Shown here: piece by piece, positions 1 to 64,000 of the stretch
Layout of the letters: each line of letters starts with the position of its first letter
Numbering within the stretch: the stretch's first letter is position 1
Assembly: GCA_015689745.1 (NCBI GenBank)
Contig: WVSO01000007.1
Span: forward strand, 1 to 64,000
Reading direction: 5' to 3'
Source: Rhodobacterales bacterium HKCCSP123
GTDB taxonomy: Bacteria > Pseudomonadota > Alphaproteobacteria > Rhodobacterales > Rhodobacteraceae
DNA: 64,000 nucleotides
Made by a program: the position numbers and the translations under genes
Notes under the pieces: model-generated
The model's input: only the letters and a program-made list of their open reading frames with translations
The model's database searches: none
What the model was told of the DNA's origin: nothing

Positions 1-525
1 CTTGCGGCGGACCTCGGTCTTCTTGGCCTGCGCCTCGCCCGCCTCGCCAGCGCGACGCCCCCCGGGGCCACGCCGGGCGGTGCCGAGGTCCCGCAGCGCA
101 GGGGCCAGGTCACCGGCTTTCCCCTGCCGCGCTACGTCTCGATCAAGGCCTCCGAGGCGAACGCCCGTCGCGGGCCCTCGCGAAGCCACCGCATCGACTG
201 GGTGTTCCAGCGCCGCAACATGCCGGTGATGATCGTCGCCGAACACGGCCACTGGCGCCGCGTCGTCGACCGGGACGGGGCGGGCGGCTGGATCCACTAC
301 ACGCTTCTCTCCGGCGTGCGCACCGCCATCGTCGAGGCCGACCGCGTCGCGCTCCATGCGCGGCCCGACCGCAACTCGATGGTCCGCGCCGAGGCCGAGC
401 GCGGCGTCATCGGCGAACTGCGCCAGTGCCGCGTGGATTGGTGCGAGATGGAGGTCGGCGGCTACCACGGCTGGGTCGAGGCGCGCAGCCTCTGGGGCGT
501 CGACCCCGGTGAAAGCTTCGACTGA
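1..525 (+). CDS. SH3 domain protein, 5' end outside the window
   Basis: The frame is open from the first base, so the start lies upstream. The visible 174 codons hold a bacterial SH3 domain (SH3_4 type): a segment reading ASEANARRGPS, then HRIDWVFQRRNMPV and WRRVVDRDGAGGWIHY, followed by a second, weaker SH3-like half ending at GWVEARSLWGVDP. Proteins of this kind in Rhodobacterales are short, usually exported, and are thought to bind cell-wall or protein ligands. The N-terminal signal, if any, cannot be seen. It converges on the transporter gene 6 bases downstream, so the two are separate units. Function beyond the fold is unknown. Confidence 0.8.
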   Translation, partial: LAADLGLLGLRLARLASATPPGATPGGAEVPQRRGQVTGFPLPRYVSIKASEANARRGPSRSHRIDWVFQRRNMPVMIVAEHGHWRRVVDRDGAGGWIHYTLLSGVRTAIVEADRVALHARPDRNSMVRAEAERGVIGELRQCRVDWCEMEVGGYHGWVEARSLWGVDPGESFD

Positions 526-531
526 TCGCGC

Positions 532-1434
532 TCAGTCCTTCAGCAGCAGCACCAGCGCCGCGACGGTCAGCGCGACGCCCCCGAGCACCAGCAGGGGCGG
601 AAGGGGTTGGCCCAGCGCCAGCTCCCAGATCAGCACCCAGCTGGGCGTCAGGTAGGTATAGGCCATCACCTTGGACGACGGCAGCCGCATCGTGGCGAAC
701 TGCACCAGGAACACCGTCATCGACGAGGCCGCCACGGCCGTGTATAGGATCGCGATCCATACCAGCGGGCGCAGGCCGCCCCAATCGGTCGCGGCGATCT
801 CGGACCAGCCATGGATCCCGATGATCACCGCGGTGGTCGAAAGCGTCCAGAAGGTGAAGACGAGGATCGGCTCGCCACGGTTCAGAACCCGCACGAACGG
901 CGTGTAGAAGGCATGCGCCACGCAGCCCCAGAAGAAGATCGCCTCGCCCCGCCCGATCTCGAAGGCCATCAGCGCCGCGAGATCAGCCCGGAAGATCACC
1001 CAGAGCGCGCCCGCCGCCCCCAGCGACAGCGCCAGCAGGATGCGCCCGCCCATCGCCTGCCGCAGCAGGAGATAGCCGAAGATGCCGCTCATGATCGGCG
1101 TCAGCGTGAAGACCGCCGCCGCCGAAACCGGCGGCGCGGTCTTCAGCCCCTCGAACATCGTGACGAAATAGACCCCGAAAAGACCGCCCAGGAGGGCGTA
1201 GCGCCAGGGCGCGCGCAGCGCCCGGCCCGCGTCGCCCCAGCCGCCGCGCAGGCCGATCGCCACGCCGACCACGGCGGCGGCGATGGCGAAGCGCACCGCG
1301 TTCAGCGCCGAGGGCGCGATGTCGTTGGCGACCTGCCCGCCCAGCGAGAAGGACCCGGCGATCAGCGCCGAGAAGGCGAGCATCGCCAGATGCCCGCGCC
1401 GCGCCTCGGCGCCCGGCTCGGCCAGTGCGGTCAC
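532..1434 (-). CDS. EamA/DMT-family membrane transporter
   Basis: A 300-residue protein with about ten hydrophobic segments arranged as two EamA repeats, typical of drug/metabolite exporters (inner membrane). The GTG start is chosen because it overlaps the stop of the upstream LysR gene as GTGA, the frame becomes protein-like only from there (TALAEPGAEARRGHLAMLAF), and the length fits the family. Upstream codons in this frame are antisense to the LysR gene and low in hydrophobicity. The substrate cannot be read from sequence. Coupling to the regulator suggests that the LysR protein controls its own operon and this exporter. Confidence 0.88.
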   Translation of the reverse strand: MTALAEPGAEARRGHLAMLAFSALIAGSFSLGGQVANDIAPSALNAVRFAIAAAVVGVAIGLRGGWGDAGRALRAPWRYALLGGLFGVYFVTMFEGLKTAPPVSAAAVFTLTPIMSGIFGYLLLRQAMGGRILLALSLGAAGALWVIFRADLAALMAFEIGRGEAIFFWGCVAHAFYTPFVRVLNRGEPILVFTFWTLSTTAVIIGIHGWSEIAATDWGGLRPLVWIAILYTAVAASSMTVFLVQFATMRLPSSKVMAYTYLTPSWVLIWELALGQPLPPLLVLGGVALTVAALVLLLKD

Positions 1435-2321
1435 GGCGGGCTGACCGCCCAGCCCCGGACCTGGTCCTTGAGGAAGCGCACGAAGGTCTGCACCTTCGCG
1501 GTGCGGTGCAGGTCCATGTGCGTCACGAGCCAGATCTTCGCCGACCAGTCCTCGAGCGGCGGCAGCATCTCGACCAGGTCGCCCGTCCCGTCGGTGTCCC
1601 ATTCCGCGATGAAGCCGATCCCGATGCCGGCCTGCACCGCCGCCTTCGCCGCGGTCATCGAGGTGACGCGCAGGTAGATCGACGAGGCCGGGACGGTCTC
1701 CACGAGCCAGCGGAAATAGGGCGCGCGCGGCGTGTCGTCGGTCGTGCCGATGAAGCGATGATCGTCAAGGTTGCCGTCGCCGAGCATCCCGTGGCGCGCG
1801 ACGTAGTCCGGCGAGGCCATCAGGCGCAGCGTCTGCGTGAAGAAGGGTTGCACCACGTTGTCGGGCTCGTCCGGCAGCTTGCCCGCGCGGATCGCGACAT
1901 GCGCCTCGCCGTATTCCAGCCGGAACAGGCGCGGGTCCGACAAGAGCCTGACCCGCAGGTCCGGATGCTGGCCCATGAACGCCCCGATCGCCGGCACCAG
2001 GAGGGGCGCGAGCGCGTCGAGCGAGGTCACCAGCAGATCGCCCGTCACCTCGTCGCCGCGTCCCTTGATGCGGCTCGCAAGCTGGCTGAACTGGTCGTCG
2101 GTCTGGCCGGCGACCGTCAGCAGGTCCTGCCCCGCCTCGGTCGGCGTGTAGCCCCGCGCATGGCGCTGGAACAGCTTGGCGCCAAGCCGCGCCTCCAGCG
2201 CGTCGATATGGCGGATGACGGTCGCGTGGTGCACGCCCAGCACCTCGGCCGCGCCGGAAACGGTGCCCATCCGGGCGACCTGGTAGGCGGTGCGGATCTC
2301 GTCCCAGTGATCGAATGACAT
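1431..2321 (-). CDS. LysR-family transcriptional regulator
   Basis: Typical LysR protein of 296 residues. The N-terminal winged helix-turn-helix covers about residues 1-60 (GTVSGAAEVLGVHHATVIRH, then LEARLGAKLFQRHARGY), followed by a substrate-binding domain. ATG at 2321 is preferred. An in-frame GTG six codons upstream (2339) is possible but has no better ribosome site. It is divergent from the azoreductase gene across about 270 bases and overlaps the downstream EamA transporter by 4 bases. Control of one or both neighbours is the usual LysR arrangement, but the inducer is unknown. Confidence 0.9.
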   Translation of the reverse strand: MSFDHWDEIRTAYQVARMGTVSGAAEVLGVHHATVIRHIDALEARLGAKLFQRHARGYTPTEAGQDLLTVAGQTDDQFSQLASRIKGRGDEVTGDLLVTSLDALAPLLVPAIGAFMGQHPDLRVRLLSDPRLFRLEYGEAHVAIRAGKLPDEPDNVVQPFFTQTLRLMASPDYVARHGMLGDGNLDDHRFIGTTDDTPRAPYFRWLVETVPASSIYLRVTSMTAAKAAVQAGIGIGFIAEWDTDGTGDLVEMLPPLEDWSAKIWLVTHMDLHRTAKVQTFVRFLKDQVRGWAVSPP

Positions 2322-2505
2322 CTCTGTGCGCTCACTCACATATCAGATGCAGTTAGGGCAGATGATGTTTGATTTCGCAAGGGGTGCCTGTCTCGCGACG
2401 GCGAAAGACACTCCCGCGCCCGCCGCCTCGATCCCGACGCCCGGCGGTAGAGCTCAGGCGGGTGCCGACGCCCGGCGAAGATGTCTGTGCGAAAAATCAC
2501 ATACA

Positions 2506-2531
2506 AAACGCTAATTGTGATAATTGCGTTT
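2506..2531. promoter_or_regulatory. Hyphenated dyad between LysR and azoreductase genes
   Basis: Arms AAACGC and GCGTTT frame a 14-base AT-rich centre with two AATT tracts. This lies in the divergent spacer and is a plausible LysR operator. It is assigned by position and symmetry only. Confidence 0.4.
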
Positions 2532-2591
2532 GTTTTTGCCGTATCCATCTTCGGGGTCACACCGCCAGTCCCAAGCCAAGGATCTTCCCCC

Positions 2592-3182
2592 ATGACCCGC
2601 TCCATCCTCCGCATCGACGCCTCCGCCCGCCGCGACGGCTCCGTCTCCCGCGATCTCGCCGACCGCATCGTCGCCCGCTTCGGCGACGGCGTCAGTGTCA
2701 CCAGCCGTGACCTCGCAACCGGTCTTCCCCTGATCGACGAGGCCTGGATCGACGCCAACTTCACCCCGGCCGACCAGCGGACCGAGGCGCAGCAGGCCGC
2801 CCTTGCCCTCTCCGACCGGCTCGTCGCCGAGCTTCAGGCCGCCGACACCCTTGTGATCGGCCTGCCGATCTACAACTTCGGCGTGCCCGCCGCCCTCAAG
2901 GCATGGGTCGACCTCGTCGCCCGCGCCGGCGTCACCTTCCGTTACACCGAGGCGGGCCCCCGGGGCCTCCTGACCGGCAAGCGCGCCATCGTCGCCGTCG
3001 CCTCGGGCGGCACGGAAGCAGGCAGCGAGATCGACTTCGCCACCGGCTTCCTCCGCCACGTCCTCGGCTTCATCGGCATCACCGACGTGAGCTTCGTCAC
3101 CGCCGACCGCCTGATGATCGACGCCGAGGCGACGCTCTCCTCCGCCGCCGACCAGGTCGCGGCCCTCCGGATCGCCGCCTGA
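2592..3182 (+). CDS. azoR: FMN-dependent NADH-azoreductase (AzoR-like flavodoxin-fold quinone reductase)
   Basis: A 196-residue flavodoxin-like oxidoreductase. It starts MTRSILRIDASAR, the FMN phosphate loop (S/DASARxxxS) is near residues 9-17, the PIYNFGVPAALKAWVD segment is typical of the AzoR family, and a VASGG motif follows. These cytosolic enzymes use NADH to reduce azo dyes or, physiologically, quinones. The ATG at 2592 gives the family length. The upstream ATG at 2481 would add 37 residues ahead of the flavin site and cover the presumed promoter. Divergence from the LysR gene suggests regulation by it, possibly in response to quinones or electrophiles. Confidence 0.88.
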   Translation: MTRSILRIDASARRDGSVSRDLADRIVARFGDGVSVTSRDLATGLPLIDEAWIDANFTPADQRTEAQQAALALSDRLVAELQAADTLVIGLPIYNFGVPAALKAWVDLVARAGVTFRYTEAGPRGLLTGKRAIVAVASGGTEAGSEIDFATGFLRHVLGFIGITDVSFVTADRLMIDAEATLSSAADQVAALRIAA

Positions 3183-3192
3183 CCGCACGGGC

Positions 3193-3227
3193 GCACGGAC
3201 CGCTCCCCTTTTCGCGGCGGTCCGTGC
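3193..3227 (+). terminator. Strong hairpin after azoR
   Basis: Perfect 11-bp inverted repeat, GCACGGACCGC (3193-3203) and GCGGTCCGTGC (3217-3227), with a 13-base loop. It lies 11 bases past the azoR stop. There is no T tract, so it may protect a 3' end or work with Rho. Confidence 0.5.
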
Positions 3228-3231
3228 TGCT

Positions 3232-3762
3232 ATGCTCCGCGCCATGCGATCCCTGCTGGCCCTCACCCTCGCATCGGCCCTCTGTCCCGGCCCCCTGTCC
3301 GCACAGGACTGCCGCATCGAGTTCACCGTCGCGGTGACCCAGGGCGCGGGCGGCATCCGCCCCGGCCAGACCCTGACCGGGCAGGCCGCGTTCCGCACCA
3401 CGGGCCAGGAACTCCCCGGCGAAGCCGGCATCACCGTTCACCTGGCCACGGGCGACATGACGCTCGACCGCGGGATCGGCGGCGATGTCTGGGCCATCGT
3501 CACCACCTTCGGCAACCCGGTGGCGGACCTGCTCGCCCTGCACGCCCGCGATGTCGAGGGCTTCACCGTCGCGGGCCTGCGCTACGCGGGCCCGATGACG
3601 ATCACGCTCTACGGCAGGCCCGGCACCCTGGCCGGCACGCAGGTGCCCACCGCGCAGCCCGCCTGGGACGCCATGACCCTCCGGCGCCGTTTCGCGCTGC
3701 ATGCCCAGGGCTACGACCGCGTGGCGGGCGACGTGACCGCCCTGACCGTGACCTGCCCCTGA
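3232..3762 (+). CDS. Secreted protein of unknown function
   Basis: A 176-residue protein with a signal peptide (MRSLLALTLASALCPGPLSAQ, about residues 5-25, cleavage near SAQ-D) and a mature domain beginning DCRIEFTVAVTQGAGG and ending in a Cys-containing VTCP tail. The two cysteines at the ends of the mature domain could pair in the periplasm. I do not recognise the family. ATG at 3244 (MRSLLAL) is an equally good start because neither has a clear ribosome site. It stands alone between the azoR hairpin and ffh. Confidence 0.65.
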   Translation: MLRAMRSLLALTLASALCPGPLSAQDCRIEFTVAVTQGAGGIRPGQTLTGQAAFRTTGQELPGEAGITVHLATGDMTLDRGIGGDVWAIVTTFGNPVADLLALHARDVEGFTVAGLRYAGPMTITLYGRPGTLAGTQVPTAQPAWDAMTLRRRFALHAQGYDRVAGDVTALTVTCP

Positions 3763-3970
3763 CCGCCCCGCGATTGACAGCCGGGCGGAATCCGCCTAAG
3801 CGGCAGGCCAACATCCGGATTGCGCCAGCATTCCGGTCCTGATCCCGTCAGGATCGCCCCCCGTCAGCGAGGTTTCGCCCACGGGGGCAAAACCCGTTTG
3901 GGTCTGGCGCTTCTCCGGGCCGCTCCCCACATCGGGGGGCACCACGGACCGACGAAAGGGGCGCTTGCCC

Positions 3971-5476
3971 ATGTTTGAGAACCTCTCCGAACGCCTCGGC
4001 GGCGTCTTCGACCGGCTCACGAAGCAGGGCGCGCTCTCCGAGGATGACGTGCGCACCGCGATGCGCGAGGTGCGCGTGGCGCTCCTCGAGGCCGACGTCT
4101 CCCTCCCCGTCGCCCGCCAGTTCATCAAGGCGGTCGAGAAAAAGGCCACCGGCGCCGCCGTGACGAAATCCGTCACCCCCGGCCAGCAGGTCATCAAGAT
4201 CGTCCATGACGAACTCAAGCATGTCCTGACCGGCGACGAGGACCCCGGCAAGCTCAAGATCGACAATCCCCCCGCCCCCGTCCTCATGGTCGGGCTGCAG
4301 GGCGGCGGCAAGACCACCACCACCGCCAAGATCGCCAAGCGCCTGAAGGAACGCGAGGGCAAGAAGGTCCTCATGGCCTCCCTCGACGTGAACCGCCCCG
4401 CGGCGATGGAGCAGCTGGCGATCCTCGGCACCCAGATCGGCATCGACACCCTGCCCATCGTCAAGGGCGAAGACCCCGTCGCCATCGCCAAGCGCGCCAA
4501 GACCCAGGCCAGCCTCGGCGGCTACGACGTCTACATGCTCGACACCGCCGGCCGCCTCTCCATCGACGAAGAGCTCATGGCGCAGGTCGAGGCGGTGCGC
4601 GACGTCGCCAACCCGCGCGAAACCCTCCTCGTCGTCGACGGCCTGACCGGCCAGGACGCCGTGCACACGGCCGAGAACTTCGACGCGCGCATCGGCATCA
4701 CCGGCGTGGTCCTCACCCGGATGGACGGCGACGGACGCGGCGGTGCCGCGCTCTCGATGCGCGCCATCACCGGCAAGCCGATCCGCTTCGTTGGCCTCGG
4801 CGAAAAGATGGACGCGCTCGAAACCTTCGAGCCCGACCGCATCGCGGGCCGCATCCTCGGCATGGGCGACATCGTCGCCCTCGTCGAAAAGGCGCAGGAA
4901 GTGCTCGAGGCCGAACAGGCCGAGCGCATGATGAAGCGTTTCCAGAAGGGTCAGTTCAACATGAACGACCTCAGGGCGCAGCTCGAGCAGATGCTCAAGA
5001 TGGGCGGGATGCAGGGCATGATGGGCATGATGCCCGGCATGGCCAAGATGCAGAAACAGCTCGACGAGGCCGGCTTCGACGACACCGTGATCAAGCGGCA
5101 GATCGCGCTGATCAACTCGATGACCAAGCGCGAGCGCGCCAACCCCGACCTGCTGCAGGCGAGCCGCAAGAAGCGCATCGCCGCCGGTGCCGGTCAGGAG
5201 GTCTCCGACCTCAACAAGCTTCTCAAGATGCAACGCCAGATGGCCGACGCGATGAAGAAGCTGGGCAAGATGGGCAAGAAGGGCCTGATGCGCGGCGGCC
5301 TCGGCGCGCTCCTGGGCCGGGGCGCGCCCGCGGGCCTCAAGGACATGGACCCCAGCAAGATGGACCCCGCCGAGATGGAGCGCGCGGCCAAGCAGATGGG
5401 CATGGGCGGCCTTCCGGGTCTCGGCGGCGGCGCCGCGCTGCCCCCCGGCCTTTCGGGCTTCGGAAAGAAGAAGTGA
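3971..5476 (+). CDS. ffh: Signal recognition particle GTPase Ffh (SRP54)
   Basis: A 501-residue SRP54 homologue. It has an N domain from MFENLSERLGGVFDRL, a GTPase G domain with P loop GLQGGGKTTTTAKIA (about residue 105), DTAGR and TRMDGDGRGG, and a Met-rich M domain (MGGMQGMMGMMPGM) that binds 4.5S RNA and signal sequences. With FtsY it directs inner-membrane proteins to SecYEG. The ATG at 3971 follows a purine-rich GAAAGGGG and gives the usual N domain, while an upstream TTG would add only two residues. Its stop overlaps the next start (GTGA). I could not find the SRP RNA gene nearby. Confidence 0.98.
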   Translation: MFENLSERLGGVFDRLTKQGALSEDDVRTAMREVRVALLEADVSLPVARQFIKAVEKKATGAAVTKSVTPGQQVIKIVHDELKHVLTGDEDPGKLKIDNPPAPVLMVGLQGGGKTTTTAKIAKRLKEREGKKVLMASLDVNRPAAMEQLAILGTQIGIDTLPIVKGEDPVAIAKRAKTQASLGGYDVYMLDTAGRLSIDEELMAQVEAVRDVANPRETLLVVDGLTGQDAVHTAENFDARIGITGVVLTRMDGDGRGGAALSMRAITGKPIRFVGLGEKMDALETFEPDRIAGRILGMGDIVALVEKAQEVLEAEQAERMMKRFQKGQFNMNDLRAQLEQMLKMGGMQGMMGMMPGMAKMQKQLDEAGFDDTVIKRQIALINSMTKRERANPDLLQASRKKRIAAGAGQEVSDLNKLLKMQRQMADAMKKLGKMGKKGLMRGGLGALLGRGAPAGLKDMDPSKMDPAEMERAAKQMGMGGLPGLGGGAALPPGLSGFGKKK

Positions 5477-6042
5477 CCGCCCCCCGCTGCACCCAGGCGC
5501 CCACCGGCGCCGCGGCCCAGGCCGCCGCGATGCACCGCGCAAGCCTGCCGGTGATCGAGACCGCGCGCCTGCGCCTGCGCGCGCCGACCCTCGACGACCT
5601 GCCCGACTGGACCGCCGTCTTCAACGACGCCTTCGCCGAGCCCGGTGACGGCCCGGACCGCGCCTGGGCCGAGTTCTGCTGGTACACCGCGGGCTGGATG
5701 CTGCACGGCCACGGCCTCTGGACGGTCGAGCGCCTGTCGGACGGCGCGCGCACGGGCTTCGTGCTCGTCGGCCTCGAATGGGGCGATGAAGAGCCCGAGC
5801 TCGGCTACATGACCCTGCCCGCACACCGCCGCCACGGCTACGCCGAGGAAGCCGCCGCCGCGGCGCGCGACTTCGGCCTCGGCCTGCTCGGCGACCTCGT
5901 CAGCTACGTCGATCCGGGCAATCCCGCCTCCGACGCGCTGGCCGCGCGCCTCGGGGCCGCGCGCGATGGCACCGCCGAGGCCCGCCTTGCCGCCCGCGAG
6001 GGCGCACCCGTCCATGTCTGGCGCTACGGGAGGGCCGCGTGA
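5473..6042 (+). CDS. GNAT-family N-acetyltransferase (RimJ-like)
   Basis: GNAT fold of the RimJ/RimL type. Strand 1 reads PVIETARLRLRAPTLDDLPDW, the acetyl-CoA loop is around LPAHRRHGYAEEAAAAARD, and the C-terminal SYVDPGNPASDALAARLGA motif is characteristic. It probably acetylates a small molecule or a protein N-terminus using acetyl-CoA. The acceptor is unknown. The GTG at 5473 overlaps the ffh stop as GTGA. ATG at 5530, just before the domain, is the alternative. It is followed by a paralogue in the same orientation, which suggests a tandem duplication. Confidence 0.85.
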   Translation: MTAPRCTQAPTGAAAQAAAMHRASLPVIETARLRLRAPTLDDLPDWTAVFNDAFAEPGDGPDRAWAEFCWYTAGWMLHGHGLWTVERLSDGARTGFVLVGLEWGDEEPELGYMTLPAHRRHGYAEEAAAAARDFGLGLLGDLVSYVDPGNPASDALAARLGAARDGTAEARLAAREGAPVHVWRYGRAA

Positions 6043-6139
6043 TGCACCGATTGCCGTTCCGCGCTCGCTCCACAGGTTTGTCCACCGTGATTGGCCGGAT
6101 GCCTTTCCATTATGCGACCCGCATCGGCGGAGGTGCTCG

Positions 6140-6688
6140 ATGATCCCGCATCTCGCCGACACCCCGGTGATCGAGACCGACCGCCTCATCCTGCGCGCAC
6201 CGCGCGCCGCGGATTTCGAGGCGCTCGCACCCTTCATCATGTCCGACCGCGCCCGCTTCGTGGGCGGCGGCGCGGACAAGGACATCGGTCACGCCTGGCG
6301 CGTTCTGGCGATCTTCTCGGGCCACTGGCACCTGCGCGGCTACGGCATCTTCGTCGCCGAGCACCGGGCCGGGGGGCGGCCCGTCGGCTCCGTCGGCCCG
6401 TGGTTTCCCGGCGACTGGCCGGAAGAGGAACTGGGCTGGACGATCTGGGACGAGGCCCACGAGGGCCAGGGCTATGCCTTCGAGGCGGTGGAGGCCGTGC
6501 GCCGCCACGCCTATGCCGATCTCGGCTGGTCCACCGCCGTCAGCTACATCGACCCGCGCAACGACCGCTCCCGCGCGCTGGCGCGGCGGCTCGGCTGCAC
6601 GCTCGACGAACGCGCCAACCGCCCCGACCGCGACCCCGCGCTTGAGGTCTGGCGCCACCCCGCCCCGTCGGAGGTTGCGGCCGCATGA
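6140..6688 (+). CDS. GNAT-family N-acetyltransferase (RimJ-like), paralogue
   Basis: A 182-residue GNAT protein beginning MIPHLADTPVIETDRLILRAP, with the acetyl-CoA region around EAHEGQGYAFEAVEAVRRHA and the family motif SYIDPRNDRSRALARRLGC near the C-terminus. A good ribosome site (GGAGGTG) precedes the ATG at 6140. It is clearly related to the acetyltransferase just upstream (shared IET-RL-LRAP and SY-DP-N-S-ALA-RLG elements), though divergence is high. The substrate is unknown. The 97-base gap to the upstream gene permits a shared transcript from ffh. Confidence 0.85.
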   Translation: MIPHLADTPVIETDRLILRAPRAADFEALAPFIMSDRARFVGGGADKDIGHAWRVLAIFSGHWHLRGYGIFVAEHRAGGRPVGSVGPWFPGDWPEEELGWTIWDEAHEGQGYAFEAVEAVRRHAYADLGWSTAVSYIDPRNDRSRALARRLGCTLDERANRPDRDPALEVWRHPAPSEVAAA

Positions 6689-6725
6689 TGACCCACGCCC
6701 TTGCCGCCCATGTCGATACCACCGG

Positions 6726-6764
6726 CTGTCGTTACGGAATAACGACAGGATCACGACAGGATCA
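6726..6764 (+). promoter_or_regulatory. 9-bp stem-loop followed by an 11-bp tandem repeat before the chorismate mutase gene
   Basis: CTGTCGTTA (6726-6734) and TAACGACAG (6740-6748) form a perfect stem with loop CGGAA. Overlapping its 3' arm, CGACAGGATCA occurs twice head to tail (6743-6764). Position, about 30 bases before the start codon, suggests an operator or leader structure. Confidence 0.4.
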
Positions 6765-6794
6765 CTACGCGCGTTTTTGCGCTGGAGAGTACCC

Positions 6795-7100
6795 ATGACC
6801 GACGCAACCACCCGCGCCGCCGAGCTTCTCAAGGGCCACCGCGAGAGCATCGACCGCCTCGACGCGATCCTCGTCTACACGCTGGGCGAGCGCTTCAAGC
6901 ACACGCAGGCCGTCGGCATGCTCAAGGCCGAACACGACCTTCCCCCGTCCGATCCCGCCCGCGAGGCGCAGCAGATCGCACGGCTCGAAGACCTGGCGAT
7001 CCAGGCCGATCTGGACCCGGAATTCGCCAAGAAGTTCCTGAACTTCATCATCGCTGAAGTCATTCAGCATCACAAGCAACACCAGGAAACCGGGGCGTGA
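6795..7100 (+). CDS. Chorismate mutase (AroQ class)
   Basis: A 101-residue all-helical AroQ-type chorismate mutase, which converts chorismate to prephenate at the branch to Phe/Tyr. The first helix carries the substrate-binding Arg ([33 protein letters not shown]), and a second conserved block ends in [16 protein letters not shown]. There is no prephenate dehydratase or dehydrogenase domain, so it is a monofunctional form. It starts at ATG 6795 after GGAGAG. It lies 29 bases before rpsP, a linkage seen in other Rhodobacterales, and a repeat-rich element sits just upstream. Confidence 0.9.
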
Positions 7101-7129
7101 GCCCCCAGCCATTTCAAGGAGTTACACCC

Positions 7130-7546
7130 ATGGCAATGAAGATCCGACTGGCCCGCGGCGGCTCGAAGAAGCGCCCCCATTACTCCATCGTCGCCTCCGA
7201 CAGCCGCATGCCCCGTGACGGCCGCTTCATCGAGAAGCTGGGCACCTACAACCCGCTGCTGGCCAAGGACAGCGAGGACCGCGTGCGCATGAACGTCGAG
7301 CGCGTGCAGTACTGGCTCGACCACGGCGCCCAGCCCACCGACCGCGTCAGCCGCTTCCTCGAGGCCGCGGGCGTGATCGCCAAGAAAGAGCGCTCGAACC
7401 CCAAGAAGGCCCAGCCCGGCAAGAAGGCCGTCGAGCGCGCCGAGGAGAAGGCCGCCAAGGCCGCCGCAGCTGCCGAAGCCGCTGCCGCACCCGCCGAGGA
7501 AGTCGTTGAAGACGCTGCGGAAACCGCGGCCGAAGCAACCGAGTAA
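7130..7546 (+). CDS. rpsP: 30S ribosomal protein S16 (bS16)
   Basis: A bS16 protein of 138 residues. The core is [19 protein letters not shown]... with [13 protein letters not shown] and [16 protein letters not shown]. From about residue 90 it carries a long Lys then Ala/Glu-rich tail ([17 protein letters not shown]) found in many alphaproteobacterial S16 proteins and probably disordered. It starts at ATG 7130 behind AAGGAG. An upstream GTG at 7097 would overlap the chorismate mutase gene and is unlikely. S16 is needed for assembly of the 30S 5' domain. It is followed by rimM, as in many bacteria. Confidence 0.97.
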
Positions 7547-7594
7547 CCGGCCCGGCGATGCGTCCCGCATCCCCCGTCACCCGCGGGCCCGGTC

Positions 7595-8101
7595 ATGGCT
7601 GACCGGGTCTGCGTCGGCACCGTCGCGGGCGCCTTCGGCGTCCGTGGCGAAGTGCGCCTGAAAAGCTTCTGCGCCGAACCCACGGACATCGCGGCCTATG
7701 GCCCGCTCACGACCGAGGACGGCAGCCGCAGCTTCGAGATCACCCTCACCCGCCCGGTGACATCCGGCTTCGCCGCCCGCCTCTCCGGCGTGCCCACGAA
7801 GGAAGCCGCCGACGCGCTGCGCGGCACGCGCCTCTACGCCCCGCGCGCGGCCCTGCCCTCGTTGCCCGACGACGAATTCTACCACGCCGACCTGATCGGC
7901 CTGACCGCGCTCGACACCGGCGGCGTGAGCCTCGGCAAGGTCGCCGCAGTCCTCAACCACGGCGCGGGCGACCTCCTGGAACTGCGCGGCCCCGGGCTCA
8001 AGGGCTCGGTCCTCGTGCCCTTCACACGCGCCGCCGTGCCCACGGTCGACCTCGCCGCCGGCCGCGTCATCATCGACCCGCCCGAAGGCCTGATGGACTG
8101 A
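7595..8101 (+). CDS. rimM: 16S rRNA processing/30S assembly factor RimM
   Basis: A 168-residue RimM. The N-terminal domain opens [21 protein letters not shown], and the C-terminal PRC-barrel domain contains [16 protein letters not shown] and DLLELRG, then [26 protein letters not shown]. RimM binds S19 during 30S maturation. It lies 48 bases behind rpsP in the same transcript. In many bacteria trmD follows directly. Here trmD is 3 kb further on, beyond an inserted exporter operon and a glycosyltransferase gene on the opposite strand. Confidence 0.96.
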
Positions 8102-8108
8102 GCCACAC

Positions 8109-8213
8109 CTTCTCCGTTTCACAAGTATCCCGGGGGAGTCGCGGCACGCGACGGGGGCGGAGCCCCCCGCGCCGAAGGCGCCAACAAAGGACTCACGGAG
8201 CGAAGCGACCTCG
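8109..8213. repeat. Intergenic hairpin element, copy A
   Basis: Shares three blocks with the copy at 22826-22926: CTTCTCCGTTTC-AA-TATCCCGGGGGAGTC, GACGGGGGC-GAGCCCCCCGCGC (a GGGGGC/GCCCCC hairpin) and GACTCACGGAGCGAAGCGACCTC. It sits between the convergent rimM and ABC permease genes and may act as a bidirectional terminator. Confidence 0.8.
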
Positions 8214-8242
8214 AGGAAACGCGGCGAAGCCGCTCCTTTCGG

Positions 8243-9004
8243 TCAGGGACGCAAGCGCCACCCGGTGCGGAAGATCCAGCCGATCGTCACGACGCACGCC
8301 ATAAGGAACCCGCAGATCGCCAGGATCGACCATCCAAGTGCCACGTCCGCCATGCCGAAGAAGGACCATCGAAATCCCGACACGAGGTAGACCACCGGGT
8401 TGAACAGGCTGACCGCCTGCCAGCCCTCGGGCAGCATCGAGATCGAGTAGAAGGCCCCGCCGAGAAACACCAGCGGCGTCACCGCCAGAAGCGGAACAAG
8501 CTGCAATTGCTCGAAATTCTGCGCCCAGATTCCGATGATGAACCCGAACAGGCTGAACGACAGGCAGGTCAGCACGAGAAAGGTCACCATCCAGACCGGA
8601 TGCTGGATCTGAAGATCGACGAAGAAGAAGGCCGTGCCGAGGATGATCAGACCGATCGCCAGCGCCTTGGTCGCCGCGGCCAGAACGTAGCCCGCCGTGA
8701 TCTCGAAGAACGAGGCGGGCGCCGACAACAGTTCGTAGACCGTACCGATGAATTTCGGGAAGTAGATCCCGAACGAGGCGTTGGAAATCGACTGGGTCAG
8801 CACCGTCAGCATGATCAGCCCCGGCACGATGAAGGCGCCGTAGCTGACCCCCTCGACCTGGTCGATCCGGCTGCCGATGGCGGTGCCGAACACGATGAAA
8901 TAGAGCGAGGTCGACAGGACGGGCGAGATCACCGATTGCGCCAGCGTGCGAAAGGTCCGCGCCATCTCGAAGCGGTAGATCGCGGCGATTGCGGTCAGGT
9001 TCAT
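8243..9004 (-). CDS. ABC-2 type exporter permease
   Basis: A 253-residue integral membrane protein of the ABC-2 family with about six transmembrane segments and the family C-terminal motif region ([20 protein letters not shown]). It begins [40 protein letters not shown]. The ATG at 9004 overlaps the stop of the upstream ATPase gene (ATGA), which fixes the start and implies translational coupling. With that ATPase it forms a two-component exporter resembling YadG/YadH. The substrate is unknown. The gene ends just short of intergenic element copy A. Confidence 0.9.
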
Positions 9005-9936
9005 TCCTCGGCCCCTTCCTTCACCAGCCCCACGAAGATCTCTTCGAGCGAGCTTTGTTTCGTTTCCACGTCGGCCACCCGTAGCCCTGCCTCCTGCAGG
9101 GCGGTCAAGAGGCGCACGATGCCGGTGCGGTCGGCCTGGGTGTCGTAACCGTAGGTGAGCCAGGCGCCGGACTCGTCGAGCGACAGGCCGAACGCCTCCA
9201 GCGCCGCGGGCACTCGGGCGATCGGCTCGCGCAACTCGATCCGCATCTCCTTGCGGCCCATCCGGCGCATCAACGCCTCCTTCTCCTCGATCAGAAGGAT
9301 GCGGCCACCGTTGATGACGGCGATCCGGTCGGCCATGGCCTCGGCTTCCTCGATGTAATGGGTGGTCAGGATGATGGTGACGCCATCCTCCTTCAGCTGG
9401 CGCACGACCTCCCACATGTCGCGGCGCAGTTCCACGTCGACGCCCGCCGTGGGCTCGTCGAGGAACAGGACCCGTGGTTCGTGGCTGAGCGCCTTGGCGA
9501 TCAGGACGCGGCGCTTCATGCCGCCCGAGAGCGACCGGATGGGCTGGTCACGCTTGTCCCAGAGCGAGAGCTGCCGGAGGATCCGCTCGAGAAAGGCGTC
9601 ATCGCGCGGCTTGCCGAAGAGCCCGCGCGAGAAGCGGACGGTGTTGATCACCTTTTCGAAGGGTTCAAGGTTGATCTCCTGCGGGACCAGCCCGATCAGC
9701 GCCCGCGCCGCGCGATAGGCGGTCACCGTGTCATGCCCGCCCACGGTGACTTTGCCCCCGGTCGGCTGCACGAGGCCGCAGATCGCCGAGATCAGCGTGG
9801 TCTTGCCTGCCCCGTTCGGGCCGAGGAGGGCAAGGATTTCTCCCGCGCGAATGTCCAGAGAGACGGCATCGAGGGCGCGGAACCCTCCGTCATAGGTCTT
9901 TTCGAGACGGTCGACCGTCAGGATCGAATGGGGCAA
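9001..9936 (-). CDS. ABC exporter ATP-binding protein (YadG-like)
   Basis: A 311-residue ABC ATPase. Walker A is GPNGAGKTT, the Q loop [10 protein letters not shown], the signature LSGGMKRR, Walker [13 protein letters not shown] and the H loop TTHY. A C-terminal region of about 90 residues follows, as in ABC-2 exporters. The start is a TTG at 9936 behind GGAGAGGA. No ATG gives a complete domain. The gene overlaps the permease gene by 4 bases. Upstream, TGCAAC/GTTGCA arms (10011-10029) form a weak dyad that might lie in its promoter. Confidence 0.93.
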
Positions 9937-10070
9937 GCGTCCTCTCCGGTGGTGGGGTCTAGGGGGGTGGCCGTGGTCATGGGGGGTGACTTAACCGCTT
10001 TCGCCGAACCTGCAACATGCAGCGTTGCACAGGCCGGTCAGGCCGATTGCACGGGCGCACCGCCGGCCCG

Positions 10071-11057
10071 TCAGAGCAGCCCATCGAGCGAGCCGCGCCG
10101 TTCGCCGTTCAGGTTCCGGATGACATGGGCGCCCTCGGCCCGGTCGAACTCGCGGTCGAGAAAACCCGGGATCTCGTCCAGGAGCCGCGGTCCGGTCCGG
10201 AGCTTGGCGGCATCGCGGAAGACCTGCATCCCCCTGATCGCCGCGGGATCGCGCCGCCAGTGCCGCGCGAGGTGGGGACCCTGCGCGCCGGACATCTCGC
10301 GGGAATGGCGGACGGTCTGCCGGGCGGCGAGGAGATCGGCATCCACGAATTTCAGGTGAACGAGGCCAAGCGCCGTCGTGACGGGCACGCGGCGCTGGCG
10401 CAGGGCGTGCTGGCCGGGGCTGAAGACCCAGGCCTCGCCCTGCCAGATCGCGGGCTTGGTCGAGACGGCCTTGAGCATGCCGACACTGCGCTGCGCGGCG
10501 ATGGGGCGAAGAGGATCGAACGGCTCCTCACCCGCGATGTCATGGATCGGCGCGATGCCGATCGGGGCCGCGAATGGGTGGGGAACCTCCCGCAGGAGAT
10601 CCTCGAAGGGGCGGCCGCGGTGCGGGCCGATGGGCGCGACGATCTCGTCGGCGTCGGTGGCGATGACGGTGGCGTAGCGCTCGACCATCACGGTCGCGAG
10701 CGCAGACAGCGCGTTCGACTTGTACTGGTCCGAGAAAGGCCCCTCGGGCAGGCGGATGACGTCGATATCCGCCTGCGGTACGCGGCTGCGCACGGTTTCC
10801 AACATGCCGGGCTCCGAGGCGTCGTCGAGCACGACGAACTTCGGCGCCTCCAGCAGGCGGCAGTAATGCCAGGCCCAGTGGGTCAGCACCTCGGTCTCGT
10901 TCCGGGCCATGGTCACGAGGCAGACGCCGCGCGTCGCGGGCGAGCGGGTGCGCTGCATCCGCGGTCCAGCCCCGAGCGTGGAACCGGACGCGTCCTCATC
11001 GCCCGCACCGGGGCGGCTTCGACCCTCACGCAGGGCAGACAGAACACGACGCAACAT
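10071..11057 (-). CDS. Glycosyltransferase-like protein (Glyco_tranf_2_4 / family 92 type)
   Basis: A 328-residue protein. After a basic 45-residue leader without a clear signal, the core GVCLVTMARNETEVLTHWAWHY ... FVVLDDASEPGM and TVIATDADEIVAP matches the group of GT-A-like proteins found in exopolysaccharide loci and scattered in Rhodobacteraceae. The DAD motif would bind a divalent metal and the nucleotide sugar. Acceptor and donor are unknown. It is divergent from trmD and not part of an obvious polysaccharide cluster. Confidence 0.78.
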   Translation of the reverse strand: MLRRVLSALREGRSRPGAGDEDASGSTLGAGPRMQRTRSPATRGVCLVTMARNETEVLTHWAWHYCRLLEAPKFVVLDDASEPGMLETVRSRVPQADIDVIRLPEGPFSDQYKSNALSALATVMVERYATVIATDADEIVAPIGPHRGRPFEDLLREVPHPFAAPIGIAPIHDIAGEEPFDPLRPIAAQRSVGMLKAVSTKPAIWQGEAWVFSPGQHALRQRRVPVTTALGLVHLKFVDADLLAARQTVRHSREMSGAQGPHLARHWRRDPAAIRGMQVFRDAAKLRTGPRLLDEIPGFLDREFDRAEGAHVIRNLNGERRGSLDGLL

Positions 11058-11161
11058 GGGGCTGTCATACGTCGGCTGCCGCTCCTTGGCCAGCGCGGAG
11101 GCGGCCCGCCGGATGGCCGCTGCCCCTTGCCGAAGGCGCGCGTCGTGAGTATCGCAGCGCC

Positions 11162-11971
11162 ATGTCCGACACGCCCTCCAGATCCCATGGCCGCCTCGCG
11201 GTCTCGGCCAGCGCCACCCCGCGGGAGCTGATGACCGACCGGCCGCGCCTCAAGGGGGCGTGGTGCGCGAAGGTCGTGACGCTCTTTCCCAACGTCTTCC
11301 CGGGCGTGCTGGACGCCTCGCTGACCGGCAAGGCGTTGCAGCAGGGTCTTTGGGCGCTGGAGACGATCGATCTCAGGACCTTCGGCACGGGCAAGCACCG
11401 GCAGGTGGACGACACGCCCGCGGGTGGCGGTGCGGGGTTGGTCATGAAACCCGACGTGGTGGGGCGTGCGCTGGGGATGGCATCGGTGGGCACGCCGGAG
11501 GATGCCGCGCGCTGGCCGCGCGTCTACCTGTCGCCGCGCGGCAAGCCCTTCACGCAGGCCGATGCACGCCGCTTCGCGGCGGCCGAGGGCATGACGCTTC
11601 TGTGCGGGCGGTTCGAAGGCGTGGACGAGCGGGTGATCGAGGAGTTTGCGCTGGAAGAGGTCTCGATCGGCGATTTCGTCCTGACGGGCGGCGAGATCGC
11701 GGCACAGGCCCTGATCGACGCCACCGTGCGCCTGATCCCCGGGGTGCTCGGCAACGCGGCCTCGACCGAAGAGGAAAGCTTTGCCGACGGCCTTCTGGAG
11801 CATCCGCAATACACCCAGCCGCGCGAATGGCGCGGGCGCGAGATCCCGCCCGTCCTGCTTTCGGGAAATCACGGCGAAATCGCGAAATGGCGCCGGGCCG
11901 AGGCCGAACGCCTGACAGCCGAGCGGCGCCCGGATCTCTGGGCCGCCCATATCGCCAGGACCGACGGGTAA
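11162..11971 (+). CDS. trmD: tRNA (guanine-N1-)-methyltransferase TrmD
   Basis: A 269-residue SPOUT methyltransferase making m1G37 in tRNAs with G36, using S-adenosylmethionine. After about 35 extra N-terminal residues the core reads WCAKVVTLFPNVFPG, then DDTPAGGGAGLVMKPD, LLCGRFEGVDERV, SIGDFVLTGGEIAA and the C-terminal LSGNHGEIAKWRR. All the knot motifs are present. It starts at ATG 11162. ATG at 11231 (MTDRPRLKG) is possible. rplS follows, but a strong promoter begins only 17 bases after the trmD stop, so rplS need not depend on read-through. Confidence 0.97.
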   Translation: MSDTPSRSHGRLAVSASATPRELMTDRPRLKGAWCAKVVTLFPNVFPGVLDASLTGKALQQGLWALETIDLRTFGTGKHRQVDDTPAGGGAGLVMKPDVVGRALGMASVGTPEDAARWPRVYLSPRGKPFTQADARRFAAAEGMTLLCGRFEGVDERVIEEFALEEVSIGDFVLTGGEIAAQALIDATVRLIPGVLGNAASTEEESFADGLLEHPQYTQPREWRGREIPPVLLSGNHGEIAKWRRAEAERLTAERRPDLWAAHIARTDG

Positions 11972-11987
11972 GAGCCGCGGAATCGGC

Positions 11988-12016
11988 TTGATCCCCGGAA
12001 AAACCCGGCCTATACG
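11988..12016 (+). promoter_or_regulatory. Promoter of rplS-rpmE, with a leader of about 215 bases
   Basis: TTGATC (11988-11993), 17-base spacer, TATACG (12011-12016): a near-consensus housekeeping promoter. Transcription would start near 12023, leaving about 215 untranslated bases before rplS. No gene is seen in that leader. Confidence 0.65.
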
Positions 12017-12240
12017 CTGCCCACGCCCGCGGGAGGGAACTCCGGCGGGATTTCCGTTTGTTGCGCATTCTTCTGCGCGGCGGTGATGACGGAAGCCAGA
12101 CGACAAGAAACGGTCGGACGACCTCTGACGGGCGCCCCGCGGATGCGGATACAGGCGAACCCGGGCGAAGATCAGAGCTCTCGGCGAAAGACCTGGACAC
12201 CTCCGCGGGCAAACCGTGGGCAATCATAGGAGCGCATCAG

Positions 12241-12624
12241 ATGGACCTGATCGCACAGATCGAGGCGGAACAGATCGCCTCTCTCGGGAAGGAGATTCCC
12301 GACTTCAAGGCCGGCGACACGATCCGCGTCGGCTTCAAGGTGACCGAGGGCACCCGCAGCCGCGTGCAGAACTACGAAGGCGTCTGCATCAGCCGCAAGA
12401 ACGGCAAGGGCATCGCCGGCTCGTTCACCGTGCGCAAGATTTCCTTCGGCGAGGGCGTCGAGCGCGTCTTCCCGCTCTACTCGACCAACATCGACTCGAT
12501 CGAGGTCGTGCGCCGCGGCAAGGTACGCCGTGCCAAGCTCTACTACCTGCGCGCGCGCCGCGGCAAATCTGCCCGGATCGCCGAGGACAACACCTACAAG
12601 GCGCGCGAAAGCGCAGACGCGTAA
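12241..12624 (+). CDS. rplS: 50S ribosomal protein L19 (bL19)
   Basis: A 127-residue bL19. It starts [20 protein letters not shown] and contains the diagnostic [65 protein letters not shown]. It sits at the 30S-50S interface. The C-terminal [19 protein letters not shown] is a short extension. The ATG at 12241 follows AGGAG. It is first in a two-gene unit with rpmE, 11 bases downstream, and ends at the terminator after rpmE. Confidence 0.98.
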
Positions 12625-12635
12625 GGAGAGGCGTG

Positions 12636-12857
12636 ATGAAAAAGGACCTTCACCCCGACTATCACGTCATCAACGTCAAGATGACCAACGGCGACATCGT
12701 GCAGATGCGCTCGACCTGGGGCGCCGAGGGCGACACGCTGTCGCTCGACATCGACCCCACGGTGCACCCGGCCTGGACCGGCGGCTCGTCGCGCCTGCTG
12801 GACACCGGCGGCCGCGTGTCGAAGTTCAAGAAGAAGTACGAGGGCCTCGGCTTCTGA
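12636..12857 (+). CDS. rpmE: 50S ribosomal protein L31 (bL31)
   Basis: A 73-residue bL31 starting [19 protein letters not shown], with [31 protein letters not shown] at the end. It has no cysteines, so it is a zinc-free (C-minus) variant with the length of the standard type. It lies 11 bases behind rplS with a clear GGAGAGG site, and a rho-independent terminator starts 26 bases after its stop. Co-transcription with rplS is very likely. Confidence 0.96.
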
Positions 12858-12882
12858 GCCGACGCGTCTTCGTGACGAGACA

Positions 12883-12907
12883 CGCCGCCCCAAGGGGCGG
12901 CGTTTTT
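12883..12907 (+). terminator. Rho-independent terminator of rplS-rpmE
   Basis: CGCCGCCCC (12883-12891) pairs with GGGGCGGCG (12894-12902), followed by TTTTT. It also lies 11 bases past the end of the convergent TPR gene. Confidence 0.92.
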
Positions 12908-12917
12908 CGTTCCGGGC

Positions 12918-14234
12918 TCAGGCGAAGCCCGCGACGGGCGCATGGGTGGCAAAGACCGGGCGGCGTGCCGCGATGCTCCGGTGCGCCTCCTCCGACCGGC
13001 CGGACTTCAGAAGCAGGGTCACCCAGGTCAGTTCCAGCAGGTCCCGCTGCGCCCGGCTGCCGCCGAGCCGGGCGTGATCGGCCATGACCGGGGTCAGTTC
13101 GGCCAGGGCACCGTCCCAATCCTGCCGGGCGATCAGGCCCCAGGCACGCGCCACCGGTCGCACGAGATCGGCGGCAAAGCCGGCCTCGGCCCCGGCCAGG
13201 CGCGCCAGCCTGTCGCCTTCGCCCGCCATGGCATGACTGAGCGCGCCGTGAATGTCGGCGAAGCTCATCCCGGGGGTGGGGAAATGCTGCGCGGCAAAAT
13301 CGCTGATGCGTCGCCACTGGGCGGGATCGACACGCTCGCCCGCGATCTCGGCCCGGTAGAGAAGGGCCGCGGCATCGGTCAGCACGTTGACCGGCAGCGA
13401 CGCCGAGGCCTCGGGCGCGATGTCGCTGTCGTAGATCTCCCACAGCTCGGCCGCGTCGCCCTGTTCCAGCGCCCAGAGCGCGCGATGCCAGCTGAGGTGC
13501 CCATGGAGCAGCGCGCGGCGATCGTAGCCCGCGATCCAGTCCGCGAGATAGGCGCGGCCCGCGGCGCTGTCGCCCTGTTCGTAGAGTGTATGCGCCTTGA
13601 AATGGGACGCGTTCGCGTTGGCGTCGTTGAGCGCAAGCGAGCGCTCCATCGTGGTCATCGCCTCGTCGAGGCGCCCGACCTCGCAGAGTGCCTGGCCATG
13701 AACGCTCAGGATCCACCAGTCGTCGGACCCGAACCGGTCCAGCAGCCGCGTGGTGTAGGCCAATTGCAGGCTCTCGCGCCCGGCCTCGCCGGACATGCCT
13801 ATGAGGCCGAAGATGTTGGTGCAGAGCTGTGCGATCAGCACGTCGCGCGGGTGGGCCTCGCCATGGGCGAAGACCGCCTTGCGCGCCTCGGCGGCGCGTC
13901 CCTCGAGCAACAGCGCGAAGATCGCGACATGCTCCGCCTCGCGCGGGGTCGCCCTGTCCGCCAATGGCGCGGCATGCGCGATCGCGACCCGCGCGCCCTG
14001 CATGTCGCCCGCATACATGCGCGCGCGGGCGAGGCCCGCATGGGCGAGCGCGAAGCCGGGATCGGCCGCGGCCGCCGCCTCGAAGGCCTCGACGGCGCCG
14101 TGGGTCGCCGCGAGGATGTGATCCACCCCCGCCACATAGGCATCCCGCGCCACGGGCGAGGAGGTGGTGAGGGTATTGGCATGGCGGTCCTGGAGCATCC
14201 GAGCCTCCTCGGTCGGCGCGCGCCAGCGTGACAT
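12918..14234 (-). CDS. Tetratricopeptide-repeat protein (TTC38-like)
   Basis: A 438-residue, mostly helical protein with degenerate TPR units (for example AVEAFEAAAAADPGFALAHAGLARARMYAGD, GRLDEAMTTMERSLALNDANANASHFKAHTLYEQGD). The layout matches bacterial relatives of eukaryotic TTC38, which have no known activity. There is no signal peptide or membrane segment, so it is probably cytosolic. It starts at ATG 14234 (MSRWRAPTEEAR), and ATG at 14198 is an alternative. It converges on the rpmE terminator and is divergent from mipZ. Confidence 0.75.
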   Translation of the reverse strand: MSRWRAPTEEARMLQDRHANTLTTSSPVARDAYVAGVDHILAATHGAVEAFEAAAAADPGFALAHAGLARARMYAGDMQGARVAIAHAAPLADRATPREAEHVAIFALLLEGRAAEARKAVFAHGEAHPRDVLIAQLCTNIFGLIGMSGEAGRESLQLAYTTRLLDRFGSDDWWILSVHGQALCEVGRLDEAMTTMERSLALNDANANASHFKAHTLYEQGDSAAGRAYLADWIAGYDRRALLHGHLSWHRALWALEQGDAAELWEIYDSDIAPEASASLPVNVLTDAAALLYRAEIAGERVDPAQWRRISDFAAQHFPTPGMSFADIHGALSHAMAGEGDRLARLAGAEAGFAADLVRPVARAWGLIARQDWDGALAELTPVMADHARLGGSRAQRDLLELTWVTLLLKSGRSEEAHRSIAARRPVFATHAPVAGFA

Positions 14235-14374
14235 GGCGCAACGGTCGCGCGCAACACCGCAGGCCGTGCCATTGCGGCTTAACCTTTGCAGCTAAATGCC
14301 GTAGTATCCGCAACAATTCGCGCCCCGGTCAAAGAGGGCGCCCACATCTTGAGGCCGCAACCGGGGGACGGGCA

Positions 14375-15184
14375 GTGTCGCATATCATAGTACTGGGTAA
14401 CGAGAAGGGCGGCTCGGGCAAGTCGACGACGGCGATGCATGTCGCCACCGCCCTGGCGCGGCTTGGGCATGTCGTGGGCGGTCTCGACCTGGACCTGCGC
14501 CAGCGCAGCTTCGCGCGCTACATGGAGAACCGCCGCAACACGATCGCCGCGCGGCACATGGATGTCGCGGCGCCAGAGCTGATGGAACTGCCCGAGATCG
14601 ACCCGGCGACGCTGGCCGAGGGCGAGAACATCCTCGACAAGCGCCTGTCGACGGCGGTCGCGCAGCTCGAGGGGCGCTGCGATTTCATCGTCATCGACTG
14701 CCCCGGCAGTCACACGCGGCTGAGCCAGGTGGCGCATTCGCTGGCGGACACGCTGATCACGCCGATGAACGACAGTTTCGTCGATTTCGACCTGCTGGCC
14801 CGGATCGACCCGGAGAGCTACGAGATAAAAGGGCCCAGCGTCTATTCCGAGATGGTCTGGCATGCCCGTCAGTTGCGGGCGCGGGCGGGACTGAGCGCGA
14901 TGGACTGGATCGTGGTCAGGAACCGCCTCGGCGCGCAGGAGATGCACAACAAGCGCAAGGTCGGCCGGGCGCTGGAGCAGCTGTCGGAGCGGATCGGCTT
15001 TCGCGTGGCACCGGGGTTTTCCGAGCGGGTGATCTTTCGCGAGCTGTTTCCCACGGGGATGACGCTTCTCGACCTGCGGGAGCTGGGTGTGGACCGGCTG
15101 AACATCTCGAACCTCGCCGCGAGGCAGGAGTTGCGCGACCTGATGAAGGCGCTGAACCTGCCGGGCGTGAGCGTGGATTTCTGA
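14375..15184 (+). CDS. mipZ: Division-site positioning ATPase MipZ
   Basis: A 269-residue ParA/MinD-type ATPase with deviant Walker A EKGGSGKSTTAMHVATAL and Walker B FIVIDCPGS. The following DLDLRQRSFARYMENR and the alphaproteobacterial MipZ features (ITPMNDSFVDFDLL, GFRVAPGFSERVIFRELFPTGMTLLDL) set it apart from plasmid ParA. In Caulobacter, MipZ forms a gradient from ParB at the poles and keeps FtsZ to midcell. The GTG start at 14375 follows GGGGGA and gives the standard MSHIIVLGNEKGG N-terminus. A GC-rich hairpin without T tract follows the stop. Confidence 0.94.
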   Translation: MSHIIVLGNEKGGSGKSTTAMHVATALARLGHVVGGLDLDLRQRSFARYMENRRNTIAARHMDVAAPELMELPEIDPATLAEGENILDKRLSTAVAQLEGRCDFIVIDCPGSHTRLSQVAHSLADTLITPMNDSFVDFDLLARIDPESYEIKGPSVYSEMVWHARQLRARAGLSAMDWIVVRNRLGAQEMHNKRKVGRALEQLSERIGFRVAPGFSERVIFRELFPTGMTLLDLRELGVDRLNISNLAARQELRDLMKALNLPGVSVDF

Positions 15185-15298
15185 CCGGTTTCGCCGCGCT
15201 TCGCGCGCCGACCCGGCGGCGGGCGCACGCCCGCCGGGGCCTGTGGCCGGTGTTTGCGCTCTTGCCCGCCGTCAGACCCGTGGTGGGCCGGGTGCCAT

Positions 15299-15321
15299 GC
15301 GTATTTGGGGAAAGATGAAGG
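15299..15321 (-). repeat. Short remnant of the intergenic element (copy E)
   Basis: On the minus strand CTTCATCTTTCCCCAAATAC resembles the CTCCGTTTCCCAAATATCC head of copies A and B. It lies between mipZ and the end of cydB. Only the head is recognisable. Confidence 0.45.
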
Positions 15322-15330
15322 GGTTTGCAG

Positions 15331-16344
15331 TCAGTCGTAGCGCAGTTCCGTCGCCTTGCCGCGGAAGATCGTGTAGGCAAGGACCGAGTAGCCGAGGATC
15401 ACCGGCACCACGATGCAGGCCCCCACGAGGATGATCATCAGGCTTTCGGGGGCGGCTGCGGCCTCGTGGATCGTGAGCTGCTCGGGCACCACGTAGGGGT
15501 AGAAGCTGTAGGCCATGCCGAGATAGGCCAGCGTGAAGAGCGCGGTGGCGGCGGCGAAAGGCAGCCAGGAGCGGCGGTCTTCGGGAAAGGGCATCTCGCG
15601 CAGCATCTTCCAGAGCCACAGGATCAGCAGGCCCGAGAGGATCGGCAGCGGCGCGAGGTAGAAGACCTCGGGCACGGTCAGCCACTTGTCGAAGATGCGC
15701 GGGGAGACGAGGGGCGTGGCGAGCGAGACCGCCCCGATGCCGAGGATCACGCCCCAGAGGCTTTCGCGGCCCCAGCGGACGGCCTTCCACTGCAGCGCGC
15801 CTTCGGTCTTGTGGATGAGCCAGGCCGAGCCGATGAAGCTGTAGCCGACGGCGAGGAAGACCGCCGTGAGCGTGGCGAAGGCGTAGGTGGCGGCTGTCTG
15901 CTCCAGGCCCATGATGTAGAGACCGAGCATGAAGCCCTGGGCCAGCGCGGTCATCAGCGAGCCGGTGAAGAACAGGCGGTTCCACAGGCGCTTGTGGTGG
16001 TCGCGCGCCTTGGCGCGGAACTCGAAGGCGACGCCGCGCAGGATGAGGCCGACGAGCATCACGAAGACCGGCAGGTAGAGCGCGGTCAGGATCATCCCGT
16101 GCGCCTGCGGGAAGGCCACGAGGAGGAGCCCCACGGCGAGGACGAGCCAGGTCTCGTTGGCGTCCCAGAACGGCCCGATGGAGCCGATCATGCGGTCCTG
16201 TTCCGCCGGTTCGGCCAGCGGAAACAGGATGCCGACGCCGAGGTCGAAGCCGTCGAGCACCACGTAGACCAGGATCGACAGCCCCATGAGCGAGGCGAAG
16301 GCCCAGGGCAGCCAGTCGGCGGGGTTGGCGAAATCGGGCAGCAT
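15331..16344 (-). CDS. cydB: bd-type (cyanide-insensitive, CIO-like) quinol oxidase subunit II
   Basis: A 337-residue membrane protein with about eight transmembrane segments, starting MLPDFANPADWLPWAFASLMGLSILVYVVLDGFDLGVGIL, the CydB signature. DxNETWLVL and GVAFEFRAKARD are also family motifs. It partners CydA in the inner membrane, oxidising quinol and reducing oxygen without proton pumping. It lies 6 bases downstream of cydA and is last in the operon. No cydX-like small gene is visible after it. Confidence 0.96.
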   Translation of the reverse strand: MLPDFANPADWLPWAFASLMGLSILVYVVLDGFDLGVGILFPLAEPAEQDRMIGSIGPFWDANETWLVLAVGLLLVAFPQAHGMILTALYLPVFVMLVGLILRGVAFEFRAKARDHHKRLWNRLFFTGSLMTALAQGFMLGLYIMGLEQTAATYAFATLTAVFLAVGYSFIGSAWLIHKTEGALQWKAVRWGRESLWGVILGIGAVSLATPLVSPRIFDKWLTVPEVFYLAPLPILSGLLILWLWKMLREMPFPEDRRSWLPFAAATALFTLAYLGMAYSFYPYVVPEQLTIHEAAAAPESLMIILVGACIVVPVILGYSVLAYTIFRGKATELRYD

Positions 16345-16350
16345 GGACGT

Positions 16351-17793
16351 TCACTCCGCGGGGCTGAGGGCGGCGACCTGCGCCTTGCCCGGATGGGGCA
16401 TGCCGATGGCGCGGCCGTCCTCGCCGCGGGCGGCCTTGCGCGCGAGATAGGCGATGACGCCGACATAGGCGAAGAGGAGAGCCGCGTAGATCGCGAGGTA
16501 GGTCACGAGCGTGCCCATCACCATCGGCGCGGGCACGTCGGCCACGGCCATCTCGGTGGTCATGACGCCCTGCACCAGCCAGGGCTGGCGGCCGATCTCG
16601 GTGGTGTACCAGCCCGCGAGCGTGGCGACCCAGCCGGAGAAGGCCATGGGCACGAGGGCCCAGAGGAGAGGTTTCGGCAGCCCCTCGACCGCGAACCAAT
16701 GTCCGGTGATGCGCCCCTCGTGAAGCTGACGGCGGCGCCACATGAAGAAGACAGCGGCCCAGCTGAGCAGCAGCATCGCGACGCCGGTGCCGACCATGAC
16801 GCGGAAGGACCAGAAGACGGGGGCGACGGGCGGGTGCAGCACCTCGCCCGCCTCCGTGACGAAATCGTTGAGGCCGGTGAGTTCACCATCCCACTCGTGG
16901 GTCAGGATGAAGGAGGCCAGGCCGGGGATTTCCAGGGCCATGTGGTTCGTGCGCGCCTCCTCGTCGGGGATGCCGAAGAGGACCAGCGGCGCGCCTGCCT
17001 GGGTCTCCCACAGGCCTTCCATCGCGGCGACCTTGGCGGGCTGGTATTCCTTGGTGTTGAGGCCGTGCAAATCGCCCATGAAAATCTGCAGCGGGATCAG
17101 GAGCGCGCCGATGGAAACACCGGTCTTGAGCATCGCCCGAACCTCGCGGCTCCGGTCGCCCAGAAGCCAGCGGAAGGCCGAGACGCCCGCGACGAGGAAG
17201 CCCACCGTCAGGAAGCTCGCCAGCATCATGTGGGCGAAGCGGTAGGGCATGGAGGGGTTGAAGATGATCGCCCACCAGTCGGTCGCGAAAGCCTGCCCGT
17301 CGATCATCTCGAAGCCCTGGGGCGTGTGCATCCAGGAGTTCAGGACGATGATCCAGAAGGCCGACATGGTGGTGCCGAAGGCCACGAGGAAGGTCGCCAG
17401 CATGTGCAGCCAGCCCGGCACGCGGGAGAAGCCGAAGAGCATGATGCCGATGAAGACGGCCTCGAGGAAGAAGGCGGTCAGCACCTCGTAGGCCAGGAGC
17501 GGCCCCGCGATATTGCCCACGGTCTCCATGAAGCCCGGCCAGTTGGTGCCGAACTGGAAGGACATGGTGATGCCCGAGACGACGCCCATGGCGAAGGAGA
17601 GGGCGAAGACCTTCACCCAGAAGCGGTAGGCGGCCATCCATTTCTCGTCGCCGGTCTGGGCAAAGCGCAGGCGGAAGAAGAAGAGCACCCAGCCGAGCGC
17701 GATGGTGATCGTCGGGAACAGGATGTGGAAGGAGATGTTCGCCGCGAACTGGATGCGACTCAGAAGGAGGGTGTCGAGCGTTTCCATGTCCAT
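16351..17793 (-). CDS. cydA: bd-type (cyanide-insensitive, CIO-like) quinol oxidase subunit I
   Basis: A 480-residue CydA. The early RIQFAANISFHILFP contains the heme-ligand His. GRxTGRQPWLVQG-like IGRQPWLVQGVMTT is near the end. The quinol loop is short, with MGDLHGLNTKEYQPAKVAAMEG and no long insertion, which places it in the CIO-type subclass rather than the E. coli long-loop type. It carries hemes b558, b595 and d. It sits 6 bases downstream of the GbsR/MarR gene and 6 bases upstream of cydB, so the operon order is regulator-cydA-cydB. A second in-frame ATG two codons later is possible. Confidence 0.96.
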   Translation of the reverse strand: MDMETLDTLLLSRIQFAANISFHILFPTITIALGWVLFFFRLRFAQTGDEKWMAAYRFWVKVFALSFAMGVVSGITMSFQFGTNWPGFMETVGNIAGPLLAYEVLTAFFLEAVFIGIMLFGFSRVPGWLHMLATFLVAFGTTMSAFWIIVLNSWMHTPQGFEMIDGQAFATDWWAIIFNPSMPYRFAHMMLASFLTVGFLVAGVSAFRWLLGDRSREVRAMLKTGVSIGALLIPLQIFMGDLHGLNTKEYQPAKVAAMEGLWETQAGAPLVLFGIPDEEARTNHMALEIPGLASFILTHEWDGELTGLNDFVTEAGEVLHPPVAPVFWSFRVMVGTGVAMLLLSWAAVFFMWRRRQLHEGRITGHWFAVEGLPKPLLWALVPMAFSGWVATLAGWYTTEIGRQPWLVQGVMTTEMAVADVPAPMVMGTLVTYLAIYAALLFAYVGVIAYLARKAARGEDGRAIGMPHPGKAQVAALSPAE

Positions 17794-17799
17794 CGTCCC

Positions 17800-18351
17800 C
17801 TACTTGCGTTTCGTCAGCGACGGGATCATTCCGCCGGTCTTGTCGATCAGCCCCGCGATCCGGCTGCCCAGCGTCATCAGCTTCACAAGGCGCTCGGTCT
17901 CGAGCCGTTCCATCTCGGCGTAGAAACCGGTCATCATCTCGATCAGCTCGCGCAGCTCGGCGATGCGGGCCTCGGCGTAGTCGTCGCCGGCGGGGCCTTG
18001 CATCTCGAGCTCGCGCAGCTTGGTCAGGGTCGGATCGATCTCCCGCTTCTTGCGCTCGGCCACGAGGGTTCGGACGATTTCCCACAGGTCATCCGGAGTG
18101 GTGAAATAATCCCGCCGGTCGCCGGGGAAATGCTTGAGCCGGACGAGGTTCCAGCTCTGCAGCTCCTTCAGGCCCATCGAGGTGTTCGACCGGCTGATCC
18201 CGAGAGCCTCGGTGATGGTTTCCGCGTTGAGCGGCTCGGAGGAGATGAACAGAAGGGCGTAGATCTGTCCCACGGTGCGGTTGATGCCCCACCGGCTGCC
18301 CATCTCTCCGAAATGCAGGACGAACTCCTGCTGGAGCGGCGTGAGTGCCAT
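17800..18351 (-). CDS. GbsR/MarR-family transcriptional regulator of the cyd operon
   Basis: A 183-residue winged-helix protein: MALTPLQQEFVLHFGEMGSRWGINRTVGQIYALLFISSEPLNAETITEALGISRSNTSMGLKELQSWNLV, then the wing FPGDRRDYFTTPDDLWEIV and a helical C-terminal dimerisation region. This is the GbsR/MarR group. The ATG at 18351 is chosen because upstream codons would cover the 18-bp palindrome at 18376-18393. It is first in an operon with cydAB, 6 bases apart. Autoregulated control of the oxidase is inferred. The signal (redox, nitric oxide, other) cannot be read. Confidence 0.9.
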   Translation of the reverse strand: MALTPLQQEFVLHFGEMGSRWGINRTVGQIYALLFISSEPLNAETITEALGISRSNTSMGLKELQSWNLVRLKHFPGDRRDYFTTPDDLWEIVRTLVAERKKREIDPTLTKLRELEMQGPAGDDYAEARIAELRELIEMMTGFYAEMERLETERLVKLMTLGSRIAGLIDKTGGMIPSLTKRK

Positions 18352-18375
18352 GTCAAAACCCTGTTCGCGCAGAGA

Positions 18376-18393
18376 TTTCAGAAATTTCTGAAA
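18376..18393. promoter_or_regulatory. Perfect 18-bp palindromic operator of the regulator-cydAB operon
   Basis: TTTCAGAAATTTCTGAAA is a perfect inverted repeat 25 bases before the regulator start and AT-rich against its surroundings. Likely binding site of the GbsR/MarR dimer, overlapping the promoter. Confidence 0.75.
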
Positions 18394-18493
18394 CGGAGGT
18401 AATGCTTGCAGTCGCAAGGGCAAGCGCGCGCGGGTGCGACAGGTTGGCGGACGGGGGGCGGCGGGCGTTCTCGGCGGCGCATCGCCTGCCGCA

Positions 18494-20005
18494 TCAATCG
18501 GGAAAGCCGGTTCCGCGCAGCGCCTCGACCATCAGGCGCTTGTAGTCCCGACTGTGCTGCGGACGGGTCGCCAGGAAGACCGACACGCTCATGTCCGGCA
18601 CCTTGCGGCGCAACCATTCCGCCATGCGCGCCGCATCCGCCTTGCGCCCGAGGGCCCAATAGACCCCGATCAGGCTCAACTGCGTCGAGGCGAACTCGGG
18701 ATATTCCGTCATCGCCTGTTCGTAGCAGGCGACTGCGGCCGCGAAATCGCCCTTCTGGAACAGGGCATTGCCGATCCCGCAATTGATGACGCCGATATGC
18801 GGATGCAGGGGGCTGAGGCGCTTGGCCCGCTCCAGGTGTTCGATCGCGGGCGCGTTCTCGTTGAGGTAATTGTAGACCCAGCCGAGAAGCATCTGGATGG
18901 TGGCCGAATTGGGGTTCAGCGCGGCGGCCCGCTTGAGCGCCGTCAGCCCCTCCTGGTAGCCGTGGCCGATGTAGGCCATGTAATGCCCCGCATAGGACAG
19001 CGCGAGCGCATCGTCGGTCTCGCTGTCAAGCACCCGGCGCGCATGGGGAAGGGCCGCCTGCGCCTGCGCGAAGGTCCACCAGCGCGTTGCGAAGGCGCCG
19101 GTATGGCCGAAGCAGATGAGCGCGTGTGCGTGGATATAGTCGGGGTCCAGGGCCAGAGCCTGCCGCAGGAGCGCCAGCCCCTCGGGCAGGGTTTCGGGGG
19201 CGTGCAGCTTCGACACCAGCGGCGTGGCGCGCAGGCAAAGCTCGTAGGCGGCAAGGCTTTCGGTCGGCTTGGCCTGCGCCCTGAGCACCTCGGCATGTTG
19301 CAGTTTCGGCTCGAGCGCACCCGCGACGCGGGCGGCAACCTCGTCCTGCAGTTCGAAGATGTCGGCGGCGGTGCCGTCGAACCGCTCCTGCCAGATGGTG
19401 TGACCGCTTTCGGCCTCGACCAGTTGGGTGAAGATGCGCAGCCGGTCGCCCGCCGCCTGGATCGATCCCTCCAGAATGTAGCGGACGCCCAGTTCCCGAC
19501 CGACCTCGGCCAGGTCGACGGGTCTGCCCTTGTAGGTGAAGGTCGAGGTCGAAGAGATCACGAAGATCCCCGACACCCGGCTGAGCGCCGAGATCACCTC
19601 GGTCACGATCCCGTCGACAAGGTAGTCGCGCCCGGCGCTGCCGGTCAGGTTGGCGAAGGGCAGCACCGCCAGCGAAGGCACCTGCGGCAGGTCCGGGCCG
19701 GTGACGGAGGCGCCTGGCGAAGCGGGCCCGAGCGTCAACCGGTAGCCCACGCCCGGCACCGTCTTGATCGCATCCTTGCCGATGGCCTTGCGCAAGGCCG
19801 CGATCTGGACGCTCAGGTTGCCTTCCTCGACCGTCAGGTCGGACCAGACGGCATCGAGCAGTTCGGCCTTCGACACGACCCGTTCGGAATTGCGGTGCAG
19901 GTGGCAGAGCACGTCGAAGGCGCGCGCGCCGAGGGGCACCTCCTGCCCGTCAAGGCGAAGGATGCGCTGGTCCTCGACGATCTCGAGCGGCATCGGCCCC
20001 TGCAT
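18494..20005 (-). CDS. Winged-helix (OmpR-type) and TPR regulator, CadC/adenylate-cyclase-associated type
   Basis: About 503 residues. The N-terminal Trans_reg_C winged helix (residues about 5-95) includes LGARAFDVLCHLHRNSERVVSKAELLDAVW, NLSVQIAALRKAIGKDAIKTVPGVGYRL. Next comes a FlgO-like block (SLAVLPFANLTGSAGRDYLVDGIVTEVISALSRV), then TPR repeats. This arrangement is common in Rhizobiales and Rhodobacterales, often next to an adenylate cyclase domain, which is missing here. No transmembrane helix is obvious, so it is probably cytosolic. Start taken at ATG 20005 (MQGPMPLEIVEDQ). ATG 19993 is nearly as good. Targets are unknown. Confidence 0.85.
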   Translation of the reverse strand: MQGPMPLEIVEDQRILRLDGQEVPLGARAFDVLCHLHRNSERVVSKAELLDAVWSDLTVEEGNLSVQIAALRKAIGKDAIKTVPGVGYRLTLGPASPGASVTGPDLPQVPSLAVLPFANLTGSAGRDYLVDGIVTEVISALSRVSGIFVISSTSTFTYKGRPVDLAEVGRELGVRYILEGSIQAAGDRLRIFTQLVEAESGHTIWQERFDGTAADIFELQDEVAARVAGALEPKLQHAEVLRAQAKPTESLAAYELCLRATPLVSKLHAPETLPEGLALLRQALALDPDYIHAHALICFGHTGAFATRWWTFAQAQAALPHARRVLDSETDDALALSYAGHYMAYIGHGYQEGLTALKRAAALNPNSATIQMLLGWVYNYLNENAPAIEHLERAKRLSPLHPHIGVINCGIGNALFQKGDFAAAVACYEQAMTEYPEFASTQLSLIGVYWALGRKADAARMAEWLRRKVPDMSVSVFLATRPQHSRDYKRLMVEALRGTGFPD

Positions 20006-20102
20006 CCCTTTCCCGGCGGTGGCGACCCGGAAAGCGAAGCATGTCGGCGCAGGCCGTGTCAAATCCGATGCGGCGCACGCCCATTGGCCCGGGACCGCAA
20101 CG

Positions 20103-20133
20103 AAAAAGGCCCCACCTCGCAGGCGGGGCCTTT
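20103..20133 (-). terminator. Rho-independent terminator of rpsA
   Basis: Stem AAAGGCCCC/GGGGCCTTT (20105-20113 with 20125-20133), extended inward, followed on the minus strand by a T tract. It lies about 22 bases past the rpsA stop. Confidence 0.9.
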
Positions 20134-20154
20134 CTGTCATTCTGCCGAGAGGTC

Positions 20155-21837
20155 TCAGTCGTCGGTCTTGTTCAGGGCAGCGCCGAGGATGTCACCCAGC
20201 GATGCACCCGAGTCGGACGAACCGAACTGTTCCACGGCCTCTTTCTCTTCGGCGATCTCGCGCGCCTTGATCGACAGGCCCAGGCGACGGGTCTTGGCAT
20301 CCACGTTGGTGACGCGGACATCGATCTTGTCGCCCTTCTGGAAGCGCTCCGGGCGCTGCTCGGCACGGTCACGCGACAGGTCGGAGCGGCGGATGAAGGA
20401 CTTCATGCCCTCGTAGTCCACCTCGATGCCGCCATCCTCGATCGCCGTCACCTCGACGGTGATGATCGAGCCGCGCTTCACGCCGCCGATCGCCTCGGCG
20501 AAGGGGTCGCCGTCGACCGCCTTGATCGAGAGCGAGATCCGCTCCTTGTCGGTGTCGACCTCGGTGACGACGGCCTTGACCACGTCACCCTTGCGATACT
20601 CGCCGATCACGTCCTCGCCACGACCTTCCCAGGTCAGGTCCGACAGGTGAACCATGCCGTCGATGTCGCCCGGCAGGCCGATGAACAGGCCGAACTCGGT
20701 GATGTTCTTGACCTCGCCCTCGACCTGCGTGCCGACGGGGTGGGTTTCCTCGAAGACCTCCCAGGGGTTGCGCATCGTCTGCTTGAGGCCCAGCGACACG
20801 CGGCGCTTGGCGGTGTCGATCTCCAGCACCATGACCTCGACCTCCTGGGAGGTGGAGACGATCTTGCCGGGATGGACGTTCTTCTTGGTCCAGGACATTT
20901 CCGACACGTGAACCAGGCCCTCGACCCCCGGCTCCAGCTCCACGAAGGCGCCGTAGTCGGTGATGTTGGTGACGCGGCCGGTGTGGACCGACTCCAGCGG
21001 GTAGCGCGTTTCCACGGCATCCCACGGATCGTCCTGCAGCTGCTTCATGCCGAGGCTGATGCGGTGCGTGTCCTTGTTGACCTTGATGACCTGCACCTTG
21101 ACGGTCTCGCCGATGGTGAGGACCTCTTTCGGGTCGTTGACGCGGCGCCATGCCATGTCGGTCACGTGCAGCAGGCCGTCCACACCGCCGAGGTCGACGA
21201 AGGCGCCGTATTCGGTGATGTTCTTGACCACGCCGTCCACGACGTCGCCCTCGTTCAGCTTGCCGATGACCTCGGCGCGCTGCTCGGCGCGGGATTCCTC
21301 GAGGATCGCGCGGCGCGACACCACGATGTTGCCGCGGCGGCGGTCCATCTTGAGGATCTGGAAGGGCTGCTTGAGACCCATCAGCGGGCCTGCGTCACGC
21401 ACGGGGCGCACATCGACCTGGGAGCCGGGCAGGAAGGCCACGGCACCGCCCAGATCGACGGTGAAGCCACCCTTGACGCGGCCGAAGATGGCGCCGTCTA
21501 CGCGCTCTTCCGCGGCATAGGCCTTCTCGAGGCGATCCCAGGCGGCCTCGCGGCGCGCCATCTCGCGGCTGATGACGGCTTCGCCGCGGGCGTTCTCGAC
21601 GTTGCGAAGGTAAACCTCGACCTCGTCGCCGACGGCGATCTCGGGAGCTTCACCGGGGTTCGCGAATTCCTTGAGATCGATGCGGCCTTCCATCTTGTAG
21701 CCCACATCGATGATGGCCTGGCCCGCCTCGATGGCGATGACCTTGCCCTTGACGACGCTGCCCTCTTCGGGCGTGTCGATCTCGAAGCTTTCGTTCAGGA
21801 GCGCTTCGAACTCCTCCATGGTTGCTTTGGCGCACAT
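20155..21837 (-). CDS. rpsA: 30S ribosomal protein S1 (bS1)
   Basis: A 560-residue S1 with six OB-fold S1 motifs, for example GSVVKGKVIAIEAGQAIIDVGYKMEG, GDVVDGVVKNITEYGAFVDLGGVDGLLHVTDMAW, HTGRVTNITDYGAFVELEPGVEGLVHVSEMSW and EGEVKNITEFGLFIGLPGDIDGMVHLSDLTW. It holds mRNA on the 30S subunit. ATG at 21837 (MCAKATMEEFEALLNESFE) gives the alphaproteobacterial form. The reading frame continues upstream but is leader RNA. It is preceded by cmk and aroA in the same direction and ends at a strong terminator. Confidence 0.97.
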   Translation of the reverse strand: MCAKATMEEFEALLNESFEIDTPEEGSVVKGKVIAIEAGQAIIDVGYKMEGRIDLKEFANPGEAPEIAVGDEVEVYLRNVENARGEAVISREMARREAAWDRLEKAYAAEERVDGAIFGRVKGGFTVDLGGAVAFLPGSQVDVRPVRDAGPLMGLKQPFQILKMDRRRGNIVVSRRAILEESRAEQRAEVIGKLNEGDVVDGVVKNITEYGAFVDLGGVDGLLHVTDMAWRRVNDPKEVLTIGETVKVQVIKVNKDTHRISLGMKQLQDDPWDAVETRYPLESVHTGRVTNITDYGAFVELEPGVEGLVHVSEMSWTKKNVHPGKIVSTSQEVEVMVLEIDTAKRRVSLGLKQTMRNPWEVFEETHPVGTQVEGEVKNITEFGLFIGLPGDIDGMVHLSDLTWEGRGEDVIGEYRKGDVVKAVVTEVDTDKERISLSIKAVDGDPFAEAIGGVKRGSIITVEVTAIEDGGIEVDYEGMKSFIRRSDLSRDRAEQRPERFQKGDKIDVRVTNVDAKTRRLGLSIKAREIAEEKEAVEQFGSSDSGASLGDILGAALNKTDD

Positions 21838-22036
21838 ATGCGTATCGGTTCCTTTATGTGCCCTGCCCCTTGCTTGGATGAAGGTGCGGGCGTTCGATTT
21901 TTCAGGCCGTGCGGTTGTCTCCGCCGGTCTTGGGGTGATCGTTGGTCCAGCGCTCCGGAAAACAAAGAGGGCCGGTGAACCCGACCCTGCTCGATCTCTC
22001 TGCTTCCGGCGTTGATCGCCGTGTTGACGGGGGCGC

Positions 22037-22064
22037 GTATAGCGGCACCTCCCCCGCAACGCAA
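22037..22064 (-). promoter_or_regulatory. Likely rpsA promoter
   Basis: On the minus strand TTGCGT (22064-22059), 16-base spacer, CTATAC (22042-22037). It lies in the 323-base gap between cmk and rpsA and predicts a leader of about 195 bases. No gene is seen in the gap. Confidence 0.5.
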
Positions 22065-22160
22065 GGGCCGGTGCGTCCGGCCCGATCCCGGCCCCGGACG
22101 CGCCTGCGTCAATTCGCAGTCACCGGGGCGGACGACGACCGGGTCCGCTGCGAGGATGCG

Positions 22161-22775
22161 TCATGCGCCCTGCCGCGACTCGACCGCCGCAACGGCGGCG
22201 GCCACGGCCTCCTCCACGCTCATCTCGCTGGTGTCGAGCGTCAGCGCATCACCGGCGGCCACCATCGGCGCGGTCGCCCGCTCGGCATCGCGCGCGTCGC
22301 GGGCCAGGACATCGGCCAGCACCGTCCCGAGGTCGGTCTCGAAGCCTGCCGCCAGAAGTTCCTTCAGCCGCCGCGCGGCCCGGACCTCGGCGCTTGCCGT
22401 CACGAAGAGTTTCACCTCGGCCTCGGGGCAGATCACCGTGCCGATGTCGCGCCCGTCCAGCACCGCGCCGCCCGCCCGCCGGGCAAAGGCGCGCTGGAAA
22501 TCCAGCAGCGCCGCGCGCACCTCGGGGATCACGGCGACCTTGCTGGCCGCCTCGGCCACCTCGGCGGTGCGCAAGGCATCCGGATCGGAGAGGTCCTCGG
22601 GCGTCAGGGCCACGGCGGCCGTGATCGGTGGCTCGCCGTCCAGCATCCGCCGCCCCACGGCCCGGTACAGCAGCCCGGTGTCGAGATGCGCGAAACCGAA
22701 CCGCGCCGCGACCGCGCGGCCGATCGTACCCTTGCCCGCAGCCGCAGGCCCGTCGATTGCGACCGTGAACCTCAT
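22161..22775 (-). CDS. cmk: Cytidylate kinase
   Basis: A 204-residue CMP/dCMP kinase. It starts [28 protein letters not shown] with the P loop GPAAAGKGT, then [12 protein letters not shown] and the CMP-binding [24 protein letters not shown]. The RxxRR region is AARRLKELL, and [16 protein letters not shown] closes the fold. It phosphorylates CMP and dCMP with ATP. ATG at 22775 is fixed by the P loop lying nine residues in. It sits between aroA and rpsA, a common alphaproteobacterial order, separated from aroA by intergenic element copy B. Confidence 0.97.
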
Positions 22776-22825
22776 GCCCGCATCTTCAAACAGAGCCGGG
22801 CGTGGCCCACAAGCCGCAATCCACC

Positions 22826-22926
22826 CTTCTCCGTTTCCCAAATATCCCGGGGGAGTCCGAAGGACGGGGGCAGAGCCCCCCGCGCGCGACGCGCGCCACG
22901 AAAGACTCACGGAGCGAAGCGACCTC
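22826..22926. repeat. Intergenic hairpin element, copy B
   Basis: Closely matches copy A (8109-8213) in three blocks: the CTTCTCCGTTTC...CCCGGGGGAGTC head, a GGGGGCAGAGCCCCC hairpin, and GACTCACGGAGCGAAGCGACCTC. It lies between aroA and cmk, which are in the same orientation. Confidence 0.85.
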
Positions 22927-22963
22927 CAGGCAATGCACCGCAGGTGCGCCTTTGGATCGGCTG

Positions 22964-24319
22964 TCAGACCGCGTTCGCCCGGTCGATCCGCGCGCCAAGA
23001 CCGCGCATCAACGGCTCGAACACCGGGAAGGACGTGGCGATCGGGCCTGCGTCATCCACCGTGATCGGCTCCACCGAGGCCATGCCCCCACACAGGAAGG
23101 ACATGGCGATCCGGTGGTCGAGATGTGTGGCGACCGTCACGCCGCCCCGAACGCCGCCGGCACCCCGGCCATGGACGATCCACCAGTCCGGCCCCTCCTC
23201 GACCTCCACGCCCGCGGCGCGCAGGCCCACGGCCATGGCGTCGATCCGGTCGCTTTCCTTCACGCGCAGCTCCTTGACGCCGCGCATCACGGTCGGGCCC
23301 TCGGCATTGGCCGCGACGACCGACAGGATCGGGTATTCGTCGATCATGCTCGCCGCACGCTCGGGCGGCACCTCGATGCCCTTCATGTCGGGCGAATACC
23401 GTGCGCGCAGGTCGGCCACGGGCTCCCCGCCCTCCTCGCGCAGGTTCTCGTAGGTCAGGTCCGCGCCCATCTCGCGCAGCGTCTCGAAAAGGCCCGCGCG
23501 CGTGGGGTTCAGACCGATGTTCGGCACCAGCACGTCAGACCCCTCGACGATCAGCGCCGCGCAGACCGGGAAGGCGGCGGAGGAGGGATCGCGCGGCACG
23601 GCGATGGTCTGGGGCTTCAGCTCGGGCTGGCCGGTCAGGGTGATGACGCGGCCTTCCTCGGTCACCTCGGTCGTGATCTCGGCCCCGAAACCCGCAAGCA
23701 TCCGCTCGGTGTGGTCGCGGGTCGCTTCCGCCTCGATCACCACGGTCTGCCCCGGCGCGTTCAGCCCGGCGAGCAGCACCGCCGACTTCACCTGTGCCGA
23801 AGGCACCGGCGTCTTGTAACGCACCGGCAGCGGCTCGGCCGCGCCCGTGATCGTCATGGGCAGCCGTCCACCCGCACGGCCCACCGACACCGCCCCGAAA
23901 AGCGCCAGCGGATCGGTGACCCGCGCCATCGGCCGCGAGCGCAGCGAGGCGTCGCCGGTGAAGGTCGCGACGATCGGCGTCGTCGCCATCGCCCCCATGA
24001 TGAGCCTGACGCCCGTGCCCGAGTTGCCGCAGTCGATCACGTCCTCGGGTTCGCCGAAGCCGCCGACGCCGACGCCATGCACATGCCAGGTGCCATCCTC
24101 GTCGCGCGTCACATCGGCCCCGAAGGCCCGCATCGCGCGGGCGGTGTCCAGTACGTCCTGCCCTTCCAGAAGGCCGGTGATCACCGTTTCGCCCACGGCC
24201 ATCGCGCCAAGGATCAGCGAGCGGTGCGAGATCGACTTGTCGCCCGGCACCTCGGCCACGCCCTTGAGCGCCGCGCCCTTGCGGGCCGTCATCGGAACGG
24301 GGTCACCATGGCCGGACAT
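22964..24319 (-). CDS. aroA: 5-enolpyruvylshikimate-3-phosphate synthase (class II type)
   Basis: A 451-residue EPSP synthase joining shikimate-3-phosphate and PEP in the chorismate pathway. It resembles the Agrobacterium CP4 class II enzyme: [87 protein letters not shown]. The PEP-site loop reads GNSGTGVR, so the position that is Ala100 in CP4 (GNAATGCR) is Gly here, as in glyphosate-sensitive enzymes. Start at ATG 24319. The chorismate mutase gene at 6795 acts further down the same pathway. Confidence 0.96.
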
Positions 24320-24391
24320 GCGCGTCGTCTCCCTGCTGATTGCCCGCGCCTGATAGACGCGCGCGGGCGGGCCGTCCACTCCCCGAATGGC

Positions 24392-25543
24392 TCAGGCCGC
24401 CCCGAGAGCGCGCATCCGCGGCACAAGGAACAGCGGGATAGCCAGGATCATGGCCGCCCCGATGCCGAAAGCGACCCTCAGGCCGAAGACCTCGGAGAGG
24501 AAGCCCATCAGCGGCGGACCTATGAAGAAGCCGAAATAGCCGATCATCGCGGCGCGCGAGACGGCATAGGTGCGCGCTTCGGGGCGCGCGGTCTGTCCCG
24601 CCAGCGCGAGCGCCAGGGGCGCCGTGACCGAGACCCCGAGGCCGAGGCAGCCGAAGCCCAGGTAGGCCACCAGCGGCACGGGCGCCGCGGCTGCGGCGAC
24701 AAGCCCGGAAGCGGCCAGAAGCGCCGCCCAGCGCAGGACGACCGTTTCGGTGCCGCGCACGGTCACGAGGTGGCCGGCCAGCCGCCCCACCCCCATGGTC
24801 AGCCCCAGCATCGCCGGCCCGAGCGCCCCCTCGGCGGCACCGCCGCCCAGCGTGCGTTCGATGTGCAGCGCCGACCAGCCCTCGGTCGCGTTCTCGGCGA
24901 AGAAACCGATGAGACAGACCAGGCCTGCGCACCAGACGTAAGGCGTGATCCGGCCCCGGCTTTCCTGCGGCGTCCCGTCCCCGGGGGCGGGCGCACCGGG
25001 CCGGGTCCAGGTGAGCGTGCCAACGAGGAGGATCACCGCGCCGACGACCGCGAACCAGAGGCCGGGCGCCAGCCCCGCTTCGCGCGCGACCCCCGTCGCC
25101 GTGGAGGCGCCGGCATAGGCAAGGGAGTAGATCGCGTGGTTGAGGTTCATCAGCGATACCCGGTGCCGTGCCTCGAGCCGCGAGATATGGGCGTTGCCGA
25201 GGATGTCGTACATCCCCGTCGACATGCCCACCGCGACCATCCCGAGGACGAACGGAAGCAGCGAGCCCGCAAGTCCAAGGGGAAGAACGACGATCCCCAG
25301 CGCCAGCCCCGACAGCGTGAGCCCCCAACGCGGCATGGCCGCATCGAGGCGCGGCGACAGCCACATGGCCAGGAGTGCACCCGCCGCGGAGCCCAGAAGG
25401 ATGACGCCCAACAGCGCGTCCGACACCTCGAGCCGCGCCTTCAGAACCGGCAGCATCGCCGCGAAGCTGCCCCAGAAGACGCCGATGCCGACGAAGGCCC
25501 CGATCGGAGCACGTGACAGTCGAAGGTCGGACAGGAGGCGCAT
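24392..25543 (-). CDS. MFS transporter (YbjJ-like)
   Basis: A 383-residue major facilitator protein with about twelve transmembrane segments. It opens APIGAFVGIGVFWGSFAAMLPVLKARLEVSDALLGVILLGSAAGALLAM, and the second half has GFFAENATEGWSALHIERTLGG. Both are typical of the small YbjJ/FucP-like carriers. The substrate is unknown. It follows the direction of aroA with a 72-base gap and is divergent from the Hint-domain gene. The CtrA-type box at 25667 lies between the two, 124 bases from this start. Confidence 0.85.
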   Translation of the reverse strand: MRLLSDLRLSRAPIGAFVGIGVFWGSFAAMLPVLKARLEVSDALLGVILLGSAAGALLAMWLSPRLDAAMPRWGLTLSGLALGIVVLPLGLAGSLLPFVLGMVAVGMSTGMYDILGNAHISRLEARHRVSLMNLNHAIYSLAYAGASTATGVAREAGLAPGLWFAVVGAVILLVGTLTWTRPGAPAPGDGTPQESRGRITPYVWCAGLVCLIGFFAENATEGWSALHIERTLGGGAAEGALGPAMLGLTMGVGRLAGHLVTVRGTETVVLRWAALLAASGLVAAAAAPVPLVAYLGFGCLGLGVSVTAPLALALAGQTARPEARTYAVSRAAMIGYFGFFIGPPLMGFLSEVFGLRVAFGIGAAMILAIPLFLVPRMRALGAA

Positions 25544-25666
25544 GCGCAGGGGCGCTAGATCGAAATCGCCGCGCTCACAAGGGCCCGCGTACGCTGCAGG
25601 GCGACGCCCGTCCGAGACGGATGCAGGGCCGAAGTCCTGACGGGACGTGACCTGGAGCCTTCGGCG

Positions 25667-25682
25667 TTAACGAAATGTTAAC
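25667..25682 (+). promoter_or_regulatory. Perfect CtrA-type binding box
   Basis: TTAACGAAATGTTAAC fits TTAA-N7-TTAAC, the full CtrA site of alphaproteobacteria. It is centred about 65 bases before the Hint-domain gene. Confidence 0.65.
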
Positions 25683-25739
25683 CCCGCAGGGTCTAGAGCT
25701 TCACCGAACGGGTTGTTGCCGAGGCTGGGGGGTCCGCAC

Positions 25740-26651
25740 ATGGCCGATTTCGCCGTGGATCGCGCCATCTATCTTCTGGGGTTCAACGCTGCGGAGGACG
25801 GATCCGGCGCGACCTGGTCAAGCTCCGTCGACATGGCGAACAGGAGCACTGTCCGCGACGTCGCGGGCGACGGGTTCGGCTCCCTCTCCTTCGACGACTG
25901 GATGACAAACACCAGCATCAGTTTCACCGGCTACTACGTGGAGATCGGCGGGCGGCACTACGGTGTATTCAAGAGTGGCAGCATGGGGCTGATCCCCTAC
26001 GACTCCACGATCGCGGGCGGCGCACTGTCGTTGTCCGGAAGCACGGGGACAACGCTGTTCAGCCTGTCGCTCGAGACTGCGGCGAACTGCTTTCTGACCG
26101 GCACCCGCATCGCCACGCCAGGGGGCGAACGCCCGATCGAGACGCTTCAGGCAGGCGACCTGGTCCTGACGGCGGAGGGTGGGGCGGTCCCCGTGCTTTG
26201 GGTCTGGCAGCAAGAGATTACCAACGTTTTCGGCTTGGGCGACACGCGGGCGCCGATCCGCATCGAGGCCCATGCGCTCGGCCCCGGCTGTCCGAGGCGC
26301 GATCTCGTGGTCAGCGCCGATCACGCGGTTCTCGCCGAGGGCTACCTTGTCAATGCCGGGGCGATGGTGAACGGAACCAGCATCACCGCGATACCGATGG
26401 CCCGGATGCCCGCGCGGTTCACCTACTGGCATGTCGAGACAGAAGCGCATGTGGCCCTGATGGCAGAGAATTGCCCTTGCGAAAGCTTCATCGATTACAC
26501 GCCGCGCTCGCGCTTCGACAATTTCACGGCTTATCTCGCCACGGGCGGCGAAGACCGCGTCATCGTCGAGATGTCCCTCCCGCGCATTTCGGCCCGGCGT
26601 CTTTTGCCGCCCGCGCTCCGCTGCAAGCTCGGCATCGTCGCGGCCGCCTGA
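25740..26651 (+). CDS. Hint-domain (Hedgehog/intein type) protein
   Basis: A 303-residue protein. Residues 1-115 (MADFAVDRAIYLLGFNAAEDGSG ...) are a Ser/Gly/Thr-rich region of unknown fold. A Hint_2-type domain starts at NCFLTGTRIATPGGERPIETLQAGDLVLTAEGG, with RIEAHALGPGCPRRDLVVSADHAVLAEGYLVNAGAMVNG carrying the conserved His, and PARFTYWHVETEAHVALMAE. Many Rhodobacterales encode several such proteins, some linked to RTX-like secreted proteins. Self-cleavage at the first Cys is possible but unproven. No signal peptide is visible. A CtrA box precedes it. Confidence 0.85.
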   Translation: MADFAVDRAIYLLGFNAAEDGSGATWSSSVDMANRSTVRDVAGDGFGSLSFDDWMTNTSISFTGYYVEIGGRHYGVFKSGSMGLIPYDSTIAGGALSLSGSTGTTLFSLSLETAANCFLTGTRIATPGGERPIETLQAGDLVLTAEGGAVPVLWVWQQEITNVFGLGDTRAPIRIEAHALGPGCPRRDLVVSADHAVLAEGYLVNAGAMVNGTSITAIPMARMPARFTYWHVETEAHVALMAENCPCESFIDYTPRSRFDNFTAYLATGGEDRVIVEMSLPRISARRLLPPALRCKLGIVAAA

Positions 26652-26658
26652 TCGGGGC

Positions 26659-26687
26659 TTTACAAAGCGCGGATTCCGCCCTATCCG
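26659..26687 (+). promoter_or_regulatory. Likely rplY promoter
   Basis: TTTACA (26659-26664), 17-base spacer, TATCCG (26682-26687), placed 60 bases before the rplY start. Confidence 0.5.
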
Positions 26688-26747
26688 GCGCCCTTCATCG
26701 GGGCCGACACCCTTGGAGGCGGCCCCCCTTATACATGGAGAACAGCA

Positions 26748-27374
26748 ATGGCTGGTGAGATTCCAGATCTTATCGCCGAGGCACGCGCGGGGACAGGCAA
26801 GGGGGCCGCCCGCCAAGCTCGCCGCGATGGCAAGGTGCCCGGTATCGTCTATGGTGGCGGCGCGGACCCGCTCGCGATCCAGATCCCCTTCAACGTCCTC
26901 CTGAAGCGCCTGAAGTCGGGCCGTTTCCTGTCGACGCTCTTCAACCTGAAGGTCGAAGGCCACGACGACGTGCGCGTGATCTGTCGTTCGGTCCAGCGTG
27001 ACGTGGTGAAGGACCTGCCGACGCATGTCGATTTCATGCGCCTGCGCCGCACCTCGAAGGTCAACCTCTTCATTCCCGTCGAGGTGATCAACGCCGACAA
27101 GGCCCCCGGCATCAAGCGCGGCGGCGTGCTGACGATGGTGCGTCCCGAGGTGGAACTGGTCGTGACCGCGGGTGACATTCCCGATCACATCACCATCGAC
27201 CTCGAAGGCCGGAACATCGGCGACACGGTCACGATCTCGTCGGTGAAGCTGCCGGAAGGCGCAAAGCCGACGATCGACCGTGACTTCGTGATCGCGAATA
27301 TCACGGCACCTTCGGGCCTCGTGAGCTCGGAAGCTGCCGAGAGCGACGCGGAAGAGCAGGAAACCGAGGAGTAA
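26748..27374 (+). CDS. rplY: 50S ribosomal protein L25/general stress protein Ctc (bL25)
   Basis: A 208-residue bL25 of the long (TL5/CTC) form: 5S rRNA-binding N-terminal domain ([33 protein letters not shown]) and a second beta domain ([44 protein letters not shown]...), ending in an acidic tail ([15 protein letters not shown]). The ATG at 26748 has a GGAG-like site. It is monocistronic between its own promoter and a terminator. pth, often next to rplY, is not present here. Confidence 0.97.
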
Positions 27375-27436
27375 TCCTCCGGGTTCGACCGCTCCCGCGG
27401 GTCCCTGCCGATCAGGCAGGATCGACACGATCCGGA

Positions 27437-27459
27437 CGCCGCCCCTCGGGGCGGCGTTT
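27437..27459 (+). terminator. Terminator of rplY
   Basis: CGCCGCCCC (27437-27445) pairs with GGGGCGGCG (27448-27456), followed by TTT. It is nearly the same stem as the rpmE terminator at 12883. Confidence 0.8.
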
Positions 27460-27518
27460 GCCGTTCCGCAGGACCGGGCCGCAAGGATGGGGCTTGCACT
27501 CCGCGGCGCAACCCCCAG

Positions 27519-27539
27519 ATGATTGACTGGATCAATCAT
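27519..27539. promoter_or_regulatory. 21-bp hyphenated palindrome before the thioredoxin gene
   Basis: ATGATTGA (27519-27526), CTGGA, TCAATCAT (27532-27539): perfect 8-bp arms ending 15 bases before the trxC start. One base too short for an FNR box (TTGA-N6-TCAA). Probable repressor or activator site. Confidence 0.6.
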
Positions 27540-27554
27540 GGAAACAATCCCGCC

Positions 27555-27995
27555 ATGTCCCACCACGTCACCTGCCTGTCCTGCGCCACCGTCAATCGCG
27601 TGCCCGACGCGAAGCTCTCGGCGCATCCCAAGTGCGGCACCTGCGGCGCGAAGCTGGTCGATGCACGCGTGCACGACCTCGACAGCGCGACACTGCGCAA
27701 GGCCGAGACCAGGGACACCCTCCCCCTGCTCGTCGATTTCTGGGCCCCCTGGTGCGGGCCTTGCCGCATGATGGCACCCGAATTCGAGAAGGCCGCCCGC
27801 GCACTCGCCCCCCACGCGCGCTTCGCCAAGATCAACACCCAGGTTCATGGCGACGTGTCGCAACGCTACGGCATCCGGGGCATACCGCTCCTGATCCTGT
27901 TCCGGGGCGGGCAGGAGGTGGCGCGCCTGACCGGCGCAAGGCCGGCCGCCGAGATCGAGGCCTTCGTGCGCCAGAACACGCGCCTGCCTGCCTGA
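27555..27995 (+). CDS. trxC: Thioredoxin 2 (zinc-ribbon thioredoxin, TrxC)
   Basis: A 146-residue protein. The N-terminal zinc ribbon has Cys7, Cys10, Cys27 and Cys30 (CLSC...KCGTC), and the thioredoxin domain carries the WCGPC active site (Cys67, Cys70), with RYGIRGIPLLILFRGG containing the cis-Pro. It reduces disulfides with NADPH via thioredoxin reductase and is linked to oxidative stress in proteobacteria. ATG 27555 (MSHHVTCLSCATVNRVP) fits the family. An upstream in-frame ATG at 27519 lies inside the palindrome and is rejected. The gene stands alone. Confidence 0.95.
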   Translation: MSHHVTCLSCATVNRVPDAKLSAHPKCGTCGAKLVDARVHDLDSATLRKAETRDTLPLLVDFWAPWCGPCRMMAPEFEKAARALAPHARFAKINTQVHGDVSQRYGIRGIPLLILFRGGQEVARLTGARPAAEIEAFVRQNTRLPA

Positions 27996-28053
27996 CCGGC
28001 CTGCGCGGTCGACGGGTCTTTCCCTTGGGCGCAAGTCCCCTATGCTGCGGCCC

Positions 28054-29247
28054 ATGGATGCCATCGAAACGCGCGACATCGTGATCCTGGGCGGTGGCCC
28101 TGCCGGTGCGGCCGCGGCGGCGATCGCCGCCGGGCTTGGTCTGGATGTTCTGCTGATCGACAAGGCGCGCTTTCCCCGCGACAAGCTCTGCGGCGGGCTC
28201 TTCACGGGTCGCGCGCTCGGCGAATACCGCCGCATCTTCCGACGCGACCCGCCCGAGGGGATGTTCGAGGAGCGGCGGGCCATACGCTTCTTTCTTGGCG
28301 GTCTCGCGATGGGCCGGATGGAGGATGTGCCGCCGATGTACCTCACCATGCGGTGGGACCTCGACGCGCATCTCCTGGCGCTGGCCCGGACCGCCGGGGC
28401 GGAGACGCGGACGGGTCAGAGGGTGGCCGGGATCGACCTGGCGCGGGACAGCCTCACGTTGGAGGACGGCACGCCGATCCGGTACCGCGTGCTGATCGGA
28501 GCGGACGGAGTCACGTCCTCGGTGGCGCGGGCCCTCTTCGGCCGGCCCTTCGATCCGGCGACGATCGGCTTCGCCCTCGAGAAGGAAATGCCGCCCCTCG
28601 CCGACCCCGACACCGCCCGCGCGGTACGCGTGGATTTCGGCGCCGCCGACTGGGGCTATGGCTGGAGTTTCCCGAAACGCGGCTCAACCACCGTCGGCGT
28701 CGGGGGGCTGCAGGCGCGCAACCCCGACATGAAGGGCAACCTGCACCGCTACGCGGCCACGCTCGAGCAGGGGGATGCGCAAGGCATGAAGGGGCATTTC
28801 CTGCCCTTCGGCGATCACCGGACACGCCCGGGCCGTGGCAACGTGTTGCTGGCGGGCGATGCGGCGGGATTCGTCGATCCGATCACCGGCGAGGGGATCG
28901 CGCACGCGCTCGCCTCGGGCCGCAAGGCGGCAGAGGCAGCCGCGCGTGTCCTGCGCGAGGGGCGGCCAGAGGGCGCGGCCGCGCTCTACCGGTCCGAAAC
29001 GCGCGACATTCGCCTGTCGCTGCGCATCGCCAGCCTGCTCAGGCCCATCGTTTTCTCGAAGATGATGGCCCCGGTCTTCTCACGGTCGTTCGAAGGATCG
29101 ACGCGTGTCAAAGGGGCCTACATGCGGATGCTTGCCGGAGAGGTCGAGTACCCTGCCCTGCTCTGGCTGGTGGCGCGGCGTCTGCCCGCCGCGGCCTGGC
29201 GATCCCGGGGAGACCGCAGGGGGAAACGGAACTACCCTTCCCCGTGA
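28054..29247 (+). CDS. Geranylgeranyl-reductase-family FAD-dependent oxidoreductase
   Basis: About 397 residues. The FAD-binding Rossmann motif is at the start (IVILGGGPAGAAAAAIAAGLGLDVLLIDKARFPRDKLCGGL). GADGVTSSVARALFG and NVLLAGDAAGFVDPITGEGIAHALASGRKAAEA are the second and third flavin motifs of the geranylgeranyl reductase/menaquinone-saturase (GGR) family. The PxxKxCGG signature is present (PRDKLCGG). The substrate is probably an isoprenoid lipid or other hydrophobic alkene. No bacteriochlorophyll or carotenoid genes are nearby, so the photosynthetic BchP role is not supported. ATG 28042 is an alternative start. Confidence 0.82.
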   Translation: MDAIETRDIVILGGGPAGAAAAAIAAGLGLDVLLIDKARFPRDKLCGGLFTGRALGEYRRIFRRDPPEGMFEERRAIRFFLGGLAMGRMEDVPPMYLTMRWDLDAHLLALARTAGAETRTGQRVAGIDLARDSLTLEDGTPIRYRVLIGADGVTSSVARALFGRPFDPATIGFALEKEMPPLADPDTARAVRVDFGAADWGYGWSFPKRGSTTVGVGGLQARNPDMKGNLHRYAATLEQGDAQGMKGHFLPFGDHRTRPGRGNVLLAGDAAGFVDPITGEGIAHALASGRKAAEAAARVLREGRPEGAAALYRSETRDIRLSLRIASLLRPIVFSKMMAPVFSRSFEGSTRVKGAYMRMLAGEVEYPALLWLVARRLPAAAWRSRGDRRGKRNYPSP

Positions 29248-29265
29248 CAGCGAGGCCCGCAGGTC

Positions 29266-29442
29266 TCAGAACCGGACATGATAGATCAGCGCGACGGGGA
29301 TGACCATGGAGGTCCAGATGCAGAAAAAGAACGCTGCCCGACCCATCTTGAGCCAGAGCTGGATCTCCGGATCCTCGGCGAACTCCGTGCTGACCTCGGT
29401 CACCGAGGAGGTCTTGCTGTCAATGAATTCCATGCGGGACAT
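29266..29442 (-). CDS. Small single-span membrane protein
   Basis: A 58-residue protein, MSRMEFIDSKTSSVTEVSTE... then EIQLWLKMGRAAFFFCIWTSMVIPVALIYHVRF. It has an acidic, polar N-terminal half and one C-terminal transmembrane helix. The ATG at 29442 has a GGGAGA ribosome site 6 bases away, which together with the amphipathic layout supports a real gene. It converges on the GGR-family gene and is divergent from the DUF4329 gene. I do not recognise a family. It could be a small partner of a membrane complex. Confidence 0.6.
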   Translation of the reverse strand: MSRMEFIDSKTSSVTEVSTEFAEDPEIQLWLKMGRAAFFFCIWTSMVIPVALIYHVRF

Positions 29443-29584
29443 GGTCGGATCTCCCTCTATTCGCGCGGCTCCAGACGGCAAAGATAACTGTCCGATCCCC
29501 CCGGTCCAGACGGAGCGTGTCGTTTTTCTGGATTGAGCGGAAAAATTCCCTAACCTGTCGGCGAGTGTGCGAAGGAGTGTCGCG

Positions 29585-30142
29585 ATGCCACCGTTCCCCG
29601 TCCGTCCTGTTCGTCTCCTGCTGCCCGTCCTGCTGTCGCTCTGCCTCGTCCTGCCCCAAGGGGCGCGCGCGCAGAGCGCGCAGGAGACGGCCTTTGTCGT
29701 CGGGCTCATGGAATCGATGAACGCGCTTTCGGTGCGCTTCAACCGCGAGGTCTGCGGCTACGTGCTTCGCCATCCCAACGGCGCCTATTCGTCGACCAAG
29801 GTCAGCTGGGGTGGCCACGCGTCCTGCGCGTCTCTGCCCACGGTGGACGGGATGGATGTCGTCTCGTCCTGGCACACCCACGCCGCCTGGGCCCGCGGCT
29901 ACGACGGAGAGGTCCCCTCGATCCAGGACGTCGAGGGCGACATGCGGCAGCGCATCAACGGATGGGTCGCCACCCCTGGCGGCCGGCTCTGGCACGTGGA
30001 CGGGCAGAGCGGCTCGATGCGGCAGGTTTGCGGCCGCGGCTGCCTGCCGGAAGACCCGAACTTCTTCCCCGAGGAACACGGGCCCGTCGGCGAGGCCTAT
30101 ACGCTCGACGGTCTCTACGCCCGCTTCGGTCGCTCGCGGTAA
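29585..30142 (+). CDS. Secreted DUF4329-domain protein
   Basis: A 185-residue protein with a clear signal peptide (MPPFPVRPVRLLLPVLLSLCLVLPQGARAQSA, cleavage near ARA-Q). The mature domain matches the DUF4329 pattern: REVCGYVLRHPNGAYSSTKVSWGG, then VSSWHTHAAWARGYDGEVPSIQDVEGD and RLWHVDGQSG. The W-H-T-H followed by an acidic residue resembles the JAB/MPN metallopeptidase-like centre proposed for this family. DUF4329 is often the C-terminal toxin-like module of Rhs proteins. Here it stands alone with its own export signal. Four cysteines could form disulfides. Activity is unknown. Confidence 0.82.
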   Translation: MPPFPVRPVRLLLPVLLSLCLVLPQGARAQSAQETAFVVGLMESMNALSVRFNREVCGYVLRHPNGAYSSTKVSWGGHASCASLPTVDGMDVVSSWHTHAAWARGYDGEVPSIQDVEGDMRQRINGWVATPGGRLWHVDGQSGSMRQVCGRGCLPEDPNFFPEEHGPVGEAYTLDGLYARFGRSR

Positions 30143-30203
30143 CGGAAGGGCGGGCCAGCGTGGCGCGCCCTCCCGGTACCTCGATCCGAACGACGCCGTC
30201 GCC

Positions 30204-33041
30204 CTATTCCGCCGCCTCCTGGTAGCTCTCGAGCGGCGGGCAGGTGCAGACGAGGTGGCGGTCGCCGTAGACATTGTCGACGCGGTTGACCGGCGGCCAG
30301 TACTTGTCGACGCGGAAGGCGCCGGGCGGGAAGCAGCCCTGTTCGCGGGTGTAGGGCCGGTCCCAGTCGCGGACGAGGTCCTCCATGGTGTGAGGCGCCA
30401 TGCGGAGCGGGCTTTGGTCGATGGGCATCTCTCCGCGTTCCACCGCCGCGATCTCGTCCCGGATCGCCAGCATCGCGTCGCAGAACCGGTCAAGCTCGGC
30501 CTTGGGCTCGCTCTCGGTCGGTTCGACCATCAGCGTGCCGGCCACGGGCCAGCTCATCGTCGGCGCATGGAACCCCGCATCCATCAGCCGCTTTGCGATG
30601 TCATCGACCGTCACGCCCGCCTCCGTGAAGGGGCGCGTGTCGAGAATGCATTCATGCGCGACACGCCCGCCCTTGCCCATGAAAAGCACGGGGAAGGCCC
30701 CTTCGAGGCGCCTGGCGATGTAGTTCGCGTTGAGGATCGCGATCTTGGTTGCCCGCGTGATCCCCTCGCCCCCCATCAGCCTGATATAGGCGTAGGAAAT
30801 CGGCAGGATCGAGGCCGAGCCATAGGGCGCGCCCGATACCGGCCCGAGTGCCCCGCCCGTCTCGGGGTGGCCGGGGAGGAAGGGCGCAAGATGCGCCTTG
30901 ACCCCGATCGGACCCATGCCGGGCCCGCCACCGCCATGCGGGATGCAGAAGGTCTTGTGCAGGTTCAGGTGGCTCACGTCGGCGCCGATGTCGCCCGGGC
31001 GCGACAGGCCCACCATCGCGTTCAGGTTCGCCCCGTCGAGATAGACCTGTCCGCCATGCGCATGGGTGATCTCGCAGACCGTGCGGACGGTCTGCTCGAA
31101 GACGCCATGCGTCGAGGGATAGGTGATCATGCTGGCGGCCAGCCGGTCGCCGGCGGCCTCGGCCTTGGCCCGGAAATCGGCGAGGTCGATGTCACCGTGC
31201 TCGGCGGCCTTCACCACCACCACTTCCATCCCGCACATCTGCGCCGAGGCCGGGTTGGTGCCGTGGGCGGACACCGGGATCAGGCAGATGTTGCGCTTGT
31301 GATCGCCATTGGCGCGGTGGTAGGCCGCAATGGTCAGCAGGCCCGCGTATTCCCCCTGCGCACCCGAATTGGGCTGCATCGACATCGCGTCGTAGCCCGT
31401 GATCTCGCACAGCTTCGACGAAAGCTCGGTCAGCATCTCGGCGTACCCCTCGGCCTGGTCGGCAGGGGCGAACGGGTGGATCGAATTGAACTCGGGCCAG
31501 GTGACCGGCATCATCTCGACCGCGGCGTTCAGCTTCATCGTGCAGGACCCCAGCGGAATCATCGCCCGGTCGAGCGCCAGGTCACGGTCCGAGAGGCGGC
31601 GCATGTAGCGCATCATCTCGGCCTCGGCCCGGTTCATGTGAAAGATCGGGTGCGTCAGGAAAGGTGTCTTGCGCAGAAGCGCGTCGGGGATGGCGGGTGC
31701 GTCGGCCACGCCTTCGAGCCGCACGTCGAAGGCGCGGGCCACCGCCAGCAGGTGCTCTTCGGTCGTGGTCTCGTCGACCGAGATGCCGATGCGGTCGACA
31801 CCCACGTCCCGCAGGTTGATCCCCCGCGCCACCGCGGCGGCCATGATCCGGCTTTGCCGGTCTCCGACGGGAACGGTGATCGTGTCGAAGAAGCTGTCCG
31901 CCTCGGGCGCATAGCCCCCCGCGCGCAGGCTGTCGACAAGGCGCACCGCCTTCAGGTGAACGTCCTGCGCGATGGCCTTCAGCCCCTCGGGGCCGTGGAA
32001 CACGGCATAGAAACTCGCCATGACTGCCAGCAGCGCCTGCGCCGTGCAGACGTTCGACGTGGCCTTTTCCCGGCGGATATGCTGCTCGCGGGTCTGCAGC
32101 GACAGGCGATAGGCCTTGTGCCCGTGGCTGTCGACGGAGACGCCCACGATCCGCCCCGGCATCGCGCGCGTGTGCGCGTCGTGGCAGGACATGAAGGCCG
32201 CGTGCGGCCCGCCATAACCCAGCGGCACGCCGAAGCGCTGCGCGGACCCGACGGCGATATCGGCGCCCATGCTGCCCGGGTCCTTCACCAGCGTCAGCGC
32301 CAGAAGGTCGGTCGCCACGATCGCGATGGCCTTCTCGGCATGGAGCGCGGCAATCCGTGCGCTCGGGTCGGACAGGCCACCGAAGGTGCCGGGATACTGG
32401 AAGATCGCCCCGAAGACCGCCTTGGGGTCCAGCGCCTCGGGCGCGCCGACGATCACCTCGATCCCGAGCGGCTCGGCGCGGGTCTTCATCACGGCGATGT
32501 TCTGCGGGTGGCAATTCTCGTCGATGAAGAAGGCGCGCGCCTTGGACTTCGCGACGCGCTCGGCCATCACCATCGCCTCCGCGCAGGCCGTCGCCTCGTC
32601 CAGCAGAGAGGCATTGGCGATCTCGAGGCCGGTCAGATCGGCGACCATCGTCTGAAAGTTCAGCAGCGCCTCGAGCCGCCCCTGCGCGATCTCGGGCTGA
32701 TAGGGGGTGTAGGCGGTGTACCAGGCCGGGTTTTCCAGCACGTTGCGCTGGATCGCGGGCGGCGTGTGGGTGCCGTAATAGCCCTGTCCGATCATCTGGG
32801 TCATCGGCTTGTTCTTCGCCGCGATGCCCCGCATGTGGGCCACCAATTCGGCCTCGGACATCGGCTCCCACGCCAGCGGCACCTCCTGCCGGATCGAGGC
32901 CGGCAGAGTCTGGTCCATCAGGTCATCGACGCTGGCCGCACCGACCACCCTCAGCATCTCGGCAATCTCGGCTGGCGAGGGCCCGATGTGGCGGCGGTTG
33001 GCGAAATCGGTCGGATCGTAGGTTGTCGGCGTCCAGGGCAT
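30204..33041 (-). CDS. gcvP: Glycine dehydrogenase (decarboxylating), P protein
   Basis: A 945-residue homodimeric-type P protein joining the two halves. It begins [22 protein letters not shown], has [10 protein letters not shown] in the N-terminal half, and the PLP lysine motif [21 protein letters not shown] in the C-terminal half. It decarboxylates glycine and passes the aminomethyl group to lipoyl-GcvH. Start at ATG 33041 gives the family N-terminus, and the frame upstream runs antisense-like through gcvH. It is third in gcvT-gcvH-gcvP, 119 bases after gcvH, and shares the glycine riboswitch. Confidence 0.98.
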
Positions 33042-33160
33042 CGGGTCGTCCTTGCAGGTGACAGGAGCAGGCACAGGGGCAGCACGCCGCCTGCGCGTCT
33101 CAGCTTCGAAAACCGGGGAAAGGGCGCGGCCCGTCGGGGCCGCCGCAGGGGCAGAACGCC

Positions 33161-33523
33161 CTATTCCCCGATGTGGTCCTTGTATTCGTCCTCGGTCATG
33201 AACTCGTCGAGGGCCGCGGCATCCTCGATCTTGATCTTGAAGAACCAGGCCTCGCCGGTCGGGTCCTCGTTGACGAGCGCGGGGTTGTCGACGAGCGCCT
33301 CGTTGATCTCGACGATCTCGCCGTCGATGGGGGCGACGATGTCGGAGGCCGCCTTGACGCTCTCGATCACGACGATCTCGTCGCCCTTGGCGACCTGCGT
33401 CTCGACCTCGGGCAGTTCGACGAACACCACGTCGCCCAGCTGGGTCGCGGCGTATTCGGTGATGCCGACGGTGACGATGTCGCCATCGGCCTCCAGCCAC
33501 TCGTGATCTTCGGTGTATTTCAT
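33161..33523 (-). CDS. gcvH: Glycine cleavage system H protein
   Basis: A 120-residue lipoyl carrier: [65 protein letters not shown], with lipoyl-lysine Lys57 in [36 protein letters not shown] completes the fold. It shuttles the aminomethyl group between P, T and L proteins. It is 24 bases after gcvT and 119 before gcvP in one operon. The L protein (lpd) is not in the window. Confidence 0.98.
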
Positions 33524-33547
33524 GGGGGCCTCTTGCTCAGGGTGGTG

Positions 33548-34663
33548 TCAGCGTTTGTAACCGGGGGGCACGAAGGGCAGCGGCACCTGCGCCGCAGGCA
33601 GGCGCTTGCCGCGGACCTCTCCGTAAAGCGTGGCGCCAGGGGCGACCGCGGCGTCGATCAGGCCGATAGCGATGGGCGCGCCCACCGACGGGCCGAACCC
33701 GCCCGAGGTGATGCGCCCGATCGGGTCACCGCCTTCGGCGCCGTCGAAAAGCGGCACGCCCATGCGCATCGGCGCGCGGCCCTCGGGTCGCAGGCCGACA
33801 CGGCGGCGCGGAGCGCCGTTCGCCAAGTGGTCGAGAATGACATCGGCGCCGGGGAATCCGCCGGCACGCGCCCCGCCCGCGCGGCGCGCCTTGCCGATCG
33901 CCCATCCCTGCCCGGCCTCGACGGGCGAGATAGCTTCGTCCATCTCCTGCCCGTAGAGCGGCAGCCCCGCCTCCAGCCTGAGCGAGTCCCGCGCGCCGAG
34001 CCCGATGGGCCGGACCCGGTCATCGGCGAGGAGCGCCCTTGCGAAACCCTCGGCCGTGGCGACCGGCACCGAGATCTCGAAGCCGTCCTCTCCCGTGTAC
34101 CCCGACCGCGAGAGCCACAGCTCGGCCCCCTGCCACGCCATCACGGCGACATCCATGAAGCGCATCGCGGCGACACCCGGCAGAAGACCCGCCAACGCGG
34201 CCTCGGCCTCGGGGCCTTGCAGCGCCAGAAGCGCGCGGTCCGTCACCTCCTCGACTCCCGGCAGATGCGCGTGCAGGTGGGCAAGGTCATGCGCCTTGCG
34301 CGCCGCGTTCACGACAAGGAACACATCGCCCGCGCGATGCGCGACCATCAGGTCATCCAGCACCCCGCCCGCATCGTTGGTGAACATGCCATACCGCTGC
34401 CGCCCCTCGGGCAGACCCAGAAGGTCGGCGGGGATCAACGCCTCCAACCCGCCCAGCGCACCCTTCGGCAACAGGACCTGACCCATGTGGCTGACATCGA
34501 AGAGGCCCGCGTGCCCGCGCGTCCAGAGATGTTCCGCCATCACGCCATCGGCATATTGCACCGGCATGGAATAGCCCGCGAAGGGCACGAATTTCGCACC
34601 AAGCGAGCCATGCAATCCCTGCAGCGGCAACTCGGTCAGCGTCTCGGCGGCGGTCTCGGCCAT
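33548..34663 (-). CDS. gcvT: Glycine cleavage system T protein (aminomethyltransferase)
   Basis: A 371-residue GcvT. FVPFAGYSMPVQYADGVMAEHLWTRGHAGLFDVSHMGQV is the N-terminal folate-binding start, GYTGEDGFEISVP the middle signature, and GLGARDSLRLEAGLPLYGQEMDE the late one. It releases ammonia and transfers the methylene group to tetrahydrofolate. ATG at 34663 (MAETAAETLTELPLQGLHG) gives the usual length. ATG 34681 would add six residues. It is first gene of the gcv operon, directly under the glycine riboswitch. Confidence 0.97.
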   Translation of the reverse strand: MAETAAETLTELPLQGLHGSLGAKFVPFAGYSMPVQYADGVMAEHLWTRGHAGLFDVSHMGQVLLPKGALGGLEALIPADLLGLPEGRQRYGMFTNDAGGVLDDLMVAHRAGDVFLVVNAARKAHDLAHLHAHLPGVEEVTDRALLALQGPEAEAALAGLLPGVAAMRFMDVAVMAWQGAELWLSRSGYTGEDGFEISVPVATAEGFARALLADDRVRPIGLGARDSLRLEAGLPLYGQEMDEAISPVEAGQGWAIGKARRAGGARAGGFPGADVILDHLANGAPRRRVGLRPEGRAPMRMGVPLFDGAEGGDPIGRITSGGFGPSVGAPIAIGLIDAAVAPGATLYGEVRGKRLPAAQVPLPFVPPGYKR

Positions 34664-34696
34664 ATGTCCCCGTCTCGTCATGGGCCGCGCGCGGCC

Positions 34697-34737
34697 GGGC
34701 ATCCTGCGGTCCTTGCGGGCCGCGTCGAAAGATGCCC
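34697..34737 (-). promoter_or_regulatory. Possible expression-platform hairpin of the glycine riboswitch
   Basis: On the minus strand GGGCATC (34737-34731) can pair with GATGCCC (34703-34697), just downstream of the second aptamer and 34 bases before gcvT. No T tract follows. Folding was not computed. Confidence 0.35.
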
Positions 34738-34900
34738 CCTCTGTCCTTTCGCCTGAGATCGTTATCCCTTCGGCGGATGCGCCGCGGCGCACCTCTCTCC
34801 AGAGCTCGTCCGTCGTCGCAGGTCCCTTCTGCCTGAGAGTTTACCGGGGCGGTTGCTCCTTCGGCCCTGACCCGGGCGGGTCAGCGTCTCCCTGCGTCTA
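34733..34900 (-). ncRNA. Tandem glycine riboswitch upstream of gcvTHP
   Basis: Two glycine aptamers in series on the minus strand. The first holds GCCGAAGGAGCAA, then CTCAGGCAGAAGGGACC. The second holds CTCTGGAGAG, CGCCGAAGGGATAACGATCTCAGGC and GAAAGGACAGAGG. These are the conserved elements of the gcvT RNA class. In other bacteria glycine binding turns the gcv genes on. It is placed directly before gcvT, as expected. Confidence 0.93.
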
Positions 34901-34978
34901 CGGGTGCGAAAATATCAGGCTTGCGGGATGCCGCAAGGGGCCTTGTGCATCCGCGGCGCTTTGGTCATCAAACGCGAC

Positions 34979-35545
34979 ATGGACCTGTGCGGTGCACCCT
35001 ATTTCTTCGGCTACGGCAGCCTGGTGAACCGGGCGACGCATGACTACCCGCGCGCCTCGCGCGCCCGGGTGCGCGGCTGGGCGCGGGTCTGGCGCGGCAC
35101 CTCGCTCCGGCAGGTGGCCTATCTCTCGGCGATCGAGGCGCCGGGCACCGAGATCGAGGGGCTGATCGCCGCGGTCCCCGGCGGTGACTGGGCCGCGCTC
35201 GACGCGCGCGAACGCGCCTATGCGCGTCACCCCGTCGCGATGGTCGAGCACGACCACCCCGAGGAGCTGACCATCATGATCTACAAGGTCGAGCCGCACC
35301 ACGTCAGCACGGCAGAGAACCATCCGATCCTGCTCAGTTATCTCGACACTGTCGTCCAGGGCTTCCTGCATGAATTCGGCGAGGCGGGCGCCGCACGCTT
35401 CTTCGCGACGACGCGCGGCTGGGAGGCGGGCATCCTCGACGACCGCGCCGAACCGATCTACCCCCGCGCGCAGCCCACGACAGACCGGGAACGCGCGCTG
35501 GTCGACGCGGCCTTGCGAGACCTGGGCGTGCCACGGCCCGAGTGA
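34979..35545 (+). CDS. Gamma-glutamylcyclotransferase-like protein
   Basis: A 188-residue protein opening MDLCGAPYFFGYGSLVNRATHDYP, with the YGSL substrate loop of the gamma-glutamylcyclotransferase (GGCT/ChaC) fold. ARVRGWARVWRG and GTEIEGLIAAVPGGDWAALDARERAY follow, where the Glu in LDARE is near the place of the catalytic acid. It could form 5-oxoproline from gamma-glutamyl dipeptides or glutathione, but substrate is unknown. Start at ATG 34979 is chosen because the earlier in-frame ATG at 34904 lies beside the riboswitch. Divergent from the gcv operon. Confidence 0.8.
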   Translation: MDLCGAPYFFGYGSLVNRATHDYPRASRARVRGWARVWRGTSLRQVAYLSAIEAPGTEIEGLIAAVPGGDWAALDARERAYARHPVAMVEHDHPEELTIMIYKVEPHHVSTAENHPILLSYLDTVVQGFLHEFGEAGAARFFATTRGWEAGILDDRAEPIYPRAQPTTDRERALVDAALRDLGVPRPE

Positions 35546-35548
35546 CGT

Positions 35549-35620
35549 CCTCCATATCTCTATCCCGAAAATATGGCGGGGGGTGTCGGCGAAGCCGACA
35601 AAGGGGGGCAGCGCCCCCCA
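35549..35620. repeat. Intergenic element, divergent copy C
   Basis: Same plan as copies A and B: pyrimidine-rich head with ATCCCGAAAATATGGCGGGG, a TGTCGGCGAAGCCGACA hairpin, then GGGGGGCAGCGCCCCCC. It lies between the convergent GGCT-like and gltX genes, a gap of 201 bases with no gene. Confidence 0.65.
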
Positions 35621-35746
35621 CTATCCTGCCCTCGTCCCCCCGCGCGACACCCAGGAGCCAAGCGCCGCCGCACCGCGCCAGCGGTGCCAACGCCGTCGCT
35701 GACGCAGGCCGCAGGCCGAGATGCGCGGCTGCGCCCCGCTCAGGGA

Positions 35747-37072
35747 TCAGAAGGTCGGCTTTTTCTGCAGAAGCCGCATCACGTCGGCCATTTCCGGCCC
35801 GCGCTCGAGGCCCGTCACGGCCTTCCGAAGCGGCATGAAGAGCCCCTTGCCCTTCCGGCCCGTCGCCTCCTTCACGGCACTGGTCCAGTTGCCCCAGGTC
35901 TCGCCGTCATAGGGCGGCTCCGGCAGCATGGCGAAGGCCTCCGCCACGAAGTCCCGGTCCTCTTCATCGACCAGCGGCGTGGCCCCGTCGCGGAAGAGCT
36001 GCCACCAGCCGGGCAGGTCGGCCTTCGTGGTGATGTTCGCGCGCGCCACCTCCCAGAAGGTCGGGGCAAGCGCCTCCGGCACGCCAAGCGCCGCGATCTC
36101 GCCCGCCATCGCGTCGAAGGGTGTCTCGTGCAGCACCCGCGCGGTGAGCGGGAAAAGGTCCCCCTCGTCGAACTTGGTCGGTGCCGAGCTGAACTGCGAC
36201 AGGTCGAACCCGTCCGCCAACTCGTCGATCGAGCCCGCCAGCACCACCGGTTGCGACGAGCCGATCCGTGCGAGCAGGCTCAGAAGCGCCATCGGCTCCA
36301 CCCCCGCCGCGCGCAGGTCGCGCAAGGACAGCGTGCCGAGGCGCTTGGACAGCGCCTCGCCTTGCGGGCCGGTCAGAAGCGAGTGATGCGCGAAGCTCGG
36401 GTGGTCGTGGCCAAGTGCGGCCATGATCTGGATCTGCGTCGCGGTGTTGGTCACGTGGTCCGAACCGCGCACGACATGGGTGATGCCCATATCGGTGTCA
36501 TCCACCACCGAGGCGAGCGTATAAAGGACCTGTCCATCGGCGCGGATCAGGACCGGGTCCGACACGCTGGCCGCGTCGATCGAGAGCGGGCCGAGGATGC
36601 CATCCACCCATTCAATGCGCTGCTGGTCGAGCTTGAAGCGCCAGACACCCGCCCCACGCTCGGCGCGCATCCTGGCCTTGTCGTCCTCCGACAGGGCAAG
36701 GGCGGCGCGGTCATAGACCGGCGGCTGCCCCATGTTCAGCTGCTTCTTGCGCTTCAGGTCGAGCTCGGTCGGCGTTTCCCAGGCCTCGTAGAACCTCGCC
36801 TTCGCGCGCAGCGTATCGGCGGCCTCGGCATAGCGGTCGAGGCGGGCGGACTGCCGTTCAAGCCGGTCCCAGGTGATGCCGAGCCATTCCAGGTCCTCCT
36901 GGATCGCGTCGGCATATTCCGTCTTGGACCGATCGGGGTCGGTGTCGTCGAGCCGCAGGATGAATTGCCCGCCCGCCTTTTTCGCGATGAGGTGATTGAA
37001 GAGCGCGGTGCGCAGGTTGCCCACGTGCAGGTAGCCGGTGGGCGAGGGCGCGAAACGGGTCGTGACGGTCAT
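35747..37072 (-). CDS. gltX: Glutamate-tRNA ligase (GluRS, short alphaproteobacterial type)
   Basis: A 441-residue class I synthetase: TRFAPSPTGYLHVGNLRTALFN with the HIGH-like HVGN, FILRLDDTDPDRSKTEYADAI, and the KMSKS-like ALSKRLG. Length and the LASVVDDTDMGITHVVRGSDHVTNTATQIQI block match the second GluRS (GltX2/GluQ-type paralogue) found with a longer GltX in many alphaproteobacteria. Whether it charges tRNA-Glu, tRNA-Gln or both is not evident. Alphaproteobacteria make Gln-tRNA by transamidation, which would concern the tRNA-Gln at 57913. Confidence 0.95.
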   Translation of the reverse strand: MTVTTRFAPSPTGYLHVGNLRTALFNHLIAKKAGGQFILRLDDTDPDRSKTEYADAIQEDLEWLGITWDRLERQSARLDRYAEAADTLRAKARFYEAWETPTELDLKRKKQLNMGQPPVYDRAALALSEDDKARMRAERGAGVWRFKLDQQRIEWVDGILGPLSIDAASVSDPVLIRADGQVLYTLASVVDDTDMGITHVVRGSDHVTNTATQIQIMAALGHDHPSFAHHSLLTGPQGEALSKRLGTLSLRDLRAAGVEPMALLSLLARIGSSQPVVLAGSIDELADGFDLSQFSSAPTKFDEGDLFPLTARVLHETPFDAMAGEIAALGVPEALAPTFWEVARANITTKADLPGWWQLFRDGATPLVDEEDRDFVAEAFAMLPEPPYDGETWGNWTSAVKEATGRKGKGLFMPLRKAVTGLERGPEMADVMRLLQKKPTF

Positions 37073-37138
37073 CGGAAAGCCTCTGTCGATGTGCGGGGTG
37101 GTCTTTCAGATCGGGCCGGAATTGTCCATATCGGCGCC

Positions 37139-37555
37139 ATGACCCGCACGATCGACCCCGCCGCCCTGACCGCCCCCGATCTCGGGGCCTTCGAAGCGCT
37201 CGCCGAGGCCGCGCTCGAATCCCTGCCTGAGCCCTGGCGGGGCCGCGCCCGCGACATCCTGATCCGGATCGAGGATTTCGCACCCCCCGACATCCTGTCC
37301 GACATGGAGATGGAGGACCCGTTCGACCTGACCGGTCTCTATGACGGGATTCCGCTGACCGAGAAGTCGGTGATGGATCAGCCGATGGGCCCCGACACGA
37401 TCTGGCTCTTCCGGCGTCCGATCCTCGACGAATGGGCCGACCGGGGCAACGTGACGCTCGGGGAACTGGTGACACACGTCCTGGTGCACGAGATCGCGCA
37501 TCACTTCGGCTGGTCCGACGACGACATCGCGGCCATCGATCCCTGGTGGGACTAG
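37139..37555 (+). CDS. Zincin-like metallopeptidase family protein (Zincin_1)
   Basis: A 138-residue cytosolic protein with the zinc motif in VHEIAHHFGWSDDDIAAID (HExxH plus downstream Asp), preceded by GNVTLGELVTHVL. The N-terminal part DLGAFEALAEAALESLPEPWRGRARDILIRIEDFAP is the standard start of this acidic family (formerly DUF1025). Substrate and proteolytic activity are unproven for the family. ATG at 37139 is 66 bases from the divergent gltX start. Confidence 0.88.
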   Translation: MTRTIDPAALTAPDLGAFEALAEAALESLPEPWRGRARDILIRIEDFAPPDILSDMEMEDPFDLTGLYDGIPLTEKSVMDQPMGPDTIWLFRRPILDEWADRGNVTLGELVTHVLVHEIAHHFGWSDDDIAAIDPWWD

Positions 37556-37623
37556 GTCCGCAAGCGCGAGTCCGGACATCGAGGCAGAGCAGGGCAGCGC
37601 CCCACGGTTGCCGCGTCCGTGCC

Positions 37624-38175
37624 CTAGCGGAACGGCGCGCCGTGGCACCAGACGGTCAGGGAATACCGTTCGCCCGCCATGACCGGCGTGACACGGTGGA
37701 GGACGAAGGACGGGAAGAGTGTCGCCGCCCCCCGCGCACGCTCGGCCGTCAGGACACCCGCGCCGGGCATCAGTTCGAGCGCGCCGCCCTCGTAGGCGTC
37801 AGGCTCGGAGAGCTGGACCACGATGGTCAGCTTGCGCCGCTCGGCCAGCCGCCCCTCGCCGATGTCGGAATGCCAGCCGAAATGTCCCTCGCGCTCGGCC
37901 CCGTAGCGGGCGACCTGCGCGCTTTCGGCGAAATCGGTGACGTCGAAGTCGAAGACCGCGCGGTTCGCGTCACGGACCAGCGCGATCATGCGGTCCATCA
38001 CCCACTCCGCCCCTTCGACATCGTCGAGCCAGACAAGGTCGGCGCGGCGCAGGTTGTGGTCGCGCGCCTGCCGCACGAGGCCCGCATCGCGGGCTGGCGC
38101 ATCTGCCACGAGGTCGAGAAGCCGGGCGCACTCGGCACCCGAAAAGGCATCGCTCACGGAATGAACGGCGATCAT
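37624..38175 (-). CDS. 2-oxoglutarate/Fe(II)-dependent dioxygenase-like protein
   Basis: A 183-residue double-stranded beta-helix protein of the prolyl-4-hydroxylase/PiuC group. The iron-binding HxD is in EGHFGWHSDIGEG and the distal His with the 2-oxoglutarate Arg is in FPSFVLHRVTPVMAGERYSLTVWCHG. YEGGALEL is typical. The substrate is unknown. Related proteins hydroxylate peptides or act near iron uptake genes, but none are adjacent. It is upstream of the photolyase on the same strand side, separated by 94 bases, and is not overlapping. Confidence 0.83.
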   Translation of the reverse strand: MIAVHSVSDAFSGAECARLLDLVADAPARDAGLVRQARDHNLRRADLVWLDDVEGAEWVMDRMIALVRDANRAVFDFDVTDFAESAQVARYGAEREGHFGWHSDIGEGRLAERRKLTIVVQLSEPDAYEGGALELMPGAGVLTAERARGAATLFPSFVLHRVTPVMAGERYSLTVWCHGAPFR

Positions 38176-38269
38176 CTGGCATGTCCTGCAAGAGGGGGCG
38201 CGGGCCGTGGATCAATTCCGTCCGCGCTTGGCCGCAGATGGGGCGCGACGCGCGCGCCGTCAAGCGCCC

Positions 38270-39799
38270 TCAGACGCGCGCACCCTTCGAGAGCTTGTCA
38301 AGGAAGGCACCGGCGCTCTCCAGCGTCGCCTGGCGCTTCTCGTCGGACATCCGCATCCAGGTCCGGTACATCTGCGCCATGCGGGGGTTCTTGCCGAACC
38401 GCTCCCGGTGGCGATGGAGGAACGCCCAGTAGAGATAATTGAACGGACACGCCTTATCCCCAGTTTTATCCCCAACATGATAGCTGCAACTATTGCAGTA
38501 ATCAGACATCTTCCGGATGTAGTTGCCCCCGGAGACATAGGGTTTCGACCCGACGATTCCGCCATCGGCGAACTGGCTCATGCCGATCACATTGGGTGCC
38601 TCGACCCATTCGTAGGCATCCGCATAAACCGCGAGATACCATTCGTGCACCTCGTGCGGGTCGATGCCCGCCAGCAGCGCGAAATTGCCCGTCACCATCA
38701 GCCGCTGGATGTGATGGGCATAGGCCTCGTCCCGGGTCTGTTCGATCGCGCGCGCCATGCAGCGCATGTCGGTCTCGGCGGTCCAGTAGAAGCCCGGAAG
38801 CTTGCGCTGGTGGTTCAGCGCGTTGCGGCTTGTGTAATCGGGGCCTTCGCGGAAGTAGATGCCGCGCATGTATTCGCGCCAGCCGATGACCTGGCGGATG
38901 AACCCTTCGACCGCGTTCAGGGGGGCATCGCCAGCCCGGTAGGCGTCCTCGGCCGCCTCGCAGATCTCCCGCCAGCCGAGAAGGCCCGCGTTGAGATACA
39001 TCGAGATGACCGCGTGGTAGAGGAAGCGGTTCCGGTCGAGCATCGCGTCCTGGTAGTCGCCGAATTCCGGCAGGGCGTTCCGGATGAAATGGCGGAGCGC
39101 CTGCCGCGCCTGGCCTCGGTCGGTGGCGAACCAGAAGGGACGCAGCCTGCCGAAATTGCCGCCGAAACGATCTTCGACCAGTGCCAGAACCTCTTCGACC
39201 GTCTCGTCGGGGGCGAATTGCATCGGACCGCCGAAGGTGATCTCGTCGGGGGCGGGCTTGCGGTTGTCGTGGTCGTAATTCCACTTCCCGCCCTCTGGCT
39301 TGTCGCCCTCCATCAGCAGGCCGGTCTTGCGGCGCATCTCGCGGTAGAACCACTCCATCCGCAGTTCTTTCCGTCCCTCGGCCCAGGCCTCGAACTCGGC
39401 ATGGGAACACAGGAAACGGTCGTCGGGGAACTGGTGGACGGGGATCGGGCAGTCTTCGAGCGCGGCGATCAGGCGGAACTCGCCAGGTTCGGTGGCCAGC
39501 ACCTCGGTGGCTCCCGTTTCCCCGGCGCGGCGCAGCAACTCGCCGGGGATGGAGCCCGCGTTCTCGGGATCGTCGAGCCGCGTGTAGCGGACGCGCCACC
39601 CCCGCCCCTCCAGATGCGCCGCGAATTTGCGCATGGCGGCAAACAGGAAGGCGATCTTCTTGGGGTGATGTGGAACGTAGGCGGCCTCGTCCATCACCTC
39701 GGCCATGACGATGATGTCGCTGTCCTTGTCAGCCTCGCGCAGGGCGGCGATGTCGTCGGAGAGCTGATCACCGAGGATCAGGACAAGACGGCTCACCAC
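38270..39799 (-). CDS. Iron-sulfur bacterial cryptochrome/(6-4) photolyase (CryB/PhrB type)
   Basis: A 509-residue FeS-BCP protein: N-terminal MVSRLVLILGDQLS, AYVPHHPKKIAFLFAAMRKFA, FIRQVIGWREYMRGIYF and LPGFYWTAETDMRCMARAI, then GNYIRKMSDYCNSCSYHVGDKTGDKACPFN. The Cys in DMRC and the three in YCNSC...KAC would hold the [4Fe-4S] cluster. Relatives are PhrB of Agrobacterium (repairs 6-4 photoproducts, with FAD and lumazine) and CryB of Rhodobacter sphaeroides. The start is GTG 39799, and a second GTG at 39796 overlaps the SDR stop as GTGA. Coupled to the SDR gene. Confidence 0.93.
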   Translation of the reverse strand: MVSRLVLILGDQLSDDIAALREADKDSDIIVMAEVMDEAAYVPHHPKKIAFLFAAMRKFAAHLEGRGWRVRYTRLDDPENAGSIPGELLRRAGETGATEVLATEPGEFRLIAALEDCPIPVHQFPDDRFLCSHAEFEAWAEGRKELRMEWFYREMRRKTGLLMEGDKPEGGKWNYDHDNRKPAPDEITFGGPMQFAPDETVEEVLALVEDRFGGNFGRLRPFWFATDRGQARQALRHFIRNALPEFGDYQDAMLDRNRFLYHAVISMYLNAGLLGWREICEAAEDAYRAGDAPLNAVEGFIRQVIGWREYMRGIYFREGPDYTSRNALNHQRKLPGFYWTAETDMRCMARAIEQTRDEAYAHHIQRLMVTGNFALLAGIDPHEVHEWYLAVYADAYEWVEAPNVIGMSQFADGGIVGSKPYVSGGNYIRKMSDYCNSCSYHVGDKTGDKACPFNYLYWAFLHRHRERFGKNPRMAQMYRTWMRMSDEKRQATLESAGAFLDKLSKGARV

Positions 39800-40458
39800 G
39801 GAATCTCCGCGCCGGAATAGTCGTAGAACCCGCCCGACTGGTCGACGGTCAGCCGCTCCATCACGTCGCAGAGGTTGCGCGCGGCCTCCTCGGCCGTGAC
39901 CTTGCCGTGCTTCGGGTCATAGCCCGCGGTAAAGGGCGTGGCGACCGTGCCCGGATGCAGCGCCGCGACGACGGCGCCCCGGTGCGACCGGCCCAGCTCG
40001 ATCGCCGCGCCATGCACGACCTGGTTCAACGCGGCTTTCGAGGCGCGGTAGGAATGCCAGCCGCCCAAGCGGTTGTCGCCGATGGACCCGACCCGTGCGG
40101 TCAGAACGCCCGTCACCGACCGGCCCCGCTTCGGCAGAAGGCGCGGCAGGTGGGCGAGAAGATGGGCGACGCCGATGGTGTTCACGGCAAAGACGCGCGC
40201 CATGGTCGCGGGGTCGATGGCGGCCAGCTGTTTCTCCGGCGCGCCGCCCTCGGGGGCGAGGATGCCGACCGAGACGAAGACGGTCTGGAACGGCCCTTCG
40301 AGCGCGCCCATCACGCGCGCCACGCTGGCGGCGTCCGTCACGTCCAGCCCGTCCGTGGCCCGCGAGAGCCGCGCGACCCTGCCGCCGCGCGCTTCCATTT
40401 CATCCGCCACGGCGCGCCCGATGCCGCCCGAAGCCCCGATCACCAGTGCGTCTTCCAT
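39793..40458 (-). CDS. Short-chain dehydrogenase/reductase (C-factor-like)
   Basis: A 221-residue SDR: MEDALVIGASGGIGRAVADEME with the NAD(P)-binding GASGGIG, active-site YRASK (WHSYRASKAALNQVV) and the catalytic Ser region GVLTARVGSIGDN. It lacks the usual length after the active site and resembles CsgA/C-factor-type SDRs. ATG at 40458 is chosen by the Rossmann start. It overlaps the photolyase gene, so the two are probably one transcript, a pairing that hints at a shared light or oxidative-stress response. Substrate unknown. Confidence 0.9.
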   Translation of the reverse strand: MEDALVIGASGGIGRAVADEMEARGGRVARLSRATDGLDVTDAASVARVMGALEGPFQTVFVSVGILAPEGGAPEKQLAAIDPATMARVFAVNTIGVAHLLAHLPRLLPKRGRSVTGVLTARVGSIGDNRLGGWHSYRASKAALNQVVHGAAIELGRSHRGAVVAALHPGTVATPFTAGYDPKHGKVTAEEAARNLCDVMERLTVDQSGGFYDYSGAEIPW

Positions 40459-40543
40459 GGCGGCCCAGCTAATGCCCGGCGCGGTCTGGTCAATCGCGGC
40501 CCTCCTGGGGCAGGATGCCGCGACGGACCGACAGGAGACCCGC

Positions 40544-41338
40544 GTGACGAAGCCCATCATCCATCACATTCCCGTCTGCCCCTTTTCGCAGCGGATCGAG
40601 ATCCTGCTGGAGCTGAAGGGCCTGCGCGACGCGGTGGACTTCCGCGTCGTCGACATCACCAAACCGCGCGACCCGGCGCTGCTGGAACTGTCGCGGGGCA
40701 CCACGGCCCTGCCGATCATGGACCTTGGCGGCGGCCGGGTGCTGAAGGAAAGCCTCGTCATCCTGCGCTATGTCGAGGAGGCCTTTCCCGACCCGCAGAT
40801 CGCCCGGCAGGACCCCTATGAGCGCGGCGTCGAGCGGCTGATGATCGAGCGCTGCGGTGCCTTCACCATGGCGGGCTACCTGATGGTGATGAACCGCGAC
40901 CGCGCGCAATCGGCCGCGAAACGCGACGCCGTGATGGAACATTACGCCTGGCTCGACGATTTCCTGCGCCACCACAACCCGGACGGCACCTTCCTGTTCG
41001 AGGGGTTCGGGCTGGCCGACCTTGTCTATACGCCGATGTTCATGCGGTTCTGGTTTCTCGAGTATTACGAGGGCTTCGACCTGCCCACCGGGCCCGGTTT
41101 CGACCGGGTGCGCCGGTGGCGCGATGCCTGCCTCGCACATCCCGCGGCTCAGCAGGTCAGCTACGACGAGATCGTCAAGCTCTACTACGACTATGCCGTC
41201 GGTCTTGGAAACGGCGCGCTGGCCGAAGGCCGGAGCCGCTCGAGCTTCGTCTTCGAGCCGCATTGGCGCCACCGCCCGATGCCGCCGAAGGACAAGTATG
41301 ACCGCATCGCCTCCGATACCGAGCTGGGGCTGATCTGA
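40544..41338 (+). CDS. Glutathione S-transferase-like protein
   Basis: A 264-residue GST. The N-terminal thioredoxin-like domain has IHHIPVCPFSQRIEILLELKG with the C-P-F-S active site and the cis-Pro TTALPIMDLGGGRVLKESLVILRYVEE, followed by a helical C-terminal domain. The CPFS motif suggests Omega/dehydroascorbate-reductase-like thiol chemistry rather than a Ser/Tyr GST. The start is GTG 40544 behind CAGGAG. It is divergent from the SDR-photolyase pair, with an 85-base shared upstream region. Confidence 0.87.
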   Translation: MTKPIIHHIPVCPFSQRIEILLELKGLRDAVDFRVVDITKPRDPALLELSRGTTALPIMDLGGGRVLKESLVILRYVEEAFPDPQIARQDPYERGVERLMIERCGAFTMAGYLMVMNRDRAQSAAKRDAVMEHYAWLDDFLRHHNPDGTFLFEGFGLADLVYTPMFMRFWFLEYYEGFDLPTGPGFDRVRRWRDACLAHPAAQQVSYDEIVKLYYDYAVGLGNGALAEGRSRSSFVFEPHWRHRPMPPKDKYDRIASDTELGLI

Positions 41339-41412
41339 CAGGCGCCTTGGGTCACGATCCCTGACCCGATTGGGGGTTTTCAAGCGGCGCGGGATGGGTA
41401 TTCTCCGCGCCC

Positions 41413-41499
41413 ATGACGACGCAGACCCATATCGCGACCCTTGCGGCCCCCCGGGCCCGTCTGCCGCTGCGTGGTCTTCTTCTCCTTAGCCGCCTCTGA
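41413..41499 (+). CDS. leuA leader peptide (attenuation)
   Basis: A 28-codon open frame starting ATGACGACG and ending RGLLLLSRL-stop, with four consecutive leucine codons (CTT CTT CTC CTT) and nine Leu in all. The stop lies 73 bases before leuA. Leucine-rich leaders of this kind control leu operons by ribosome stalling when Leu-tRNA is scarce. The translated frame is supported by composition and position rather than by homology. Its stop codon falls inside the following hairpin. Confidence 0.72.
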   Translation: MTTQTHIATLAAPRARLPLRGLLLLSRL

Positions 41500-41528
41500 G
41501 CGTGCCATTCGGCGCGACCGCTCAGGGG
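41493..41528 (+). promoter_or_regulatory. Attenuator-type hairpin before leuA
   Basis: CCTCTGAGCG (41493-41502) pairs with CGCTCAGGGG (41519-41528), including one G-T wobble, with a 16-base loop. The leader stop codon lies in its 5' arm. No T tract follows, so it may be the alternative structure, not the terminator. Confidence 0.5.
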
Positions 41529-41572
41529 AGGGACAGCGCCGGAGACACGCACTCAGCTAAGGACTACACGAC

Positions 41573-44405
<2,833 letters not shown>

Positions 44406-44447
44406 GACCCGACCAAGCCCCCTGCGCGGCCTGCCAGAAGGAGCGAC

Positions 44448-45401
44448 ATGGCACGGGACCCGTATGACGCGACCCATACCCGCCCCGTCCGGCGCTTGCT
44501 GGTGACGGTTCTGGTGTTGTTGCTGGTCGCCCTCGTCCTGGTCTGGCGCATCGACAATCCCCGCGTCGAGCGCATCCGCGCCGCCATCGTCGACCGCGTG
44601 GTGCCGAACATGGAATGGGCGATGGCCCCCGTGACGGGCCTGGCGCGGATGCTGGACGACTTCCAGAGCTACGCACGCCTCTACGAGCAGAACCAGCAAT
44701 TGCGCCGCGAGTTGCAGCAGATGCGCGCCTGGCGCGAGGCCGCGCTTCAGCTCGAGCAGGAAAACGCCCGGCTGCTGGACCTCAACCGCGTGCAGCTGGA
44801 CCCGGAGCTGACCTTCGTCACCGGGATCGTCATGGCCGATTCTGGCAGCCCTTTCCGGCGCTCGGTGCTTCTGAACGTGGGGGCACGGGATGGCATCCTC
44901 GACGGGTGGGCAACGATGGACGGCCTGGGCGTGGTCGGCCGGATATCGGGCGTGGGCGAGCGCACGGCGCGCGTCCTGCTTATGACCGACTCCAACAGCC
45001 GCGTTCCCGTAACGATCCAGCCCTCGGGGCAACAGGCGCTCCTGATGGGGGACAACACGCAGACGCCGATCCTCGAGTTTCTGGAAACACCCGAGGATAT
45101 CAGCGCGGGCGACCGCATCGTCACCTCGGGCGACGGCGGCCTCTTTCCGCCCGGCCTGCTGGTGGGCCAGGTCATCGAAACGACCGACCGCCGCCTGCGC
45201 GCGCGGCTGGCGGCCGACATGGCGCGGCTGAGTTTCCTGCGCGTGATGCGCAGCCATCCCGGCACCGCGCTCGAGGATCCGGGCGACCTGATCGGCCCGC
45301 CATGGCCACCGCCCGAGGGCTTCGTGCTGCCTCCCGGCGTCTCACCTCAACCGCGCCCCGACCAGGCCGCGCGGCTCTCGCGTGAAGGGGTGCTGGAATG
45401 A
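44448..45401 (+). CDS. mreC: Rod-shape-determining protein MreC
   Basis: A 317-residue protein: cytoplasmic N-terminus, one transmembrane helix (LLVTVLVLLLVALVLVW, about residues 19-35), a periplasmic coiled coil (LYEQNQQLRRELQQMRAWREAALQLEQENARLLDL), and the two beta domains with GARDGILDGWATMDGLGVVGRI and TGSGDGGLFPPGLLVGQV-like SGDGGLFPPGLLVGQV. It links MreB to PBP2 and RodA. It lies 42 bases after mreB, and its stop overlaps the mreD start (ATGA). Confidence 0.95.
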   Translation: MARDPYDATHTRPVRRLLVTVLVLLLVALVLVWRIDNPRVERIRAAIVDRVVPNMEWAMAPVTGLARMLDDFQSYARLYEQNQQLRRELQQMRAWREAALQLEQENARLLDLNRVQLDPELTFVTGIVMADSGSPFRRSVLLNVGARDGILDGWATMDGLGVVGRISGVGERTARVLLMTDSNSRVPVTIQPSGQQALLMGDNTQTPILEFLETPEDISAGDRIVTSGDGGLFPPGLLVGQVIETTDRRLRARLAADMARLSFLRVMRSHPGTALEDPGDLIGPPWPPPEGFVLPPGVSPQPRPDQAARLSREGVLE

Positions 45402-45928
45402 ACGCTCTCACCTCTCCCCGGCACGTCTGGAGTTACCGGGGTCTCTTTCTGGTGCTCTGCCTCCTGGTGATCTCGTTCAAGATCCTTCCGCTCGGCCTTG
45501 ACGACTACGGCGTCCCGGGGCCGGACCTTCTGCTGGCGCTGACGCTGGCATGGCTCCTCCGCCAGCCCGCCGTCGTGCCGATCGGGTCCATCCTGGTCGT
45601 GTTCCTGCTGGCGGATTTCCTGTTCCAGCGTCCCCCTGGCCTCTGGACGCTCCTCGTGATCGTGGTCTCGGAAAGCCTGCGCCGGCGCCGGCTGACAATG
45701 ACCGAGTTTCCCTTTCTCGTGGAATGGTCGGCCTTCGCCGGCGCGGTCTTCACGATGATCATCCTGAACCGGCTGGCACTCTGGCTGCTGATGGTGGATC
45801 CGCCGTCGCTCGGCCTGTCGCTCGCTCACGGGATTGTCACCGCGGCGATCTACCCGCCGGTCGTGGCCGTCTCGATATTCCTCTTCGGTCTGCGTAAGAT
45901 CGGACCCGCAGAAGCCGAGGCCCTGTAG
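45398..45928 (+). CDS. mreD: Rod-shape-determining protein MreD
   Basis: A 176-residue membrane protein with about five transmembrane segments, for example YRGLFLVLCLLVISFKILPLGLD and GPDLLLALTLAWLLRQP. MreD proteins are poorly conserved, so the call rests on size, hydrophobicity and location between mreC and the PBP2 gene. ATG 45398 overlaps the mreC stop. It is in the inner membrane, in the elongasome. Confidence 0.9.
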   Translation: MNALTSPRHVWSYRGLFLVLCLLVISFKILPLGLDDYGVPGPDLLLALTLAWLLRQPAVVPIGSILVVFLLADFLFQRPPGLWTLLVIVVSESLRRRRLTMTEFPFLVEWSAFAGAVFTMIILNRLALWLLMVDPPSLGLSLAHGIVTAAIYPPVVAVSIFLFGLRKIGPAEAEAL

Positions 45929-45932
45929 CCCC

Positions 45933-47885
45933 ATGAAACGCACCCAGAAGGACACGGAGGACAGCGCGCGCCAGATCGGGCGGCGGAGCCTCCTGCTGGG
46001 CGGCATCTTCGTGGGCACCGGCGCGGTCCTGGCCGCTCGGATGCGCTACCTGCAGGTCGAACGCGCCGACGATTTCCGCCTTCTCGCCGAGGAAAACCGG
46101 ATCAACATCCGCCTTCTTCCGCCCGCCCGCGGCCTGATCTTCGATCGCGGCGGCGTTCTGTTGGCCGCGAACGAGCAGAACTACCGCATCACGCTTGTGC
46201 GCGAGGATGCGGGCGACGTGGATGCCGTGTTGGCCGAACTTGCGCGGATCGTGAACCTGGACCTCGTGACGCTCGACCGCGCGCGGCGGGAGATCGACCG
46301 CCGCCCGCCCTTCGTGCCGGTGACCGTCGCCGACCGGCTCAGCTGGGCCGAAGTGAGCGCGGTCGCCGTCAACGCACCGGCTTTGCCCGGCGTCAACCCC
46401 GAGGTCGGCCTCAGCCGCATCTACCCGATGGGGGGCGATTTCGCTCATGTCGTGGGCTACGTCGGTCCGGTCTCGGACTACTACCTCGAACAGACCGGCG
46501 ACACCGATCCGGTCCTGCAGATCCCCGATTTCCAGGTGGGGCGGAACAATGTCGAGGCGCGCATGGAGCACACGCTTCGCGGGCGCGCGGGCACCAAGCG
46601 GGTCGAAGTGAACGCCGGCGGTCGGGTCATGCGCGAGCTTGACCGCGACCCGCCGGAGCCCGGCTCGGATGTCCAGTTGACCATCGACGCAGGGCTGCAG
46701 AACTACGTCGAGGCGCGGCTTTCAGGGCAAAGCGCGGGATCGGTGGTGCTGGATTGCGAGACGGGGGAGATCCTCGCGCTGGCCTCGGCCCCGACGTACG
46801 ATCCCAACCTCTTCGTGCGCGGCATCTCCACCGCGGCCTGGACGGACCTGAACGAAGATCCCTACCGCCCGCTGGCGAACAAGGCGACCCAGGGTCTCTA
46901 CCCGCCGGGATCGACCTACAAGATGATCGTGGCGCTCGCGGCGCTCGAGGCCGGCGTCGTCACACCGGAGGAAACCGTCAACTGCCCCGGCCACATGGAG
47001 GTCGGAAACCGCAGGTTCCACTGCTGGCGTCGTGACGGCCACGGGCGGGTCAACCTGGTCGAAAGCATCAGCCAGAGCTGCGACGTCTATTATTACGAGC
47101 TGGCTCAGCGCGTGGGGATCGAGGCCATCTCCGAAATGGCGCGCCGCCTCGGATGCGGGGTGCGGCACGACCTTCCGCTGTCAGGCATCGCCGAGGGGTT
47201 GGCGCCGACGATGCAGTGGAAGATGCAGAACCGTGGCGCGCAATGGGTGGTGGGCGACACGCTGAACGCCTCGATCGGCCAGGGTTTCGTCCTCTCCTCG
47301 CCGCTGCACCTCGCGGTGATGACCGCACGGCTGGCCACGGGGCGCGAGATCGTGCCGTCGATCATCCGCTCGGTCGACGGGGTCAGCCAGCTGCCGCCGC
47401 CGGCCGCGGAGATGGGCTTCGATGCGAGGCATCTGGACCAGGTTCACCGCGGCATGTGGAACGTGAACAACGACCGGCGTGGCACGGCCTATGGTGCCAG
47501 GGTCGAGGTCGCGGACTACAAGATCGCCGGCAAGACGGGCACCAGCCAGGTGCGCAATATCTCGGCCGCCGAGCGCGCCGCGGGCGTCATCCGCAACGAG
47601 GACCTTCCGTGGGAGCGGCGCGATCACGCGCTCTACGTGGGCTACGCCCCCTATGACAACCCGCGCTACGCCTGCGCGGTGATCGTCGAGCATGGCGGTG
47701 GCGGCTCGGCCGTGGCCGCCCCCATCGCGCGCGACATCCTTCTGCGCGCGCAGCTTGGCGAGGTGCCCCCGCCCGAGCTTTACCCGGTCGGCCAGCGCCG
47801 CGACATCGAGCGGATGCATCGCGAGCTTCCGATCCTGCCGCAGCCCCCCGTTCCGACGGGACGCACCGTGCGGAGCCAGGCATGA
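45933..47885 (+). CDS. mrdA: Penicillin-binding protein 2 (elongasome transpeptidase)
   Basis: A 650-residue class B PBP. Membrane anchor RRSLLLGGIFVGTGAVLAARM, dimerisation domain with PARGLIFDRGGVLLAANEQNYRITLV, and transpeptidase domain with SxxK in PPGSTYKMIVALAALE, SxD in SQSCDVYYYELA and KTGT in YKIAGKTGTSQV. It cross-links peptidoglycan during side-wall growth. ATG 45933 lies 4 bases after mreD, and the stop overlaps rodA (ATGA). The C-terminal tail after TARDILL-type IARDILLRAQL is Pro-rich. Confidence 0.97.
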   Translation: MKRTQKDTEDSARQIGRRSLLLGGIFVGTGAVLAARMRYLQVERADDFRLLAEENRINIRLLPPARGLIFDRGGVLLAANEQNYRITLVREDAGDVDAVLAELARIVNLDLVTLDRARREIDRRPPFVPVTVADRLSWAEVSAVAVNAPALPGVNPEVGLSRIYPMGGDFAHVVGYVGPVSDYYLEQTGDTDPVLQIPDFQVGRNNVEARMEHTLRGRAGTKRVEVNAGGRVMRELDRDPPEPGSDVQLTIDAGLQNYVEARLSGQSAGSVVLDCETGEILALASAPTYDPNLFVRGISTAAWTDLNEDPYRPLANKATQGLYPPGSTYKMIVALAALEAGVVTPEETVNCPGHMEVGNRRFHCWRRDGHGRVNLVESISQSCDVYYYELAQRVGIEAISEMARRLGCGVRHDLPLSGIAEGLAPTMQWKMQNRGAQWVVGDTLNASIGQGFVLSSPLHLAVMTARLATGREIVPSIIRSVDGVSQLPPPAAEMGFDARHLDQVHRGMWNVNNDRRGTAYGARVEVADYKIAGKTGTSQVRNISAAERAAGVIRNEDLPWERRDHALYVGYAPYDNPRYACAVIVEHGGGGSAVAAPIARDILLRAQLGEVPPPELYPVGQRRDIERMHRELPILPQPPVPTGRTVRSQA

Positions 47886-49021
47886 GCTTTCTCGAATACA
47901 ACGTGAAATCCACGCCCTCGGGCTGGCGCAAGGTGCTCTATCTCAACTGGGCGCTGATCCTTTTGCTGATCGCGGTGTCGAGCGTCGGATTCCTGATGCT
48001 CTACTCGGTCGCGGGCGGCAATTTCGACCGCTGGGCCGAACCGCAGCTCGAACGCTTCGTCCTCGGCCTTGTCGCCATGCTGATCGTGGCGATGGTGCCG
48101 ATCTGGTTCTGGCGCAACATGTCGGGCCTCGCTTACGGCATTTCGGTGCTCCTTCTGCTCTACGTGGAATTCTTCGGCTCGGTCGGCATGGGGGCGCAGC
48201 GCTGGATCGACCTCGGCTTCATGAGGCTGCAACCTTCGGAGCTGACCAAGATCACCGTCGTCATGATCCTCGCGGCCTATTACGACTGGCTCGACCTGTC
48301 GAAGAAATCGCGCCCCCTCTACGTGCTGATCCCGCTGCTGCTGATCGGCATCCCGACCTTCCTGACCTTCATGCAGCCCGACCTCGGGACCGCGCTCCTG
48401 ATCCTCATCGGCGGCGGCGCGGTGATGTTCGTGGCGGGCGTGCACTGGGCGTATTTCGCCGGCGTGATCGCGGCGGGCGTGGGGGCGGTGACGGCGGTCT
48501 TCACCTCGCGCGGAACGCCCTGGCAACTCCTTCAGGATTACCAGTACCGCCGGATCGACACCTTCCTCGACCCCACCTCGGACCCGCTTGGCGCCGGCTA
48601 CCACATCACGCAAAGCCAGATCGCGCTGGGATCTGGCGGCTGGACCGGGCGCGGCTTCATGGAAGGCACGCAGAGCCGCCTGAACTTCCTGCCCGAGAAA
48701 CACACGGATTTCATCTTCACGACGCTGGCCGAGGAATTCGGCTTCGTCGGCGCGGCGTCGCTTCTGACGCTCTACATCCTGATCCTCGTCTTCTGCATCG
48801 CGACCGCGCTCATGAACAGGGACCGCTACGCATCGCTTCTGGTGATGGGAATCGCAGTGGCCTTCTTCCTCTATTTCGCGATCAACATGGCGATGGTGAT
48901 GGGCCTCGCCCCGGTGGTCGGCGTGCCGCTGCCGCTGGTCAGCTACGGCGGTTCGGCGATGCTGGTCTTGATGGTGGCCTTCGGTCTGGTGCAAAGCGCG
49001 CATATTCATCGCCCGCGCTGA
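47882..49021 (+). CDS. rodA: Peptidoglycan glycosyltransferase RodA
   Basis: A 379-residue SEDS protein with about ten transmembrane segments: VGFLMLYSVAGGNFDRWAEPQ, GAQRWIDLGFMRLQPSELTKI (SEDS signature), MQPDLGTALLILIGGGAVMFVAG, LPEKHTDFIFTTLAEEFGFVGA and VSYGGSAMLVLM. RodA polymerises lipid II together with PBP2. It starts at ATG 47882, overlapping the mrdA stop, and is last of the elongasome operon. A hydroxyacid dehydrogenase gene follows after 13 bases and may be co-transcribed. Confidence 0.97.
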   Translation: MSFLEYNVKSTPSGWRKVLYLNWALILLLIAVSSVGFLMLYSVAGGNFDRWAEPQLERFVLGLVAMLIVAMVPIWFWRNMSGLAYGISVLLLLYVEFFGSVGMGAQRWIDLGFMRLQPSELTKITVVMILAAYYDWLDLSKKSRPLYVLIPLLLIGIPTFLTFMQPDLGTALLILIGGGAVMFVAGVHWAYFAGVIAAGVGAVTAVFTSRGTPWQLLQDYQYRRIDTFLDPTSDPLGAGYHITQSQIALGSGGWTGRGFMEGTQSRLNFLPEKHTDFIFTTLAEEFGFVGAASLLTLYILILVFCIATALMNRDRYASLLVMGIAVAFFLYFAINMAMVMGLAPVVGVPLPLVSYGGSAMLVLMVAFGLVQSAHIHRPR

Positions 49022-49034
49022 CAGGAGACCGCCA

Positions 49035-49970
49035 ATGACCACCATCCTCTTTGCCGCCAAGTCCGAGCGCTGGGATACCTATGAAACCCCCTTGCGCACG
49101 GCGCTGTCCGAGGTGGGCCTGGGCAAGGCGACCCTGACGACCGAGGCCGATCCGGCAGAGGTCGACTACATCGTCTACGCCCCGAACAGCGGACTGACCG
49201 ATTTCACCCCCTACACACGGCTCAAGGCGGTCCTGAACCTCTGGGCGGGGGTCGAGGACGTGGTGGGCAACCCCACGCTGAACGTGCCGCTCGCGCGCAT
49301 GGTCGATGCCGGGCTGACCGAGGGGATGGTGGAATGGGTCACGGGCCATGTCCTGCGCCACCATCTCGGGATGGACCGCTACATCCACGGGCAGGACGGG
49401 GTCTGGCGCGCGGGCACAGCGCCGCCGCTCGCCCGTGACCGGACCGTGGCGATGCTGGGCCTTGGCGAACTTGGCTCGGCCGCGGCGCGGATGCTGGCGC
49501 AACTGAACTTCCGCACGCTCGGCTGGTCGCGCAGCCCGAAGGAGATCGCGGGCGTCGAGACGCATCATGGGCCCGACGGGCTGGACACCGTCCTGAAACA
49601 GGCCGAGATCGCGGTTCTGCTGCTGCCCGACACGCCCGCGACGGAGAACACGCTGGATGCCGGGCGCCTTGCCCTGATGCCCGAGGGCGCGGTGATCCTG
49701 AACCCGGGCCGTGGCCCGCTGATCGACGACGATGCGCTGATTGCAGCGCTCGACAGCGGCCGGATCGGGCATGCGACGCTCGACACGTTCCGCACCGAAC
49801 CCCTGCCGGCAGACCACCCCTACTGGGCGCATCCCCGCGTCACCGTCACCCCGCACATCGCCAGTGAAACGCGTGCGCCCTCCGCCTCGCGCGCCATTGC
49901 CGAGAACATCCGCCGGGGCGAGGCCGGGGAACCCTTCCTCCACCTCGTCGACCGGGGCAGGGGCTACTGA
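49035..49970 (+). CDS. 2-hydroxyacid dehydrogenase (GhrA-like glyoxylate/hydroxypyruvate reductase)
   Basis: A 311-residue D-2-hydroxyacid dehydrogenase. The NAD(P) site is TVAMLGLGELGSAAARMLAQLNFRTLGWSRSPK, and the active-site Arg and Glu lie in the ILNPGRGPLIDDDALIAALDSGRIGHATLDTFRTEPLPADHPYW block with the terminal His in VTVTPHIASET. The GLGELG and WSR features fit the GhrA group, which uses NADPH with glyoxylate or hydroxypyruvate. It lies only 13 bases after rodA with GGAG before its ATG, so it is probably co-transcribed, with no clear functional link to cell-wall synthesis. Confidence 0.9.
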   Translation: MTTILFAAKSERWDTYETPLRTALSEVGLGKATLTTEADPAEVDYIVYAPNSGLTDFTPYTRLKAVLNLWAGVEDVVGNPTLNVPLARMVDAGLTEGMVEWVTGHVLRHHLGMDRYIHGQDGVWRAGTAPPLARDRTVAMLGLGELGSAAARMLAQLNFRTLGWSRSPKEIAGVETHHGPDGLDTVLKQAEIAVLLLPDTPATENTLDAGRLALMPEGAVILNPGRGPLIDDDALIAALDSGRIGHATLDTFRTEPLPADHPYWAHPRVTVTPHIASETRAPSASRAIAENIRRGEAGEPFLHLVDRGRGY

Positions 49971-49988
49971 CCGCGCGCGGACCTGCCC

Positions 49989-50022
49989 ATCTTCATCCCG
50001 CAAATATGGCCGCCGGAGGCAT
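49989..50022. repeat. Intergenic element, short copy D
   Basis: ATCTTCATCCCGCAAATATGG followed by CCGCCGGAGGCATCCG keeps the head of the family seen at 8109, 22826 and 35549. The rest of the 169-base gap (to 50139, between convergent genes) holds no gene. Confidence 0.45.
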
Positions 50023-50139
50023 CCGACACGGCCGCCCTTCGAGCCGCCGTCCGCCGGGACCGGCCCGCGACGCCATCCATGGCAATGCGCCGCAAGGAGG
50101 GCGCCAGAGGCGCCTGACGCGTGGCGCCCCCTCCCCGTC

Positions 50140-50922
50140 CTAGCGCAGCCTCGGCGGCGCGTCGGGGTCCATGCCGGGCGCGGCCCCGGGCAGCTGTTCG
50201 GCCTTCGGTGCCTCGGGCAGGTCGAAGCGCAGGCCCACCCGCGCCAGCCGCGCCGCGACCGGGTCGGAGGCGCGGAAGAAGCCCACGTCGAGCGACCCTG
50301 CCTCGACGCCCGAAAAGGTCAGCGCGTCGCCGATGGCGCGGGCAAGCGACGGCTCGGCACCCGGCAGTGGATCGACGAACGCCATCAGGTGCCCGCGCCG
50401 CCCGCCCGCGTAGGTCGCCGCCACCAGGTAGGCCATCCGCGCCAGCCCCTCGGCCGTCGCAAGCCGCGCATCGAGCGCGGTCAGAAGACCCTCGGGCAGG
50501 CCCGCCGGCGCGGCCAGTTGCTCGGGGCGCTCTTCCACCTCCTCGGGCGCGGCCTCGAGGGTCGCGGCCAGCCAGTCGACCGATCCCGCCTCGATCAGGA
50601 TCGAGGAGGGCGCGACGCCGAGGTTGACCCCCAGCCCGATCCCCTGCCCCGCCAGCATCCCGGCCAGCGCCCGCCCCGAAAGCGCCGCATAGGGCGCGGC
50701 CCCTTCGGCGAAGCGGGTCAGCCGCTCCTCCCGGTCGAAGACAAGTGCGAAGGTTTGCCCCTCGACGGGGAAGAGTGCGGGGCGGATCCGGTCGCCCTCG
50801 GGCTCGGCCTCGAGCATCAGGAACAACTCGGAGCCGGCGAGCCTGTCGTAGAAGCGCAGCCGGGCAGCGTCATCCTCGGGCGATGCCTCCATCGCGGCAT
50901 GGGCGTGATCGAGCGGCGTCAT
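50140..50922 (-). CDS. SseB-family protein
   Basis: A 260-residue acidic, cytosolic protein with the SseB N-terminal domain: MTPLDHAHAAMEASPEDDAARLRFYDRLAGSELFLMLEAEPEGDRIRPALFPVEGQTFALVFDREERLTRFAEGAAPYAALSGRALAGML. The second half (LPEGLLTALDARLATAEGLARMAYLVAATYAGGRRGHLMAFVD) is like the SseB C-terminal domain. Molecular function is not established for non-secreted SseB proteins. ATG 50922 overlaps the upstream uracil-DNA glycosylase stop (ATGA), so the two are coupled. Confidence 0.82.
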   Translation of the reverse strand: MTPLDHAHAAMEASPEDDAARLRFYDRLAGSELFLMLEAEPEGDRIRPALFPVEGQTFALVFDREERLTRFAEGAAPYAALSGRALAGMLAGQGIGLGVNLGVAPSSILIEAGSVDWLAATLEAAPEEVEERPEQLAAPAGLPEGLLTALDARLATAEGLARMAYLVAATYAGGRRGHLMAFVDPLPGAEPSLARAIGDALTFSGVEAGSLDVGFFRASDPVAARLARVGLRFDLPEAPKAEQLPGAAPGMDPDAPPRLR

Positions 50923-51506
50923 CTGTCCAGCACCTCGCGAATCCGGGCCCTGAGGACCGGCAGCAGCTCGGCCTCGAACCAGGTGTTCCTCTTCAGCCAC
51001 GCGGTATTGCGCCAGGAGGGATGCGGCAAGGGGAAGACCTCGGGCGCATGGTCGCGCCAGCGCGCGACGCGCTCGGTGACGCCCATCCGCCCGCCGAGAT
51101 GCCAACCCTGCGCATGGGCTCCGATCAGAAGCGTCAGGTCCACGCCCGCGAGCATCTCCATCGCCCGCGCCCGCCAGGTCTCGGCGCAAAGGCGCGGCGG
51201 CGCGAGGTCGGCACCCCTGGCGTCGTAGCCGGGAAAGCAGAAGGCCATGGGCACGATCGCGATGCGCGCGCGGTCGTAGAAGGTTGCCCTGTCCACGCCC
51301 ATCCAGTCGCGCAAACGATCCCCCGAACGGTCGTGAAACGGGATGCCCGCCTCGTGGACGCGCAGGCCGGGCGCCTGTCCGGCGACCAGGATGCGCGCGC
51401 CGGGACCGAACCAGACGACCGGGTTCGGCGCGTGGCCGGTGGCCGTCGCCGCGAAGCGCGCGGAGCAGAGGCGGCAGGCGGCGATCTCTGAGCGGAGGTC
51501 GGACAT
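50919..51506 (-). CDS. Uracil-DNA glycosylase family protein with probable Fe-S cluster
   Basis: A 195-residue UDG-superfamily protein. Motif 1 is VAGQAPGLRVHEAGIPFHDRSGDRLRDWMG, and the C-terminal motif is FPLPHPSWRN (H-P-S). Cys11, Cys14, Cys90 and Cys107 have the spacing of the [4Fe-4S] ligands in family 4/5 enzymes. It likely removes uracil or a related lesion from DNA, though the exact base is not predictable. Start ATG 51506 sets CxxC at residue 11. It overlaps the SseB-like gene by 4 bases and is divergent from arsR. Confidence 0.88.
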   Translation of the reverse strand: MSDLRSEIAACRLCSARFAATATGHAPNPVVWFGPGARILVAGQAPGLRVHEAGIPFHDRSGDRLRDWMGVDRATFYDRARIAIVPMAFCFPGYDARGADLAPPRLCAETWRARAMEMLAGVDLTLLIGAHAQGWHLGGRMGVTERVARWRDHAPEVFPLPHPSWRNTAWLKRNTWFEAELLPVLRARIREVLDR

Positions 51507-51580
51507 GCGGCAGAGATAGGGCCCTCGACCGGCACGGGCCATGCCCTGCGGCACAGGGACCGCTCGACAGCCGGAATACA

Positions 51581-51598
51581 TTTCTATAAAAATAGAAA
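51581..51598. promoter_or_regulatory. Palindromic operator overlapping the arsR ribosome site
   Basis: TTTCTAT (51581-51587), AAAA, ATAGAAA (51592-51598), immediately before the start codon at 51600. The AT-rich inverted repeat is typical for ArsR/SmtB self-repression. Confidence 0.7.
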
Positions 51599-51599
51599 C

Positions 51600-51956
51600 A
51601 TGAAAACGACTCAACCGCCCCTTCCCGAACTGACCCTTGCCGCCACGGCCTTTGCCGCACTGGGGTCGGAACATCGTCTGGCGATCCTGCGCAGGCTTGT
51701 CCGCGCCGGTCCGCAGGGCCTTCCGATCGGCGATCTGGGCGAGGCGGTGGGGGTGACCGGCTCGGTTCTGACCCATCACCTCAGACAACTCGTGTCGGCG
51801 GGCCTCGTCATGCAGAGGCGCGACGGGCGGCGCATCCTGTCCTCGGTCGACATCGCCGCCGTCGAGGCGCTGTCGCGCTTTCTCGTTTCCGAATGCTGCG
51901 CCGATCTCGGCGGGCATATCCCACAGGCAAGAAGACCGGACCATCGCCATGGCTGA
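51600..51956 (+). CDS. ArsR-family transcriptional repressor
   Basis: A 118-residue winged-helix protein: FAALGSEHRLAILRRLVRAGPQGLPIGDLGEAVGVTGSVLTHHLRQLVSAGLVMQRRDGRRILSSVDIAAVEALSRFLVSECCADLGGHI. It has the ArsR layout, with a Cys pair (ECC) in the C-terminal helix that could sense metal(loid) or thiol agents. It overlaps the permease gene by 8 bases. The operator at its own start implies autorepression of both. The ligand is unknown, and no arsC or acr3 gene is nearby. Confidence 0.9.
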   Translation: MKTTQPPLPELTLAATAFAALGSEHRLAILRRLVRAGPQGLPIGDLGEAVGVTGSVLTHHLRQLVSAGLVMQRRDGRRILSSVDIAAVEALSRFLVSECCADLGGHIPQARRPDHRHG

Positions 51957-52974
51957 CCTCACGCAGACCCCCCGCCCCTTCTCCGAGCTCTGGCACAGGA
52001 TCGACAAGGTCGCGCTGACCGGCGCCCTGATCCTGCTCGTGCTGGCCGCCTTCGACCGGCCCGCCGTGGTGCCCACCATCGCGGAAACGCTCGAGCATTT
52101 CTGGGGCACCCTGCCCTACATCCTGTTCGCCGTCGTGGCGATCGCGGGCATGAAGGCCAGCGGGTCGGAGCGGCTGCTCGACGGTGCGTTCCAGGGGCGC
52201 GAGACGCGGATGATCGTCATCGGTGCCCTGGTGGGCGGACTCTCGCCTTTCTGTTCATGCCAGGTGATCCCCTTCGTCGCGGCCCTCCTGGCGGCAGGCG
52301 CGCCGCTGTCGGCGGTCATGGCCTTCTGGCTCGCGTCTCCGCTGATGGACCCGGCCATGTTCGCGATCACGGCGGGCGGGCTCGGCTTCGACTTCGCCGT
52401 GGCGAAGACCGTGGCCGCCGTGGGCCTCGGCCTCGCGGGTGGGTTGACCGTCAAGCTCATGGCCGCGACTCCCGTCTTCGCCGATCCTCTGAAGACCGAG
52501 GTGAAGATCGGCGGCTGCTGCAGCGCGAGGAAGCTGACGCTCAACTGGCGCTTCTGGCAGGAAGAGAGGCGCCGCACGATCTTCCGCGACAGTGGCTGGA
52601 GCAACTTCCTCTTCCTCGGCAAGTGGCTCCTGCTGGCCTACCTGCTGCAGGCACTGCTGATCGCCTACGTTCCTGCCGAGATGGTGGCCCGCGTGATCGG
52701 CGGCGACGGTTTCGGCCCCATCGCATTGGCCGCTCTCGTCGGTGCGCCTGCCTACCTCAACGGCTACGCCGCCGTTCCGCTCCTCGAAGGGCTCCTTGCC
52801 CAGGGGATGAACCCGGGCGCGGCCATGGCCTTCGTCATCGCGGGCGGGGTCAGTTGCATACCGGCGGCGGTCGCGGTCTGGGCACTTGTCAAGCCGCGGG
52901 TTTTCGCCGCCTACATCGGTTTCGCCATCGCAGGTGCCCTTGTCGCGGGTGCAGCCTGGGCCGCGCTGGCCTGA
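51949..52974 (+). CDS. Permease of the ArsP/YraQ (DUF318) family
   Basis: A 341-residue inner-membrane protein with about eight transmembrane segments. SPFCSCQVIPFVAALLAAGAPLSAVMAFWLASPLMDPAMFAITAGGLG is the family hallmark, and a hydrophilic loop with GGCCSARK sits between the two halves. ArsP members export trivalent organoarsenicals, but many of this family have other or unknown roles. The ArsR gene directly upstream, with its operator, supports a toxic-ion or redox-responsive exporter. The ATG at 51949 lies 8 bases inside the arsR gene. Confidence 0.85.
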   Translation: MADLTQTPRPFSELWHRIDKVALTGALILLVLAAFDRPAVVPTIAETLEHFWGTLPYILFAVVAIAGMKASGSERLLDGAFQGRETRMIVIGALVGGLSPFCSCQVIPFVAALLAAGAPLSAVMAFWLASPLMDPAMFAITAGGLGFDFAVAKTVAAVGLGLAGGLTVKLMAATPVFADPLKTEVKIGGCCSARKLTLNWRFWQEERRRTIFRDSGWSNFLFLGKWLLLAYLLQALLIAYVPAEMVARVIGGDGFGPIALAALVGAPAYLNGYAAVPLLEGLLAQGMNPGAAMAFVIAGGVSCIPAAVAVWALVKPRVFAAYIGFAIAGALVAGAAWAALA

Positions 52975-53176
52975 TCGAAAGCAGATGCGGCGCCATGGAC
53001 GGGCCGGCCGGATGCGGGCGGGCCCGTCCACATTTTGTCAAAAGTGGCATCAATCGCATCACATCCCGGCAGATTGAACATATTGCCGCCCAAAATGGGG
53101 AATAGGGTGGTATGGTCGAAAGGTGGCGGTCCGACCACCACATCGCAGGTACAGACCGCAAGAGCGACAGGCACAG

Positions 53177-53839
53177 ATGCTCGAATTCGTCGAGGTTTCG
53201 AAATCCTTCTGGACCGGGGAACGCCGCAAGGTGATTCTGGACCGCGCCTCGTTCAGGGTCGAGCTGGGGTCGTCCCTCGGCATTCTCGCACCGAACGGCG
53301 CGGGCAAGACGACGCTGGTCAAGATGATGGCCGGTCTGGAGAAGCCCGACGAGGGCAACATCTACCGCAACGCCCGCATCTCCTTTCCGCTGGGTTTCAT
53401 GGGGGGCGTCCTCACGAAGCTGTCGGCCTGCGAAAACGCACGCTACATCGCGCAGCTCTACGGGCTGGACCCCGACTACGTCGAGGCGTTCTGCAGCTGG
53501 GTCTGCGGGATCGAGGAGTATTTCGACATGCCGGTCGGCACCTACTCGTCGGGGATGCGGGCGCGGTTCAACTTCTCGCTCCTCCTGGCGCTGGACTTCG
53601 ACATCTACCTGATCGACGAGGGGATGCCGCAGACGACCGACGCCGAATTCAACCGGAAGGCCGGATCGATCCTGGCCGACCGGTTGAAGAACGCGACCGT
53701 GGTGATCGTGTCTCACCAGGCGCAGACGTTGGAGAAGTTTGCCCGCCGCGCGGCAGTTCTGCGCGACGGGCAATTGTACGAGTTCGACACGCTCGAAGAG
53801 GCGAAGCAGCTTTATGACTACGACACCCAAGGCGCGTAA
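53177..53839 (+). CDS. Capsule/polysaccharide export ATPase (KpsT-like)
   Basis: A 220-residue ABC ATPase of the polysaccharide-export type: MLEFVEVSKSFWTGERRKVILDRASF, Walker [21 protein letters not shown] (Ala replaces the usual Gly at its first position), signature YSSGMRARFNF and Walker B DIYLIDEGM, then SHQAQTLEKFARRAAVLRDGQ. The signature SSGM and the short C-terminus match KpsT/CtrD. Its permease partner (KpsM) is not in the window. The downstream gene is the co-polymerase-like KpsE homologue, overlapping by 26 bases. The spacer before it (202 bases) contains no gene. Confidence 0.9.
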   Translation: MLEFVEVSKSFWTGERRKVILDRASFRVELGSSLGILAPNGAGKTTLVKMMAGLEKPDEGNIYRNARISFPLGFMGGVLTKLSACENARYIAQLYGLDPDYVEAFCSWVCGIEEYFDMPVGTYSSGMRARFNFSLLLALDFDIYLIDEGMPQTTDAEFNRKAGSILADRLKNATVVIVSHQAQTLEKFARRAAVLRDGQLYEFDTLEEAKQLYDYDTQGA

Positions 53840-55574
53840 GTTCCGTATCCGCCGCAGTGAAACGACCCTGGCCCCGGCCGCGACGCACGTCACCTCGACC
53901 GAGCAGAGACAGTCCCTTCAAGCCCGGGCCCGGCACGCCCCGGAAGACCTGCTTGCCGCCCCCGAAAGGCCGGAAGACGGCTTCGGCGACCTCGCGATGC
54001 CGGGGTCCGCTGCCGAGGCGCGTCTGCAGGCAGAGGCGCTTGCCCGCCAGCAGGCCGCCCGCGACGCGCGCATGGACGCGGCACGGCCCGAGACGCCACA
54101 GGGCCATGCTGCCGTCGCACCAGGGTCCGACCAGGAGATCGCGGCCATCCGCGCCGAGGGCCTGAGCGGGCGACAGCTGCGCATGGCGCGGCGTACGGCG
54201 CAGAAGAACGGCCTGAGCCCGACCTCGGATTTCGACGCGGTGCGCCTGTTGCGCGCGCGTGGCATCGATCCGTTCTCGCTGGCGAGCATGCTCGAGCTGG
54301 TCGTCGAGGACGCTCAAAACGGCGAGGCGGCCGCACCCCGCGGAGCGAACCTTCCGGTCACGACCCGCCCCGTGCAGCCGCCTGCCCAACCCGGGCCGCC
54401 CCGCGGGCTGAGCGCCGACGAACGCGCCGCAGAGATCATGAAGGTGCAGCGCGACATCGTGCGCCGCCGGCGCAAGCGCCTGGTCCTTCTGGCCAGCCGG
54501 CTGGCCTTTTTCGTCCTGCTCCCGACGTTGCTGGTGGGTTACTACTTCTACCGTGTGGCGACCCCACTCTATGCCACCAACACCGAGTTCGTGATCCAGA
54601 AGGCCGAGGGCGGCGCCAGTGCGGGGGGCGGCCTCGGCGGCCTGCTTGGCGGCACAAGTTTCGCCACGGTGCAGGAAAGCATCGTCGTGCAGAGCTACCT
54701 CGAGAGCCGCGAGGCGATGCTGCGGCTCGACGAAGACCTCGGCTTCCGCGCGCATTTCTCGGCGGAGCGCATCGATCCGCTCGTGCGCCTTGCACCCGAC
54801 GCCGCTGTCGAGTCGGTCTACAGCACCTATCGCGATCAGCTGACCATCGGCTACGATCCGACCGAGGGCGTGATCAAGCTGGAGATGCTGGCCGCCGACC
54901 CCGAGGTCAGCCAGGCCTTCTCCGAGGCGCTGATCCGCTACGCCGAGGAACGCGTCGACCAGATGAGCCAGCGCCTGCGCGAGGACCAGATGGCCGGTGC
55001 CCGGGAAAGCTACGAAGATGCCGAACGGCGTGTGGCCGAGGCGCAGGCCCGCGTCCTGGCCCTGCAGGAACGGCGCGGCGTCCTCTCGGCCGAGGCGGAG
55101 GTCTCGGCGGTGTTCAGCCAGATCGGCACCTTCGAACTGGAATTGCAGCAGGAGCGCCTTCGACTGGCCGAGATCCAGGCCGCGCGCAACCCGAACGTGA
55201 CGCGTGTCCAGGTCGCTCAGAACAACATTCAACGTCTCGAGACGCTGATTGCCGAGTTGCGCGGCGGACTGACCGAGGCGGATGCCGGCAACGCGTCGCT
55301 CGCCCGCGTGCAGTCCGAGCTTCTGATCGCGCAGGCAGATCTCGAAACCCGACAGATGATGCTGGCACAGGCGCTTCAGGCGATGGAAACCGCGCGGATC
55401 GAGGCCAACCGCCAGTCGCTCTACCTGTCCATAGGTGTGTTCCCGGTCGCCCCGGATGAAGCCGCCTATCCGCGCGCCTTCGAGAACACCCTGCTTGCAT
55501 TCCTCGTGTTCTCGGGCATCTACCTGATGGTGTCGATGACAGCGTCGATCCTGCGCGAGCAGGTCAGCACCTGA
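53814..55574 (+). CDS. Capsule polysaccharide export inner-membrane protein (KpsE/CtrB-like)
   Basis: A 586-residue protein: a long N-terminal tail (about 1-220), rich in Ala, Arg, Glu and Pro, followed by transmembrane helix 1 (VLLASRLAFFVLLPTLLVGYY, near 224-244), a Wzz-type periplasmic region with VATPLYATNTEFVIQKAEGG, a long coiled coil (residues about 390-525), and helix 2 near the C-terminus (LLAFLVFSGIYLMVSMTASIL). This is the KpsE/CtrB topology, with an unusually long cytoplasmic tail. It overlaps the KpsT-like gene by 26 bases and precedes kdsA. Confidence 0.88.
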   Translation: MTTTPKARKFRIRRSETTLAPAATHVTSTEQRQSLQARARHAPEDLLAAPERPEDGFGDLAMPGSAAEARLQAEALARQQAARDARMDAARPETPQGHAAVAPGSDQEIAAIRAEGLSGRQLRMARRTAQKNGLSPTSDFDAVRLLRARGIDPFSLASMLELVVEDAQNGEAAAPRGANLPVTTRPVQPPAQPGPPRGLSADERAAEIMKVQRDIVRRRRKRLVLLASRLAFFVLLPTLLVGYYFYRVATPLYATNTEFVIQKAEGGASAGGGLGGLLGGTSFATVQESIVVQSYLESREAMLRLDEDLGFRAHFSAERIDPLVRLAPDAAVESVYSTYRDQLTIGYDPTEGVIKLEMLAADPEVSQAFSEALIRYAEERVDQMSQRLREDQMAGARESYEDAERRVAEAQARVLALQERRGVLSAEAEVSAVFSQIGTFELELQQERLRLAEIQAARNPNVTRVQVAQNNIQRLETLIAELRGGLTEADAGNASLARVQSELLIAQADLETRQMMLAQALQAMETARIEANRQSLYLSIGVFPVAPDEAAYPRAFENTLLAFLVFSGIYLMVSMTASILREQVST

Positions 55575-55610
55575 GCCCCGGACGGGGCCGAGACGACCGG
55601 AAGGACAACC

Positions 55611-56444
55611 ATGCAGATCGTGGAAACGGGCCCCGTGGCCTTTGGCAACGACATACCCCTGACGGTCATCGCGGGCCCCTGCCAGCTGGAGGGGCGCGAC
55701 CACGCGCTCATGGTCGCGCGCCGCATGGCCGAGGCCTGCGCGGCGGCGGGTGCGGGCTTCGTCTTCAAGGCAAGCTACGACAAGGCGAACCGCACCAGCC
55801 TGTCGGGCAAGCGCGGCCTCGGCATGGACGAGGGTCTGGCGATCCTCGCCGACGTGAAGGCCGAGCTTGGTTGCCCGGTCCTGACGGACGTGCACGGCCC
55901 CGAGCAATGCGCCCCCGTGGCCAAGGTCTGCGACATCATCCAGATCCCGGCTTTCCTCTGCCGCCAGACCGATCTTCTGGTGGCGGCCGGCGAGACCGGT
56001 GCCGTCGTCAACATCAAAAAGGGCCAGTTCCTCGCGCCGTGGGACATGAAGAACGTCGTGGCCAAGGTCGAGAGTACCGGCAACCGCCGCATCCTGCTGA
56101 CCGAGCGGGGGGCGAGTTTCGGCTACAACACGCTGGTCGCCGACATGCGCTCGCTGCCCGAGATGATGAAGACAGGCTATCCCGTCATCATGGACGCCAC
56201 CCACTCGGTCCAGCAACCCGGCGGCCAGGGCGGCAGCTCGGGCGGCCAGCGCGAGTTCGCGCCTGTGATGGCGCGCGCCGCCGTCTCGCTTGGGATTGCC
56301 GGCGTCTTCATCGAAACGCATGAGGACCCCGACCGCGCGCCTTCGGACGGGCCGAACATGATCCCGCTTTCGCAGATGCCCGCCCTGATCGACAGCCTGA
56401 TGGCCTTCGACCGGCTGGCGAAATCCGACCCGATCCGGCTCTGA
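55611..56444 (+). CDS. kdsA: 3-deoxy-8-phosphooctulonate (Kdo-8-P) synthase
   Basis: A 277-residue KdsA: TVIAGPCQLEGRDHALMVARR, FKASYDKANRTSLSGKRG, VLTDVHGPEQCAPVAKVCDIIQIPAFLCRQTDL, and DATHSVQQPGGQGGSSGGQREFAP. It joins PEP and arabinose 5-phosphate. Cys24 (GPC), with His in DATH, Glu in IETHE and Asp in APSDG, marks the metal-dependent class II type as in Aquifex, whereas E. coli has Asn at that place. It is 36 bases after the KpsE-like gene, suggesting a Kdo-containing capsule or its linker. Confidence 0.95.
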   Translation: MQIVETGPVAFGNDIPLTVIAGPCQLEGRDHALMVARRMAEACAAAGAGFVFKASYDKANRTSLSGKRGLGMDEGLAILADVKAELGCPVLTDVHGPEQCAPVAKVCDIIQIPAFLCRQTDLLVAAGETGAVVNIKKGQFLAPWDMKNVVAKVESTGNRRILLTERGASFGYNTLVADMRSLPEMMKTGYPVIMDATHSVQQPGGQGGSSGGQREFAPVMARAAVSLGIAGVFIETHEDPDRAPSDGPNMIPLSQMPALIDSLMAFDRLAKSDPIRL

Positions 56445-56511
56445 GGACTTTTCCCCGGTCGCCTGTCCGGCCTAGGCTCCGGGGACCGACCGTTCCGCCG
56501 GACATTCTGCG

Positions 56512-57837
56512 ATGCGCTTTTTTCTCGTCACCCTTCTCGCCTTCCTGGCATTCGCACCGGGCCCCTCGCCGGCCCAGACGGACGGCAACCAGCCCGACGG
56601 GACCATCGCGATCGAAAGTTCCCGCGCGCAGGATTTCGCGACGCGGGACCGCATCATGGACATCCTCGGGCAACTCGACGGTTACGAAGACGTGCGCGCG
56701 ACGGTTTCGAACGGCATCGTCACGCTGCGCGGAACCGTCGTGGACGCAGGCCGGATCGAGGCGCTGAACGGTCTTGTCGCGCGCGTCGAGGGGGTCGTGG
56801 CGATCGAGAACACTGTGGTGGAAAGCACCGACGTCGTCGAACGCCTGAACCCCGCGGTCGACCGCATCCGCCACCGCATCGAACAGGCCATCGCCTTTTC
56901 GCCGCTGATCCTGATCGCCGCCACGGCGGGCCTACTGACGATCTGGCTCGGTTTCTTCATCGCGCGGCGTAGCTGGCCATGGGACCGCATCGCCCCGAAC
57001 AGCTTCATCGCGGACATCTACCGGCAGCTGGTGCGTTTGGCCTTCGTCCTGGCCGGCATCGTCCTGGCGCTGGACCTGCTGAACGCGACGGCGCTGCTCG
57101 GCACGATCCTGGGCGCCGCCGGGATCGTCGGGCTCGCCATAGGTTTCGCGGTGCGCGACACGGTCGAGAATTTCATCTCTTCCGTCATGCTGTCGATCCG
57201 GCAGCCCTTCAGGCCCAAGGATCTCGTGGAGATCGAGGGCGAAACAGGGCACGTGATCCGCCTCACGAGCCGGGCCACGATCCTCCTCAGCCTCGACGGC
57301 AACCACATCCGGATCCCCAATTCGACCGTCTTCAAGGCAAAGATCATCAACTACACGCGCAACGACGAGCGGCGCTTCACCTTCACGCTGGGCATCGACC
57401 CGGCCGCCGACATCGCCGAGGCGCAAGCCATCATGCTGGCCGCGCTGAAGGAACTGCCCTTCGTCCTCGAAACGCCCGGCCCGGGTGTGTGGGTCGAAGG
57501 CATCGGCGCATCGACCATCGACATCACCGCGGCGGGGTGGATCATGCAGCACCAGACCGGGATCGGCATGGCCAAGGGAGAGGCGATCCGCGTGGTGAAG
57601 GCCCGGCTTGAAGAGGCGGGCATCACCCTGCCCGAACCGACCTACCGCCTTGTCGGCATTCCCGCCTGGAAGGACGTAACCGACGCGACGGGCACCGCCG
57701 CTCCGGCACCAGTGGCGCCGGTCGAGGTGCAGGACATCGGCGCCGCCGAGAAACAGGCGCTGGAGGAGATCATCGAGGCCGAGCGCGAGGCCCTTCCCGG
57801 TGACGATCTGCTGCGCCGCAACGCCCCGCAGGAGTGA
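56512..57837 (+). CDS. MscS-family mechanosensitive channel with N-terminal BON domain
   Basis: A 441-residue protein: signal peptide (MRFFLVTLLAFLAFAPGPSPAQT), a BON domain (ILGQLDGYEDVRATVSNGIVTLRGTVVDAGRIEALNGLVARVEGVVAIENTV, about residues 45-105), then transmembrane segments, with the pore helix in LLGTILGAAGIVGLAIGFAVRDTVENFISSVML and the beta domain in IRQPFRPKDLVEIEGETGHVIRLTSRATILLSLDGNHIRIPNS. The Gly/Ala-rich TM3 is diagnostic for MscS. A periplasmic BON domain may touch the envelope. The function is solute release at low osmolarity. The C-terminus carries a Pro/Ala/Glu tail. Confidence 0.93.
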   Translation: MRFFLVTLLAFLAFAPGPSPAQTDGNQPDGTIAIESSRAQDFATRDRIMDILGQLDGYEDVRATVSNGIVTLRGTVVDAGRIEALNGLVARVEGVVAIENTVVESTDVVERLNPAVDRIRHRIEQAIAFSPLILIAATAGLLTIWLGFFIARRSWPWDRIAPNSFIADIYRQLVRLAFVLAGIVLALDLLNATALLGTILGAAGIVGLAIGFAVRDTVENFISSVMLSIRQPFRPKDLVEIEGETGHVIRLTSRATILLSLDGNHIRIPNSTVFKAKIINYTRNDERRFTFTLGIDPAADIAEAQAIMLAALKELPFVLETPGPGVWVEGIGASTIDITAAGWIMQHQTGIGMAKGEAIRVVKARLEEAGITLPEPTYRLVGIPAWKDVTDATGTAAPAPVAPVEVQDIGAAEKQALEEIIEAEREALPGDDLLRRNAPQE

Positions 57838-57871
57838 ACGAAGGAGCCTACAGATTCTTGCCGCTTGGGTC

Positions 57872-57900
57872 TTGATCCCCCGACGCTCGCAGCGTAACTA
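57872..57900 (+). promoter_or_regulatory. Promoter of the tRNA-Gln gene
   Basis: TTGATC (57872-57877), 17-base spacer, TAACTA (57895-57900), 12 bases before the tRNA start. Well placed for direct transcription of the tRNA. Confidence 0.7.
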
Positions 57901-57912
57901 GCGCGGCACGGT

Positions 57913-57987
57913 TGGGGTGTAGCCAAGCGGTAAGGCAGCGGTTTTTGGTACCGTGTACCGTAGGTTCGAATCCTACCACCCCAGCCA
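57913..57987 (+). tRNA. tRNA-Gln (anticodon UUG)
   Basis: A 75-base cloverleaf with encoded CCA. Acceptor stem TGGGGTG pairs with CACCCCA, anticodon stem GCGGT/ACCGT with loop TTTTGGT (anticodon TTG at 57945-57947), and TpsiC arm GTAGG-TTCGAAT-CCTAC. The discriminator is G. As in alphaproteobacteria generally, it is probably charged by GluRS and amidated by GatCAB. No isoacceptor is nearby. Confidence 0.96.
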
Positions 57988-58768
57988 GTCACTTCCGTCA
58001 CGTATCGGAAATCGGGCGACGCGTCGGCCCACCCGCCTGGGCGGCCCCGGCTGCGCCGCAAGCGGAGCTTCGGGTTCGATCCTCTGTCCTTGCCTCACCC
58101 GCTCGCCCCCCCGGGCCGGTCGCATGGCGAGGGACGACCGTGTGTCGTCTGACCTGCACCGCGTCGCCACCCGCCTCCTACGCTTCGCGGATCCCGTCTT
58201 CGTCTTGGTTCTGCGGGGTCACCCGGCCTTCGTGCTTCTGGCTGGCGATGTGGGCGGCGCGGGTCCTGCGCAGGCCATGGCGCCCGATGAACTCCCGCTT
58301 GAGACCATCCTCGAGACTCTTCCGGGTCCGGATGGCGCGGCAGGTCTTCGTCGGGCAGCGCCTCCGGGCCTGTCGATCGGACGGAAGGAAATGCGGATCC
58401 GACCAGTTGCCCCCCTGAGCGGCCTGGAGACGGCCAGCAGAATTGGCGCTATCGGTCCGTCTACCCGGAAGCGGCCGCCGATCACCGCGGTGCGGCCGCC
58501 CCCCCCGCAGGATGTCTGCACCCGGCCTGAGGGTCCGGCGCGCACGATGCTTGCACATCGGCCTTGGCGGTGCCGGCCAAGGCGGTCGCTCGCGCTGCCG
58601 CAAGCCGATGATGCCTGCGCGGACGGACCTGGCTGGAACTTGCGAAGCACGCTCCCTTCGAACCCGCCACCCTTGGCTTGGCAACGTGTCTCAGGCAGGC
58701 GAAAATCCGTTGGCCGATCGATTTGATTGTTGCGGGCGAAAGCAGACAACGTCATTTTTCATTCCACG
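57988..58768. other. 781-base stretch with no supportable gene after tRNA-Gln
   Basis: Several frames stay open because of the GC content, but none has a credible start, codon pattern or recognisable domain. A minus-strand frame (58178-58684) carries the protein-like LKREFIGRHGLRRTRAA run but no family I can name. It may be decayed remains of an element inserted next to the tRNA. No direct repeat of the tRNA 3' end was seen to the right. Confidence 0.45.
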
Positions 58769-60550
58769 ATGAACATGTTGAACGGTCCAAGACATCCGTT
58801 GAGGACAAGGACACCCGGCCCCGACGAGGCGCGCTCCCCTTCGTCGAGGCAGCGCATCCAATTCGCGGTGCTGTTTGGTGGTCTCTGCCTCCTGGTGTTC
58901 GTCATGGTCGTTGTGTTTGAGCTGGATCCCGGCGAGCATCCCAGCCCATCGGTCCCCTTTCTTCCCGGCGGGGCGCTTTCTCACAGGCAGTTCGTATCGG
59001 GGCTGATCGCGTCTTGCTGTGTTGGAGCGGTCGGCGTCCTGACATGGGGTGTCGTCAGACGCTGGACGTGGGCGCATCATCGGACGGTTCGACGCCTGAT
59101 GAAGTCGGTCCTGATCTTCGCCGTATTCGCCAGCGGGTTCTCCTATTTCTATGTGAGGCAAGGCGTGATGAACGATCATTACGCTCACCGTTACGACACG
59201 TTTCACTACCTGCTTCACCCGCGGTACTACGCCGAGCTGGACTACCAGGATCTCTACGCCTGCACCGTCGAGGCGCTCTCGCGGGATGTCATCCCCGACG
59301 ACAACCCGGTCAGGGATCTCCGCACCTATGACATGACCACGGCGGGCGACCTGCGGGACCAAGGCCTCTGCCCCAGACAGGACTTCACACCGGATCGCTG
59401 GGAGCGGTGGGAGAGAGATCTCGAGGTCTTCACGGAGACCCCGGGGGCCGCAGATATCTTGCGTCTCGCGATCCGCGATCGCGGATACAACGGAACACCG
59501 CCCCATGCCGCCATTTCCGGGTTTCTCGCGGACAGGATCCCTCTGAGCGTGGCGACGCACAACCTGGTGCCATTGCTCGATATTCTCATGATCAGCGTGA
59601 TGCTCTATGCCGTGGCCGTCGCTTTCGGCTGGAAAATCGGGTTGCTGTTCGCCCTGTCCGTCTTCGCCATTGCGGCGGATTCGCCGGGTATCATCGGCGG
59701 TTCCTGGTTTCGTTATGCCTGGTTGGCGACCCTGACCCTGGGTTTCGCGGCGCTGCGCCGGGGCAGCTACGCGATGTCAGGCGTCTTCATGGCCTTGTCC
59801 GCCCTGCTCAACGTGTTTCCCGTCGTCTTTTCCGTCGGGATCGTCATCCGCGGCGTCGTCACGTGCTGGCAGGAGCGCCGCCTCGTGCCGTGCTACAGGA
59901 GCTTTGTCCTTGCCGCACTCGTGACGTCCTTCATCGGGATTGGCGTGGGCCTCCTGCCGGCGCGGCATGTCGGCAATTACTCGGGCTGGATTGCCAACAT
60001 GGCCCATCACAGCAGCGAGCGGTTCCAGGCCTTCGGCGTCGGTCTCAAGTTCCCGTTCATCTACCGGGGCGCAAATACCCGTGACAGCGACCAGGTGACC
60101 GAGAGCGTTCGGCGGGACCTCTTCCACGAAAACCGGAAGGTCTACTATCCATTGGCGATCACCTTGATCGGTCTTGCGCTGGCCCTTGCCGTGAAGACCC
60201 GCGACGACGTGGAGGCGGCAACGATATTGGGTTTCACCCTGTTCTTCTGCCTGCTGGGAACTGTCAGCTACTACTTCGCCTGTGCGAGCCTCGTCATCCT
60301 CGGATTGCACCGCCGTGCCGGCACTGCCGGGGGAACGCTCCTTTTGTCGCTATGGTTCCTGACCAGCCTTCTTGCCCATTGGGCGCTCTACGAAACGCAT
60401 TACTACCGGTTCATGTACAACACCGTGCTGAGCTTTTCGTGGACGGTCTGGCTTTCAGCGCTTCTCTTCTGGCTGGCGGCGAGAGAGGGTATCCTCGGGT
60501 CCTTCGCCAACCTTGTCGCCGCCCCGTCCAGGGTCGGGAGAGGGTCCTAG
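58769..60550 (+). CDS. Multi-pass membrane protein, possibly GT-C-like
   Basis: About 593 residues with roughly ten to twelve hydrophobic segments (for example FAVLFGGLCLLVFVMVVVFEL, LLDILMISVMLYAVAVAFGWKIGLLFAL). A soluble loop early in the protein carries NDHYAHRYDTFHYLLHPRYYAELDYQDLYACTVEALSRD, a pattern I associate with a group of uncharacterised integral membrane proteins that resemble GT-C glycosyltransferases in topology. ATG 58769 (MNMLNGPRHP) is taken as start, and earlier codons are weakly supported. GC content seems lower than in the core genes. Function is unknown. The gap to the convergent regulator (60551-60810) contains nothing recognisable. Confidence 0.7.
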   Translation: MNMLNGPRHPLRTRTPGPDEARSPSSRQRIQFAVLFGGLCLLVFVMVVVFELDPGEHPSPSVPFLPGGALSHRQFVSGLIASCCVGAVGVLTWGVVRRWTWAHHRTVRRLMKSVLIFAVFASGFSYFYVRQGVMNDHYAHRYDTFHYLLHPRYYAELDYQDLYACTVEALSRDVIPDDNPVRDLRTYDMTTAGDLRDQGLCPRQDFTPDRWERWERDLEVFTETPGAADILRLAIRDRGYNGTPPHAAISGFLADRIPLSVATHNLVPLLDILMISVMLYAVAVAFGWKIGLLFALSVFAIAADSPGIIGGSWFRYAWLATLTLGFAALRRGSYAMSGVFMALSALLNVFPVVFSVGIVIRGVVTCWQERRLVPCYRSFVLAALVTSFIGIGVGLLPARHVGNYSGWIANMAHHSSERFQAFGVGLKFPFIYRGANTRDSDQVTESVRRDLFHENRKVYYPLAITLIGLALALAVKTRDDVEAATILGFTLFFCLLGTVSYYFACASLVILGLHRRAGTAGGTLLLSLWFLTSLLAHWALYETHYYRFMYNTVLSFSWTVWLSALLFWLAAREGILGSFANLVAAPSRVGRGS

Positions 60551-60810
60551 ATCAAGCGGCATCGGCGTGAATGACGCCCCAGATCCATGGAGGCGTTCCG
60601 ATCAACGACCTTTCCGCATGCTGCCTCGGCCTTCCGATCTTGCGGTCCGGGCCGGTCTGTCTGGATGAAGGGGCATCCGACCGGACCAGTCAGGTGTTTC
60701 CGTCCAGGCCCGAGCGGATGGCAAATCCAGCGCGGGTTTCGGGCTGGGCAGGAGACCGTCAAGGGTCCACTTGCAGCGTCTCTCCCGGGATCCGGGCAAA
60801 GGGCTGCGCA

Positions 60811-62667
60811 TCAGTTGCGCCATTCGCGGTCTTCGATTCCGAATTTCTTGATCCTCGAATAGATCGTCGTGGCAGGCACCCCGAGCACCCGGGCTGCGCC
60901 GTTGGGGCCGGAGACGCGCCCCCCCGTCTCGTGGAGGCATGCCACGAGGTTCGCCCTCGCTTCCGCCTGCAAGGTTGCTTCCGACTTGATCTGAGCCGGT
61001 TGCCCGATCGTGGACACCGCCGGGTCGCCGATATCGACGATGAGTTTGCCGCCTTGGGAAATGATCGCCGCGCGCTCGATCACGTTTCGCAGCTCCCGTG
61101 CGTTACCGGGCCAGGAATAGGCCTGGAGTTGCTGCATCGTGCGCTGCGTGATGACATTCCTGGCGCGGTTCAGCCGCATGTTGGCCAGCGACAGGAAATG
61201 GGTCGCAAGCGCCGGGATGTCCTCCCGCTTCTCACGGAGCGGATGGCAGGCAATCGGAAACACGTTGAGGAAGAGAAACAGATCCTCGCGGAAGCGCCCT
61301 GCGTCCACTTCACGTTCGAGGACCTTGGTCGTGGCTGCGATCACCCGCACGTCGATGATGCGGCTCCGGCTATCGCCGAGACGCGTCACCTCGCGGTCCT
61401 GAAGGGCCCGCAAGAGCTGTCCCTGGTGCTCGAGCGGCAGCTCCTCGACGTTCTCGAGGAAGATCGTGCCGCTGTGGGCCAGTTCGAGCTTGCCGGGCTT
61501 GTCTCGCAAGGCGCTCTGATAGGCGCCGCGGATATGTCCGAAAAGCTCCGAGCCCATCGCATCTGCAGGCACGGAACCGCATCGCAGGTGGATCAGGGCG
61601 CGTCGTCGGCGGTCGCTGGCATTGTGGATGGCGTTCGCGACGAGTCCCTTGCCTGTCCCCCTTTCGCCCGAGATCAGGACATTGGCGGAGGTCTTGGCGA
61701 CAAGGTCGATGCGTGTGCGTAGCTGGCGCGTCGCAGGGGCAGTCCCGATGATGTCGTGATGGGCCTGCTCGCTGGTGATCGCTTCCTGCAGGTAGGCGTT
61801 TTCCTGTTCAAGCCGGTCCCGAAGGGCCGCGACCTCTTCGAGCGCCTCGCGGAGGCGGCGTTCGTTCTCCTTGCGCTCGGTGATGTCACGAAAGATCACG
61901 ACGGCACCGGCCAGCACCTGTTGGTCATAGATCGGCGTCGACACGTATTCGACCCGGATCGGCTTGCCATCCTTGCGCCAGAACACCTCGTCCTCGATCC
62001 GGTGCACCTGTTCGAAACGAAAGGACCGGTAGATAGGGCACTCGTGCGAATGGTACACCTCGCCGTTGACATGATGGTGGTGGATCATGTCGTGGATCGA
62101 CTTTCCCATCAGGTCTTCGCTGGTCCAGCCAAGCATTTCCTGCGCGGCACGGTTCACGAAGGTCGTCTTGCCTTCGGCATTGACACCGTAGATGCCCTCG
62201 CCGGCCGCGTTCAGGATCAGCTGGTTCTCGTTCTCCAGCTCGGCGAAGAAGGATTGGGCGCGCTTCCACCCTTCCAGCCCGGCCCGATGCAGTTCCTCGG
62301 TGTCGAAGATCTGTGCCCTGCGCTCCAGTTCGGCGAGATCGACGAGCATCAGAAGGATCGTCGTCTCGTTCGGATCGATCAAGGACCCGCGCAGCTCGCA
62401 GGCCCGGTCGCCATTGGGCGTGCGGAAGCGGAGGTCGCGGGTCCAAGCCTCGCCGCGATGCTCCACCTCCTCCACGAAGATGATGAAGCGCGGCACCTGC
62501 CGCCCGAGAAGCGGGGAGAGCGCCAGCCCCCGTGGCCGGGTCAGGCCCAGCATCGCACAGGCGGCTTCATTGGCGTCGAGGATGACGTCACGCCGCGTGT
62601 CGAGCAGCAGCGCGGCCTCGGGCACGGCGTTCAGGCTGAAGGCAGGGACAGGCGACGATTCGTTCAT
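60811..62667 (-). CDS. PAS-AAA+-Fis regulator (NtrC-family enhancer-binding protein) with altered catalytic motifs
   Basis: A 618-residue protein. PAS 1 spans about 10-110, PAS 2 about 145-262 (with HHHHVNGEVYHSHECPIY), a coiled linker follows, then an AAA+ domain at about 306-540 with Walker A GERGTGKGLVANAIH intact. The sigma-54 contact loop reads GAYQSA (381-386) instead of GAFTGA, and Walker B reads IFLENVEELP where LFLDEIGELP is usual. A Fis-type helix-turn-helix ends the protein (GAARVLGVPATTIYSRIKKFG). ATG 62667 is the start. Divergent from the CmpA/NrtA-like gene, its probable target. Sigma-54-independent action is inferred. Confidence 0.9.
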   Translation of the reverse strand: MNESSPVPAFSLNAVPEAALLLDTRRDVILDANEAACAMLGLTRPRGLALSPLLGRQVPRFIIFVEEVEHRGEAWTRDLRFRTPNGDRACELRGSLIDPNETTILLMLVDLAELERRAQIFDTEELHRAGLEGWKRAQSFFAELENENQLILNAAGEGIYGVNAEGKTTFVNRAAQEMLGWTSEDLMGKSIHDMIHHHHVNGEVYHSHECPIYRSFRFEQVHRIEDEVFWRKDGKPIRVEYVSTPIYDQQVLAGAVVIFRDITERKENERRLREALEEVAALRDRLEQENAYLQEAITSEQAHHDIIGTAPATRQLRTRIDLVAKTSANVLISGERGTGKGLVANAIHNASDRRRRALIHLRCGSVPADAMGSELFGHIRGAYQSALRDKPGKLELAHSGTIFLENVEELPLEHQGQLLRALQDREVTRLGDSRSRIIDVRVIAATTKVLEREVDAGRFREDLFLFLNVFPIACHPLREKREDIPALATHFLSLANMRLNRARNVITQRTMQQLQAYSWPGNARELRNVIERAAIISQGGKLIVDIGDPAVSTIGQPAQIKSEATLQAEARANLVACLHETGGRVSGPNGAARVLGVPATTIYSRIKKFGIEDREWRN

Positions 62668-62868
62668 GGACGGATCGTGCCACATCCGGCGCAAAGGTGT
62701 TCGATTTTTTCGTAATTTACGATCTTTAGTAAACACGCTAAGGATGATGACTGGTTTATATTATTGTTTTTTATAACTTATTTAATTTGCAAAACCTTCG
62801 GCTGCATCGCTTTTTTTCCCGGCAGTGCCTTCTCATACTGCCCGGGACATCCAGCACAGGGGATCAAA
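62668..62868. promoter_or_regulatory. AT-rich divergent promoter region with a 13-bp palindrome
   Basis: A 201-base spacer with a marked AT-rich stretch (62700-62800) against the GC-rich background. TCGTAATTTACGA (62710-62722) is a perfect odd-length palindrome. No -24/-12 sigma-54 promoter (GG-N10-GC) was seen upstream of the binding-protein gene. Confidence 0.55.
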
Positions 62869-64000
62869 ATGTCTTTCAAGAGCCTCGGAAACCCGTTCTC
62901 GGGAGAATCGGATCTTCGCCATGGCGCCGGCTGCCGCTGCGACACCTGCTCGGGCGATCACACCGGCCACAAGCACGAGCACCATGCCGCTCCGGCCCCG
63001 ATGTCGTCGGAACAGATCATGGAACGCGCGATCGAAAGCGCGGTCGTCCGCTCGATATTCGGCCAGAACGACATTCAGAGACGGTCGTTCATGGGGATGC
63101 TGGGCGGCGGTGCAGTCGCGTCGATCCTCGCGTCCGTCTTCCCTCTCGATGCCGCGAAGGCGATGCTGCTGGACGAACTCGGGCCGCCGGAAAAGACCGA
63201 CCTCAACATCGGCTTCGTTCCCATCACCTGCGCCACGCCGATCATCATGGCGCAGCCCATGGGCTTCTACGAGCGCTATGGCCTCAACGCCCAGGTCATC
63301 AAGACCGCAGGTTGGGCCGTGGCCCGCGACAAGTCGCTGTCGGGCGAATACGACGCGAGCCACATGCTGACCCCCATGCCGCTCGCCATGACGCTCGGCG
63401 CGGGCTCGGTCGCGACACCCTACATTATGCCTGCGGTGGAAAACATCAACGGGCAAGCCATCGTCCTGTCGAACGAGCACCTGGACAAGCGTGACCCTTC
63501 GCAGTGGCGCGGCTTCACCTTCGGCGTGCCCTTCGAATACTCTATGCACAACTTCCTGCTGCGCTACTATGTGGCCGAATTCGGGCTCGACCCCGACACC
63601 GACATCCAGATCCGCGTGGTGCCGCCACCGGAGATGGTCGCCAACCTGCGTGCCGGCAACCTCGACGGCTACCTCTCTCCCGACCCGTTCAACCAGCGCG
63701 CCGTCTGGGAAGGTATCGGCTTCATCCACACGCTGACCAAGGACATCTGGGAAGGTCACCCCTGCTGCGCGTTTGCAGCGCCCGCCTCCTTCGCGCAGGA
63801 ATTGCCGAATACCTACGGCGCCCTGCTGAAGGCGATCATCGACGCGACCCAGTATGCCTCCAACCCCGACAACCGGGTCGAGATCTCCGAGGCCATCGCG
63901 CCGGAAAACTACCTCAACCAGCCGGTGCCCGTGATCCAGCAGGTTCTGACCGGGACGTTCGCAGACGGCCTGGGCGAGGTTCAGCGCGTTCCCGACCGGA
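62869..64000 (+). CDS. CmpA/NrtA-family ABC transporter substrate-binding protein, 3' end outside the window
   Basis: Visible 377 codons, open to the window edge. Residues 1-40 are Cys/His-rich (Cys22, Cys24, Cys27, His31, His34, His36, His38, His39), followed by a helical stretch and a twin-arginine-like signal IQRRSFMGMLGGGAVASILASVF (RR at 71-72). The binding domain has LNIGFVPITCATPIIMAQPMGFYERYGL and FGVPFEYSMHNFLLRYYVAEFGLDPDTDIQIRVVPPPEMVANLRAGNLDGYLSPDPFNQRAVWEG, the pattern of nitrate/bicarbonate/cyanate-type binding proteins. ATG 62869 follows GGGGATC. The permease and ATPase would lie to the right. The ligand is not fixed by sequence. Confidence 0.9.
   Translation, partial: MSFKSLGNPFSGESDLRHGAGCRCDTCSGDHTGHKHEHHAAPAPMSSEQIMERAIESAVVRSIFGQNDIQRRSFMGMLGGGAVASILASVFPLDAAKAMLLDELGPPEKTDLNIGFVPITCATPIIMAQPMGFYERYGLNAQVIKTAGWAVARDKSLSGEYDASHMLTPMPLAMTLGAGSVATPYIMPAVENINGQAIVLSNEHLDKRDPSQWRGFTFGVPFEYSMHNFLLRYYVAEFGLDPDTDIQIRVVPPPEMVANLRAGNLDGYLSPDPFNQRAVWEGIGFIHTLTKDIWEGHPCCAFAAPASFAQELPNTYGALLKAIIDATQYASNPDNRVEISEAIAPENYLNQPVPVIQQVLTGTFADGLGEVQRVPDR

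Follow-up and report, generated by a model that had tools for sequence, protein, structure and literature searches.

The regulator gene that lies divergent to a cyanate operon in the window (the whole stretch of 64,000 nucleotides that was analysed, from Rhodobacterales bacterium HKCCSP123) is, judged by homology and genomic context, the Rhodobacteraceae version of cynF. On balance we lean, with modest confidence, towards the reading that an ancestral sigma-54 activator has been rewired here into a sigma-54-independent, signal-gated, ATP-binding control of cynA on a retained operator. The gene, its domains, the altered motor residues and the neighbouring features are located as follows.

60811..62667, minus strand: cynF-like regulator gene, PAS-PAS-AAA+-HTH, 618 aa (translation, Pfam, neighbourhood)
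62338..62634, minus strand: N-terminal PAS domain, residues about 12-110 (PAS_8 match at 12-54 and strand pattern of the model)
61882..62226, minus strand: second PAS domain (PAS-B), residues 148-262 (PF00989, 8.5e-22)
61033..61758, minus strand: AAA+ domain, residues about 304-545 (PF00158, PF25601, AlphaFold model)
61648..61668, minus strand: intact Walker A GERGTGK, residues 334-340 (translation, alignment)
61582..61584, minus strand: switch asparagine position (PspF N64), here Arg362 (alignment)
61510..61527, minus strand: hexamer of the L1 loop (residues 381-386), GAFTGA replaced by GAYQSA (translation, alignment)
61450..61455, minus strand: Walker B pair, Asp-Glu replaced by Glu405-Asn406 (translation, alignment)
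61327..61329, minus strand: sensor-I Asn position, here Thr447 (alignment)
61270..61272, minus strand: second arginine finger position (PspF R168, NtrC1 R299), here Phe466 (alignment)
60823..60951, minus strand: C-terminal helix-turn-helix region, residues about 573-615 (alignment, model)
62668..62868, no strand: divergent spacer of 201 bp, without a -24/-12 element towards cynA (spacer scan)
62702..62732, no strand: putative operator of CynF, with its central palindrome TCGTAATTTACGA spanning 62710-62722
62869..64000, plus strand: gene for a cynA-like substrate-binding protein (NMT1-type), running past the end of the window (Pfam, neighbourhood)
C155:64267-67018, same contig: permease, ATPase, DUF1348 and cyanase genes after cynA (neighbourhood)

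The open reading frame starts with an ATG at 62667, ends with a stop codon at 60811-60813 and is intact in the translation of the minus strand. On the other side of the spacer, genes for a substrate-binding protein, an ABC-type permease and ATPase, a DUF1348 protein and a cyanase follow each other, an order that corresponds to cynABD-DUF1348-cynS; a domain search beyond the window found both cyanase domains in the cyanase gene product. The regulator gene thus points away from cynA, behind which the rest of cynABD and cynS follow, and this is the arrangement described for cynF of Pseudomonas pseudoalcaligenes CECT5344 (PMC6627978). The protein is also homologous to CynF-type proteins of other proteobacteria, which are encoded divergently from cynA and share the same putative operator. 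Because the divergent neighbour is the cyanate operon, we regard the protein as the counterpart of P. pseudoalcaligenes CynF, an assignment based on the layout of CECT5344 cynFABDS and on homology to other proteobacterial CynF proteins. In P. pseudoalcaligenes, expression of cynABDS strictly requires CynF, the operon is induced by cyanate and repressed by ammonium, and a putative sigma-54 promoter lies upstream of cynA (PMC6627978). The association with cyanase is general: of 109 related loci (some genomes counted twice), 104 have cynS close to the gene, and four of the five loci lacking it are sequence pieces under 12 kb.

By protein search, 29 of 394 genomes of the family carry the gene. A contig scan covered the best 80 of 345 relatives, some of these loci being genomes of the protein search; their titles mostly name Rhodobacteraceae genera, which we take to place them in the family. 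Outgroup sequences came from a class-level search (22 of 385 genomes) and a phylum-level search (32 of 398), the HKCCSP123 genome being counted in both. In total, 89 unique Rhodobacteraceae-type CynF proteins (hereafter the clade) were compared with 31 outgroup CynF proteins; exact duplicates, L036-L038, L164, L167-L169 and L184-L194 were left out of this comparison. Loci L167-L169 and L184-L194 are more distant and have no cynA match upstream. The deep members L036-L038, which were kept apart, carry E, T and E, respectively, at the second finger position and retain the switch Asn.

The sequence-only reading of this gene had described a regulator with two PAS domains and an AAA+ domain in which Walker A was intact, GAFTGA was replaced by GAYQSA and the Walker B Asp-Glu pair by Glu-Asn. 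Pfam matches at residues 12-54 and 148-262 agree with the two PAS domains, and translation together with an alignment to NtrC-family AAA+ domains bore out GERGTGK at residues 334-340, GAYQSA at residues 381-386 and the pair E405-N406; the alignment added three losses which that reading had not listed, R362, T447 and F466. The Sigma54_activat domain (PF00158) was detected at residues 306-472 (9.5e-55), followed by the AAA+ lid. In the AlphaFold model the AAA+ fold is well formed (pLDDT about 80-95 in most blocks), and the AAA+ domains of FlrC and FleQ were the best PDB matches of the modelled domain. The first arginine finger (Arg460, equivalent to R162) is retained. Of the features that mark a sigma-54 activator, HKCCSP123 CynF therefore has the AAA+ domain with its Walker A and lacks GAFTGA, the Walker B DE pair, the switch Asn and the second finger. 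The functions assigned to these altered residues follow PMC7175178 and general background on the protein family.

All scored motor sites are intact in 31 of 31 outgroup proteins (GAFTGA in 29, GAFSGA in 2). In the clade, the Walker A Lys and the first finger are each present in 89/89 sequences and the sensor-II Arg in 86/89, and an Arg at the R168-equivalent second finger position was found in none of the 89. Other sites are lost unevenly: the switch Asn is kept in 5/89, the sensor-I Asn in 8/89, the Walker B DE pair in 19/89 and exact GAFTGA in 5/89 (plus three GAFSGA), and DE occurs together with the switch Asn in only three sequences (L028, L031 and L131). The EN pair is a rare extreme, carried by only HKCCSP123 CynF and L140 among the 89; L210, a relative found later, has DN. 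Given the EN pair and the missing second finger, it is improbable that HKCCSP123 CynF hydrolyses ATP, and clade members with DE or DD may do so. Two acidic residues, mostly DD, occupy the Walker B pair in 86 of the 89 clade proteins; by sequence, loss of hydrolysis is thus not clade-wide, which counts against our preferred reading.

The GAFTGA motif itself is not decisive, a point missed in the sequence-only reading. All five clade members with exact GAFTGA (L015, L095, L107, L110 and L135) lack the second finger. The genome of L015 contains rpoN, and full-length rpoN was not found in the genomes of the other four, an absence that is weaker for L107 and L110 because these are metagenome-assembled genomes. 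Retention of GAFTGA in four genomes without full-length rpoN is odd if the motif has no role there, and this too speaks against the preferred reading.

A later search provided 22 usable loci, the rest being genomes already used; removal of nine exact duplicates left 13 new sequences. None of the 13 has the finger Arg, all 13 have Walker A and the first finger, and none has exact GAFTGA. Their spacers contained no sigma-54 promoter score of at least 12, and an operator within two mismatches (described below) was present in 12/13. The expectation that they would match the first 89 in every respect was wrong, as the Walker B DE pair is kept in 9/13 and the switch Asn in 6/13, unlike in the first set. 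On these sequences, the clade-wide losses are the second finger and the promoter, and the catalytic pair is lost unevenly, with HKCCSP123 at the far end.

Such a pattern might mean that the AAA+ domain is simply decaying in a regulator on its way to loss, with control of the cyn operon passed to another system, for example NtrC. The L1 loop, Walker B pair, switch Asn and finger position do vary in many directions; AAA+ column conservation is lower in the clade (0.74) than in the outgroup (0.81), which is the more diverse of the two; and one of the 29 family members (L038) has no N-terminal part in frame. However, Walker A, which should go as readily in a decaying gene, is invariant at its Lys, as is the first finger, and sensor II is nearly so. 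PAS-B is the most conserved domain of the clade (residues 141-272 average 0.90 in column conservation, against 0.76 in the outgroup), full-length open frames are present in 28/29 family members, and both the operator core (82/89 within two mismatches) and the pairing with cynS (104/109 loci) persist. We thus consider decay improbable. The N-terminus of L038 in the alignment is an artefact of frame choice.

The promoter region was analysed in 113 different spacers, 89 from the clade and 24 from the outgroup. The latter represent 24 of 46 outgroup loci, namely 23 from the 31 compared rows plus L164; no spacer was available for L163 and L166 (cynA start not resolved), for L177 and L179-L183 (no upstream cynA match) or for the distant loci. 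The last 300 bp of each spacer were scanned on the cynA strand with a -24/-12 weight matrix written from the general consensus, for which the outgroup result served as a positive control, and scores were compared with dinucleotide-preserving shuffles (plain shuffles as fallback). A near-consensus -24/-12 element precedes cynA in 23 of the 24 outgroup spacers, each score being reached by at most 1/100 shuffles. The exception is L164, whose loop (GAYPGA) is also the only broken one among the 24. In the HKCCSP123 spacer, the best score is 6.2 and was equalled by 16/100 shuffles, in agreement with the earlier remark that a -24/-12 element is missing there. Only four of the 89 clade spacers (L024, L103, L107 and L113) have a best site at or below 5/100 shuffles, which is the chance rate, and only that of L107 scores at least 12. 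The L107 site was rejected as a chance match, as its -24 element lacks GG.

A different element is common to clade and outgroup, a tandem palindrome with the consensus ACGA-N4-TCGT-N5-ACGA-N4-TCGT. The exact four-half-site form was found in 38/89 clade and 10/24 outgroup spacers and in no shuffled sequence (plain shuffles, 20 per spacer), and the core within two mismatches occurs in 82/89 clade spacers vs 0/113 shuffled spacers (plain shuffles, one per spacer). The outer half-sites are degenerate in the HKCCSP123 spacer, a point against the preferred reading. In the outgroup, a distance of 70 to 121 bp separates the operator from the -24 element downstream of it (measurable in 20 of the 23 spacers with a promoter), which is a classical enhancer position. 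Because the element is conserved and well placed, CynF probably binds it. For the 84 clade spacers shorter than 230 bp, the distance from the beginning of the operator core to the cynA start downstream is 147-176 bp; for the five longer ones it is 229-243 bp. A scan for sigma-70 -35/-10 elements downstream of the operator in the 84 spacers gave a median score of 6.1 vs 5.8 for shuffled sequences, with no common position; therefore, no promoter is claimed for cynA, and this negative result also weighs against the preferred reading.

The placement of the operator also gives rise to the main rival explanation, in which the protein has turned into a repressor that sits on the operator beside its own start, represses cynF and perhaps cynA, is released by cyanate and makes no contact with RNA polymerase. 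The core is found at an almost fixed distance of 40-46 bp from the cynF start in 88/89 clade spacers, as opposed to 30 to 229 bp for the best matches in the 24 outgroup spacers, the weak ones among which are rough in position. Loss of the power-stroke residues would be no handicap to a repressor, and a GAFTGA-less NtrC of Caulobacter is reported both to repress and to activate (PMC10274813). On the other hand, Pseudomonas CynF is described as required for expression (PMC6627978), the distances of 147-176 bp (229-243 bp in five spacers) to cynA are far for simple repression, and autorepression alone leaves the control of cynA unexplained. We therefore hold a repressor role to be a tentative, rather doubtful alternative to rewired activation, but the most serious one.

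We then considered whether sigma-54 is available to these proteins. In the HKCCSP123 genome (estimated to be 99.7% complete), rpoN was not found with models of the DNA-binding domain (PF04552), the core-binding domain (PF04963) or the full-length protein (TIGR02395). A survey of enhancer-binding-type proteins in this genome, restricted to strong matches (three weak matches of about 25 bits were set aside), identified four others, all without GAFTGA: a DctD-like protein has GAFPGA, and an NtrC-like, an NtrX-like and a second DctD-like protein (names given by resemblance) have deletions at this site. In the family as a whole, rpoN is over the cut-off in 126 of 388 genomes and 262/388 have no match over it, whereas all 36 outgroup genomes tested exceed it. 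Eight of the 29 family genomes carrying this CynF gene have rpoN over the cut-off, and three more show partial matches below it (model positions 20-73). In the genomes reached through the contig scan, for which completeness is not given, rpoN was present in 8/18, that of L138 being counted on a 23-bit partial match only.

These data bear on the possibility that CynF is still a sigma-54 activator, acting with a divergent loop and a sigma-54 that was not recognised. It would fit the family and domain, the automatic annotation of a Loktanella plasmid relative as a sigma 54-interacting regulator, and the rpoN genes of the eight family carriers. For HKCCSP123, it is largely refuted by the absence of rpoN according to three models and of a -24/-12 element, and would need rpoN to be hidden in the unassembled remainder of the genome; in addition, the R168-equivalent finger is lost in 89/89 and 13/13 sequences. 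We give this explanation very little credence. All eight rpoN-bearing family carriers lack the second finger, indicating that the finger change does not simply follow the loss of rpoN. The idea that loop or finger changes and the loss of rpoN go together genome by genome was considered and rejected for the family, given the 8/29 carriers that keep rpoN, and this mismatch counts against the preferred reading. Moreover, Oricola and Zhengella (Hyphomicrobiales, outside the family) have a clade-type CynF which falls within the clade, together with a sigma-54 gene, which suggests that the clade-type gene moved into rpoN-bearing Hyphomicrobiales as a self-sufficient module.

Taken together, sigma-54 independence of HKCCSP123 CynF, as proposed in the sequence-only reading, is strongly supported by the missing rpoN, the missing -24/-12 element and the loss of several motor residues. 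For a possible sigma-70 dependence of cynA, the scan revealed no consistently placed promoter. The suggestion that ATP binding serves as a switch is consistent with the retention of Walker A in 89/89 sequences. By contrast, the impression of an isolated oddity did not hold, as the neighbour is the cyanate operon and the finger and promoter losses are common to the Rhodobacteraceae CynF clade.

The order of events was examined on a tree of 124 rows from which the motif columns had been removed (quick search, SH-aLRT support only). The clade forms one side of a branch with SH-aLRT support of 100; the rows designated as outgroup to root the tree do not form one side of a branch. The state of the second arginine finger changes once on this tree. 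Minimum numbers of changes are six for intact GAFTGA/GAFSGA, six for the Walker B DE pair and four for the switch Asn; the sigma-54 promoter requires three, counting the doubtful L107. A single finger change with repeated loop changes makes it probable that the losses of promoter and finger date to the base of the clade or close to it and that the loop decayed later, repeatedly. An order-level search listed no carrier outside the family among its matches, so the branch of the switch is not narrowed further. Locus L164 represents a second lineage in which promoter and GAFTGA appear to have been lost in parallel, with an intact ATPase site, but this independent loss needs care because the genome is 10% contaminated. 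Independent replicates of the association are few (one main evolutionary event and L164), which is a further point against the preferred reading. We put at about even chances the fuller historical account, according to which a one-time conversion in the ancestor of Rhodobacteraceae CynF produced an ATP-binding-gated regulator that kept its enhancer, lost promoter and finger first and GAFTGA later, persisted without rpoN and was carried into rpoN-bearing Hyphomicrobiales.

The operon context, the residue losses and retentions, the loss of the promoter, the retention of the operator and the lack of any rpoN match in the HKCCSP123 genome are read directly from the sequences. Since nucleotide-binding residues are kept, power-stroke residues are lost, and PAS-B and operator are kept, we infer a regulator gated by ATP binding and a signal. 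In the rewiring that we favour, the ancestor would have been an ordinary sigma-54 enhancer-binding activator acting on the tandem palindrome upstream of a -24/-12 promoter. At the base of the clade or near it, the cynA promoter would have lost its -24/-12 element and the protein its second arginine finger. Erosion of the switch Asn, the Walker B pair and GAFTGA would have followed, repeatedly and unevenly, leaving HKCCSP123 CynF among the most altered, and Walker A, the first finger, sensor II, PAS-B, the HTH and the operator would have been maintained. At present, cyanate and/or nitrogen status may be sensed through the PAS domains, and the protein would bind ATP without hydrolysing it and assemble as an oligomer on the operator, without a remodelling power stroke. 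It would then activate cynA through a holoenzyme other than that of sigma-54, probably that of sigma-70.

Because initiation needs ATP-driven remodelling, sigma-54 activators are regarded as tied to their sigma factor, and isolated exceptions are known. What is unusual here is that promoter, operator, motor and sigma factor could be followed together: the first three across 113 spacers with an outgroup in the ancestral state, and the presence of rpoN in many of the genomes. The cyn module thereby offers a testable account of a circuit re-plugged into another holoenzyme and, if the account is true, the steps by which an enhancer-driven promoter became an ordinary one could be dissected in living sequences. 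Our results suggest that sigma-54 dependence is poorly predicted by GAFTGA alone and that the R168-equivalent residue is the cleaner marker in this clade; automatic sigma-54 regulator labels on clade proteins are probably wrong. They also name a probable cyanate regulator and its operator for a common marine family.

HKCCSP123 CynF has an AAA+ domain of the enhancer-binding family without GAFTGA, as in other GAFTGA-less regulators. Several of these, namely HupR, TyrR, DhaR and VpsR, have sensor domains and targets which differ from those of CynF. Our comparison with this group was made via the VpsR chain and via the TyrR and DhaR models, which matched below their cut-offs. PMC3162934 describes all four as GAFTGA-defective and sigma-70 dependent, or thought to be so. 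VpsR is reported not to need ATP (PMC10274813), whereas Walker A is invariant in clade CynF. A degenerate enhancer-binding protein of Jannaschia sp. CCS1, an organism without sigma-54, has a changed GAFTGA and was suggested to work with sigma-70; the passages of PMC3162934 on it make no link to cyanate, to promoter loss or to a kept operator. Among the open-licence matches listed in a literature search, no title or abstract start mentioned a GAFTGA-less CynF or such a promoter switch, which is weak evidence of novelty.

The CynF of P. pseudoalcaligenes CECT5344 is described as a Fis-type, putative sigma-54-dependent regulator and is treated in that paper as sigma-54 dependent (PMC6627978). Unlike this system, HKCCSP123 has lost the -24/-12 promoter, rpoN and motor residues, and a DUF1348 gene precedes its cynS. 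By analogy, the nearest model for the mechanism is the NtrC of Rhodobacter capsulatus, which, like the NtrC proteins of other Rhodobacterales and of Caulobacter, is a GAFTGA-less member of the enhancer-binding family acting at sigma-70 promoters, and which is reported to need ATP binding, not hydrolysis, at these promoters (PMC10274813). Compared by description, the Rhodobacterales and Caulobacter NtrC proteins have a receiver domain and a deletion in L1, whereas HKCCSP123 CynF has PAS domains, substitutions in L1 and no second finger. The CynF clade is thus a variant among the GAFTGA-less regulators already known, and what was noticed in HKCCSP123 is a local view of a clade-wide rewiring.

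Loss of the GAFTGA motif extends beyond the CynF-like regulator in this genome, which lacks rpoN. The other four strong enhancer-binding-type matches (L001, L003, L004 and L005, on contigs C108 and C14 of G000; three weak matches, L007-L009, fall outside this count) also have no GAFTGA, carrying either GAFPGA or deletions at the loop. Thus, these four proteins have been retained without the sigma factor.

Rhodobacteraceae-type CynF was also found in Hyphomicrobiales that possess rpoN, namely Oricola (L137) and Zhengella (L140). Both loci lack a -24/-12 element, and the loop of each protein has a gap of one residue. The gene was probably acquired by transfer in these two organisms. A further locus, L164, encodes an outgroup CynF with the loop GAYPGA in an rpoN-bearing genome (G618) and has no -24/-12 element; its ATPase residues are intact and the operator core is perfect. 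It is possible that L164 represents a second, independent uncoupling, in a genome that is 10% contaminated.

The product of the divergent cynA-like gene has a Cys/His-rich N-terminus (62869-63120, containing GCRCDTC and HKHEHH), followed by a twin-arginine-like motif, RRSF. In most relatives the match begins at residue 1. This N-terminus might bind metal.

Two additional features were observed at L039, a locus carrying cyn genes:

L039:10072-10509, DUF1348 (PF07080) gene, between the ATPase gene and cyanase
L039:6834-10124, antisense stop-free frame of 1096 codons, opposite the cyn genes

The antisense frame seems to result from codon usage at high GC rather than to be a gene.

Relatives of the CynF-like regulator (62667-60811, minus strand) also occur on plasmids: sigma-54 family regulators on Acinetobacter plasmids (records H5-H21) share approximately 38-42% identity with it.
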